A stretch of 36,901 nt of DNA from Leptolyngbya sp. (GTDB lineage Bacteria > Cyanobacteriota > Cyanobacteriia > Leptolyngbyales > Leptolyngbyaceae): contig QBMH01000023.1 of the NCBI GenBank assembly GCA_003249025.1, positions 1-36,901 on the forward strand. Reading direction: 5' to 3'. A program made the translations under genes and the position numbers. Under the pieces are notes generated by a model. That model saw only the letters and a program-made list of their open reading frames with translations. It had not been told where the DNA came from and made no database searches. The number at the start of each line of letters is the position of its first letter. Position 1 is the first letter of the stretch. Below are positions 1 through 36,901 of the stretch, in pieces.

Positions 1-334
1 TTAGTGACACTGCTTTTGCTCCCTTGTACATTTGCTACTAAGAAAATTCTACGCCCTGATCTAAACGGTAATATCTTTCTCGGAAATCGCCTTAGTTGCA
101 CATCGCGTATAGAAAACCTTTCTCCATACAGATCCATTCAACGATCGCTGGCGTATACCCACACAGACTGGCTAGAAAGGCATATTTCAGCAGTCGATTG
201 ATAATCTTGCCTACCTGTGTGACCTAGCACAGGATCTGCATCGAACATTTAGAGCCGGAAATGTTGCTGCTTTTAACCAGTAACACTCTGACTCACCCAT
301 ATTTTTGTCCTTTTTTAGTTGAGAGAAATTGATT
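1..334. other. intergenic region, no convincing gene
   Basis: This stretch precedes the ferritin-like gene. A 65-codon GTG-started reading frame at 4-201 has no recognisable family and no convincing Shine-Dalgarno, so I do not call it. A short hairpin is possible at 214-233 (arms CCTGTG and CACAGG) without a T-tract. The promoter of the downstream gene probably lies here, but no clear -35/-10 pair stands out. Confidence 0.5.
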
Positions 335-1018
335 ATGGAACGTGAGAACCTAAGTTTATCTCCTGCCCCAACTCGTCGGACTCAACGAGTCGCTAAGTCT
401 CGCCGCGATTTGCTAGTCAATGGCGCGATCGCAAGTTTGGGTGTTGCCGGAGCCGTGGGGTTGCAAGCGTTGTTACCTGATCGGAGCGAAGCCGCCGCCC
501 CAATGGATAAGCAAAACGATGCCAAAATTCTCAATGGTGCGCTATTTTATGAACACCAGGCAATTTGGGCGTATAGCTTTGCGGCTGGAAAGTTAACGAC
601 TACCGCCGTGGGCAAGGCAGTGTTGGCGATCGCCCTAGCAAACCAGGCAGATCACAAACAACATCGCGATGTATTGGCATCTGCTATCCGTAGTTTAGGC
701 AGCACTCCAGTCATCGCCCAAGCGAGCTACGACCTATCTGGCTACCTGAAAAAGGGAGAGGGCAATATCGATTCGGATGTGAACATTGCAAAATTGGCAC
801 TGGCACTAGAAACCGATGCCGCGATCGCCTACACCCAAGAAATCTCCAAGCTCAAAACTCCTGCCCTAATCACCGCAGGCGCGAGTATTGGCTCCACCGA
901 AGCCTCCCACGCCACTGCTATTCGAGCCGCATTCAAATCCCTTGGGGTCAACCTAGAAGTGGTGCCTGCCGCATTTGTTAGCGCTCAAAACCGCGATCGC
1001 TGGATCTTAACTGTATAG
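335..1018 (+). CDS. Tat-exported ferritin-like (DUF4439-type) protein
   Basis: Predicted secreted four-helix ferritin-like protein of 227 aa. The N-terminus carries a twin-arginine signal (SRRDLL around residues 22-27, then a hydrophobic segment and an Ala-rich cleavage region), so a folded, possibly metal-loaded protein is exported to the periplasm or thylakoid lumen. The mature part has paired acidic/His motifs typical of di-metal ferritin-like folds: E73-H74, D106/H107/H110, E159 and an ExxH at E189-H192. ATG 335 is preferred over the TTG at 329 because GAGAG at 321-325 is correctly spaced from it. It lies 214 bp upstream of an ECF sigma gene followed by a cupin anti-sigma gene, which suggests a shared stress function. 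Metal binding and the exact family are inferred from motif spacing, and oxidase or iron-storage activity is unproven. Confidence 0.75.
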   Translation: MERENLSLSPAPTRRTQRVAKSRRDLLVNGAIASLGVAGAVGLQALLPDRSEAAAPMDKQNDAKILNGALFYEHQAIWAYSFAAGKLTTTAVGKAVLAIALANQADHKQHRDVLASAIRSLGSTPVIAQASYDLSGYLKKGEGNIDSDVNIAKLALALETDAAIAYTQEISKLKTPALITAGASIGSTEASHATAIRAAFKSLGVNLEVVPAAFVSAQNRDRWILTV

Positions 1019-1232
1019 CTCTCCTCTAGTTGGGATGCAATCTTGATCAGTTTGTTCATCCCGGCTACCTCTTTCCGCTCAAATTATGCTTTTAGACTGT
1101 TTGAGCAGATATTCGCATATGGTTAAATGACATCAATGTGAGTTTCAAAAAAGCCTACTGTTGAATACTGTTGCTTTCTTGATGCCTCATCGATTGATTG
1201 CCCTTGCGAATTTGGAGAAGGACTTTTCCTAA

Positions 1233-1805
1233 ATGGCAACCCAGCCAGTTTTTGATGAATCCTTCATCCTTGCCCGAATTGCCAAACAGGATGAAACGGC
1301 GCTTGCTCAGTTGTACGATCGCTATGCACGCGTTCTGTATTCAGTCGCCTTTAAAAGTTTAGGCTCCGTTGAAGAATCCGAAGAAGTGGTTTTAGACGTA
1401 TTTTCCCAGGTTTGGCGAATTGCTAAGCGCTACGATACTCAAAAAGGTCGTGTGGATACCTGGCTATTTATGCTAACTCGCAGCCGCATTTTGGATCGCC
1501 TCCGGGCAATTCAGCGATCGGCAAAACTGCCCACTACTTCTGTAGATGCGGTAGAGATCCAAATTGCCGGATCGAGCGTAGACCCCATTGAAGATGCCCT
1601 GATCTCTGAACGCCAAACTCAAGTACTAGCCGCCCTAAAAACCTTACCACCAGAGCAGCGTTTGGTTCTAGAGTTGGCATACTACAAAGGCATGACTCAA
1701 AGCGAGATTGCGGCTCAAACTGGGTTTTCATTGGGGACGGTCAAAACCCGCGTCCGTTTAGGATTGAACAAACTGCGAATCGCTCTTGGCAGTTGGGAAC
1801 TCTAG
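1233..1805 (+). CDS. ECF-type RNA polymerase sigma factor
   Basis: Alternative sigma factor of 190 aa with only regions sigma-2 and sigma-4, the ECF architecture. Region 2 begins at about residue 24 (LYDRYARVLYSVA) and runs through the WLFMLTRSRILDRLR segment that contacts the -10 element. Region 4 starts near LPPEQRLVLELAYYKG and holds a helix-turn-helix (MTQSEIAAQTGFSLGTVKTR) for -35 recognition. Sigma-3 is absent. A strong ribosome site (GGAGAAGGA, 1214-1222) lies 10 nt before the ATG. The next gene, 42 bp downstream, encodes a ChrR-like cupin protein, the usual anti-sigma partner of this ECF group (ChrR/RpoE of Rhodobacter is the known example), so release of the sigma factor is probably signal-dependent. 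Targets are unknown; the upstream ferritin-like gene is a plausible one. Confidence 0.9.
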   Translation: MATQPVFDESFILARIAKQDETALAQLYDRYARVLYSVAFKSLGSVEESEEVVLDVFSQVWRIAKRYDTQKGRVDTWLFMLTRSRILDRLRAIQRSAKLPTTSVDAVEIQIAGSSVDPIEDALISERQTQVLAALKTLPPEQRLVLELAYYKGMTQSEIAAQTGFSLGTVKTRVRLGLNKLRIALGSWEL

Positions 1806-1821
1806 CCCAAAAATATGTATA

Positions 1822-1837
1822 TACCTACTGGTTGGTA
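1822..1837 (+). promoter_or_regulatory. imperfect dyad overlapping the ribosome site of the anti-sigma gene
   Basis: TACCTACTGGTTGGTA is an imperfect palindrome (12 of 16 positions symmetric) in the 42-bp gap between sigma factor and anti-sigma. Its right arm contains most of the GGTAGGG ribosome site (1834-1840) of the ATG at 1848. As RNA it could form a small hairpin that masks the site and couples the two translations; as DNA it could be an operator. Both roles are inference. Confidence 0.3.
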
Positions 1838-1847
1838 GGGATGTGTA

Positions 1848-2498
1848 ATGGACGAACACCGCTGTTTTTGCGAATTAGCTCCGCTGTATGCTCTTGGGCT
1901 GCTGAGTGAAGGCGATCGCGCTTGGGTTGAAGCGCAAATTGTTATAGAGCCAGATTTAGCAATAGAACTGGCAGAAATTGAAGCGATCGTGGCTGCCATT
2001 CCTTACGGCAATCCCCCGATACCGATGGCTGTCAATCTCAAAGATCGCCTCTTTCAGCGAATCGGGCGCAGTGTGCCCCTCACCCAGCCCGCTCAAGATC
2101 CTGCATCGGTATTTCCAGGGCTAGTCGCCCGTTTGCTCGAACGCAGCGCCACCTCGCTGATTAACCGTAGTGAAGTTCGCCACCAAGCCATTAAATGGGA
2201 ACGATATAAAGTTCCAGGGGTCACCATTGCTCGGCTGCATATCGATTTAGTTAAACGAGAAGCGGTCGGGCTATTTCGAGCAGAACCCGGAGTCCGCTAT
2301 CCTTTGCATCACCACGCCGATGTAGAAGAGATTTTCATGCTGCAAGGTGATTTGATCATTGGAAATAAAGTATATGGCAGCGGAGATTACATTCGCTCCG
2401 TTCCCAGCAGCAGCCACGCTCCCGAAACCCAGGGTGGCTGCATGTTCTTCTTCCGCACTTCCCTGCATGACGAAATTTTAGAAGAAGCTCAAGTGTAA
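1848..2498 (+). CDS. ChrR-like cupin anti-sigma factor
   Basis: Two-domain protein of 216 aa. Residues 1-55 resemble the helical anti-sigma domain (ELAPLYALGLLSEGDRA) that clamps ECF sigma factors. Residues 110-205 form a cupin with the first metal motif HHH (154-156) followed by E160/E161 and a later His (H190), so the C-terminal sensor domain can probably bind a metal. Unlike zinc-dependent ChrR proteins, the first domain lacks the CxxC that normally ends the zinc site: the expected position reads IEPDLAIEL. Adjacency to the ECF sigma gene supports the pairing. In Rhodobacter the ChrR cupin is needed for the singlet-oxygen response; whether this protein senses the same signal is unknown. 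An anti-sigma role is likely, and an independent cupin enzyme is the alternative. Confidence 0.8.
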   Translation: MDEHRCFCELAPLYALGLLSEGDRAWVEAQIVIEPDLAIELAEIEAIVAAIPYGNPPIPMAVNLKDRLFQRIGRSVPLTQPAQDPASVFPGLVARLLERSATSLINRSEVRHQAIKWERYKVPGVTIARLHIDLVKREAVGLFRAEPGVRYPLHHHADVEEIFMLQGDLIIGNKVYGSGDYIRSVPSSSHAPETQGGCMFFFRTSLHDEILEEAQV

Positions 2499-2509
2499 CG
2501 ATTGGGTTT

Positions 2510-2573
2510 GGTGCGTTTCGACTTCGCTTAACCCACCCTACTCAAAATATCTCCTATGGAGACGCGCTACGCG
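2510..2573. repeat. dispersed cyanobacterial repeat with three small hairpins
   Basis: The gap between two convergent genes holds GGTGCGTT (2510-2517) pairing with AACCCACC (2530-2537) with one mismatch, then TCTCC/GGAGA (2550-2562) and CGCG/CGCG around CTA (2563-2573). These resemble short palindromic elements scattered in many cyanobacterial genomes (from memory, not searched). They may act as bidirectional transcript ends. Confidence 0.5.
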
Positions 2574-2595
2574 AACGAAACTCCCCACGCGATCG

Positions 2596-3849
2596 TTAGT
2601 CCTTCATTGTCCATGCTAAAAAGCGTTCAGTATAGTACAGCGCGAGTTGGTTGCTAATTCCGCTTGGTAACGTATCAAAGGCGTGTTCTGCCCAAGGAAT
2701 TTCGAGAAAGGTGGCGATGTTGCCAGATATTTGCAATTGCTCAGATAAAAAGTGTCCATATTTTGCTTCGACGATGTGATCGCGTCCGCCATAGATCAAC
2801 AGCGTTGGCGGGAGATTGGGGCGCACGAAGTTAATGGGGGAAGCGGCTTGGTATAGCACAGGAAACTGGTTAGGGGTTCCGCCTAAAAAAGCATTCAACG
2901 TTTTCTTGGAATCGATCGGGTCGGGATTGGGCGGATCGTAGTAGCCTTTGGCTAAGTCCACAGGACCGTAGTAGTTCACTACGGCGCGAAAAGGTGGATG
3001 ATTAGGCGTTTTAATCGGCGTATTGGTAGGATATGCTGCCAGCATCGCTAGTTGTGCCCCTGCCGATCGCCCCATGATTGCCATGCGATTCAGATCGATC
3101 TCATAGTTCGCAGCATTTTGGCGAATAAACTCCAGCGCCGATCGCACATCGTCGATTTGGGCTGGAAACCGATAGCGAGGTGCCAGCCGATAGGTAATGG
3201 CAACTACGGTATAGCCCTGCCCTGCTAGGTAGCGACTGATTGAAGCATTGTCACGAGAGCTACCATGCTGCCATGCTCCCCCATGAATCATCACCACCGT
3301 GGGATGTTGCCCCACTTGAGCGGGACGATAGAGATCGAGTTTTAAGGATGTTCCATCGGCGGCGGCAAACTGAATGTCAGCATCGTAGCGCACGGGGGGC
3401 AGCGGAATTCCTGTAAAAAAGGTTTGCCATGAAAAAGGCTGCGATTCGTAAAACGTTAGCGAAGCTTTCCCCAGGACTCCCTTTGGGAATCGCCCATTAG
3501 GAAGCTGAATTGCTTCAGGCTGCACGCCCAGCGATCGCTCCATTTCTGCGGCAAACCGTTGATGGGTAGCAGGCAGTTGCCACAACGGTAAGACGCTGAG
3601 CAATAACGACACCAAAGTAATGATGAGACTTACTAAAATCAGCCGTTTTTGCTGAGATTGCCAAATGAATAGTGCCAGTAGAGCGATCGCCCCATTGCCT
3701 AACAGTAGACCTGGACTGAGTTCTGGCGCACCTACCGATAAAGGATAGAACGTAAACGTGGAGGCGGTAACCACAATCCAAATGCTTAAAAATAGCCCGA
3801 AAATGCTAAAAAAAAGAAATGAAACTGGCAAGATGGCTCGAAAAACCAT
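2596..3849 (-). CDS. membrane-anchored alpha/beta hydrolase (HSL/carboxylesterase-like)
   Basis: Protein of 417 aa from the ATG at 3849. Three hydrophobic helices (about residues 5-30, 47-63 and 69-90) precede a serine hydrolase domain beginning near residue 155. The domain has the oxyanion motif HGG (189-191), nucleophile elbow GRSAGAQ with S262, acid D357 in YGGRDHIVE and H389 in AEHAFD, the full catalytic triad of the hormone-sensitive-lipase/esterase group. The substrate cannot be told from sequence. An upstream in-frame start at 4017 would add 56 residues and overlap the divergent secreted-protein gene by 140 bp, so 3849 is preferred, although no good ribosome site precedes it. Its 3' end converges on the anti-sigma gene across a repeat. 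Confidence 0.85.
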   Translation of the reverse strand: MVFRAILPVSFLFFSIFGLFLSIWIVVTASTFTFYPLSVGAPELSPGLLLGNGAIALLALFIWQSQQKRLILVSLIITLVSLLLSVLPLWQLPATHQRFAAEMERSLGVQPEAIQLPNGRFPKGVLGKASLTFYESQPFSWQTFFTGIPLPPVRYDADIQFAAADGTSLKLDLYRPAQVGQHPTVVMIHGGAWQHGSSRDNASISRYLAGQGYTVVAITYRLAPRYRFPAQIDDVRSALEFIRQNAANYEIDLNRMAIMGRSAGAQLAMLAAYPTNTPIKTPNHPPFRAVVNYYGPVDLAKGYYDPPNPDPIDSKKTLNAFLGGTPNQFPVLYQAASPINFVRPNLPPTLLIYGGRDHIVEAKYGHFLSEQLQISGNIATFLEIPWAEHAFDTLPSGISNQLALYYTERFLAWTMKD

Positions 3850-3877
3850 GGTTAATTTTTTAAGAGAAGGGCTGAAA

Positions 3878-4240
3878 ATGCGTCTGATTATCGGTGTTTT
3901 AGCAACGACAACCCTGCTCCTCGCGGCAACGAAAGAGGCTTGGGCGGAGACATTAAGGACAAAAAGCTTTATTGTCAAAATCACTAGAAACTGCCCCGAA
4001 GGGAATGTCGTCTGCAATAACGTGACCTACATAGGCAAAAACTTAAAAACGGGGCAATCCATTCGGTTGATTGGCAAAACGCTAAATAGTCCCTGTCGGG
4101 ATGGAGTGACCCCCTGTCGTTTTTTGGGCTACCAGTTCCAAAATGGAGATTATCGCTACTTTGTAGAAGAAAATGGCAGACTGCAAGTGTCTCAAGGCAA
4201 AAAATTGCTGCTCCAAGAACAGGGCACCTGGAGCCGTTAA
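3878..4240 (+). CDS. small secreted Cys-rich protein, unknown function
   Basis: 120-aa protein with a clear Sec signal peptide (MRLIIGVLATTTLLLAATK, cleavage probably after AWA near residue 23). The mature part of about 97 residues is beta-rich in appearance with four cysteines (C39, C46, C73, C80) that could make two disulfides. I do not recognise a characterised family; similar small exported proteins are annotated as hypothetical in cyanobacteria and proteobacteria. The start is set by AGAGAAGG at 3863-3870, 7 nt before ATG 3878; further in-frame starts upstream would bury the signal peptide. The gene is divergent from the esterase with only 28 bp between start codons, so each promoter must lie inside the other's coding region. 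Its stop overlaps the ispD stop. Confidence 0.7.
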   Translation: MRLIIGVLATTTLLLAATKEAWAETLRTKSFIVKITRNCPEGNVVCNNVTYIGKNLKTGQSIRLIGKTLNSPCRDGVTPCRFLGYQFQNGDYRYFVEENGRLQVSQGKKLLLQEQGTWSR

Positions 4241-4932
4241 GTTGCTTCTTTTGCCCGCTGCCGCAAAATGAACTCGGCGATCGCTAAATCCATCATCGTG
4301 GTCACTTTCAAGTTAGTTTCCTCACCGGGCACAATTTTGACTGGAAAACCACACTGCTCAAATAGCATGGCATCATCGGTTACCTGCCAGCCTTTTTCCT
4401 CGCCTTCTCGATGACAGCGGATGAGCGCTTCAACCTGAAAGCCTTGGGGGGTTTGGGCTGCCCACAAGTTGCGGCGATCGGGGGTGGCAGTAATCACTTG
4501 GCTACTCGGCTCCACAATTTTGATCGTGTCTTTCACGGGAATTGCCGCAATTAAGCCCGAACAGGTGAGTAGTTCTTCGGCGCAGCGATCGAATAAGGCA
4601 GGCGTGACCAAACAGCGTGCCCCATCGTGAATTAGCACCCGTTCAGCCACCGCAGGTAACCCTTGCAGTCCACAAAATACGGATGCTTGCCGAGTGGTGC
4701 CGCCGGGAATCAGATGCACCATTTTGCTCATGCCAACTCCATTGATAATGTCCTTAAAATCAGGAAAATCATCAGGTTGACCCACCACACCAATCCATCG
4801 AATCGAGCGGGAAGCTTTGGCAGCAAGCAGCGTCCAGGCAATTAACGGCTTCCCAAAAACGGGTAACAGGAGCTTATTGCGATCGCTCCCCATTCGGCGA
4901 CCCAATCCTGCGGCTGGAATTAGTAGGTACAT
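4237..4932 (-). CDS. ispD: 2-C-methyl-D-erythritol 4-phosphate cytidylyltransferase
   Basis: IspD transfers CMP from CTP to methylerythritol phosphate, the third step of the MEP isoprenoid pathway that supplies carotenoids, the chlorophyll phytyl chain and quinones. The 231-aa length is normal. Signature elements are visible in order: N-terminal nucleotide loop PAAGLGRRMGSDRNK (residues 6-20), GGTTRQASVFCGL, HDGARCLV, PVKDTIK, LWAAQTPQGF, TDDA and the closing ETNLKVTT. A strong GGAGGTG ribosome site (4937-4943) precedes the ATG. Its last codons overlap the convergent secreted-protein gene: the two TAA stops share 4238-4239. Confidence 0.96.
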   Translation of the reverse strand: MYLLIPAAGLGRRMGSDRNKLLLPVFGKPLIAWTLLAAKASRSIRWIGVVGQPDDFPDFKDIINGVGMSKMVHLIPGGTTRQASVFCGLQGLPAVAERVLIHDGARCLVTPALFDRCAEELLTCSGLIAAIPVKDTIKIVEPSSQVITATPDRRNLWAAQTPQGFQVEALIRCHREGEEKGWQVTDDAMLFEQCGFPVKIVPGEETNLKVTTMMDLAIAEFILRQRAKEAT

Positions 4933-5099
4933 ATTGCACCTCCGCGAGACAAATTCTTTCTATTATCACCAATCAGTCCACTTTGGAGGAGAGGGGCAAG
5001 AAAGTGGCGAGTCAGCAAAAGGTCAATCTAGAGAATAAATGGTTTATCCTTTAGCAGTTAACGCTTAGAATAAGAGCGAATTTAGCGTAAAGAAATATT

Positions 5100-6068
5100 A
5101 TGCGAATCATAGCCCTGGTTCCTGGTGGGATTGGCGATCAAATTCTATTTTTTCCCACCCTGGACGACTTGAAGCAGAACTATCCGAAAGCAGAAATTGA
5201 TGTAGTGGTTGAACCACGAGCCGCGTCTGCGTACCGGGTTAGCAAGTCTATTCATTCTGTGATTCCATTTGACTTTAAAGGACGAAATAGTCTGGCGGAT
5301 TATGGTAATTTGCTGGGCACCCTGCGCGATCGCGACTATAAAATTGCGTTGGCATTGGGTCAAAAATGGACAGTGGGTTTCTTATTGTGGTTGACGGGCA
5401 TTCCGGTTCGCGTGGGATATTCTGGAGACGGAAATTGGTTTTTGACAAACCCAGTGCCGCTGAATAAAAACCAATACGCCGCTGCCATGTATCACGATCT
5501 CCTGAAGGGTTTGAACATCATGACTCCCTGCCCTGATTTGGCGGTGAGTGTACCCGCAAGCGATTTAGATTGGGCAGATGCAGAACGTCAGCGCTTAGGC
5601 ATTGGCAACAGGGGCTATGTTTTAATTCACGGTGGCTCTAGCCAGCTTGCCAAAGAAAAAGGGATTGATAAGATTTATCCGGTAGAAAACTGGCAGGGCA
5701 TTATTCAGGAGTTTGTCCGGCGACAACCCGATCTCCCGATTGTTGTGGTGCAAGGTCCAGATGACGAGGAGTTTGTCCAAACTTTGGTGCGGGCAAATCT
5801 CAATTTAAAAGTCACGACACCGGGCGACATTGGCAAACTGACCGCGATGATTGCGGGGGCTAGCTTAATGCTCTGCACCGACAGCGCCCCCATGCATTTA
5901 GCCGTTGCGGTGAAAACCTATATGATGGCGATGTTTGGACCCACCGAGCCAAAATTGTTGCTGCCCCAAAGCGATCGCTTTATGGGAATTAAATCTCTCA
6001 ACGGCAAAATGTCAGATATTGATCCTACGACTGTTTTAGAGAAAATCTGGGCAGGACAACCCGCCTAA
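5100..6068 (+). CDS. glycosyltransferase family 9 (heptosyltransferase-like)
   Basis: 322-aa GT-B enzyme resembling ADP-heptose:LPS heptosyltransferases. The N-terminus MRIIALVPGGIGDQILFFPT carries the glycine-rich acceptor-domain motif (GGIGD), and the C-terminal donor domain has the family hallmark CTDSAPMHLAVAV followed by FGPTEP. It would act on the cytoplasmic face of the inner membrane, adding a sugar to lipopolysaccharide core or another surface glycan. Most cyanobacterial LPS lacks typical heptose, so the real donor sugar is uncertain. It stands alone, divergent from ispD with a 167-bp gap, and is followed by a HIP1-containing inverted repeat. Confidence 0.85.
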   Translation: MRIIALVPGGIGDQILFFPTLDDLKQNYPKAEIDVVVEPRAASAYRVSKSIHSVIPFDFKGRNSLADYGNLLGTLRDRDYKIALALGQKWTVGFLLWLTGIPVRVGYSGDGNWFLTNPVPLNKNQYAAAMYHDLLKGLNIMTPCPDLAVSVPASDLDWADAERQRLGIGNRGYVLIHGGSSQLAKEKGIDKIYPVENWQGIIQEFVRRQPDLPIVVVQGPDDEEFVQTLVRANLNLKVTTPGDIGKLTAMIAGASLMLCTDSAPMHLAVAVKTYMMAMFGPTEPKLLLPQSDRFMGIKSLNGKMSDIDPTTVLEKIWAGQPA

Positions 6069-6072
6069 AAGC

Positions 6073-6115
6073 GCGATCGCGTTGCAAAGGTTTATCGTAA
6101 TCAACGCGTGATCGC
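6073..6115. repeat. inverted repeat with HIP1 arm
   Basis: GCGATCGCGTTG (6073-6084) faces CAACGCGTGATCGC (6102-6115), an inverted repeat with a 2-nt bulge and 17-nt loop just after the glycosyltransferase stop. It may end that transcript, although no T-run follows. Confidence 0.45.
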
Positions 6116-6177
6116 TCGTATCCTGTTTCTAGAATCATCTCTTCAGAGAATGAACTGAAATTGGAGGCTTTTCTAGT

Positions 6178-7137
6178 ATGCAAACAGACTACGTGCTATT
6201 TATTCATGGAGTGAATACCCATAGCGAACCAAGCTTTCGCCGCGAAGCCCAAGTTCTCTTTGACCGCATTCAAGCATCCGTTGGCAACTCATCTAGAAAA
6301 TTGAAACCCATTTACCTGTTTTGGGGAAATGTTAGCGAAGAGGCAACCAGTTTATTACTAGAAGGACTGCAAGCTTCGCCCAAATGGTCTGATTTTTGGT
6401 TTCAAAAACTCCGAACTCAACAGATTTTGCCCTTTGTTGGCGATGCGGCTCTTTATCTCAGTCGTCACATTAGCGCGAATCTGGTTCGGCAAATTAGTGA
6501 TCAAGCACTGCGGCAGATTGGGCTGACTCTAGACGAGCTAAAAGCGCCTCCGACTAGTGGTCAACTGAAAGGCGATCGCCTGCACCTAGTCACCCATAGC
6601 TGGGGCACGGTGATCTTGTTTGACATTTTGTTTGCGCCTCGTTGGGAAGCGGCTGAAGTAGAACTCGAAACTCGGCAAAATATTGAAAATATTCGCACGG
6701 GCTTTTTTGGGTTGGGCTTTCAAGAAAATCAACAGTTTGGCATTCCAGTCGCCAGCATCCACACGATGGGGTCGCCGATTTCTTTATTCAGCCTGATTAA
6801 CGCGGCTGGCGGTCGCAGTTTCAACCTCACACCAAAGTTGAAAGAATTGCTGGAGTCGCTGTATACACAAAGACAGGGCAAACCCTTGCCTTGGCGTAAC
6901 TACGCCCATCCCGGCGATCCGATCGCCTATCCTTTAGCAGGGCTTTTACCAATCTTGCTAGAAGGCGCGAAAGATACGGTGCAAACTGAAGATATTGTGA
7001 TTTCTGCCAATTTTTTAATGAAACCTTTCAGCCAAACCATGCTGCCGCTGATTAATGGAGGCGATGCCCACGGCAGCTATTGGAAGAGTAAAGAAGTGGC
7101 AACCGCGATCGCCCAAACCATCCAAACTTCTAGCTAA
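6178..7137 (+). CDS. predicted alpha/beta serine hydrolase, uncharacterised
   Basis: 319 aa, soluble, no signal peptide. The first strand and turn read VLFIHGVNTHSEPSF (HG oxyanion region), and the nucleophile elbow is HSWGT with S141. Candidate remaining triad members are D247 in HPGDPIAYP and H298 in GDAHGSYW, in the correct order for the alpha/beta-hydrolase fold. The elbow is HSWGT rather than GxSxG, so the residue two before Ser is His. A lipase-like or protein-partner function is possible. A ribosome site GGAGG lies shortly before the ATG. The TAA stop overlaps the folB stop on the other strand. Confidence 0.7.
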   Translation: MQTDYVLFIHGVNTHSEPSFRREAQVLFDRIQASVGNSSRKLKPIYLFWGNVSEEATSLLLEGLQASPKWSDFWFQKLRTQQILPFVGDAALYLSRHISANLVRQISDQALRQIGLTLDELKAPPTSGQLKGDRLHLVTHSWGTVILFDILFAPRWEAAEVELETRQNIENIRTGFFGLGFQENQQFGIPVASIHTMGSPISLFSLINAAGGRSFNLTPKLKELLESLYTQRQGKPLPWRNYAHPGDPIAYPLAGLLPILLEGAKDTVQTEDIVISANFLMKPFSQTMLPLINGGDAHGSYWKSKEVATAIAQTIQTSS

Positions 7138-7511
7138 GTATCCAAAGGCTTGCGCGTGATTTCAACGGTCACCTGACCGCTAAAATGTGGGATAGGCGGA
7201 GTTAGCTTGGTCAGCGCAATGGTGACCTGGTGAATGGGAGTTGCGGCAGGATTAGCCTGCAACAGGGCATCGGCGATCGCGCTTGCTAATTTTTCTAGCA
7301 GTGCAAACTTGGAGGTTTGAATCAAATGCTGCACCGTTTCAACGACTGAACAATAGTTAAGCGTGTCCTCTAAGCGATCGCTCTGACCCGGAATGGTTAA
7401 ATCCAGCATCAGCGTCACATTGACCTCAAACCACTGCCCTAAAACCTGTTCTTCTGGCAGCGCACCCACATAACCATAGCCACGAATGCCTGTAAGACGA
7501 ATAATATCCAT
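7134..7511 (-). CDS. folB: dihydroneopterin aldolase
   Basis: FolB converts 7,8-dihydroneopterin to 6-hydroxymethyl-dihydropterin and glycolaldehyde in folate synthesis. The 125-aa length matches the family of small tunnelling-fold enzymes. It begins MDIIRLTGIRGYGYVGALPEEQVLGQ, the usual start with the Gly/Tyr motif and the conserved E in PEEQ. LEDTLNYCSVVETV and the ALLEKLASAIADALL helix carrying the catalytic Lys complete the active-site pattern. The gene is single, convergent with the hydrolase, with interlocked stops. Confidence 0.93.
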   Translation of the reverse strand: MDIIRLTGIRGYGYVGALPEEQVLGQWFEVNVTLMLDLTIPGQSDRLEDTLNYCSVVETVQHLIQTSKFALLEKLASAIADALLQANPAATPIHQVTIALTKLTPPIPHFSGQVTVEITRKPLDT

Positions 7512-7540
7512 AAGAGAAAGTAGAAACTGTTAGATTGGGG

Positions 7541-7576
7541 TTGACAGAATGTGTTGCAAAGTGAGAATCTAATAAT
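7541..7576 (+). promoter_or_regulatory. candidate tRNA promoter
   Basis: A perfect TTGACA (7541-7546) lies 42 bp before the tRNA 5' end. A -10 is less clear: GAATCT at 7565-7570 gives an 18-bp spacer but matches poorly, while AATAAT (7571-7576) matches better but sits too far from the -35. Confidence 0.35.
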
Positions 7577-7582
7577 CGTCTG

Positions 7583-7679
7583 AATTATGCGGGTGTGGCT
7601 CAGTGGTAGAGCGCAACCTTGCCAAGGTTGATGTCACGAGTTCGAATCTCGTCACCCGCTTTTAACCGCATAATTTTTT
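7583..7679 (+). terminator. inverted repeat enclosing the tRNA, followed by T-run
   Basis: AATTATGCGG (7583-7592, including the first four tRNA bases) is perfectly complementary to CCGCATAATT (7666-7675), which runs into a T-tract ending at 7679. The leader AATTAT and trailer ATAATT could extend the acceptor stem in the precursor, and the T-run can serve as the termination point. Confidence 0.5.
7589..7660 (+). tRNA. tRNA-Gly (anticodon GCC)
   Basis: A 72-nt cloverleaf is readable. The acceptor stem GCGGGTG (7589-7595) pairs with CACCCGC (7653-7659), the D arm contains GGCTCAGTGGTAGAGC, the anticodon stem CAACC/GGTTG encloses TTGCCAA with anticodon GCC at 7621-7623, and the T arm contains GTTCGAATC. 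The discriminator is T7660. CCA is not encoded, so the 3' end must be added after processing. Confidence 0.97.
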
Positions 7680-7923
7680 ACTGAAAGCTCACTATAAGTC
7701 GATAGCTTCACACTATTAGGCAAAAGCGATCGCGGGTTTATCTAGACACTGACGACTTAAAAGCTAGAGTGGTAAGATTCCAATAATTCAGTAAGCATTA
7801 TATTTATAAGTAAGCTAAAGCAAATCTTAATTTTTGATTGGCAAATAGAAACACTGAATCACTAAACCTTGCTCAAACGGATGGGTAGCCATTCTTAGCT
7901 AAAAAAAAGCAATTTCAGTCCCG

Positions 7924-8340
7924 GTGCTGCCTGTGCAACCGCAAAAATCCCAGAAGATTGATTTCAACCAAGAATATCCTTGTCCTTGTCGGCGTAAGGG
8001 GCAACTAAACCCGATCGCTCTGACAGAAGCCTTTGGGTGCAATCGCTGTCAGCAAATTTTTGTGGTGGATGAAAGTGGGCAATTGTTAGAACAATTAGCT
8101 AGCAGCTATCCCTACAAAAAAGCATGGCGATGGAATGGGCATCAATGGAATGTAGCCAACCCTAATTTTCGAGATAACTACTTGCCGATCGCCCTAGGCA
8201 TTGTCTTCATCATGCTGGTGATCTGGCTACCATTGGCACTGAATGCCAAGCCAACCTCACACAACGCTGTTCTGGTGATTGGTATTATGCTGCTGGCACT
8301 CCTTCCAGCCTTAATGGTCTTACTGGCATATAGACGGTAA
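7924..8340 (+). CDS. zinc-ribbon membrane protein, unknown function
   Basis: 138-aa protein with GTG start at 7924 (another GTG at 7933 is possible). The N-terminal half contains two cysteine pairs, CPC at C20/C22 and CNRC at C39/C42, forming a likely zinc ribbon. The C-terminal half has two membrane helices (about 88-106 and 114-135) and ends in YRR. It lies 4 bp upstream of the proA-like gene, so the two are almost certainly cotranscribed and translationally coupled. I do not recognise a characterised family. The 263 bp before it, after the tRNA, hold nothing convincing. Confidence 0.65.
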   Translation: MLPVQPQKSQKIDFNQEYPCPCRRKGQLNPIALTEAFGCNRCQQIFVVDESGQLLEQLASSYPYKKAWRWNGHQWNVANPNFRDNYLPIALGIVFIMLVIWLPLALNAKPTSHNAVLVIGIMLLALLPALMVLLAYRR

Positions 8341-8344
8341 CCCA

Positions 8345-9610
8345 ATGACGACGGATTTTCTTGGTCTCACTTCTGATCCGATCGCTGCCGTACAAGCTGC
8401 ACATCGGGCTTCTATCCATCTAGCCACCACCAGAGGGGTTCTGCGTAGTCAAGCGGTTTATGCCATGGCAGAAGCCCTAAAACAGGCGCAAAATGACATT
8501 CTTGAAGCCAACACTTTAGATCTAGAAGCAAGCCGAGAAATGGCAGTGCCTGATCTGATTTTAGAATGGCTAAAACTGACCCCTGAACGTCTGCAAACTG
8601 CGGTTCAACTGCTCAAGCGTCTGAGTGAGCTACCTGACCCCATCGGGCGCGTTATGGATGCGGCATACCAAATTGATCACTGCCAAATCTATTCGCAATT
8701 GATGCCTTTAGGCGTAATTGCCATGATTTACGAAGCGTTTCCAGAGTTGGCAGCAGTGGCGGCGGGTTTGTGCATCAAAACGGGCAATAGTTTGGTTTTG
8801 AAGGGCAGCGGAGAAGCGAGCCATTCTAATGCTGCGATCGCCCAAGCGCTATGGTCAGCAATTGAGAAAGTCGGCTTACCAGAGGGGTGCCTTCAAGCCA
8901 TAGCATCCGACCACAGCACCTCAGTAAGAGATCTGATTGTTCAGGATCAATATTTAAATCTGATTATTCCCTATGGTCGTCCTAGCTTGGTACAGCAGAT
9001 TGTGCGACAGGCAACGGCTCCCGTCTTGAAATCTGCTATGGGCAACTGTTATTTATATTGGTCGCCTTCTGGCGGGTTAGAAGCGGTTCGCTGGATGATT
9101 TTGGACAGTCACCAAAGCGAACCTGACCCCGTGAATGCGATCGAGAAAGTTCTGATTCACCCTAGCCAAAATCCCTCTTCGCTGCTGATGTTGTGGGATA
9201 GTCTGCGGGAGAAGGGTTTTGAGGTACGTGGAGATGCCGCCTTATCAGCCGAGTTTCCTGAGTTACGGCTGGCAGAAGAAGGAGAATGGCGGCAAGCCTA
9301 TTTGGCGAAGGTGATTGCTTTTAAGCTCGTTGCCAGTTTGGATGAGGCGATCGCTTGGATCAACTTAAACAGCAGTGGACATGCCGATTGTTTAGTCACC
9401 GAATCCTATCCAGAAAGTCGCCAATTTGCTCTAGGCATTAACAGCGCCTCTACCTACATCAATGCGTCACCCCGGTTTTCTCGCAATCCTAAACGCGGAG
9501 ACTCTATTTTTCTGGGCATGTCTAACCAAAAAGGACACCGCCGCGGTCCTATTAGCCTAGAGACACTCACGACGGTGAAGCACATTATTCAAGGGATCGG
9601 ACAATTCTGA
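8345..9610 (+). CDS. ProA-like glutamate-5-semialdehyde dehydrogenase paralog lacking the catalytic Cys
   Basis: 421-aa aldehyde-dehydrogenase-fold protein aligning end to end with gamma-glutamyl phosphate reductase (ProA), which makes glutamate semialdehyde for proline. Recognisable blocks are PLGVIAMIYEAFPE (121-134), LCIKTGNSLVLKGSGEA, LNLIIPYGRPSLV, the TAPVLKSAMGNC loop and the C-terminal INASPRF and RRGPISLETLTT. In true ProA the nucleophilic Cys sits in a VCNALE-type motif; here it reads PVNAIEKVLIH with Val263 at that position. Activity as a reductase is therefore doubtful. It may be a diverged second copy, since cyanobacteria can carry more than one ProA-like gene. It is coupled to the upstream zinc-ribbon membrane protein, which hints at a non-metabolic or scaffolding role. 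No proB is nearby. Confidence 0.8.
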   Translation: MTTDFLGLTSDPIAAVQAAHRASIHLATTRGVLRSQAVYAMAEALKQAQNDILEANTLDLEASREMAVPDLILEWLKLTPERLQTAVQLLKRLSELPDPIGRVMDAAYQIDHCQIYSQLMPLGVIAMIYEAFPELAAVAAGLCIKTGNSLVLKGSGEASHSNAAIAQALWSAIEKVGLPEGCLQAIASDHSTSVRDLIVQDQYLNLIIPYGRPSLVQQIVRQATAPVLKSAMGNCYLYWSPSGGLEAVRWMILDSHQSEPDPVNAIEKVLIHPSQNPSSLLMLWDSLREKGFEVRGDAALSAEFPELRLAEEGEWRQAYLAKVIAFKLVASLDEAIAWINLNSSGHADCLVTESYPESRQFALGINSASTYINASPRFSRNPKRGDSIFLGMSNQKGHRRGPISLETLTTVKHIIQGIGQF

Positions 9611-9744
9611 ATCCTACAGTTGTAGATTGAGTTAAAGCAGCTTTTGTTGCCAGAGTGGAGTCTGAAATCTCTGGGCAATGGTCTAAATAGGTTGCTGCAC
9701 ACTTAAAACGCGGCAGAGACGCACCCAAGAAACGCCCAAGAATC

Positions 9745-9798
9745 GGTAGAGACGCGATCGCATAATGTTTCCGCATGAATTAATTTCGTGTCTCTACC
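9745..9798. repeat. MITE-like dispersed inverted repeat
   Basis: GGTAGAGACGCGA (9745-9757) and TCGTGTCTCTACC (9786-9798) are inverted arms with one mismatch around a 28-nt centre that includes HIP1. A partial copy of the arm, GGCAGAGACGC, lies just upstream near 9713. GTAGAGACGCG palindromes are scattered in many cyanobacterial genomes (recalled, not searched). The element sits between two convergent genes. Confidence 0.55.
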
Positions 9799-9819
9799 AG
9801 CAGATCTAGAACAATAGCC

Positions 9820-9847
9820 AAACCCGGCACCCGAAACCCGGCACCTG
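9820..9847. repeat. 14-bp tandem repeat, two copies
   Basis: AAACCCGGCACCCG (9820-9833) is followed directly by AAACCCGGCACCTG (9834-9847), one difference. It lies just after the desC stop on the minus strand. A related sequence occurs at 14419-14455. Confidence 0.6.
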
Positions 9848-9852
9848 AGAGG

Positions 9853-10671
9853 TTAATCTTTGCCTACCAACTTAACCTTACTTGCCAAGCCTATCGCCTG
9901 TAAGAATTGAATGGTCATCCAAGTCATATCAATTTCCCACCACTGCAACCCATGACGAGCCGAATGTTGATAGGCATGATGGTTGTTGTGCCAGCCTTCA
10001 CCATAAGTTAGTAGGGCGACCCACCAGCAATTGCGGGAGTTGTCATTAGATTCATGACTTTGATAGCCAAACATATGAGTGGCGCTGTTCACTAGCCAAG
10101 TGCAATGAAACACCGCGATTAGACGGACAAAAACGCCCCATACCACGAATGGCCACCCCCCGATTGCATAAAGCACCACTGCCAACGCAATCTGAAGCGG
10201 AATAAAGTACTTATTAAAAAACTGATAGACCGGATCATCATTGATATCTTTCGTGAACCGAGGCACTTGATCACGCATCGGAATATCAAATAGCATCCAG
10301 CCCATATGGCTCCACCAAAAGCCGCGCTTCGAGTCATGTGGATCTTGGTCTTGATCGGAATGGAGATGGTGAAAACGATGCATTCCGACCCATTCAGTCA
10401 CACCCCCCTGGCAGGATAAAGTGCCACATAAAACTAGGAAATATTCAATCAATTTAGGCGTTTGGAAGCTGCGGTGGGTGACGAGGCGATGAAAGCCCAG
10501 GGTAATTCCTAAGCCACCAGTAACCCAATGTAGGAGGATCGCGACTCCTACGGCTGCCCAGCTAAAGTTACTCGGTAATAAGGCAAAAAGCGCACCACCA
10601 TGCACAATCACCATAAATAAAACTACCGGCAAATCTAATTTGAGTGGTTTGTTTGAAGTTGCAACAGTCAT
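9853..10671 (-). CDS. desC: acyl-lipid delta-9 desaturase (DesC type)
   Basis: Membrane di-iron desaturase of 272 aa that introduces the first double bond into acyl chains of membrane glycerolipids, with ferredoxin as electron donor in cyanobacteria. The three histidine boxes are intact: HRLVTH (61-66), HRFHH (98-102) and HNNHH (228-232). The surrounding segments EWVGMHRFHHLHSD, DPHDSKRGFWWSHMGWML and TYGEGWHNNHHAY are diagnostic of the delta-9 acyl-CoA/acyl-lipid group. Hydrophobic helices lie at about 13-32, 37-57, 155-172 and 176-195. Specificity for position 9 is assigned by family resemblance. Cold regulation is common for such genes, but no element is recognisable here. Confidence 0.9.
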   Translation of the reverse strand: MTVATSNKPLKLDLPVVLFMVIVHGGALFALLPSNFSWAAVGVAILLHWVTGGLGITLGFHRLVTHRSFQTPKLIEYFLVLCGTLSCQGGVTEWVGMHRFHHLHSDQDQDPHDSKRGFWWSHMGWMLFDIPMRDQVPRFTKDINDDPVYQFFNKYFIPLQIALAVVLYAIGGWPFVVWGVFVRLIAVFHCTWLVNSATHMFGYQSHESNDNSRNCWWVALLTYGEGWHNNHHAYQHSARHGLQWWEIDMTWMTIQFLQAIGLASKVKLVGKD

Positions 10672-10810
10672 GCATTCGTCCCAAATGAGAAGTACAATGC
10701 CAAATTGGCGCGAAACTAGACGCTCGTTCTAGAGATCTCATCGCGGAGATGGGTAGATTAGCTACCGCAAGACAAGGCGTTGAGAATTATGTTGGAGAAG
10801 CAAGCGGAAA

Positions 10811-12040
10811 ATGAACAGCCCCATTCTTTTAAAGGAAGCGGAACAAGCACTATCCCTGATTTTTTCTGGTATTGACATACAGGTCAAGAAAAATCTAAAA
10901 CGCTTGCTGGAAGCCTTTCGCCAACACCGAGTTGGCACCCACCATTTTTCTGGGGTGACAGGATATGGGCATAGCGATTTAGGCAGGGAAGTATTGGATC
11001 GAGTGTTTGCTCAAGTTATGGGGGCAGAGGCGGCTGCGGTACGGGTTCAATTTGTGTCTGGGACGCACGCGATCGCCTGTGCGCTGTATGGCGTTCTTCG
11101 TCCAGGAGACGAAATGCTTGCCGTGGCGGGTGCCCCTTATGACACGTTGGAGGAAGTGATTGGTCTACGGGGGCATCAGCAGGGTTCCTTAGCAGAGTTT
11201 GGGATTCACTATCGCCAGTTATATCTCACAGCAACAGGCGAGATTGACTGGAAAGCACTAGCTCATGCTATCAAATCAGAGACGCGCCTGGTATTGATTC
11301 AGCGATCATGTGGATATTCTTGGCGATCGAGTTTGGCGATCGCGGATATTGAAAAAATCGTTCAAATCGTTAAGCAGCAGAACCCAAACACGGTTTGCTT
11401 TGTAGATAACTGCTATGGCGAGTTTATTGAATCGTGCGAACCTACGAGCGTGGGTGCAGATTTGATGGCAGGGTCACTTATTAAAAATCCGGGTGGCACG
11501 ATTGTCACCGCAGGCGGCTATGTTGCGGGACGAGCAGATCTAGTAGAAATGGCAACCTGTCGGCTGACGGCTCCGGGGATTGGCAGTTCGGGCGGTGCCA
11601 CCTTTGACCAAAATCGACTGTTGTTTCAAGGGCTGTTTCTCGCCCCGCAAATGGTGGGAGAAGCGATGAAGGGCAATCATTTAACCGCTTATGTGTTTGA
11701 CCAGTTGGGGTATCCAGTCAACCCGTTGCCCATGGCTCCTCGCCGGGATGTGATCCAAGCCGTCCAATTGGGTTCAAAAGATAAACTAATTGCTTTTTGC
11801 CGTGCGGTTCAGCAACAGTCGCCGATTGGCTCCTATCTCGACCCGGTGCCAGCCCCAATGCCGGGTTACGCAAGCGAATTAGTTATGGCAGGCGGCACGT
11901 TTATTGATGGCAGCACCTCTGAGCTTTCAGCAGATGGACCCTTGCGAGAACCCTACACGGTTTTTTGCCAAGGAGGAACCCACTGGACTCATGTTTCAAT
12001 CGCCTTGGAAGCTGCCATTGACGCGATCGCTGATATCTAA
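10811..12040 (+). CDS. PLP-dependent methionine gamma-lyase / aluminium-resistance family protein
   Basis: 409-aa cytosolic fold-type I PLP enzyme. The family is annotated as aluminium-resistance protein or methionine gamma-lyase-related. The N-terminal HHFSGVTGYGHSDLGRE and QFVSGTHAIACALYG segments form the cofactor pocket, VDNCYGEF supplies the Asp that contacts the pyridine nitrogen, and GSLIKNPGGTIV holds the Schiff-base lysine K225. The C-terminal GGTHWTHVSIALE is also conserved. The substrate is probably a sulfur amino acid, but that is inferred from the family name only. The gene is transcribed away from desC (139-bp gap) and ends 6 bp from the convergent low-complexity protein gene. 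Confidence 0.88.
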   Translation: MNSPILLKEAEQALSLIFSGIDIQVKKNLKRLLEAFRQHRVGTHHFSGVTGYGHSDLGREVLDRVFAQVMGAEAAAVRVQFVSGTHAIACALYGVLRPGDEMLAVAGAPYDTLEEVIGLRGHQQGSLAEFGIHYRQLYLTATGEIDWKALAHAIKSETRLVLIQRSCGYSWRSSLAIADIEKIVQIVKQQNPNTVCFVDNCYGEFIESCEPTSVGADLMAGSLIKNPGGTIVTAGGYVAGRADLVEMATCRLTAPGIGSSGGATFDQNRLLFQGLFLAPQMVGEAMKGNHLTAYVFDQLGYPVNPLPMAPRRDVIQAVQLGSKDKLIAFCRAVQQQSPIGSYLDPVPAPMPGYASELVMAGGTFIDGSTSELSADGPLREPYTVFCQGGTHWTHVSIALEAAIDAIADI

Positions 12041-12046
12041 CTAGCT

Positions 12047-12904
12047 TTAGCTTTCAGACTTCGCAGATTCAGGTGCCTTTATCTTCTTGATAGGGGCAGC
12101 AGGACCTTTCACTACAGGAGCGCCTCCCAGTTCTGGAACCTGCGCAACGGGTTCCGATACGGCTTCAGCAATCGTTTCAAGCGGAGCTTCTTCAGTCGGC
12201 GCGATCGCTGCATCAGCCGTAGGCTCAGCCGGAATGGAAGTAGCTTCTGCCACAGGAGCCATATCTTCTGAAACGGATTCAACAGGTTCAGATACGACTT
12301 CAGCCGGTTCTTCAGATGCAATTGCAGGCTCAGCAACTTCTACTTCAGCAGCAGCTTTTGCCGCTTCTGCCTCAGCTTCAGCAGTTTCTAAGGCTTCTGC
12401 CTCAGCTTTTGCAGCCGCTTCCTCAGCCGCCGCTTTTGCTTCCGCTTCAGCGGCTTCCGCTTCAGCCTTTGCAGCCGCTTCTGCCTCAGCTTTGGCGGCA
12501 GCTTCTACAGCAGCGGCTTCTTCAGCTTCAATCTCAGCTTTAGATTTGACTCTGGGTGGTTTGGGTCCTCTCATCAAAGCCACACTGGCAGGAGGTTTGA
12601 ACTCCTCCTTGCGATCGCCCCCTCTGCCACCCTTGCCTTTGCGATCGCGGTCTCTGTCGCGACTCGAACGGTCTTCACCCGAACGATCTTTGTCCCGACT
12701 TGGGCGATCGACGCTTGGACGGTCTACAGTTGGACTGTCCTCACTCGGACGATCTCCAGCCGGACGATCTCCAGCCGGACGATCTTGACTCCGAACTGGA
12801 CGTGGACGATCTTCCCGCTGTCCAGACGGCTGGACCGGTAAATTCTCTCCTTCTGAGGCAACCTTTTCTACGCGCTCAGATTTCTTGATTGGACGTTCTA
12901 CCAT
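12047..12904 (-). CDS. low-complexity charged/Ala-rich protein, conserved cyanobacterial type
   Basis: 285-aa hydrophilic protein without signal or membrane segment. Residues 1-20 start MVERPIKKSERVEKVASEG. Residues about 30-100 are an Arg/Asp/Pro/Ser region with tandem DRPAGDRP and DRPSxDRP units, then RDRDRDRKGKGGRGGDR. A short conserved-looking core, PPASVALMRGPKPPRVKSK, sits near 103-121. Residues about 122-195 are an AEAEAAAK-type Ala/Glu/Lys helix, and the rest is acidic and Pro/Glu rich. The MRGPKP motif recalls small unannotated cyanobacterial proteins (from memory). The DNA carries a matching 15-bp tandem repeat at about 12758-12790. The RG/RD part suggests nucleic-acid contact, unproven. 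A large antisense reading frame here is a composition artefact. Confidence 0.7.
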   Translation of the reverse strand: MVERPIKKSERVEKVASEGENLPVQPSGQREDRPRPVRSQDRPAGDRPAGDRPSEDSPTVDRPSVDRPSRDKDRSGEDRSSRDRDRDRKGKGGRGGDRKEEFKPPASVALMRGPKPPRVKSKAEIEAEEAAAVEAAAKAEAEAAAKAEAEAAEAEAKAAAEEAAAKAEAEALETAEAEAEAAKAAAEVEVAEPAIASEEPAEVVSEPVESVSEDMAPVAEATSIPAEPTADAAIAPTEEAPLETIAEAVSEPVAQVPELGGAPVVKGPAAPIKKIKAPESAKSES

Positions 12905-12964
12905 TATTAAATTCTGTTAATGCATCTGTATCCTACCGTGTTCAGTGAGCGAATAGCACACCGA

Positions 12965-14266
12965 TCACCCCTGTTCCAAACGGCGTTGCCATTCAGCATC
13001 AATCTTGTCGGTCTGCTCAATTTCCTGCTCAATCAAATCTTGTTCCGTGGTATACGCCAAGTTATCCGTGCCAACAATGGTTTCCGCCGCGAACTGCTGA
13101 GCATAAAGTATTTTTTTCTGCAAATCTTGATCGGCTTCATTCAGGAAAACTGCTCGATCTTGTCGCGATTGATTCCGACTTTCTACTTTGCGGTTGCGCC
13201 ACTGAATCCAAAAATAGCGTAAAAGCGGAATTGCCAAAAACGCTGATCCGTAGCCCAACAAAACCCAAAAAATCGCCTGCACAAAAGCAACTAAACCGCC
13301 CATTTGAGCCGCAACAACGCCTCCTGCTAGAAGGTTTCCTAAAGCTAGGGCACCCACCAAATTTAGCGACCCTAGCCCGATCGCCAGCGCAATCTGTCCA
13401 CCGCTTGCCTGACTAAATCGCCAGGGTAACTCTCTTAAATAAGCTGCAATGGGCTGTAAACGCTGCTCGATCGCGCTCGTTTGTAATTCAGGAAAATGGT
13501 AGACCAAGCCTCCTTCTGGGCTAACTTCGGGTCTTCCATTAAAACGCGTTAACACAGGCAACATATACTCTTCGTACTCACGCGCATAGCCTTGCCCCAC
13601 CTCATCCAGGTAGGGTGCCAACTGCTCGGCAACGACTGCGCCCTTTTGGTTACGAATGGTAGTGGCGATCGATTTCCAGCGGTGGTCTTCCAAATCTGCA
13701 TTGGGGTTGCCATCCCCAAACAAAAACGAAAATATTGCTTCTAAAAAATTGAGTTCAGACTTTTCTCCACCTGAACTAGGACGCTGCGTCGCACGACGGC
13801 TAGAGTAATCAGGATAAAAGATCCACCAAATATCAGGACCAAACCCTATAGATGGCATTCCAATCCTGTTATCAGAATCATTATCGCTATTACTCGCCGC
13901 ACTCAGTGAAATTGTAATCAGCAAAATTGACAGGAAAATTAGCAGAATAGAAGCAACCAGCAAAATGCCAAAAGAGATCCGAATTAGATAGAACAGAATC
14001 CGCCAGATCTTTTCCCACCATTCCCTAAGCTGAAGTCGAAAATATTTATTTCGCAAGATTGAGCGAAACTCTTGAGGAAAGAGATACACCACATCGCCAG
14101 ACTCAGCGACCTGAAGATGCCCATTGACTTGCGATGCCAGCGCCAACAAGCCTTGCTCTGCTACTGCCACCTTTAGACCCGCTTGAGCTGCCACATCACC
14201 CACGGTGACGCGGTAGTCCAATCGTTCTACGGCTTGCATAATGTCTGGGTTTGGAGTCATGGACAT
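12965..14266 (-). CDS. conserved membrane protein, unknown function
   Basis: 433 aa. The N-terminal 75 residues look like a winged-helix-like or small soluble domain (AVERLDYRVTVGDVAAQAGL...YLFPQEFRSIL). Membrane helices follow at about 88-122, then a soluble middle part with a second copy of the same theme (RFNGRPEVSPEGGLVYHFPELQTSA), then a helical pair at about 290-355 and a charged coiled C-terminus. The repeated VVYLFP/LVYHFP segments suggest an internal duplication. I believe homologues occur in plant chloroplasts (Arabidopsis At5g03900-like), which I could not check. It lies 60 bp upstream of the low-complexity gene on the same strand and may be cotranscribed with it. Confidence 0.65.
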   Translation of the reverse strand: MSMTPNPDIMQAVERLDYRVTVGDVAAQAGLKVAVAEQGLLALASQVNGHLQVAESGDVVYLFPQEFRSILRNKYFRLQLREWWEKIWRILFYLIRISFGILLVASILLIFLSILLITISLSAASNSDNDSDNRIGMPSIGFGPDIWWIFYPDYSSRRATQRPSSGGEKSELNFLEAIFSFLFGDGNPNADLEDHRWKSIATTIRNQKGAVVAEQLAPYLDEVGQGYAREYEEYMLPVLTRFNGRPEVSPEGGLVYHFPELQTSAIEQRLQPIAAYLRELPWRFSQASGGQIALAIGLGSLNLVGALALGNLLAGGVVAAQMGGLVAFVQAIFWVLLGYGSAFLAIPLLRYFWIQWRNRKVESRNQSRQDRAVFLNEADQDLQKKILYAQQFAAETIVGTDNLAYTTEQDLIEQEIEQTDKIDAEWQRRLEQG

Positions 14267-14570
14267 CGTTCCACTGCTTTGCTTGAGACGGTGATCTTGA
14301 TAATCTATCTACAGTATAGAAAGTCTGTATAAGGCTGGGGAGGGAGAGAAAACCGTCTTGGCGATGCAGGAGTTAAAGTCTAGGACTAAGAAAAAGCGAT
14401 GCCTTGCCTTTCCAATCCCTAACACCTGATTCCTGATACCCGAAACCTGACACCCTTCTTAATGCTTTTTGTCTATTCGTTGTCCCCAGCAGAACGTTAA
14501 ACTAGAAAGCGTTTCGCGATCGCCCATCATTACGATCAGCAGATTAGCCGACCTTACTCTCTTTTGCCAT
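14267..14570. other. divergent intergenic region with degenerate tandem repeat
   Basis: Between the membrane protein gene and ycf3. At 14419-14455 there are spaced copies of an AACACCTGAT / GATACCCGAAACCTGACACC motif, related to the 14-mer at 9820. Both promoters should lie here, but none is clear. A reading-frame extension from 14469 into ycf3 has no support. Confidence 0.5.
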
Positions 14571-15092
14571 ATGCCTAGAACTCAACGTAACGACAACTTC
14601 ATCGACAAAAGCTTTACGGTCATGGCAGACCTAATTCTGAAGCTACTGCCTGCAACCCGCAAGGAAAAGATAGCTTTTGCCTATTATCGGGATGGCATGT
14701 CAGCCCAAGCGGATGGAGAGTATGCTGAGGCGCTTGAAAACTATCAGGAAGCCCTCAAATTGGAGGAAGACGACAACGATCGCAGCTATATTCTTTATAA
14801 TATCGGGTTGATTCATGCCAGTAACGGCGAACATGACCGAGCGCTAGATTACTACTTTCAATCGATCGAGATTAATCCTCGAATGCCCCAAACATTGAAT
14901 AACGTTGCGGTTATCTTTCACTACAAAGGTGAGCGGGCAGAAGAAGAAGGGAAAGAAGAAGAAGCAGAAGAATGGTTTGATCAAGCTGCTGACTACTGGA
15001 AACGCGCCATCCGCAACGCTCCGAACAACTATATTGAAGCCCAAAACTGGATGAAGATTACAGGGAGATCACAAATTGACGTGTTCTTTTAA
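14571..15092 (+). CDS. ycf3: photosystem I assembly protein Ycf3
   Basis: Ycf3 is a thylakoid-associated TPR chaperone that brings PSI subunits together. Translation from ATG 14571 gives 173 aa, the usual length, starting [20 protein letters not shown]; the longer in-frame start at 14469 adds residues absent from the family. TPR units are visible at about 35-68 ([20 protein letters not shown]), 72-105 ([20 protein letters not shown]) and 120-153 (the [13 protein letters not shown] repeat, preceded by an acidic insertion). The C-terminus is [14 protein letters not shown]. The gene is followed by a pyrimidine-rich tandem repeat and gatC. Confidence 0.97.
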
Positions 15093-15133
15093 GCGTGTTT
15101 TTTGAGAGGTAGGAGATAGAAATTAGCAAAACT

Positions 15134-15177
15134 CTTTCCTATTTCCCTATTCCCTATTTCCCTATTCCCTAATTTCC
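15134..15177 (+). repeat. heptad-based short tandem repeat
   Basis: Units of TTCCCTA with 7/8-nt spacing; the core is two exact copies of ATTTCCCTATTCCCT (15141-15155 and 15156-15170) with degenerate flanks. It resembles the short tandemly repeated repetitive (STRR) sequences of cyanobacteria. It ends just 10 bp before the gatC start. Confidence 0.65.
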
Positions 15178-15186
15178 TTCTAACCC

Positions 15187-15477
15187 ATGATAGATCGCGA
15201 ACAAGTTCGGAAAGTTGCCCACCTAGCTCGATTAGAGTTATCGACGGCTGAAGAAGAAATGTTTACAACGCAGTTGAACGGCATTTTGGATTATTTTGAG
15301 CAGTTAAGTGAACTGGATGTAACCAATATTGAGCCAACCTTTCGAGCGATCGATGCCAGTAACATCACCCGTCAAGATGTGTTAGAAACCCACGGCGATC
15401 GCGAGGCAATTTTGGAGAGCGCCCCCGATCGCAGCGGTGAATTCTTCAAAGTCCCTCAAATTATCGCCACTGATTAG
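15187..15477 (+). CDS. gatC: Asp-tRNA(Asn)/Glu-tRNA(Gln) amidotransferase subunit C
   Basis: 96-aa small subunit of the GatCAB complex, which amidates misacylated Glu-tRNA(Gln) (and Asp-tRNA(Asn)) where the direct synthetase is missing. GatC wraps around GatA and joins it to GatB. Family features are the start [19 protein letters not shown], the middle [21 protein letters not shown] and the late [23 protein letters not shown]. Length and order are normal. No gatA or gatB is in the window, so the complex is encoded at scattered loci, as is common in cyanobacteria. Confidence 0.96.
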
Positions 15478-15684
15478 AAAAGAATCGCCAAGAAAACCGA
15501 GATTATTAACTTTTTGACTTCAAAATCTAAGCTCTATTTCCTAAATCTTTACAAACCTTGGCTATCAGTGTCCCAGGAATTTAAAAAGACTCGCTAAGAT
15601 CCAGAAACAATCGCTTGGTTCTTCCCATTGAGAAGATGACCGTGGTGTGGAACTGCCTTTGCCTACCCCTGATTAAATCTGGTA

Positions 15685-16713
15685 ATGAGACTTTCACTGT
15701 ACTGCCCTTCCTGCAAACAACCGATCGCCGATTTGCATCGCAACACCATTCCCACGCAGGTAACTTGTTTATCGTGCAGTCAGCGATACGGCGTGGTGTA
15801 TGGCAAGCTCTCTAAGCGCTCCTCAATTACCGAAGCGCTACTACATCTGACTTCCAAGCTTCCAAGCTTTTACAAACGGCATTATACATTTCAAATCACG
15901 ACCGCCGATCGCACCCTCAAATGCCTCCAATTTTCTGTGCCGGGTAAGAGCGATGTCATTCCTGTGCATCGAGGGGATGTTGTGTCCGTGCTTTACACAA
16001 TGCAGGGATATTTGATGAATCGATTGGTGGCGATCGCCAATCATACTACGGGCAAAAGCTACATCTTACCCAATCCTATTCCTGGCACCAACCAGCATGT
16101 CATCACCCTGGTTACCCTGGTCACCGGGTTAGTGCTGCTGTCGTTTCTCAATGGTGGCAATATATTTTTCACGTCCATCTTCAGCGCGATCGGGGTATTG
16201 ATATATCTCAAGCTCACCCACAACGCCCAACTCAGTAGTCCACCGTTGAATGCCACCCAAGCAGAAGGACTGCGCCTAATCGCCGATCAACGGTTGTTAG
16301 CGCAGCAACGCAAATTAGAGCAGCGAGTCACCGAACTGACTCATGAATGTCAATCTAATCAAGTATTAATTGAACAGATAAATGCCCTCAAGCAAAAGAT
16401 GGCACAAGTTGATCAAGCAATCTACTCAGCCCGAATTTATCGCGCAACCACCGCTATTGATATCTTGAACAAGCAGATTGCCAACAATCATCGGCTAATC
16501 CGGGAATATCAACACATGCTGAAAATGATTGAAATAGAAATCGACACGTCTTGGATTGCCGACCAGCTACCCGATGCCGAAAACTTCACCCGACGCATTT
16601 TGGAACGCCTGCACGAGTTGAAAGACATTGAAGAACAAAATCAATCCTTAAAACTGCAACTTGCAGCCTACGAAGACGTGAACTTGCTAGGGATTGAAGA
16701 ATATGGAAAATAA
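15685..16713 (+). CDS. zinc-ribbon, membrane, coiled-coil protein, unknown function
   Basis: 342 aa. An N-terminal zinc ribbon has CPSC (C7/C10) and CLSC (C28/C31). A soluble beta-rich region follows (about 65-130), then two membrane helices (about 139-155 and 159-177) and a long C-terminal helical coiled coil (about 190-335, many Leu/Gln heptads). The layout suggests a membrane-tethered scaffold or sensor, with the ribbon and coil probably on the same side. I do not recognise the family. The start ATG 15685 has only a weak ribosome site but places the first CxxC at the expected N-terminus. The 207 bp before it, after gatC, contain nothing else I can support. Confidence 0.65.
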   Translation: MRLSLYCPSCKQPIADLHRNTIPTQVTCLSCSQRYGVVYGKLSKRSSITEALLHLTSKLPSFYKRHYTFQITTADRTLKCLQFSVPGKSDVIPVHRGDVVSVLYTMQGYLMNRLVAIANHTTGKSYILPNPIPGTNQHVITLVTLVTGLVLLSFLNGGNIFFTSIFSAIGVLIYLKLTHNAQLSSPPLNATQAEGLRLIADQRLLAQQRKLEQRVTELTHECQSNQVLIEQINALKQKMAQVDQAIYSARIYRATTAIDILNKQIANNHRLIREYQHMLKMIEIEIDTSWIADQLPDAENFTRRILERLHELKDIEEQNQSLKLQLAAYEDVNLLGIEEYGK

Positions 16714-16764
16714 CCAATAGGGAAAGGGTTGACTCTGCACTCCGTACTCTCAACCCCCAACTCT

Positions 16765-18276
16765 TCATTCTTTCACTGCTTCTTGCCGTGAGGGCAACGT
16801 GACAGTAGCGGTGGTTCCCTTGTCAAGGATGCTGGTGATGTGAATTTGACCTTGATGGTTTTGGACGATCGCGTGAGCGATCGCCAATCCTAATCCTGAG
16901 CCTTTCGCAGAGGCTTGGCTGCGGGCAGGATCAACTCGATAAAAACGGTCAAACAACTGCGGTAACGCTTCAGACGGAATGCCGATACCTGTATCCGTAA
17001 TCGCCACTTGCAAGGAAGCGTGATTTGACCGCCCAATGCGCTGAAGTACTAAATTGACCTTGCCATCAGAAGGGGTGTATTTGACTGCGTTGCCAATCAA
17101 GTTGGTAAATAGCCGAAAAAGCTGATCGCGATCGCCTTGCACCACTGTCCAGCTTTGGTGAGGTTTGGTTGCGATCTCGGTTGCTTGCCCAGTCATCTCT
17201 GCTGGAATAGATGCTCCTAAAGCGGTCGATAGCCCTGGATCTTTAACCGATTCAACGAACTGTAAGGCGATCGCAATCCCCTTCTCTACGGCTAAAAGTT
17301 GCTGTTCTTCAATGACTTCCCTCAATAGCAATTCAAGATCAACCGTCACCCATCGTGCCGACACACTGCCGCTGTCTTGACGTGCCAGAAACAGTAAATC
17401 ATCCACCAATCGCCCCAATCGTCGAGTCAATCGTTCTATAACCCGCAAATGCTGTTGCTGGGTAAATGGGTCAGGATCGGGATCTGACAGCGCCACCTGA
17501 ACATTAGTCTGAATAACCGCGATCGGGCTACGCAATTCATGGGATGCATCGGCTGTAAATTGCTTTAGCCGTTGATAAGACTCGCGAATGGGCTGCATGG
17601 CTAACCCCGACAAAAACCAGCCGAGCGCGCCTCCTGCGGCAACCATTAACCCCGTTCCTGCCGCCAGATCAAAAAAGAACTCGCGGCTAGGCTTAGTGAC
17701 CTCAAACCAGGGATGACTAACCCGAAGATAGCCCAGCACTTGTCGCTCCAACTCAACTCGTTGAGTGACTTGTCGCAAAACGAGCGGCTCAGACATCAGG
17801 GGCATTGATGAAGCTGGCTGTAGGGCGATTCCCGCAGGGAGTCCTGTGGAAAGCTTCGCTAACGTTTCACGAATCGCGGCTGATAATGGTTCTTGGGTAA
17901 TTCTGACCGTTTCGCCATTGGGAGTGAAGCGCAACGGCACCCGTAATGGCGTAGAAAGCGTTGACCACAACAACTCTCCCGTGGGGCTAAACCATTCAAT
18001 ATCAATGTGATCTGCTTCGGTAGTGGCAGCATTATTGCGAAAACTCGCTTCAATATTGACCCGCAGTAGCCCACCTTCAGAATGGAGGTCGATCGGTTCA
18101 ATCACCAGCGATCGCCGTACCACCTCCACCACATGATTGAGCGTGTCATCAACCCGCTCAATCAGCGTACTGCGAACATAAAAAAAAACACCACTGGCAA
18201 ACAGGAGTAGCAAGACAGCCGTAACAGCCGTATACCATAGTGCTAAGCGACGACGAGTAGCTTGAAACATGTTCAA
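16765..18276 (-). CDS. sensor histidine kinase (orphan)
   Basis: 503-aa two-component kinase. TM1 spans about residues 13-34, an extracytoplasmic sensor region about 36-198, TM2 about 202-225, then the H box FTADASHELRSPIAVIQTNV with phospho-acceptor H246, the N box NLIGNAVKYTPS (N396), G1 DTGIGIP, the F box DRFYR and G2 GSGLGLAIAHA. All catalytic motifs are intact. Between the dimerisation helices and the N box lies a variable stretch of about 35 residues (about 340-378) that looks like an insertion. No response regulator gene is adjacent, so the partner is unknown. It is divergent from the pilus operon with a 362-bp gap. Confidence 0.92.
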   Translation of the reverse strand: MNMFQATRRRLALWYTAVTAVLLLLFASGVFFYVRSTLIERVDDTLNHVVEVVRRSLVIEPIDLHSEGGLLRVNIEASFRNNAATTEADHIDIEWFSPTGELLWSTLSTPLRVPLRFTPNGETVRITQEPLSAAIRETLAKLSTGLPAGIALQPASSMPLMSEPLVLRQVTQRVELERQVLGYLRVSHPWFEVTKPSREFFFDLAAGTGLMVAAGGALGWFLSGLAMQPIRESYQRLKQFTADASHELRSPIAVIQTNVQVALSDPDPDPFTQQQHLRVIERLTRRLGRLVDDLLFLARQDSGSVSARWVTVDLELLLREVIEEQQLLAVEKGIAIALQFVESVKDPGLSTALGASIPAEMTGQATEIATKPHQSWTVVQGDRDQLFRLFTNLIGNAVKYTPSDGKVNLVLQRIGRSNHASLQVAITDTGIGIPSEALPQLFDRFYRVDPARSQASAKGSGLGLAIAHAIVQNHQGQIHITSILDKGTTATVTLPSRQEAVKE

Positions 18277-18638
18277 AACTCAAAGGTCTATCCTTGCTAT
18301 TGTGACAGTTTGCCAGTCGCTTTAAGGCTCTGCAAAAAATTCTGCCCAATTCCCAAAATTGTGTGTAACATCGCTGATACAGGGGAAAATCAAATTTCTT
18401 ATTCAACAATGTTTCAGACTGGAGGAACGCCTCTATAATCTCTTTTTGCCGTACCCACTCAAAAATTAGCAATCATAAAGAAGGCAATGTAGAAATAAGT
18501 CGTCTTTTTAATAAAATGCTCATTTCTATCAAAGTTGAGTACCATACATTAGTTCTTCAATGCCTTAGGGTTGCAGTGGCAAATTGTGGATTGTTTTTGT
18601 CCAAAATCTCCAAAATCTTTAGTTGAGCAGGCAACATT
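18277..18638. other. divergent regulatory region between kinase and pilM
   Basis: This 362-bp region is AT-rich with no believable gene. It contains the candidate pilM promoter described separately, leaving a leader of roughly 190 nt before pilM. The kinase promoter must also lie here. Confidence 0.5.
18411..18439 (+). promoter_or_regulatory. candidate promoter of the pilM operon
   Basis: An exact TATAAT occurs at 18434-18439. The hexamer 17 bp upstream, GTTTCA (18411-18416), is a poor -35 match (3 of 6), so the promoter may need an activator or may be coincidental in AT-rich DNA. Confidence 0.35.
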
Positions 18639-19754
18639 GTGGTGAAAGCCTTAACTAATTTACTGTCTAAGAAGTCTAAAGGGATTGGCATCGAGCTTGC
18701 CCCAGATCGCATCAATGTGGCTCAGCTACGGAAGCAGGGGCAATCACTTAAGCTCGCAACTTTGGCTTCGACTCCAGTTCCCGAAGGGATGTTCCAAGAG
18801 GGACAAATCATGGACCCCCCTGGAATGGCAGAGCTACTGCAAGCAATCTTTGCAGAACATAAGATTAAAACAAAGCAAGTAACCACAGCCGTCATGGGTG
18901 GGCGCGATACGGTCACCCGGATTATTCCGGTGCCTGCGGAACTGGACGATAATGAGCTGCGAGAGATGGTTCTTAATCAAGAAGCAGGTCTCTACTTACC
19001 TTTTCCTCGCGAAGAAGCTGATGTTGATTATCAAAAACTAGGGCTATTTGTTGATGATGATGGTATCGAAAAGTTTCAGGTTTTGTTGGTAGCCACTCGA
19101 AAAGAAATTACGGATGCTTACATTCGTACGTTTGAAGCGGCAGGACTGAAACTAAACGTTTTAGAGGTTGCGAGTTTCGCGTTGATTCGTACCATTCGAG
19201 AGCAACTGCGACAGTTTTCTTCCCAAGAAGCGGTGGCGATCGTGGACATTGAATTTGAAAGTACAGAAATTTCGATCGCCCAAGATGGAGTTCCCAAATT
19301 CTCTCGAACCGTTCCCATTGGCACCTACCAAATTCAAAGTGCCCTTTCTCGTGCCATGAATCTACCACCCTCCCGCACGACAGATTTATTGCAAGGGATG
19401 ACCATTCCCATAGTGCCATCAGACACCATCGGCAGTACCGGAAAAATGGCTGGCACCAACCCCGGCTCCGCTGCCATGCTGAGAATCATTGGAGAGCTAG
19501 CAGATGAGCTACGGCGCTCAATTGATTTTTACTTAAATCAGGGGGAAAACTTGGAAGTTGCTCAGCTTTTGCTGGCAGGTCCAGGTGCAGCGATTGGTCA
19601 ATTGGATGATTTTTTTGCGAGTCGGCTCAGCCTGCCCTGTACGCAGGTTGATCCAATTGCAGCATTAGATCTGGAGGTGAGCGAGGAAATTCCTCTCACC
19701 CAGAGGGCAGGACTCAGTGTTGTGCTGGGCTTAGGTTTGCGGGAGGTTTCATAG
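18639..19754 (+). CDS. pilM: type IV pilus assembly ATPase-like protein PilM
   Basis: 371-aa cytoplasmic actin-like protein (FtsA/MreB fold) that binds the N-terminal tail of PilN and links the pilus motor to the envelope alignment complex. Family segments include GIGIELAPDRINVAQL (phosphate-1 region), AVMGGRDTVTRIIPVP, LREMVLNQEAGLYLPFP and the C-terminal LLLAGPGAAIGQLDDFFASRL. It starts at one of two consecutive GTG codons (18639 or 18642). The stop is 1 bp before the pilN start, so the two are coupled. It is the first gene of a four-gene pilus operon needed for motility and natural competence in cyanobacteria. Confidence 0.95.
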   Translation: MVKALTNLLSKKSKGIGIELAPDRINVAQLRKQGQSLKLATLASTPVPEGMFQEGQIMDPPGMAELLQAIFAEHKIKTKQVTTAVMGGRDTVTRIIPVPAELDDNELREMVLNQEAGLYLPFPREEADVDYQKLGLFVDDDGIEKFQVLLVATRKEITDAYIRTFEAAGLKLNVLEVASFALIRTIREQLRQFSSQEAVAIVDIEFESTEISIAQDGVPKFSRTVPIGTYQIQSALSRAMNLPPSRTTDLLQGMTIPIVPSDTIGSTGKMAGTNPGSAAMLRIIGELADELRRSIDFYLNQGENLEVAQLLLAGPGAAIGQLDDFFASRLSLPCTQVDPIAALDLEVSEEIPLTQRAGLSVVLGLGLREVS

Positions 19755-19755
19755 T

Positions 19756-20613
19756 ATGTATGGTTTAGACATTAATTTTTTAAAGGATCGTCCAGAGTAT
19801 CGATCGGATCTTGCTCCAAGTTCTCGACGGCGAAATTTAGGTACTCCTGAGAGTAAACGTCCCCTCTGGCTAGGTGCAGGTACAGGATTGGCGTTGCTAG
19901 CACTTGCCGCTGGAGGATGGTTTTTTCTTAAATCTCAAAACGATCAGCTCGTTCAACGGCAAGCAGAGCTAGATGCCCAAATCAGCGCCATTAAAACAGA
20001 GCAAGCAAAATTAGCCTCTGTCAAAGCTCAAACCAAACAGGCGAAAGATGATACTGCCGCACTTGCCAGTGTATTCAACACTATCAAGCCATGGTCGGCA
20101 ACCTTTGGCGATATTAGCGCCCGCACCCCGCCAAGAGTGCGCATCGTGAATATTAAAGAGTTAACCAGTCAAGAGATCGCTGCTTTACCTAAACCTAAAT
20201 CTCCTGCTGTTACACCTCCTCCTAGTCCCGTTCCGTCTGGTGCTGGTGCCGCACCCGCGCCGCCCCCCAGTGGTGTCATTCAAATCTCTGGCACAGCAAC
20301 CGACTTTAATGATGTCAACGATTTTCTATTAGTTCTTCAACGATCTAAATTTATGAAATCGGACTCAACCCGGATCACGGAAGCAAAACTGGGTGACCCA
20401 AAAACTCCCCAGCCACTTCAAATTGGAGGGCAAACATCCTCAGTAGCAGAAAAAGACAAGATCAAATTGCCAGGTGAAGTTGCCTTCGTTATTCAAACTG
20501 AGTTGACTGATGTGCCTGCATCAGAACTGCTACAAGAGCTAGAGAGTAAAAAGGCTACGGGGTTGGTTACCCGAATCGAAACGTTACGCCAGAAGGGGGT
20601 CGTCAAGCCATGA
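19756..20613 (+). CDS. pilN: type IV pilus assembly protein PilN
   Basis: 285 aa, a bitopic inner-membrane protein. The cytoplasmic N-terminus MYGLDINFLKDRPEY matches the conserved PilM-binding INLL-type motif. One membrane helix lies at about residues 47-65, followed by a coiled coil (about 68-100) and a ferredoxin-like periplasmic domain. An unusually long Pro/Ala-rich linker (about 150-172, PPPSPVPSGAGAAPAPPPS) interrupts the periplasmic domain, making it longer than the roughly 180-200 aa of proteobacterial PilN. The stop overlaps the pilO start by 4 nt. Confidence 0.9.
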   Translation: MYGLDINFLKDRPEYRSDLAPSSRRRNLGTPESKRPLWLGAGTGLALLALAAGGWFFLKSQNDQLVQRQAELDAQISAIKTEQAKLASVKAQTKQAKDDTAALASVFNTIKPWSATFGDISARTPPRVRIVNIKELTSQEIAALPKPKSPAVTPPPSPVPSGAGAAPAPPPSGVIQISGTATDFNDVNDFLLVLQRSKFMKSDSTRITEAKLGDPKTPQPLQIGGQTSSVAEKDKIKLPGEVAFVIQTELTDVPASELLQELESKKATGLVTRIETLRQKGVVKP

Positions 20614-21476
20614 GTGCAGGTGGAGACTTTATTCCTGGCGATCAACCGTTTGATGCCGGACCGGATCATCCGACCGTTTTTGGTATCCGTTTTACACCGA
20701 TGGTTAGTGGTATTGCCCTTGCAGTGCTGGGCTTAATCGGCGCTGGAGCGCTGCTGTTCTATTTGGGCTTGCCTGAATGGGAGCGGTATCAGCAATTGGA
20801 TGCCAAAGTGAAACAAACCGAAAATGACATTCAGCAGCAGCAAGCTCTTTTACAAGAAATAGGCACTGCGAAGAAAGAGTTGGAAACTGCTCAGCGGCAA
20901 AGAGATGATGTTCTTACCCTATTTGCTAGCGAAGCCTCGTTAGATACGCTTTTGCTGGATCTTAATCGTCAAATTGATGCTCGCAATGTGGATTTAGGGA
21001 AGCGAAGAGCGCAAAAGCTAGCCCTTTGTCCACCCACTATTCAGCAAAATCTTCGTGAATTTGAGGAAAAGAATGGGGAACTCGCTGCTGAAGCACAATT
21101 GAAGAGTTTTACGCCTAATAAAGAGCTTACAGGTGCCATTACGGACAGTTCCTACGGCACCCAGGTAAACAACAAGCTGAAGCGGCAAGTTGTTTCGGTG
21201 GAGTTGGCTGGCAACTATGAGCAGACAGCTGCCATTTTGCAGAGTATTGAGCGGCTACAGCCTTTATTAGTTATTCGTGAGCTAACTTCAAGCCTAAGCG
21301 ACAAGTCAAAGAACACGACGATTTTTACGGGTGTCGGCGATTTCGCTCGATTATCACCCTGTCAGCCCGATCCTAAGATTACGACTAAATTTCAGCTAGA
21401 GGCATTGCTGCCATTGAGACCAGACGAAGTGGTGCAGGCTGCTCCAGCAGTGCCTCAGCCTGCCCAGACAAAGTAA
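20610..21476 (+). CDS. pilO: type IV pilus assembly protein PilO
   Basis: 288-aa bitopic protein that pairs with PilN. The cytoplasmic tail (1-30) is acidic and Pro/Gly-rich. The membrane helix spans about 34-55, a coiled coil about 62-105 (QLDAKVKQTENDIQQQQALL), then a periplasmic ferredoxin-like domain with the LKRQVVSVELAGNYEQTAAILQSIERL segment typical of PilO. The start overlaps pilN in an ATGA arrangement. There is no separate pilP between pilO and pilQ, so the link to the secretin must be made by PilO itself, the PilQ AMIN region or an unlinked protein. Confidence 0.9.
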   Translation: MSAGGDFIPGDQPFDAGPDHPTVFGIRFTPMVSGIALAVLGLIGAGALLFYLGLPEWERYQQLDAKVKQTENDIQQQQALLQEIGTAKKELETAQRQRDDVLTLFASEASLDTLLLDLNRQIDARNVDLGKRRAQKLALCPPTIQQNLREFEEKNGELAAEAQLKSFTPNKELTGAITDSSYGTQVNNKLKRQVVSVELAGNYEQTAAILQSIERLQPLLVIRELTSSLSDKSKNTTIFTGVGDFARLSPCQPDPKITTKFQLEALLPLRPDEVVQAAPAVPQPAQTK

Positions 21477-21510
21477 TGTCCTGCGCTTATTTATGATGTG
21501 AGGAGGAATC

Positions 21511-23883
21511 GTGAAACCGGATCAGGGATTAACTAACGTTTTGATGACCAGTTTGTTGAGCAGTGCTGCGATGGTGGCAGTCGCTCAGCCTGTTTTTGCG
21601 GCGGCTCAGGTGACTGCGGTGCAGATATCTCCTACCGCCAGGGGAGCAACACTGGTATTACGCACCAATGGCAGCGATCGCCCCCAGGTATTTTCAGTCA
21701 ACCGGGGTCGCACTTGGACTGCGGATTTGATTAATACGCAGCTTGCCATGCCAGGAGGACGTTTCCAGCAGGCAAATCCTGCCCCTGGAATTTCTATGGT
21801 GACCGTTGCTCCCCTCGATCGCACTAGCGTTCGGGTCACCGTAACCAGTAGTGGATCTGCCGTAGCGGGGCAAGTCACCCGCAATCAAGGGGCGATCCTA
21901 TTCAGCATGACCGCCGCACCTGCAAAAGCAACCAAGGTAGCACCAGGGAAGAAACCCGTCACCACCGCCGCGAAACCATCCAATACTTCCTTGCGCCGCA
22001 CTCAAGCAGGCAACACTCTGCCTCCCCTCCCTGCTCCATCATTTCAAGCGCCCTTGCCAACCGTTCAGCCGCAAACGGCTCCAGCGGCTCAGTCTCCTTT
22101 TTCCTCTCCACAGCCTCTTGCCCAATTGCCTCCGGCTTCTGCCACTCCCCCTGGGCAATTTAACCCATCTACAAATCCTGCTCAAAGCCCACTGCCTGCT
22201 TTTCAAGGGGGCGCGCCCTTAGTGCCCAATCCCCAAATCAAAGTAGATGGTGCCGCCTACCAGCCACCGCCAGCAGTGCCGCCATTTGCGCCTAACTTGC
22301 TTCCCAGAGCGATCGCCCCCCCAGTGGGCGACATCGCTGTCGGGCAGGTTGATGCAACTTCTGGCTCAATTGACTTGGGCACCAATGAGCGGGTACCCCG
22401 TTTAGTCTTAAGAGATGCCTCTGCCCGTGAAGCGCTCTCTCTGCTTGCCCGCTCGGTCGGCTTGAACATTGCCTATGCTCCTCCACAGCCGCTCTCGACG
22501 GTTCAAACATCTACACTACAAGTACAGGATAATGGGGGACCCAAAATCACTCTGGATATTGAAAATGAACCAGTTCAGAATGTTTTCAACTATATTCTGC
22601 AAGTCACTGGGTTAGAAGCGAATCGAGTTGGTCGTACGATTTTTGTCAGTCCCCGTCTGCCAGATACCGCACGCAGCCTCATCACCCGCACCTTACGCCT
22701 GAACCAAGCGACAGCCGCCGGTGCTTCTGCCTATCTGAGTAGCGTGGGAGCCTCAACCCTGCGTTCCGTTGACGTGGTACGGATTGAAGAAGTAGGAACA
22801 GGGACTAATCGGCGGTTTGTTGAAACTCGCGATACAGAAATTCGCCCATTAGAAGCAAAAGAAGGCACGGCTCCTCTGTTGTTACGAGGATTATCAATCG
22901 CCACTGATGATCGCTTGAATTCAATTACTCTAGTAGGTCCTCCTCGTAAAGTTGAAATTGCCACCTCCTTGTTAACTCAGCTTGATGCGCGTCGTCGTCA
23001 GGTTGCCATTAACGTTCGAGTGATCGATATTGACTTGATCGCCTTTAATCGGGTGGGTGCTAGTTTCTCCTTTGGAGTCAACGATTCGCAGTTTGTGAAT
23101 ACGGGTGGGATTGGCTTACTGAACTTTGGACGGCAAACTCCCAGCTTTAATGGACTGAGTTCCACCCTTAACACGGGCAGCACGATTGGAGCCGCTCCAG
23201 CAATTTTTGGGGGTTCAATTTCAAGCAATGCATTGGGGTTCTCACGAGACTTCCTATTGCAGTTGCAGGCGGCTGTGACTACGGGCAATGCTAAAATTTT
23301 GACCGATCCTACCCTAGTGGTGCAAGAAGGGCAGCAGGCGCAAGTTCAGCTAGCGCAGGAAGTGATCACCAACATTAGGCAACAAGTTACAGCCACCCAA
23401 AATTCGACCCAAATCACGGTTGAAGTTGAAAAAGCGCCTGCCGGGTTGACCTTGCCCGTTAGAGTTGAAAAAATTGATGACAACGGATTTATTTCGTTCA
23501 CAATCAATCCAGAGATTACTCGACCGGATCAAACGGTTAATATTTCCTTTACCAATCAGGGACAAACTGTTACCAACCCCATCACCTTGTTAGCCAAACG
23601 AATTGTTAACTCAGGGCTGGTGCGGGTACGAGATGGACAAACGCTGCTGCTGTCGGGCATTATTCAAGATGAAGACCGCGCCACCGTCACCAAGATTCCT
23701 ATCTTGGGTGATATTCCTATCTTGGGAGCGCTTTTCCGCAGAACTGAAAAGCAGCAACAGCGGCGAGAGGTCATTGTATTAGTCACACCACGGATTTTGG
23801 ATGACACAAACTCTAGTGCTTTTGGCTATGGCTACACGCCCAGCCGCGAAGTGCAAAGGATTATTGATGCAGGGCAACGATAA
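21511..23883 (+). CDS. pilQ: type IV pilus secretin PilQ
   Basis: 790-aa outer-membrane secretin forming the pilus exit pore. Order: Sec signal peptide (about 1-30, ending PVFAAAQV), an AMIN domain (about 32-135) that binds peptidoglycan, a long Pro/Gln/Ala-rich linker (about 150-265), N-domains (about 290-490, VPRLVLRDASAREALSLLARS; SIATDDRLNSITLVGPP), and the secretin domain (about 495-770) with the hallmark IPILGDIPILGALFRR and the closing REVIVLVTPRIL. It starts with GTG, supported by a perfect AGGAGG at 21501-21506. It is the last gene of the operon and a hairpin terminator follows. Confidence 0.95.
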   Translation: MKPDQGLTNVLMTSLLSSAAMVAVAQPVFAAAQVTAVQISPTARGATLVLRTNGSDRPQVFSVNRGRTWTADLINTQLAMPGGRFQQANPAPGISMVTVAPLDRTSVRVTVTSSGSAVAGQVTRNQGAILFSMTAAPAKATKVAPGKKPVTTAAKPSNTSLRRTQAGNTLPPLPAPSFQAPLPTVQPQTAPAAQSPFSSPQPLAQLPPASATPPGQFNPSTNPAQSPLPAFQGGAPLVPNPQIKVDGAAYQPPPAVPPFAPNLLPRAIAPPVGDIAVGQVDATSGSIDLGTNERVPRLVLRDASAREALSLLARSVGLNIAYAPPQPLSTVQTSTLQVQDNGGPKITLDIENEPVQNVFNYILQVTGLEANRVGRTIFVSPRLPDTARSLITRTLRLNQATAAGASAYLSSVGASTLRSVDVVRIEEVGTGTNRRFVETRDTEIRPLEAKEGTAPLLLRGLSIATDDRLNSITLVGPPRKVEIATSLLTQLDARRRQVAINVRVIDIDLIAFNRVGASFSFGVNDSQFVNTGGIGLLNFGRQTPSFNGLSSTLNTGSTIGAAPAIFGGSISSNALGFSRDFLLQLQAAVTTGNAKILTDPTLVVQEGQQAQVQLAQEVITNIRQQVTATQNSTQITVEVEKAPAGLTLPVRVEKIDDNGFISFTINPEITRPDQTVNISFTNQGQTVTNPITLLAKRIVNSGLVRVRDGQTLLLSGIIQDEDRATVTKIPILGDIPILGALFRRTEKQQQRREVIVLVTPRILDDTNSSAFGYGYTPSREVQRIIDAGQR

Positions 23884-23913
23884 CTAAGCAATCGCCATAA
23901 AATTTGGTTCTTA

Positions 23914-23939
23914 GGCTTGGCGATCGCCCAGCCTTTTTT
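23914..23939 (+). terminator. intrinsic terminator of the pilMNOQ operon
   Basis: GGCTTGGCG and CGCCCAGCC (23914-23933 including the centre) form a near-perfect stem with one mismatch around a HIP1 core, followed directly by six T. It is about 30 bp after the pilQ stop. Confidence 0.8.
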
Positions 23940-23943
23940 ATGC

Positions 23944-24735
23944 CTAAAAATCTTGCAGCAACGAAAGTTGATTGGAGCTTTGGCTCTCTCGAAATAGGCT
24001 TTCTACGTCTCCTCGCTGATATTGAGGAGTCCGGTATTGTCCCACTAAACGCGGTTTAACATGCGCTTGCTTCAGGGCAGAACGCGCTTGATGAGTAGAT
24101 TTCCCTAAAATTGCAGCGGCATCTCGCAGGGATAACCACTGTTTGGCAAAGCGATCGAGCAATATTTCGTCTGATTCGTTTTGAATTTCTGTCAATAATA
24201 ATTTTGCCAATAGCCAGCACGCCAAAGTATCTGCCTCGGCTCGATGAGAAGTCGCGATCGGAAAGTTAAAGTGCTGCACCAAATTTGGCAAACTGCGGGA
24301 TGGCAAATCAGGGAGCATCAGCCGTGCCAAAATCACGGTGCAGAGTTGTTCAGCCAGCGATCGCGTAAAGCCAATGCCCAAATGATGAAACTCTGACTGA
24401 AGAAAACTGTAGTCAAACGCAAGATTATGAGCCGTCAACGTGCCCGTATTTAGCAACGGCAGGTATCCCTGCCAAATGTCTTCTGCTAAATCTGCTTGAT
24501 CCACCATGTCTTGCGAAATACCTGTAAATCGGGTGATGCTGTCTGGCACGGGCACTTGTGGGTTAATCAAATGAGTCTGCTGGTGATGAATGCCCGATTT
24601 TAAGCTGGCTTGCAAAACCGAGACTTCAATCACGCGGCTGGACTTGGGGTGATATCCCGTAGTTTCCACGTCTACAATTGTTAAGACTTGATGACTCACC
24701 TGACGATAAAAAAATAGCAAATCGGTAGATAACAC
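23944..24735 (-). CDS. DnaQ-like 3'-5' exonuclease with C-terminal helix-turn-helix-like region
   Basis: 263 aa. Residues 15-175 are a DEDDh exonuclease domain: D22 and E24 in IVDVETTGYHP (motif I), D108 in AHNLAFDYSFL (motif II), and H164/D169 in HRAEADTL (motif III). FTGISQDMV is also typical of the DNA polymerase III epsilon group. After about residue 185 there is an extra 75-residue region with LRDAAAILGKSTHQARSALK and RTPQYQRGDVESLF, reading like a MerR/excisionase-type helix-turn-helix. This is not the replicative epsilon subunit; a repair or RNA/DNA trimming role is more likely. It stands alone and converges on pilQ. Confidence 0.85.
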   Translation of the reverse strand: MLSTDLLFFYRQVSHQVLTIVDVETTGYHPKSSRVIEVSVLQASLKSGIHHQQTHLINPQVPVPDSITRFTGISQDMVDQADLAEDIWQGYLPLLNTGTLTAHNLAFDYSFLQSEFHHLGIGFTRSLAEQLCTVILARLMLPDLPSRSLPNLVQHFNFPIATSHRAEADTLACWLLAKLLLTEIQNESDEILLDRFAKQWLSLRDAAAILGKSTHQARSALKQAHVKPRLVGQYRTPQYQRGDVESLFRESQSSNQLSLLQDF

Positions 24736-24787
24736 AGCAGTTTGGGGACTCTAATACAGTTTTGTTAGCGTCAGCGGCGCTTTACGC

Positions 24788-24808
24788 TTTTGAGTTTTGA
24801 GTTTTGAA
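24788..24808. repeat. heptanucleotide tandem repeat
   Basis: Three adjacent copies of TTTTGAG (the third ends in A) at 24788-24794, 24795-24801 and 24802-24808, in the 208-bp gap between the exonuclease gene and crhR. It resembles cyanobacterial STRR elements in its 7-nt period. Confidence 0.6.
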
Positions 24809-24889
24809 TTCTAAGACAAAGAAGTAGTGCCGTTTTAGAAAGTCATCTGGCGCATTTCAATTTCAAATTAGTCTAAACGTATTGGACAG

Positions 24890-24915
24890 AGAAAAGGCGC
24901 GAAATTTCGCGCCTT
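24890..24915 (-). terminator. intrinsic terminator of the rimO-crhR operon
   Basis: A perfect 22-bp palindrome (24894-24915; arm AAGGCGCGAAA) lies 28 bp after the crhR stop. Read on the minus strand the stem is followed by further T residues (TTTT in total at the 3' arm end), giving a strong terminator. Confidence 0.8.
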
Positions 24916-24943
24916 CATACGATGAATGAATTAAATTTTGACT

Positions 24944-26407
24944 TTACCGCTCAGGGTTTTGAGAACCGCCATTAGACGACGAGCGGTTAGAACTAGAAGC
25001 AGTTTGCCGCTGATTGCCACTCGGTTTTGACCGTTTGACGAGTTTAGGCTTGGGTGACGAGCTTCTGTCGTCATCATTGTAGTCTCCACCCGTTTCCTGA
25101 GAAGAACGCATCCATGCAGGTCTGATCTGGTCGTATGCCATTTGCAACGCGGCGGCTGCGATCGCGTGAGGCTCGTATTCTTCCGAAAGTTGCGCCACGA
25201 TTGGTAAGAATGAGGCCATCCGTTCGCCAGCCAACGCTTCTTTCAAGCTGTCTTGGAGCTTTTCGATCTGCCGCGCCTCAATTTGGGCACGAGTTGGAAT
25301 CGAGACAATCTCCAAGCGTTGACGAACATGATTTTCGATATCTCTCAGCTTCCGGCGATCCATGGAATGAACTAAGGTCAGCGCAACTCCTTCCTTGCCT
25401 GCTCGCCCGGTGCGACCGATCCGATGGACGTAGTTTTCTACGCTGTCGGGCAAATCGTAGTTAATCACATGGGTCAGGTCATCCACATGAATTCCACGGG
25501 CGGCAATATCGGTTGCCACAACCCACCGCACTTGACGCTGACGGAACCGGAGCAATAGACGCTCGCGCTGAGATTGGCTTAAATCGCCATGATATTCATC
25601 CACACTATGCCCTGCTGCTTGCAACTGACTGGTTAGATCAGCCGCTGCTTTACGGGTGCGGACAAAGATCAAAGCGGTATCGGGATCTTCTAGCTCAAGG
25701 ATTGGCAGAAGAGCGCGGGGCTTTGTCCAGCCGCGCGGAACCATGTAGGCAACTTGGTTAATCCGGCTGGGAGCGGCTTTAGGTTGCTCAATGGTGACCG
25801 TAACGGGCGATCGCAAAAACTTAGCGACCAATTTACGAACGGAGGGTTCCATCGTGGCGGAGAAAAACGCTGTTTGACGCTCAGTAGGGGCTTGATTCAG
25901 AATTTTTTCCACATCTTGAATAAAGCCCATATTCAGCATTTCATCGGCTTCATCCAACACCAACCATTGGACATTGTTGAGCTTCAGGTCACCCCGGCTC
26001 AACAAATCAAGTACCCGACCTGGCGTTCCCACAACCATTTGGGCACCGCGTTTTAAGCGGGAAATTTGAGGTTCAATCGCTTGCCCCCCATAAATGGACA
26101 CAATTTTCAGGCGGCGATCGTCATTAAAATCGCGAATTGCCTGACAAACCTGCATCGCCAATTCGCGAGTTGGAGTGAGAACGAGTGCCTGTACCACGGG
26201 GGACATCACATCGATTTGCTCCAAAATCGGCAAAGAAAATGCAGCCGTCTTTCCGGTGCCTGTTTGGGCTTGACCGACAACATCGCGACCCGCCAGCAAA
26301 TGGGGGATTGCTTCTGCTTGAATCGCAGTAGGCACAGTGAATCCAGTGGATTCTAGAAAGCGGACACGGGCATCAGACAGACCAAGGCTGTTAAACGAAA
26401 GGGTCAT
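24944..26407 (-). CDS. crhR: DEAD-box RNA helicase, CrhR type
   Basis: 487-aa ATP-dependent RNA helicase. All core motifs are present: Q motif with Q30, motif I AQTGTGKT (47-54), Ia PTRELA (79-84), Ib TPGR (128-131), II DEAD (152-155), III SAT (183-185), then ALIFVRTRK, TDIAARGIHV (V) and HRIGRTGR (VI). After about residue 360 comes the extension seen in CsdA/CrhR-type helicases, ending in a Gly/Ser/Asn/Lys-rich tail likely to bind RNA. Synechocystis CrhR is a redox- and cold-responsive helicase that unwinds and anneals RNA and lies directly downstream of rimO; the same order here supports the symbol. A GGAG ribosome site precedes the ATG. Confidence 0.93.
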   Translation of the reverse strand: MTLSFNSLGLSDARVRFLESTGFTVPTAIQAEAIPHLLAGRDVVGQAQTGTGKTAAFSLPILEQIDVMSPVVQALVLTPTRELAMQVCQAIRDFNDDRRLKIVSIYGGQAIEPQISRLKRGAQMVVGTPGRVLDLLSRGDLKLNNVQWLVLDEADEMLNMGFIQDVEKILNQAPTERQTAFFSATMEPSVRKLVAKFLRSPVTVTIEQPKAAPSRINQVAYMVPRGWTKPRALLPILELEDPDTALIFVRTRKAAADLTSQLQAAGHSVDEYHGDLSQSQRERLLLRFRQRQVRWVVATDIAARGIHVDDLTHVINYDLPDSVENYVHRIGRTGRAGKEGVALTLVHSMDRRKLRDIENHVRQRLEIVSIPTRAQIEARQIEKLQDSLKEALAGERMASFLPIVAQLSEEYEPHAIAAAALQMAYDQIRPAWMRSSQETGGDYNDDDRSSSPKPKLVKRSKPSGNQRQTASSSNRSSSNGGSQNPER

Positions 26408-26523
26408 TGAATCTCCTATAAATTAAATATCAGAAATGAGATGGGGATCAAAAAGCTTAAACGTCAGGAAAACAACCCGACAAAGCCACAACTCTCGAAG
26501 AGTCGCTTTTAGAATGCAGCGAT
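26408..26523 (-). promoter_or_regulatory. rimO-crhR intercistronic leader
   Basis: 116 nt separate the two genes. On the minus strand there is a small hairpin (ACTCT/AGAGT with 3-nt loop, 26491-26503) and then an AU-rich stretch (GATATTTAATTTATAGGAG) just before crhR. In Synechocystis the equivalent operon RNA is processed between the genes; this layout would allow the same, but that is inference. Confidence 0.4.
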
Positions 26524-27879
26524 TTATGGGGTAGCTAAAGGTTGATGGTTGAATAAATCTGCTGCGGTTGCGATATGACCATATAGGTCATATTCACTGG
26601 CATTGTCTATGGCGACTGGCACCAAAGACCCTAAACTCGCTTCACCAGAAACGTATACTAAGCCATCAACCTCTGGCGAGAAACGAGATGAGCGACCGAG
26701 CAATTCCCCAGTTTCAGGGTTTTCCTGCTCAATCAACACATTGACAACCTTGCCAATTTCCTGGTGATTCTTCTTAAGAGAAATCGGCTGCTGAACCTGC
26801 ATTAAGGTTTGACGGCGCTGGTTCATCACAGCTTGAGGAAGTTGGTTTGGAAGAGTATGGGCTGGAGTTCCCTCCTCCGGGGAAAACGTAAACACGCCCA
26901 CATGATCGAATTCATGTCTTTGAACAAACTCTAGCAAATGCTGGAAATGTTCGTCTGTTTCACCGGGGAAGCCCACGATAAAAGTGGTTCGCAAAACAGC
27001 GTTAGGAACGGACTCCTTAATCCGATTAATGATCGTATCATTCACCTGCCCTTGCCAAGGACGATTCATCGATCGCAGCATCTCCGGGTGAGAGTGTTGC
27101 AGCGGCAAATCCAAATATGGCAAGATGTTTGGCGTTTCTTGAATTGCGGCAATCACTTCGGGCGTTAACCCCGTTGGGTAAGCATAGTGAATCCGAATCC
27201 AGGGAACCGCTACTTTACCCAGTGCCCGTAAAAGCTCAGCCAGTTTGGGCTTGCCATAAATGTCGGTGCCATAGTTGGTCGTAATTTGGGAGATCAAGAT
27301 TAGCTCTTGCACTCCTTCCAATGCCAACCGTTCAGCTTCCGCCACAATGGATTCGATGGTGCGCGATCGCTGATTTCCACGCAAGTGAGGAATAATGCAA
27401 AAGGCACAGCGATAATCACAGCCTTCCGCCACCCGCAGATAGGCAACGCCCTCGGTCGTCGTCCGATAGCGAGGAGTGGTTTCATCTGCGATGTAGGTGG
27501 GCTGCAAAGAAATCTCTGTAACCCGTTCTCCAGTTTGAGTCCGCTGAATCACATCGACGATTTTGTGATAGTCACCTGTTCCCACCAAAGCAACGGCTTC
27601 GGGCAACTCGTCCAGTAACTCTTGTTTGAAGTGCTGCGCCATGCAGCCTGTGATCACAATTTTTTTATCCGCTTCAGCGAGTTCAACCAAGGTGCGAACC
27701 GATTCTTCGCGAGCCGCTTGAATGAAGCTACAGGTGTTAACAATAACGTAATCTGCTAATTCCTCATTGGCATCGACCGAGTAGCCAGCCTGGACAAGGA
27801 GACCCAGCATATGCTCAGTATCAATCCGATTTTTCTCACAGCCTAGATGTGAGACAGCAATTGTTGGCTTAGTGCCCAT
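26524..27879 (-). CDS. rimO: ribosomal protein S12 methylthiotransferase RimO
   Basis: 451-aa radical-SAM enzyme that adds a methylthio group to an aspartate of ribosomal protein S12. The N-terminal UPF0004 domain supplies three Cys ligands for the auxiliary cluster (C14 in [12 protein letters not shown]50 in NTCSF, C79 in TGCMA). The radical-SAM motif is CDYRCAFC (C154, C158, C161), followed by [13 protein letters not shown]-terminal TRAM domain (about 375-440) begins near [11 protein letters not shown]. The SHLGC start and the S12-type sequence favour RimO over MiaB. It is the promoter-proximal gene of the operon with crhR. Confidence 0.95.
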
Positions 27880-28290
27880 GCAGCTAGTAATAATCCTATG
27901 AAGGGGTGGTCAGTCGTCGGACTTTGGCGATCGCGTCGCGACGGACTTATCCCCTCGCATCAAACCTATTAGCGCCAGCTAGTTAGTTTCTGAGTGCAAT
28001 CGCTCAGACAATGTTGAATCTGTATTCTAACTTAAAAGTGAAAATATTACGATACTTTACGAGATAAAGTTTTTCTCTCGAATCAGCAAGTGAAATCTTA
28101 ACGCATTTAGAAGAGCGCTACGATTTACTGCAAGGATCGTTCCAGTGAAACGCTATTATTTGGATAGAGCAGAAGCAGTCAAGATTAAGGATGATTGTCA
28201 GGGTAGACCCTGTATCATGCAGACGTTTTTCACCTGTCACTTATCCCCTCTTCCCTGCAATCTGCCACAATTGATCCTTTTCAGATTCAG
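27880..28290. other. divergent regulatory region between rimO and btpA
   Basis: 411 bp without a gene. A perfect inverted repeat CAGGGT-AG-ACCCTG lies at 28199-28212, about 80 bp before btpA, and could be an operator or a small hairpin in the btpA leader. The part nearer rimO has a GC-rich HIP1 cluster and the centre is AT-rich. I see no clear promoter pair. Confidence 0.45.
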
Positions 28291-29157
28291 ATGAGTCCGA
28301 TTTATAACCACGTGGACTTAATCCAAACGTTTAAAACCTCAAATCCAGTGATTGGCGTTGTTCATCTACTGCCGTTGCCCACATCGCCTAAATGGGGAGG
28401 TAGCCTTAAAACGGTGATAGACCGTGCCGAGCAAGAGGCGGTGGCTCTGGCATCAGGCGGAGTCGATGGCATTATTGTAGAAAACTTTTTCGATGCGCCA
28501 TTTACCAGCGGTCAAGTTGACCCGGCAGTAATCAGTGCCATGAGCCTGATTGTGCAGCGGTTAATGCATATGGTAACCCTGCCGATTGGCATCAATGTGC
28601 TGCGAAATGACGCTCAGAGTGCGTTGGCGATCGCCACCTGTACTAATGCCCAGTTTATTCGGGTCAATGTACTTACAGGAGTTATGGCAACTGATCAAGG
28701 CTTAATTGAAGGCTGTGCTTACGAACTATTGCGCTATCGTCGAGCATTAAGCAGCGATGTCAAAATCTTTGCAGATGTCTTAGTGAAACATGCCCGTCCG
28801 CTGAGTTCTCCGAACCTGACTGTTGCCGTGCAAGATACGATTGAACGGGGGCTTGCCGATGCGATTATTTTATCGGGTTGGTCAACGGGAAGTCCTCCCA
28901 GTTTGGAAGATTTGGAACTTGCCAAAGCCGCAGCCAATAATACTCCTGTGTTCATCGGAAGTGGCGCAGATTGGGAAAATGTGGCTACTTTGATGCAGGC
29001 GGCTGACGGAGTGATTACCTGTAGCTCGTTGAAACGCCATGGTCGTCGAGATCAACCGATTGATCCTATTCGAGTCAGTCGGTTTGTGGAAGCTGTGCGT
29101 CGGGGTGTCCCTATTGATGAGCCTCAATCCCTTCCCTCTGTTCGCCTGCACTCTTAA
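28291..29157 (+). CDS. btpA: photosystem I biogenesis protein BtpA
   Basis: 288-aa TIM-barrel-like protein (BtpA/SgcQ family). In Synechocystis BtpA is a peripheral thylakoid protein required to stabilise PSI reaction-centre proteins, especially at low temperature. Characteristic segments are VIGVVHLLPLPTSPKWGG (near residue 20), GGVDGIIVENFFDAPF, GINVLRNDAQSALAIA, FIRVNVLTG, ILSGWSTG and DGVITCSSLKRHG, which give the barrel strands and phosphate-binding loops of the family. The enzymatic activity, if any, is unknown. It is 26 bp upstream of a secreted thioredoxin gene with a good ribosome site, so the two are probably cotranscribed. Confidence 0.94.
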   Translation: MSPIYNHVDLIQTFKTSNPVIGVVHLLPLPTSPKWGGSLKTVIDRAEQEAVALASGGVDGIIVENFFDAPFTSGQVDPAVISAMSLIVQRLMHMVTLPIGINVLRNDAQSALAIATCTNAQFIRVNVLTGVMATDQGLIEGCAYELLRYRRALSSDVKIFADVLVKHARPLSSPNLTVAVQDTIERGLADAIILSGWSTGSPPSLEDLELAKAAANNTPVFIGSGADWENVATLMQAADGVITCSSLKRHGRRDQPIDPIRVSRFVEAVRRGVPIDEPQSLPSVRLHS

Positions 29158-29183
29158 TTTGCATCTTTGAAGGAACTTGATAT

Positions 29184-29606
29184 ATGAATCGTCCAATTTA
29201 CGCGATCGCGGCATTTAGTCTGGCTATCAGCACAACCGCAATGTTTGTTGACTCGTCTGCTATCAGCGCTAAACCTAAACCCGCTGAAGCGCCAATCAGT
29301 CTTGCCGATAGCAAAGCATTAACAGACTTAGCCCTGCACTTAAAGAAGATCAACGCCAAAATGTATGGCGCGTATTGGTGCCCCCACTGTCAGCATCAAA
29401 AAGAAATGTTTGGCAAGTCTGCCATTCAATCGATTAACTATATTGAATGTGATCCCCGTGGTGCAAATGCTAAGCCCAGCCTATGTAAAGCCGCCAAAGT
29501 AACCGGATACCCCACATGGGAAATCAATGGTAAACAATATGTTGGAGTACAGTCCTTAGAAGAATTAGCAAAATGGTCTGGCTATAAAGGAACAAACAAG
29601 TTTTAA
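29184..29606 (+). CDS. small secreted thioredoxin-like protein, free-standing VKOR-type Trx domain
   Basis: 140 aa. A signal peptide (about 1-29, MNRPIYAIAAFSLAIS, cleavage near AISA) directs it to the lumen or periplasm. The mature domain has the redox motif WCPHC (C66/C69), a second Cys pair (C89/C101) and the cis-Pro loop GYPTWEI (P110). It matches the C-terminal thioredoxin domain of the VKOR fusion at 31085 almost segment for segment: KMYGAYWCPHC, the HQKE/DQKE-LFGK stretch and the SGY ending. It probably exchanges disulfides in the lumen, perhaps with a separate VKOR or as a reductant. AAGGAAC before the ATG supports the start. Confidence 0.85.
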   Translation: MNRPIYAIAAFSLAISTTAMFVDSSAISAKPKPAEAPISLADSKALTDLALHLKKINAKMYGAYWCPHCQHQKEMFGKSAIQSINYIECDPRGANAKPSLCKAAKVTGYPTWEINGKQYVGVQSLEELAKWSGYKGTNKF

Positions 29607-29712
29607 TAAACTTAGTCGCTTGATGTTAATGAATGCTGGCAATGAAAATATCCGTGTAACGGTTCAGAAATGTCCTGACTGCCATTGATAGCGAGGCTAT
29701 AAGGTGTTCAGA

Positions 29713-30585
29713 ATGAAGTTTTCTTTTTTACTCCTGCTTTTGTATCTGACTGGTTGTTCGCTCAAGCGGCTAACTGGGAATCAGATACCACCTCAAGCAG
29801 ATATGCACATAGCCTCAGGCATACCCGCTTCAGATATGCCATGTGTTCCTATTCAACCGTCGAAGCAATCGGAACTTTCAATTAGAGAAAATATTTACTC
29901 AGAAGCAGGAAGTAATTTCTCTTCTGAGAATTTTGCGAAACTGGAAACTTACTACAATACTTATCGCCAACAAAAAAGTCGGACACCCAGCGGAGTATGG
30001 AAGTTATGGTTTTTTTATCGTGGAATTGGCTCTAATGAGCCATCTACTAAAAATTCCGAAGAAAATTGGATAAAAATTGAGCAAAAAGCACTTAGATGGA
30101 TCAAGGCATCTCCTAAATCTCCTGCTCCTTACATTTTTTACAGTCAGTTGCTGATAGGACGTGCTTTTCACTTTAGAGGAGAAGATGTTGCCAGAAAAGT
30201 TCCACCTGAAGCATGGAAACCCTTTCATGAAAATATTGAATTAGCAAGAAGGGTTTTAGAAGAAAGCAAAGAAATTGCTAGTACAGACCCTGAATGGTAC
30301 GCCACGATGCTAGACATAGCGCCGCTCCAGAGTTGGAGTAAGGAGGAAGTTAGAAATTTACTGCACGAAGCCTTGGCTAAGGAGCCTTACTACTACGGAA
30401 CATATTTTAATGCTGCTTCATACTTACTACCAAAATGGAGCGGTAGCTTTGAGGAAGTTAAGCAGTTTGCAACGGATGCAACAAACATCACTCGTAAATG
30501 TGAAGGTCACTCGATGTATGCTCGCATTTACTGGTGGGCGATCGACGATAATGCTGAATTTATAAAAGAACTTCCCGACGCTTGA
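29713..30585 (+). CDS. lipoprotein with DUF4034-like domain, ends at an in-frame TGA
   Basis: 290 aa from ATG 29713 (AAGGTG at 29701-29706; the GTG at 29704 is less likely). A lipoprotein signal is clear: MKFSFLLLLLYLTGCSLK with lipobox LTGC. The rest is helical, TPR-like in look, with GVWKLWFFYRGIG, SPAPYIFYSQLLIGRAFHFRG, YYYGTYFNAASYLLPKWSG and MYARIYWWA, which I associate with DUF4034 proteins (from memory). Translation stops at TGA 30583-30585, but the same frame continues openly to 30879 with sequence that reads like the missing C-terminus. The gene is more AT-rich than its neighbours. Function unknown. Confidence 0.7.
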   Translation: MKFSFLLLLLYLTGCSLKRLTGNQIPPQADMHIASGIPASDMPCVPIQPSKQSELSIRENIYSEAGSNFSSENFAKLETYYNTYRQQKSRTPSGVWKLWFFYRGIGSNEPSTKNSEENWIKIEQKALRWIKASPKSPAPYIFYSQLLIGRAFHFRGEDVARKVPPEAWKPFHENIELARRVLEESKEIASTDPEWYATMLDIAPLQSWSKEEVRNLLHEALAKEPYYYGTYFNAASYLLPKWSGSFEEVKQFATDATNITRKCEGHSMYARIYWWAIDDNAEFIKELPDA

Positions 30586-30879
30586 CAAGTGACTGTAAGC
30601 AAAACTGGGCAATCTGCCATATTCAGTAAAGAAAGTAAAGTTGATTGGAAAAAAATAAGCCAGGGATTTGAGGACATTGTTGCACGTTACCCTGATGCTT
30701 GGAACTTAGCCAATTACGCTAGATTTGCGTGTCTTGCTGAGGATAAAGCAAAATCTAAAGCGTTGTTGAATCAATCGTTGATGGATAAATTAGCCTCAGG
30801 TCTGGTTGACGAATTACCAGAAGCCTACCCCTCAATTAATTTCTCAGCTTGTTACGGGTTCTCACGCGACCCAGACTAA
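30586..30879 (+). pseudogene. in-frame continuation of the DUF4034-like lipoprotein after the TGA
   Basis: This open stretch is in the same frame as the preceding gene and is separated from it only by the single TGA. It encodes 97 residues including FEDIVARYPDAWNLANYA and RFACLAEDKAKSKALL, a TPR-like end that completes the helical repeat pattern. A GTG at 30589 lacks a ribosome site, so independent translation is unlikely. Either the gene is broken by a nonsense mutation, the TGA is a sequencing error, or it is read through (the next base is C, a leaky context). Full length would be about 388 codons. Confidence 0.6.
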
Positions 30880-31084
30880 AATCTCGCGACAAGCTTTCTG
30901 GTTTCTGTAAAGTATGGCTTATTCGTTCGATAGAAGAACGCCGATGTTATCAGCAGGTTGTTTTCTGTCCCACTTTTTCAAAGATCATTCAGATGAATTG
31001 AAAAACACAATTTGGAACAGGATGAGGCAAAATAAAGACGAGATTCCTATAGTGGGATTGTGATTAATCGTATGGGGTTGAGCT

Positions 31085-32068
31085 ATGTCTAGTCTTGTGG
31101 GTCGTCGTCGTAATGTTCCGTGGATTCATCGCTGGTCACGCCAAATTATTGGGGCGATCGCAATCCTAGGCACGATTAATACCGCATACATTACCATCAC
31201 CAAACTTTCAAAAACCGTTGCCGCCTGTCCCACAAGTGGCTGCGAACGAGTTTTAGACAGCCCCTACGCCACCATATTTGGGTTGCCCCTGGCTCTGTTT
31301 GGGTTAGCAGCCTATGTGGGAATGGCAATCTTTGCGCTAGCTCCCCTAGCCGTGAACCCGGAACAAAATCGAAAACTGCGAGCTAATCTAGAAAGCGTAA
31401 CTTGGCGACTGTTGTTCATTGGCGCAACTGCCATGACTGTCTTCAGTGGCTACCTGATGTATATCATGGGGTCGCAGTTCGTCTCAAAATTTGGTGCAGG
31501 CGGGATTTGCTATTACTGCATTGCCTCCGCCCTATTTGCGCTCAGCATGTTTGTCCTCACCCTAATTGGACGGGATTGGGATGATGTCGGTCAGCTTTTC
31601 GTGTTGGGGATCATTACTTTAATGGTTACCTTAATCGGAACTTTGGTAGTGTATGCGCCCATTAGTAACACTACTGCAACGCCTCAAGTGACTGCATCAG
31701 GTAATGTCGGTGCCCCTATTGTCAACACGTCCTCAACCGCTGAGATTGAATTGGCAAAGCATTTGAAGCAGATTGGCGCAAAAATGTATGGAGCCTACTG
31801 GTGCCCTCATTGCCACGATCAAAAAGAATTGTTTGGCAAAGAAGCCGCCGCAATTTATCCCTATGTTGAATGTGCGCCGGATGGAGTGAACTCCAAAACA
31901 GAAGTCTGTCAAGAAATTGCACCCAAAATTGAGAAGCAAACGGGGCAAAATTTTGGCTTTCCGACGTGGGAAATTAAAGGTCAGTATTTGACAGGCACTC
32001 AGCAATTAACTGATCTGGCAACCAAGTCAGGCTATCAGGGACCGCGCAATTTTAAGAATGGAGCATAG
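31085..32068 (+). CDS. vitamin K epoxide reductase-thioredoxin fusion (LTO1-type)
   Basis: 327-aa membrane protein that makes disulfides in the thylakoid lumen/periplasm and passes electrons to quinone. The VKOR part has helices at about 20-40, 62-88, 107-130, 140-162 and 170-192, the loop pair C48/C53 with nearby S58, and the CYYC active site (C142/C145). A linker of about 25 residues leads to the thioredoxin domain (about 216-327) with WCPHC (C240/C243), extra cysteines C263/C275 and the cis-Pro loop FGFPTWEI. Plants (LTO1) and cyanobacteria share this fusion; in Arabidopsis it is needed for photosystem II assembly. Its 3' end is 8 bp from convergent rnhA. Confidence 0.95.
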   Translation: MSSLVGRRRNVPWIHRWSRQIIGAIAILGTINTAYITITKLSKTVAACPTSGCERVLDSPYATIFGLPLALFGLAAYVGMAIFALAPLAVNPEQNRKLRANLESVTWRLLFIGATAMTVFSGYLMYIMGSQFVSKFGAGGICYYCIASALFALSMFVLTLIGRDWDDVGQLFVLGIITLMVTLIGTLVVYAPISNTTATPQVTASGNVGAPIVNTSSTAEIELAKHLKQIGAKMYGAYWCPHCHDQKELFGKEAAAIYPYVECAPDGVNSKTEVCQEIAPKIEKQTGQNFGFPTWEIKGQYLTGTQQLTDLATKSGYQGPRNFKNGA

Positions 32069-32076
32069 TTTTTTAT

Positions 32077-32970
32077 TCAACTCACGCGTTCCAACTGCCA
32101 AAGGATCTGATTTCCTTCGCGGCGAACGCGGGAAACTGCCCAGTTACGCCAGACCCAGTTATCCCCCCGGCTGGTGACGGCGCTGGCATTTACATCCATT
32201 AAGTCTGCCAGTTCTGAACTAGTGATGAAATATCCTTTTTCGGCAATTTCATCGGCAATCCGCAGGGCTTCAACGGTGTCGCGCAGTTGAGCGACTTTGA
32301 CCTCGCGCAGATCGCCGTCAACCGTATCGGGTGTAAAAGAGGAGTGTGCGTCTGTCATCGGTTCAAGAGTTGCAACATCGGTGAGTAGGGGAGCAGACTG
32401 GGTTAGGTTGAGCTTTAAAACGGCTGACTCAGTTTGAACCGATTTGAGCAAAGTTTTTACAGTTAGAGGTTCGGTTTTGTCCGAAGTTATGTCAGAAGTT
32501 ATTGTCTGATTGCTTTGAGCTTGGGCAAGCGTGGGATTTTTACCGAGGCTAAAAGCACGGGCGATCGCGTCACATCGTTCATTGCCTTCGTTGCCAGCAT
32601 GGGCACGCACATAGCGCCATTGCACCTGACTGGAGTTTAAAAGATCTAACTCTTGCCACAGATCTTTGTTGACCACATCTTTACCCGTGGAGGTTTTCCA
32701 GCCCTTTTTCTTCCAACCTTTAATCCACTCAGTAATTCCTTTTCTGACATATTCACTATCGGTATAGAGTTCAATCGCGTCCGTGGGGTGATCGGTAAAA
32801 AACTTGAGTGCTGCGATCGCGGCTTGCATTTCCATCCGGTTATTGGTGGTTTGCCGATCTGCGCCCCCCAGTTCATGGCGAGAGCCATCCTTAAAATAAA
32901 CCACCACTCCCCACCCGCCTGGTCCTGGATTGCCACTACAAGCGCCATCGGTATAAATGCTTTGAATCAT
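32077..32970 (-). CDS. rnhA: ribonuclease HI with C-terminal extension
   Basis: 297 aa from the ATG at 32970. Residues 1-140 are RNase HI, which cuts the RNA strand of RNA/DNA hybrids (R-loops, primers). Active-site residues are intact: D8 in YTDGACSGNPG, E47 in TTNNRMEMQA, D71 in LYTDSEYV and D134 in ERCDAIA, with H124 in RAHAGNEGN. A low-conservation linker (about 141-225) follows, then a 70-residue C-terminal domain (ADEIAEKGYFITSSELADLM; RGDNWVWRNWAVSRVRREG) that looks like a DNA/RNA-binding helix-turn-helix. Longer in-frame starts at 32982 and a TTG at 32997 exist, but GGAT just before 32970 and the normal N-terminus favour it. Confidence 0.92.
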   Translation of the reverse strand: MIQSIYTDGACSGNPGPGGWGVVVYFKDGSRHELGGADRQTTNNRMEMQAAIAALKFFTDHPTDAIELYTDSEYVRKGITEWIKGWKKKGWKTSTGKDVVNKDLWQELDLLNSSQVQWRYVRAHAGNEGNERCDAIARAFSLGKNPTLAQAQSNQTITSDITSDKTEPLTVKTLLKSVQTESAVLKLNLTQSAPLLTDVATLEPMTDAHSSFTPDTVDGDLREVKVAQLRDTVEALRIADEIAEKGYFITSSELADLMDVNASAVTSRGDNWVWRNWAVSRVRREGNQILWQLERVS

Positions 32971-32993
32971 TCCATCATCCATTATGAAAGCAG

Positions 32994-34382
32994 TCAAGAC
33001 ACTAAGCTTAGAGCAGGTTCATCGGTCTGCTCCAGTTGATCCAAAATGCTAATTATTTCTCGTTCAAACGTGACTTGAGCGCGATTGGTTGTGCCACCTA
33101 CATAGCACTGACCCTCTTTTTGCAATGCCCAAATTTGAGAATGGGAGACATAGCTCATCACTACTCCAGCCATTAATAAAGCAAACCCGGCATACACTAG
33201 TGGAATTCCCGGATCGGCTTTGATTTGTAGCCCAGTACTACCGACCAGTTCCAAGATCTTGAGAGTAACTCCATTCACCTCAGTGCCCATGCCTGCTCGT
33301 GCTGTGGAAATCAGCTTGCCATCGTTACCATAAATAATCAGAGTGCCTTGGAGGTCTTTGGCAATCAACGACACTCCTTCACTGAGATCCGGCTTTGTGG
33401 GAATCCAGGTGCCCCAAAGTTGCCCCTTGCCGCCCGTATCGAGTTGCGCCATGGGCAGTTGAAAGATGGGACTGTTATTCAGGCGCACCCGCACGGACGC
33501 GATCGCCCAAGATGCCTGATACAACGTTACCCCTTTGTAAGTCAGCGGTTCATTTACATGGATCGTCTTGCGCTTCACTTCTTGACCCGTGCTATCCAAT
33601 ACCGACATATCGGAGTAAAACTGGTCAATGCTACCTTCAGGCGTATAGTCAATCCAAAAGCGATTTACCTTCACTGACCAATCCTTGGGAATTTGAGGCG
33701 TTGCCCACGGTCCGGCATCGGTAATGTTTTGAATTTGGAATGTGTTGCCGCTGGGGATCATTTCCTGGGCAATAAATCCAGTTAGGGCACCCGTAATGCC
33801 ACCCAGCAAAATAATCAGAATGCCAACATGCACAATGATGGGACCGATCCGTCCAATCAGCCCTTTATGAGCATAGAGCGAATCTCCTTGCCGAAAAACT
33901 CGATAGCGACGACTTGCCAAGAGCGGCGCTAAATCATCGAGCGATCGCTGATCTAAGGTGGCGCTCAGGGCAAATTTTTGAAACTGACGCGGCTGGGTAT
34001 AAAAATTCCAGGTGCGAGAAAACCAGCGGAGGGCGGGAATTTGTCGTTTAAAGGTGCAGGCAGTCAAGCTAGAGCCAAACAGGATCAATAATCCGAGAAA
34101 CCACCAAGTGCGATACACATGGTCGAGTCCCAAGGTGAGTAGCACTTTCCAGGTGAGAAACCCAAATAGGGCAGGCTGTTCGGGATAGTTTGCCTGGTAA
34201 AACGCGATCGGTTGCCCCTGTTCTAAAACCGTGCCGGAGATGCTAAACAGGGCAATCAGCAAAAGCAGGGCGATCGCCAACCTCAGATCTGCCAAAAATG
34301 GTATCAGTTCTCGCTTGAAAAAGGTTTGAGGAGCAGCGCTAAGAGTGGAAAATTTTGATAAAAAAGTATCTTTTACAGTCAT
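32994..34382 (-). CDS. ccs1: cytochrome c biogenesis protein Ccs1/ResB
   Basis: 462-aa membrane subunit of the System II cytochrome c synthetase, which with CcsA delivers haem and attaches it to apocytochromes in the lumen. N-terminal helices at about 33-50 and 92-108 are followed by a third near 178-203 ([14 protein letters not shown], with H185 as a likely haem-contact His), a large lumenal beta domain (about 205-390) and a final helix (about 395-418). The order and length match the chloroplast Ccs1/bacterial ResB family. It lies 54 bp downstream of ccdA, which supplies reductant for the same process. CcsA is not in this window. Its stop is 23 bp from the rnhA start. Confidence 0.94.
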
Positions 34383-34436
34383 TGCCTATTGCCTTTGAAC
34401 AATTGCCTCATGAGTAATGAAGCATCAACCCAAAAT

Positions 34437-35171
34437 CTAAAAACTGGTTACTCTAAATAGCAGCGAGAAAACCCCAAAAACAACCAGCAAAAGACCGCTA
34501 GCAGGCGTAATCCATCCTGACCAACGCCGCAGTTCCAACAACTTTTTAATTGAGGCAGTAAACGTTCCTGCCAAAATCAGAGGAGTCACATAGCCCGCTG
34601 TGTATGCCAGCAGCAGCAGACTGCCTAACACGGGATCTTTTGTGGTGGAAATCCAGGCAAGCAGCGTTGCTAAAACGGGCGTGCTGCAAGGAGACGCAAC
34701 TAATCCAAAAGTAACTCCAATCAGGTAAGACTTTGCACTGGCTGGCAGTTCCTGAGAGAACCAATCCATACCGCCCCAAGATGGCAACCTCACAGGCAAT
34801 GCCTCCAGCAGATTCAACCCCATCAAAATCGCGATCGCACTCACAATAATTGGCAAGCCCAAGCCAATTTGTCCATAGATGCGCCCAACCACGGCTGCTA
34901 AAACGCCCAAGCCCGCTAAGGTGGTTGCTAACCCTAAAGCAAACCAAGTCGATTGCACTGCCGCTTGCAGCCGAGTTTTGGCTTCATACCCGCCAATGTA
35001 GCCAATCGTAATCGGCAGCATCGACAGCATACAGGGCGTAAGACTGGTCAACAATCCTGCCAAAAAGATGATCCCTACACTCACGGGCGTGAGATGGGTA
35101 AGTTGATCTGCTACCAGCGTATTGGCAAACTGAGCTAGTTGATAAAGTTGGGTCTGGAAGGCTTCAAACAT
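34437..35171 (-). CDS. ccdA: thiol-disulfide transporter CcdA
   Basis: 244-aa six-helix membrane protein that carries reducing equivalents from cytoplasmic thioredoxin across the membrane to keep apocytochrome c CXXCH cysteines reduced. The two catalytic cysteines sit in the expected repeats: C47 in LTSLTPCMLSMLP and C162 in LVASPCSTPVLA, each in the first helix of a three-helix half. A short N-terminal segment precedes the first helix. It lies upstream of ccs1 in the same direction, an arrangement that fits a c-type cytochrome maturation operon. ftsW lies 108 bp upstream on the same strand. Confidence 0.95.
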   Translation of the reverse strand: MFEAFQTQLYQLAQFANTLVADQLTHLTPVSVGIIFLAGLLTSLTPCMLSMLPITIGYIGGYEAKTRLQAAVQSTWFALGLATTLAGLGVLAAVVGRIYGQIGLGLPIIVSAIAILMGLNLLEALPVRLPSWGGMDWFSQELPASAKSYLIGVTFGLVASPCSTPVLATLLAWISTTKDPVLGSLLLLAYTAGYVTPLILAGTFTASIKKLLELRRWSGWITPASGLLLVVFGVFSLLFRVTSF

Positions 35172-35279
35172 TCTTTCTATCGCGATCGCGCTTTTTAACT
35201 GCGCCTGTTCAAATTACAAGCGACCGTTCAAATACTTCTCTTCTATCTTAATCTTCTTAATGCTTTGTACCGAGGGACA

Positions 35280-36530
35280 TCAGGTTACCCGACGAGGAAA
35301 CTTAGGAATACGGAGCGATTCTTGTAGCGATCGTTTTACAACTCGCGGCTTTAGAGGAACAGGCTGACGATTATTACGGCGATCGTCCAAACGCACCACT
35401 TTTGCTTCACCACTTTCCCGCGCCACCCGAATCAGTAATCCCGCTGCAATCAAGCTGGAGATCATCGAACTGCCGCCATAGCTGAGGAATGGAAATGGTA
35501 GCCCCGTCGTTGGCAACACACCCGTCGCCACGCCAATATTCAACAACGATTGCCCAATTAGCAGCACCATAATTCCGATCGCCACCAAACGATGGACGGT
35601 CGTACTCGCCTTCAGCGCCACCCTCAATGCTAGCGTGGCATACACCGCCAGCATCACCAACAGCAGTAAGCAGCCTAAAAAGCCAAACTCTTCCGCAAAA
35701 ACCGCAAAAATAAAATCAGTATATTGAATGGGCAGATAAAATAACTTCTGCTGAGACAACCCAAATCCAGTTCCCCAAGCATTGCCCGAAGCAACTGCCA
35801 AAATACTTTGGATTAGCTGATATCCGTCACCGTGGGGATCAGCCCAAGGATTTAAAAATGAAAGAATCCGCCGCAACTGATAGGAACGCAAACTCACACT
35901 CAACGCCACAACTAGCAGTCCCGCAAATGCAGTCCCTCCTAATTGGACGTATGGCAAACCCGCCCCTAACGCAATTAGCCATAGCATCATGCCGCATAGT
36001 GCCGCCGTACTTAAATTTGGCTGTAGCAACACACCCGCCACAACCACCAAGAAAATTCCTAGCCAAGTGGATCGAATAGACCAGCGTAGCCGCTCCCACT
36101 GAGAAAAAATTCGCGCGCTTTGCAGCACCAGAAAAGGCTTAATTATTTCTGACGGCTGTAGCGGAAACGGACCGATGAATAACCAGCGCGATGAGCCATT
36201 AACAAGAATGCCAACGCCTGGAATCAGGGTCACTAAGATTAGTCCCAAAACGAGCAGCAAGACCCAATCAGCAACCCCAATAATGAAGCGAATTGGGGTA
36301 TGAACCAAAAGATTAAAGCCAACCAACCCAATCAGAACCCAAACAATTTGGAGTTTGAAGTAATACAGTCCGTCTCCCTGTTCCGCATCCGCAACGGCAT
36401 AGGAAGCCGAAAAAACCATCGCTAAGCCAATAAACAGCCATACAAAAGTTAGCCAGCGAAGCAATCGCGCTTCCACAGACCAATCTTTGGCAGCGGTGTC
36501 TAAAAACGGAATTAGGTGACGTAGGTTCAC
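35280..36530 (-). CDS. ftsW: peptidoglycan glycosyltransferase FtsW (SEDS family)
   Basis: 416-aa polytopic SEDS protein that polymerises lipid II into septal peptidoglycan with its cognate PBP. About ten membrane helices are visible. Family hallmarks are NGSSRWLFIGPFPLQPSE (near 112-129), LNPWADPHGDGYQLIQS containing the catalytic Asp, GFGLSQQKLFYLPIQYTDFI, FAVFAEEFGFLG and PFLSYGGSSM. FtsW fits better than RodA because of the PTTGLPFPFLSYGGSS end. It has a basic cytoplasmic tail of about 45 residues. The start is GTG 36530, preceded by GAGAAG on the minus strand. It is the first gene before a transposase remnant 143 bp upstream. Confidence 0.93.
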   Translation of the reverse strand: MNLRHLIPFLDTAAKDWSVEARLLRWLTFVWLFIGLAMVFSASYAVADAEQGDGLYYFKLQIVWVLIGLVGFNLLVHTPIRFIIGVADWVLLLVLGLILVTLIPGVGILVNGSSRWLFIGPFPLQPSEIIKPFLVLQSARIFSQWERLRWSIRSTWLGIFLVVVAGVLLQPNLSTAALCGMMLWLIALGAGLPYVQLGGTAFAGLLVVALSVSLRSYQLRRILSFLNPWADPHGDGYQLIQSILAVASGNAWGTGFGLSQQKLFYLPIQYTDFIFAVFAEEFGFLGCLLLLVMLAVYATLALRVALKASTTVHRLVAIGIMVLLIGQSLLNIGVATGVLPTTGLPFPFLSYGGSSMISSLIAAGLLIRVARESGEAKVVRLDDRRNNRQPVPLKPRVVKRSLQESLRIPKFPRRVT

Positions 36531-36673
36531 ACGCTTCTCAATGAATTTTTTGGCTAGTAAAGAGCAAACTATTGTTGAGTTAGTTTTTAAAGCCGCTATC
36601 AGGTGATTAGTCTAAGGCAGTCCCGGCAATCAGGCAATACCTGCAACTAAATTTACGCGATGTGCGACTAAAA

Positions 36674-36901
36674 CTACTGTGCCACAAGCTGGTCGAACTG
36701 CAACGGTTCATCGCTATGACGGTTGAGCCAACGACAGAGGGTATGAGCCAACAGCTTGCGGTTGAGGCGACTGGTTAAGTGCCACCGGTCTCGTGCCCAG
36801 ACCTTTTCAATCGAGAAGCGCTCTACTAATTGACCAATGACCGTTGCAATAGACCTGCTTTGAAAATAGAGGACTAGTTCGGTGGTTGAGGGGTGGCAAA
36901 G
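36674..36901 (-). mobile_element. IS982-like transposase, 3' end only (runs off window)
   Basis: On the minus strand the last 75 codons of a reading frame end at TAG (36674-36676), including QLVERFSIEKVWARDRWHLT and NRKLLAHTLCRWLN, then EPLQFDQLVAQ. This is the C-terminal pattern of IS982-type transposases. The position that usually carries the third catalytic acid (IETV-type motif) reads IATVIGQL, with Ala, so the element may be inactive. The 5' part lies beyond the window. The right terminal repeat should fall within about 36600-36673, but I cannot define it. Confidence 0.65.

Follow-up and report, generated by a model that had tools for sequence, protein, structure and literature searches.

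A ProA homolog without the catalytic cysteine, encoded beside a putative zinc-ribbon membrane protein, is conserved in cyanobacteria and probably descends from a displaced ancestral ProA

The open reading frame at positions 8,345–9,610 (plus strand, 421 aa) of the window, a 36,901-nt stretch of Leptolyngbya sp. DNA, encodes a ProA-fold protein without the catalytic Cys, a candidate pseudoenzyme that is conserved across nearly all Cyanobacteriia and groups with the only ProA of Gloeobacter. The protein matched the solved ProA 1o20 over residues 27–417 (E 7.5e-71) and scored 332.9 bits against NF001221, over the cut-off of 289, bearing out the full-length ProA homology claimed in a preliminary description of this DNA; automatic annotation would therefore name it ProA. 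Against TIGR00407 it reached 290.8 bits, under the curated equivalog cut-off of 317.45. No description of a Cys-less cyanobacterial ProA was found in the open-access literature.

The catalytic Cys of the ProA motif (V/A)CNA(A/I)E is absent from the window protein. Codon 263 (GTG, positions 9,131–9,133, plus strand; motif PDPVNAIEKVLI) places Val in the nucleophile column of a gap-free alignment, as the preliminary description had read it. Cys occupies this column in 12/12 canonical ProAs of the phylum and in all 24 catalytic-type ProAs of a wider set drawn from cyanobacteria, other bacteria and one archaeon, against none of 99 orthologs from Cyanobacteriia, which carry Val (95), Ile (2), Gly (1) or Ala (1). 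A check for another Cys at the nucleophile position found none: the second one, Cys235, lies outside the nucleophile column and is kept in the Cys-less clade and in active ProAs alike, so that the alignment holds no displaced nucleophile. A function for Cys235 close to the pocket is conceivable. The AF2 model built for the window protein was weak (pLDDT 66.9, with the final 55 residues below 50), since only close relatives were usable as input; with this low-confidence model, the top Foldseek matches were solved ProA structures.

Comparison with known ProAs (NF001221 and TIGR00407; PDB 1o20, 4ghk and 8zok) gave about 30–37% identity along the full length, but 17 conserved positions, the nucleophilic Cys among them, are missing. 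Of 57 positions conserved at ≥92% in the 24 catalytic-type ProAs, the Cys-less clade has kept 27 and lost 17, with 13 mixed. Losses include Arg75, Arg132, Arg210, His236, Lys256, Cys263 and Glu318, and also Thr376, Asp380, Glu389, Thr394 and Pro402. The charged motif residues Arg132, Arg210, His236, Lys256, Asp380 and Glu389 are all replaced in the window protein, and we infer from motif position that these would line the active site. As judged from sequence, it is very likely that the Cys-less protein has lost ordinary ProA chemistry.

Loss of the catalytic site might in itself be taken as the mark of a decaying, functionless relic. This is refuted by the selection test, in which the median dN/dS among 61 close pairs of the Cys-less gene was 0.046, indicating purifying selection, and by full-length reading frames in nearly all Cyanobacteriia and about 70% protein identity between families; the earlier statement that the replacement is "not random decay" thus holds for the whole clade.

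New residues are fixed across the Cys-less clade (Trp75, Leu135, Tyr210, Arg212, Tyr236, Ser354 and Arg380), while Asn148, Glu130, Asn373 and Cys235 are retained. Both observations favour a new enzyme, in which a remodelled pocket would use Tyr210, Arg212, Tyr236, His256, Lys268 and Arg380 as its active site: several of the conserved pocket-region replacements reach 95–100% in the 99 orthologs, which a plain scaffold would not need. However, such an enzyme has neither a candidate nucleophile nor a pathway context, the gene neighbours being variable except for ribH, and catalysis in the ALDH fold normally requires Cys. We regard a new enzyme as unlikely, though it is the main rival to a regulator or scaffold.

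Distribution was determined in a sample of 292 genomes of the phylum, with 99 loci read. Close orthologs were present in nearly every sampled Cyanobacteriia family, the exceptions being f19, whose small genomes were taken as picocyanobacteria, and f17; phylum genomes outside the class Cyanobacteriia gave matches in the ordinary range only. A separate contig (C345) of the source genome carries an ordinary ProA with a CNAIE motif and 540 bits on TIGR00407. Searches of phages and plasmids returned only ProAs below 40% identity, and those fetched had Cys in the aligned column in 12/12 cases, the strict pattern finding the Cys motif in 6/12.

Two single-contig genomes, G051 and G284, carry the Cys-less gene, ProB and ProC without a canonical ProA, as would be expected if the window protein were a second working ProA making glutamate-5-semialdehyde via an altered mechanism; annotation and the Synechocystis literature also treat the gene as proA (PMC12386471). 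However, genes that neighbour ProA in sister genomes are missing as well, MetH from G051 and AroC from G284, so these assemblies probably lack a segment, and the two genomes were rejected as a natural ProA substitution. Cys, His236, Lys256, Arg132, Arg210 and Glu389 are gone from the Cys-less protein, and the active site is kept where the lineage is the sole ProA (Gloeobacter, one genome read). Taken with the probable gaps in the assemblies, this makes a second working ProA highly improbable.

The gene directly upstream (7,924–8,340, plus strand, GTG start) encodes a 138-aa putative zinc-ribbon protein with two predicted membrane helices, and a gap of 4 bp (8,341–8,344, plus strand) separates its stop codon from the ATG of the ProA-like gene, in agreement with the preliminary description. 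Its Cys pairs, C20-P-C22 and C39-x-x-C42, were invariant in both alignments made, and a YPYK..WRW..W stretch is conserved. The membrane hairpin is predicted at about residues 86–106 and 113–137, with mean hydropathy up to 2.6 and 3.0, respectively. No relative of the protein was found in Pfam or PDB, and its low-confidence model (pLDDT 67) had no match in a structural search. Stop-to-ATG spacing was exactly 4 bp in 100 of 155 loci and ≤30 bp in 146 of them, and the 4-bp gap suggests translational coupling.

The preliminary description had suggested checking whether a Cys-less clade exists and always accompanies the zinc-ribbon gene. The clade does exist, but the pairing is not constant: the zinc-ribbon gene lies directly upstream on the same strand in 93/99 Cys-less loci and is gone from the other six (L071–L073, L081, L087 and L090), where the ProA-like gene is intact. 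The zinc-ribbon profile had no match for five of those six genomes, and the sixth was not among the matches listed. In G147 and G183 stop codons interrupt the zinc-ribbon gene and the ProA-like frame is open. Loss or decay of the zinc-ribbon gene in these genomes implies that the ProA-like protein can act without its partner. The broader suggestion of a conserved inactive ProA tied to a membrane partner is thus supported in its conservation and its usual pairing, while catalytic death, judged from the replaced residues, is probable.

The coupling of the pair could also be read the other way round, with the zinc-ribbon protein as the component that matters and the ProA-like protein merely its stabiliser or chaperone, and in f17 the zinc-ribbon gene does persist without the ProA-like gene (G085 and G241). 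This is hard to reconcile with the survival of the ProA-like gene in the six genomes that have no adjacent zinc-ribbon gene and in the two where that gene carries stop codons, and we consider a stabiliser role improbable. Most Cyanobacteriia also have, at another locus, a further zinc-ribbon membrane paralog that scores lower (about 40–60 bits to the family profile); the two paralog loci inspected, G000:C99:16373-16609 (L209:4272-4835) and G039:C204 (L210:3482-3979), have no ProA neighbour.

Three families (f47, f55 and f54) of the class-wide sample have a single ProA-like match, at 1e-84 to 1e-95 to the window protein; canonical cyanobacterial ProA matches it at only 1e-50 to 1e-65. In G299, a genome from these families that we take to be Gloeobacter violaceus PCC 7421, the only ProA-like match of the genome (L237:7100-8389, minus strand) immediately follows a gene of the same zinc-ribbon family (8393–8821) whose product scores 122 bits to the zinc-ribbon protein of the window and has the Cys pairs CPRC...CDRC, so that the gene pair and its order are as in the window. 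Unlike the window protein, this ProA keeps Cys (motif RPSVCNAAEKLLV), reaches 458 bits on TIGR00407 and has all other residues lost in the Cys-less clade, barring positions 205 and 338. Thr57, Lys268 and Trp338 are common to the Gloeobacter ProA and the Cys-less clade. The Gloeobacter pair (L237:3500-13500) is situated between a divergent rpsL-rpsG-fusA-tuf cluster and S10/spc-type ribosomal genes.

In the tree, the Cys-less clade has a single origin (support 100/99) and a long stem branch (1.79), with the Gloeobacter ProA as its sister (94/96), and canonical cyanobacterial ProA groups with haloarchaeal and clostridial ProA, set apart by a branch supported at 100/100. Constraining the Gloeobacter ProA with canonical cyanobacterial ProA was rejected (p 4e-104), as was constraining the Cys-less clade with canonical ProA (p 0.020; p 0.041 without Gloeobacter). 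Long branches leave the exact tree position less sure, and the Gloeobacter placement depends on a single fully read representative; the adjacency of the genes supports it independently. Since the tree groups the window protein with the only ProA of Gloeobacter, it looks like a displaced original enzyme and not like a recent duplicate, and the term "paralog" used earlier calls for adjustment. As far as alignment and tree can tell, the Cys-less protein is descended from an active-type ProA. A history in which the zinc ribbon and an active ProA formed an ancestral pair, a second ProA came later and the first then lost catalysis seems to us likely.

The proposed explanation runs as follows. After the Gloeobacterales split, a second ProA would have been gained and would have taken over gamma-glutamyl phosphate reduction in the ancestor of non-Gloeobacter cyanobacteria, the gain preceding the loss of Cys in the order that we infer. 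The old ProA would have been retained through a non-catalytic job, either already present or newly gained, as a ProA-fold pseudoenzyme usually tethered to the membrane via its zinc-ribbon partner. It might bind a long-standing partner, for example ProB, or accommodate a ligand of the glutamate family in the remodelled pocket, and this binding would tune the flow of glutamate into proline and carbon/nitrogen partitioning. ProB is a natural candidate because a complex of the bacterial glutamate kinase with ProA has been proposed, according to PMC8963878, which cites earlier kinetics. That the window protein is a displaced ancestral ProA kept for a non-catalytic job in glutamate-family (carbon/nitrogen) metabolism is, in our estimate, evenly poised; its being specifically a regulator or scaffold of that metabolism is plausible, though we hold it with some reserve. 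More tentatively, the ancestral ProA may already have been both an enzyme and a membrane-coupled carbon/nitrogen regulator, with the old protein keeping regulation alone outside the Gloeobacter group.

Evidence bearing on function comes from Synechocystis. In two genomes of this genus (G076 and G093), the canonical ProA gene adjoins UrtE, and rpsD and cph1 flank the Cys-less gene; the Cph1 of G076 matches the PDB 2VEA sequence almost completely. Two genes of PCC 6803, sll0373 and sll0461, are named proA (PMC12386471). The urea-transporter ATPase UrtE is sll0374 (PMC3516471, PMC5053081), and the phytochrome is slr0473 in PMC5053081, cph1 being given as slr0474 in PMC3516471. With UrtE (sll0374) and cph1 (slr0473) as neighbours, synteny in the genus genomes points to sll0373 as the enzyme and to sll0461 as the Cys-less protein.

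When sll0461 is disrupted by a transposon, PHB reportedly rises in standard medium (Tyo et al. 2009, cited by PMC3859321 and PMC3766872). A viable mutant with a carbon-storage phenotype fits a non-catalytic role in carbon/nitrogen balance, and the regulatory role that we propose is helped by the phenotype; the PHB evidence is one transposon study, taken from the papers that cite it, in which polar effects are possible. The Synechocystis genomes matching the mutant have no zinc-ribbon gene, so membrane tethering would be unnecessary there. If sll0461 is, as is very probable, not a proline enzyme, its PHB phenotype and transcript changes have been read under the wrong function. Within the Synechocystis genus, the zinc-ribbon gene is lost at L087 and L090, where the Cys-less gene is beside cph1, and is retained in G014 and G080. 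Control by NtcA was considered and rejected, the GTA-N8-TAC pattern occurring upstream in 16/165 loci against 20 expected, without enrichment.

ALDH16A1 and squid omega-crystallin are pseudoenzymes of the aldehyde dehydrogenase superfamily. The window protein resembles them in that the ALDH fold is kept, catalysis is lost (here as predicted from the replaced residues) and the protein is conserved, presumably here too for another role. They differ from it in belonging to another ALDH family, in having no known zinc-ribbon membrane partner and, if the history above is right, in not representing a housekeeping enzyme displaced across an entire phylum. The GPR domain of P5CS, which works in assemblies with glutamate kinase, is homologous to the window protein but has the catalytic Cys, C598 in Drosophila being the proposed nucleophile (PMC8963878, PMC11208152).

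The Gloeobacter ProA and the Cys-less clade would form a natural before/after pair for the conversion of a housekeeping enzyme into a pseudoenzyme, active-type in Gloeobacter and predicted to be inactive elsewhere. If the regulatory reading is true, the Cys-less protein is a conserved new player in cyanobacterial carbon/nitrogen control, and the undescribed zinc-ribbon membrane family acquires a role. If the ancestor did have a dual role, model strains hold an unrecognised regulator annotated proA, and Gloeobacter is a living before-state.

The surroundings of the pair were also compared. A tRNA-Gly(GCC) gene (7,589–7,660, plus strand) lies upstream and is flanking context only. Of about 180 loci, 81, spread over many families, have a lumazine synthase-like gene (ribH) ahead of the pair in the same orientation, about 1.6 kb from the ProA-like gene and mostly 250–1400 bp from the zinc-ribbon frame; the window has none. 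An operon of ribH with the pair was set aside, no functional coupling being assumed at that distance. After the pair, the window carries a fatty-acid desaturase-like gene (opposite strand) and a PLP-enzyme-like gene (9,853–12,040), and similar genes come after the pair in about 64 and 61 compared loci, respectively. These are succeeded on the minus strand by a gene for a low-complexity protein (12,047–12,904), first Asp/Arg/Pro-rich and then Ala/Glu-rich.
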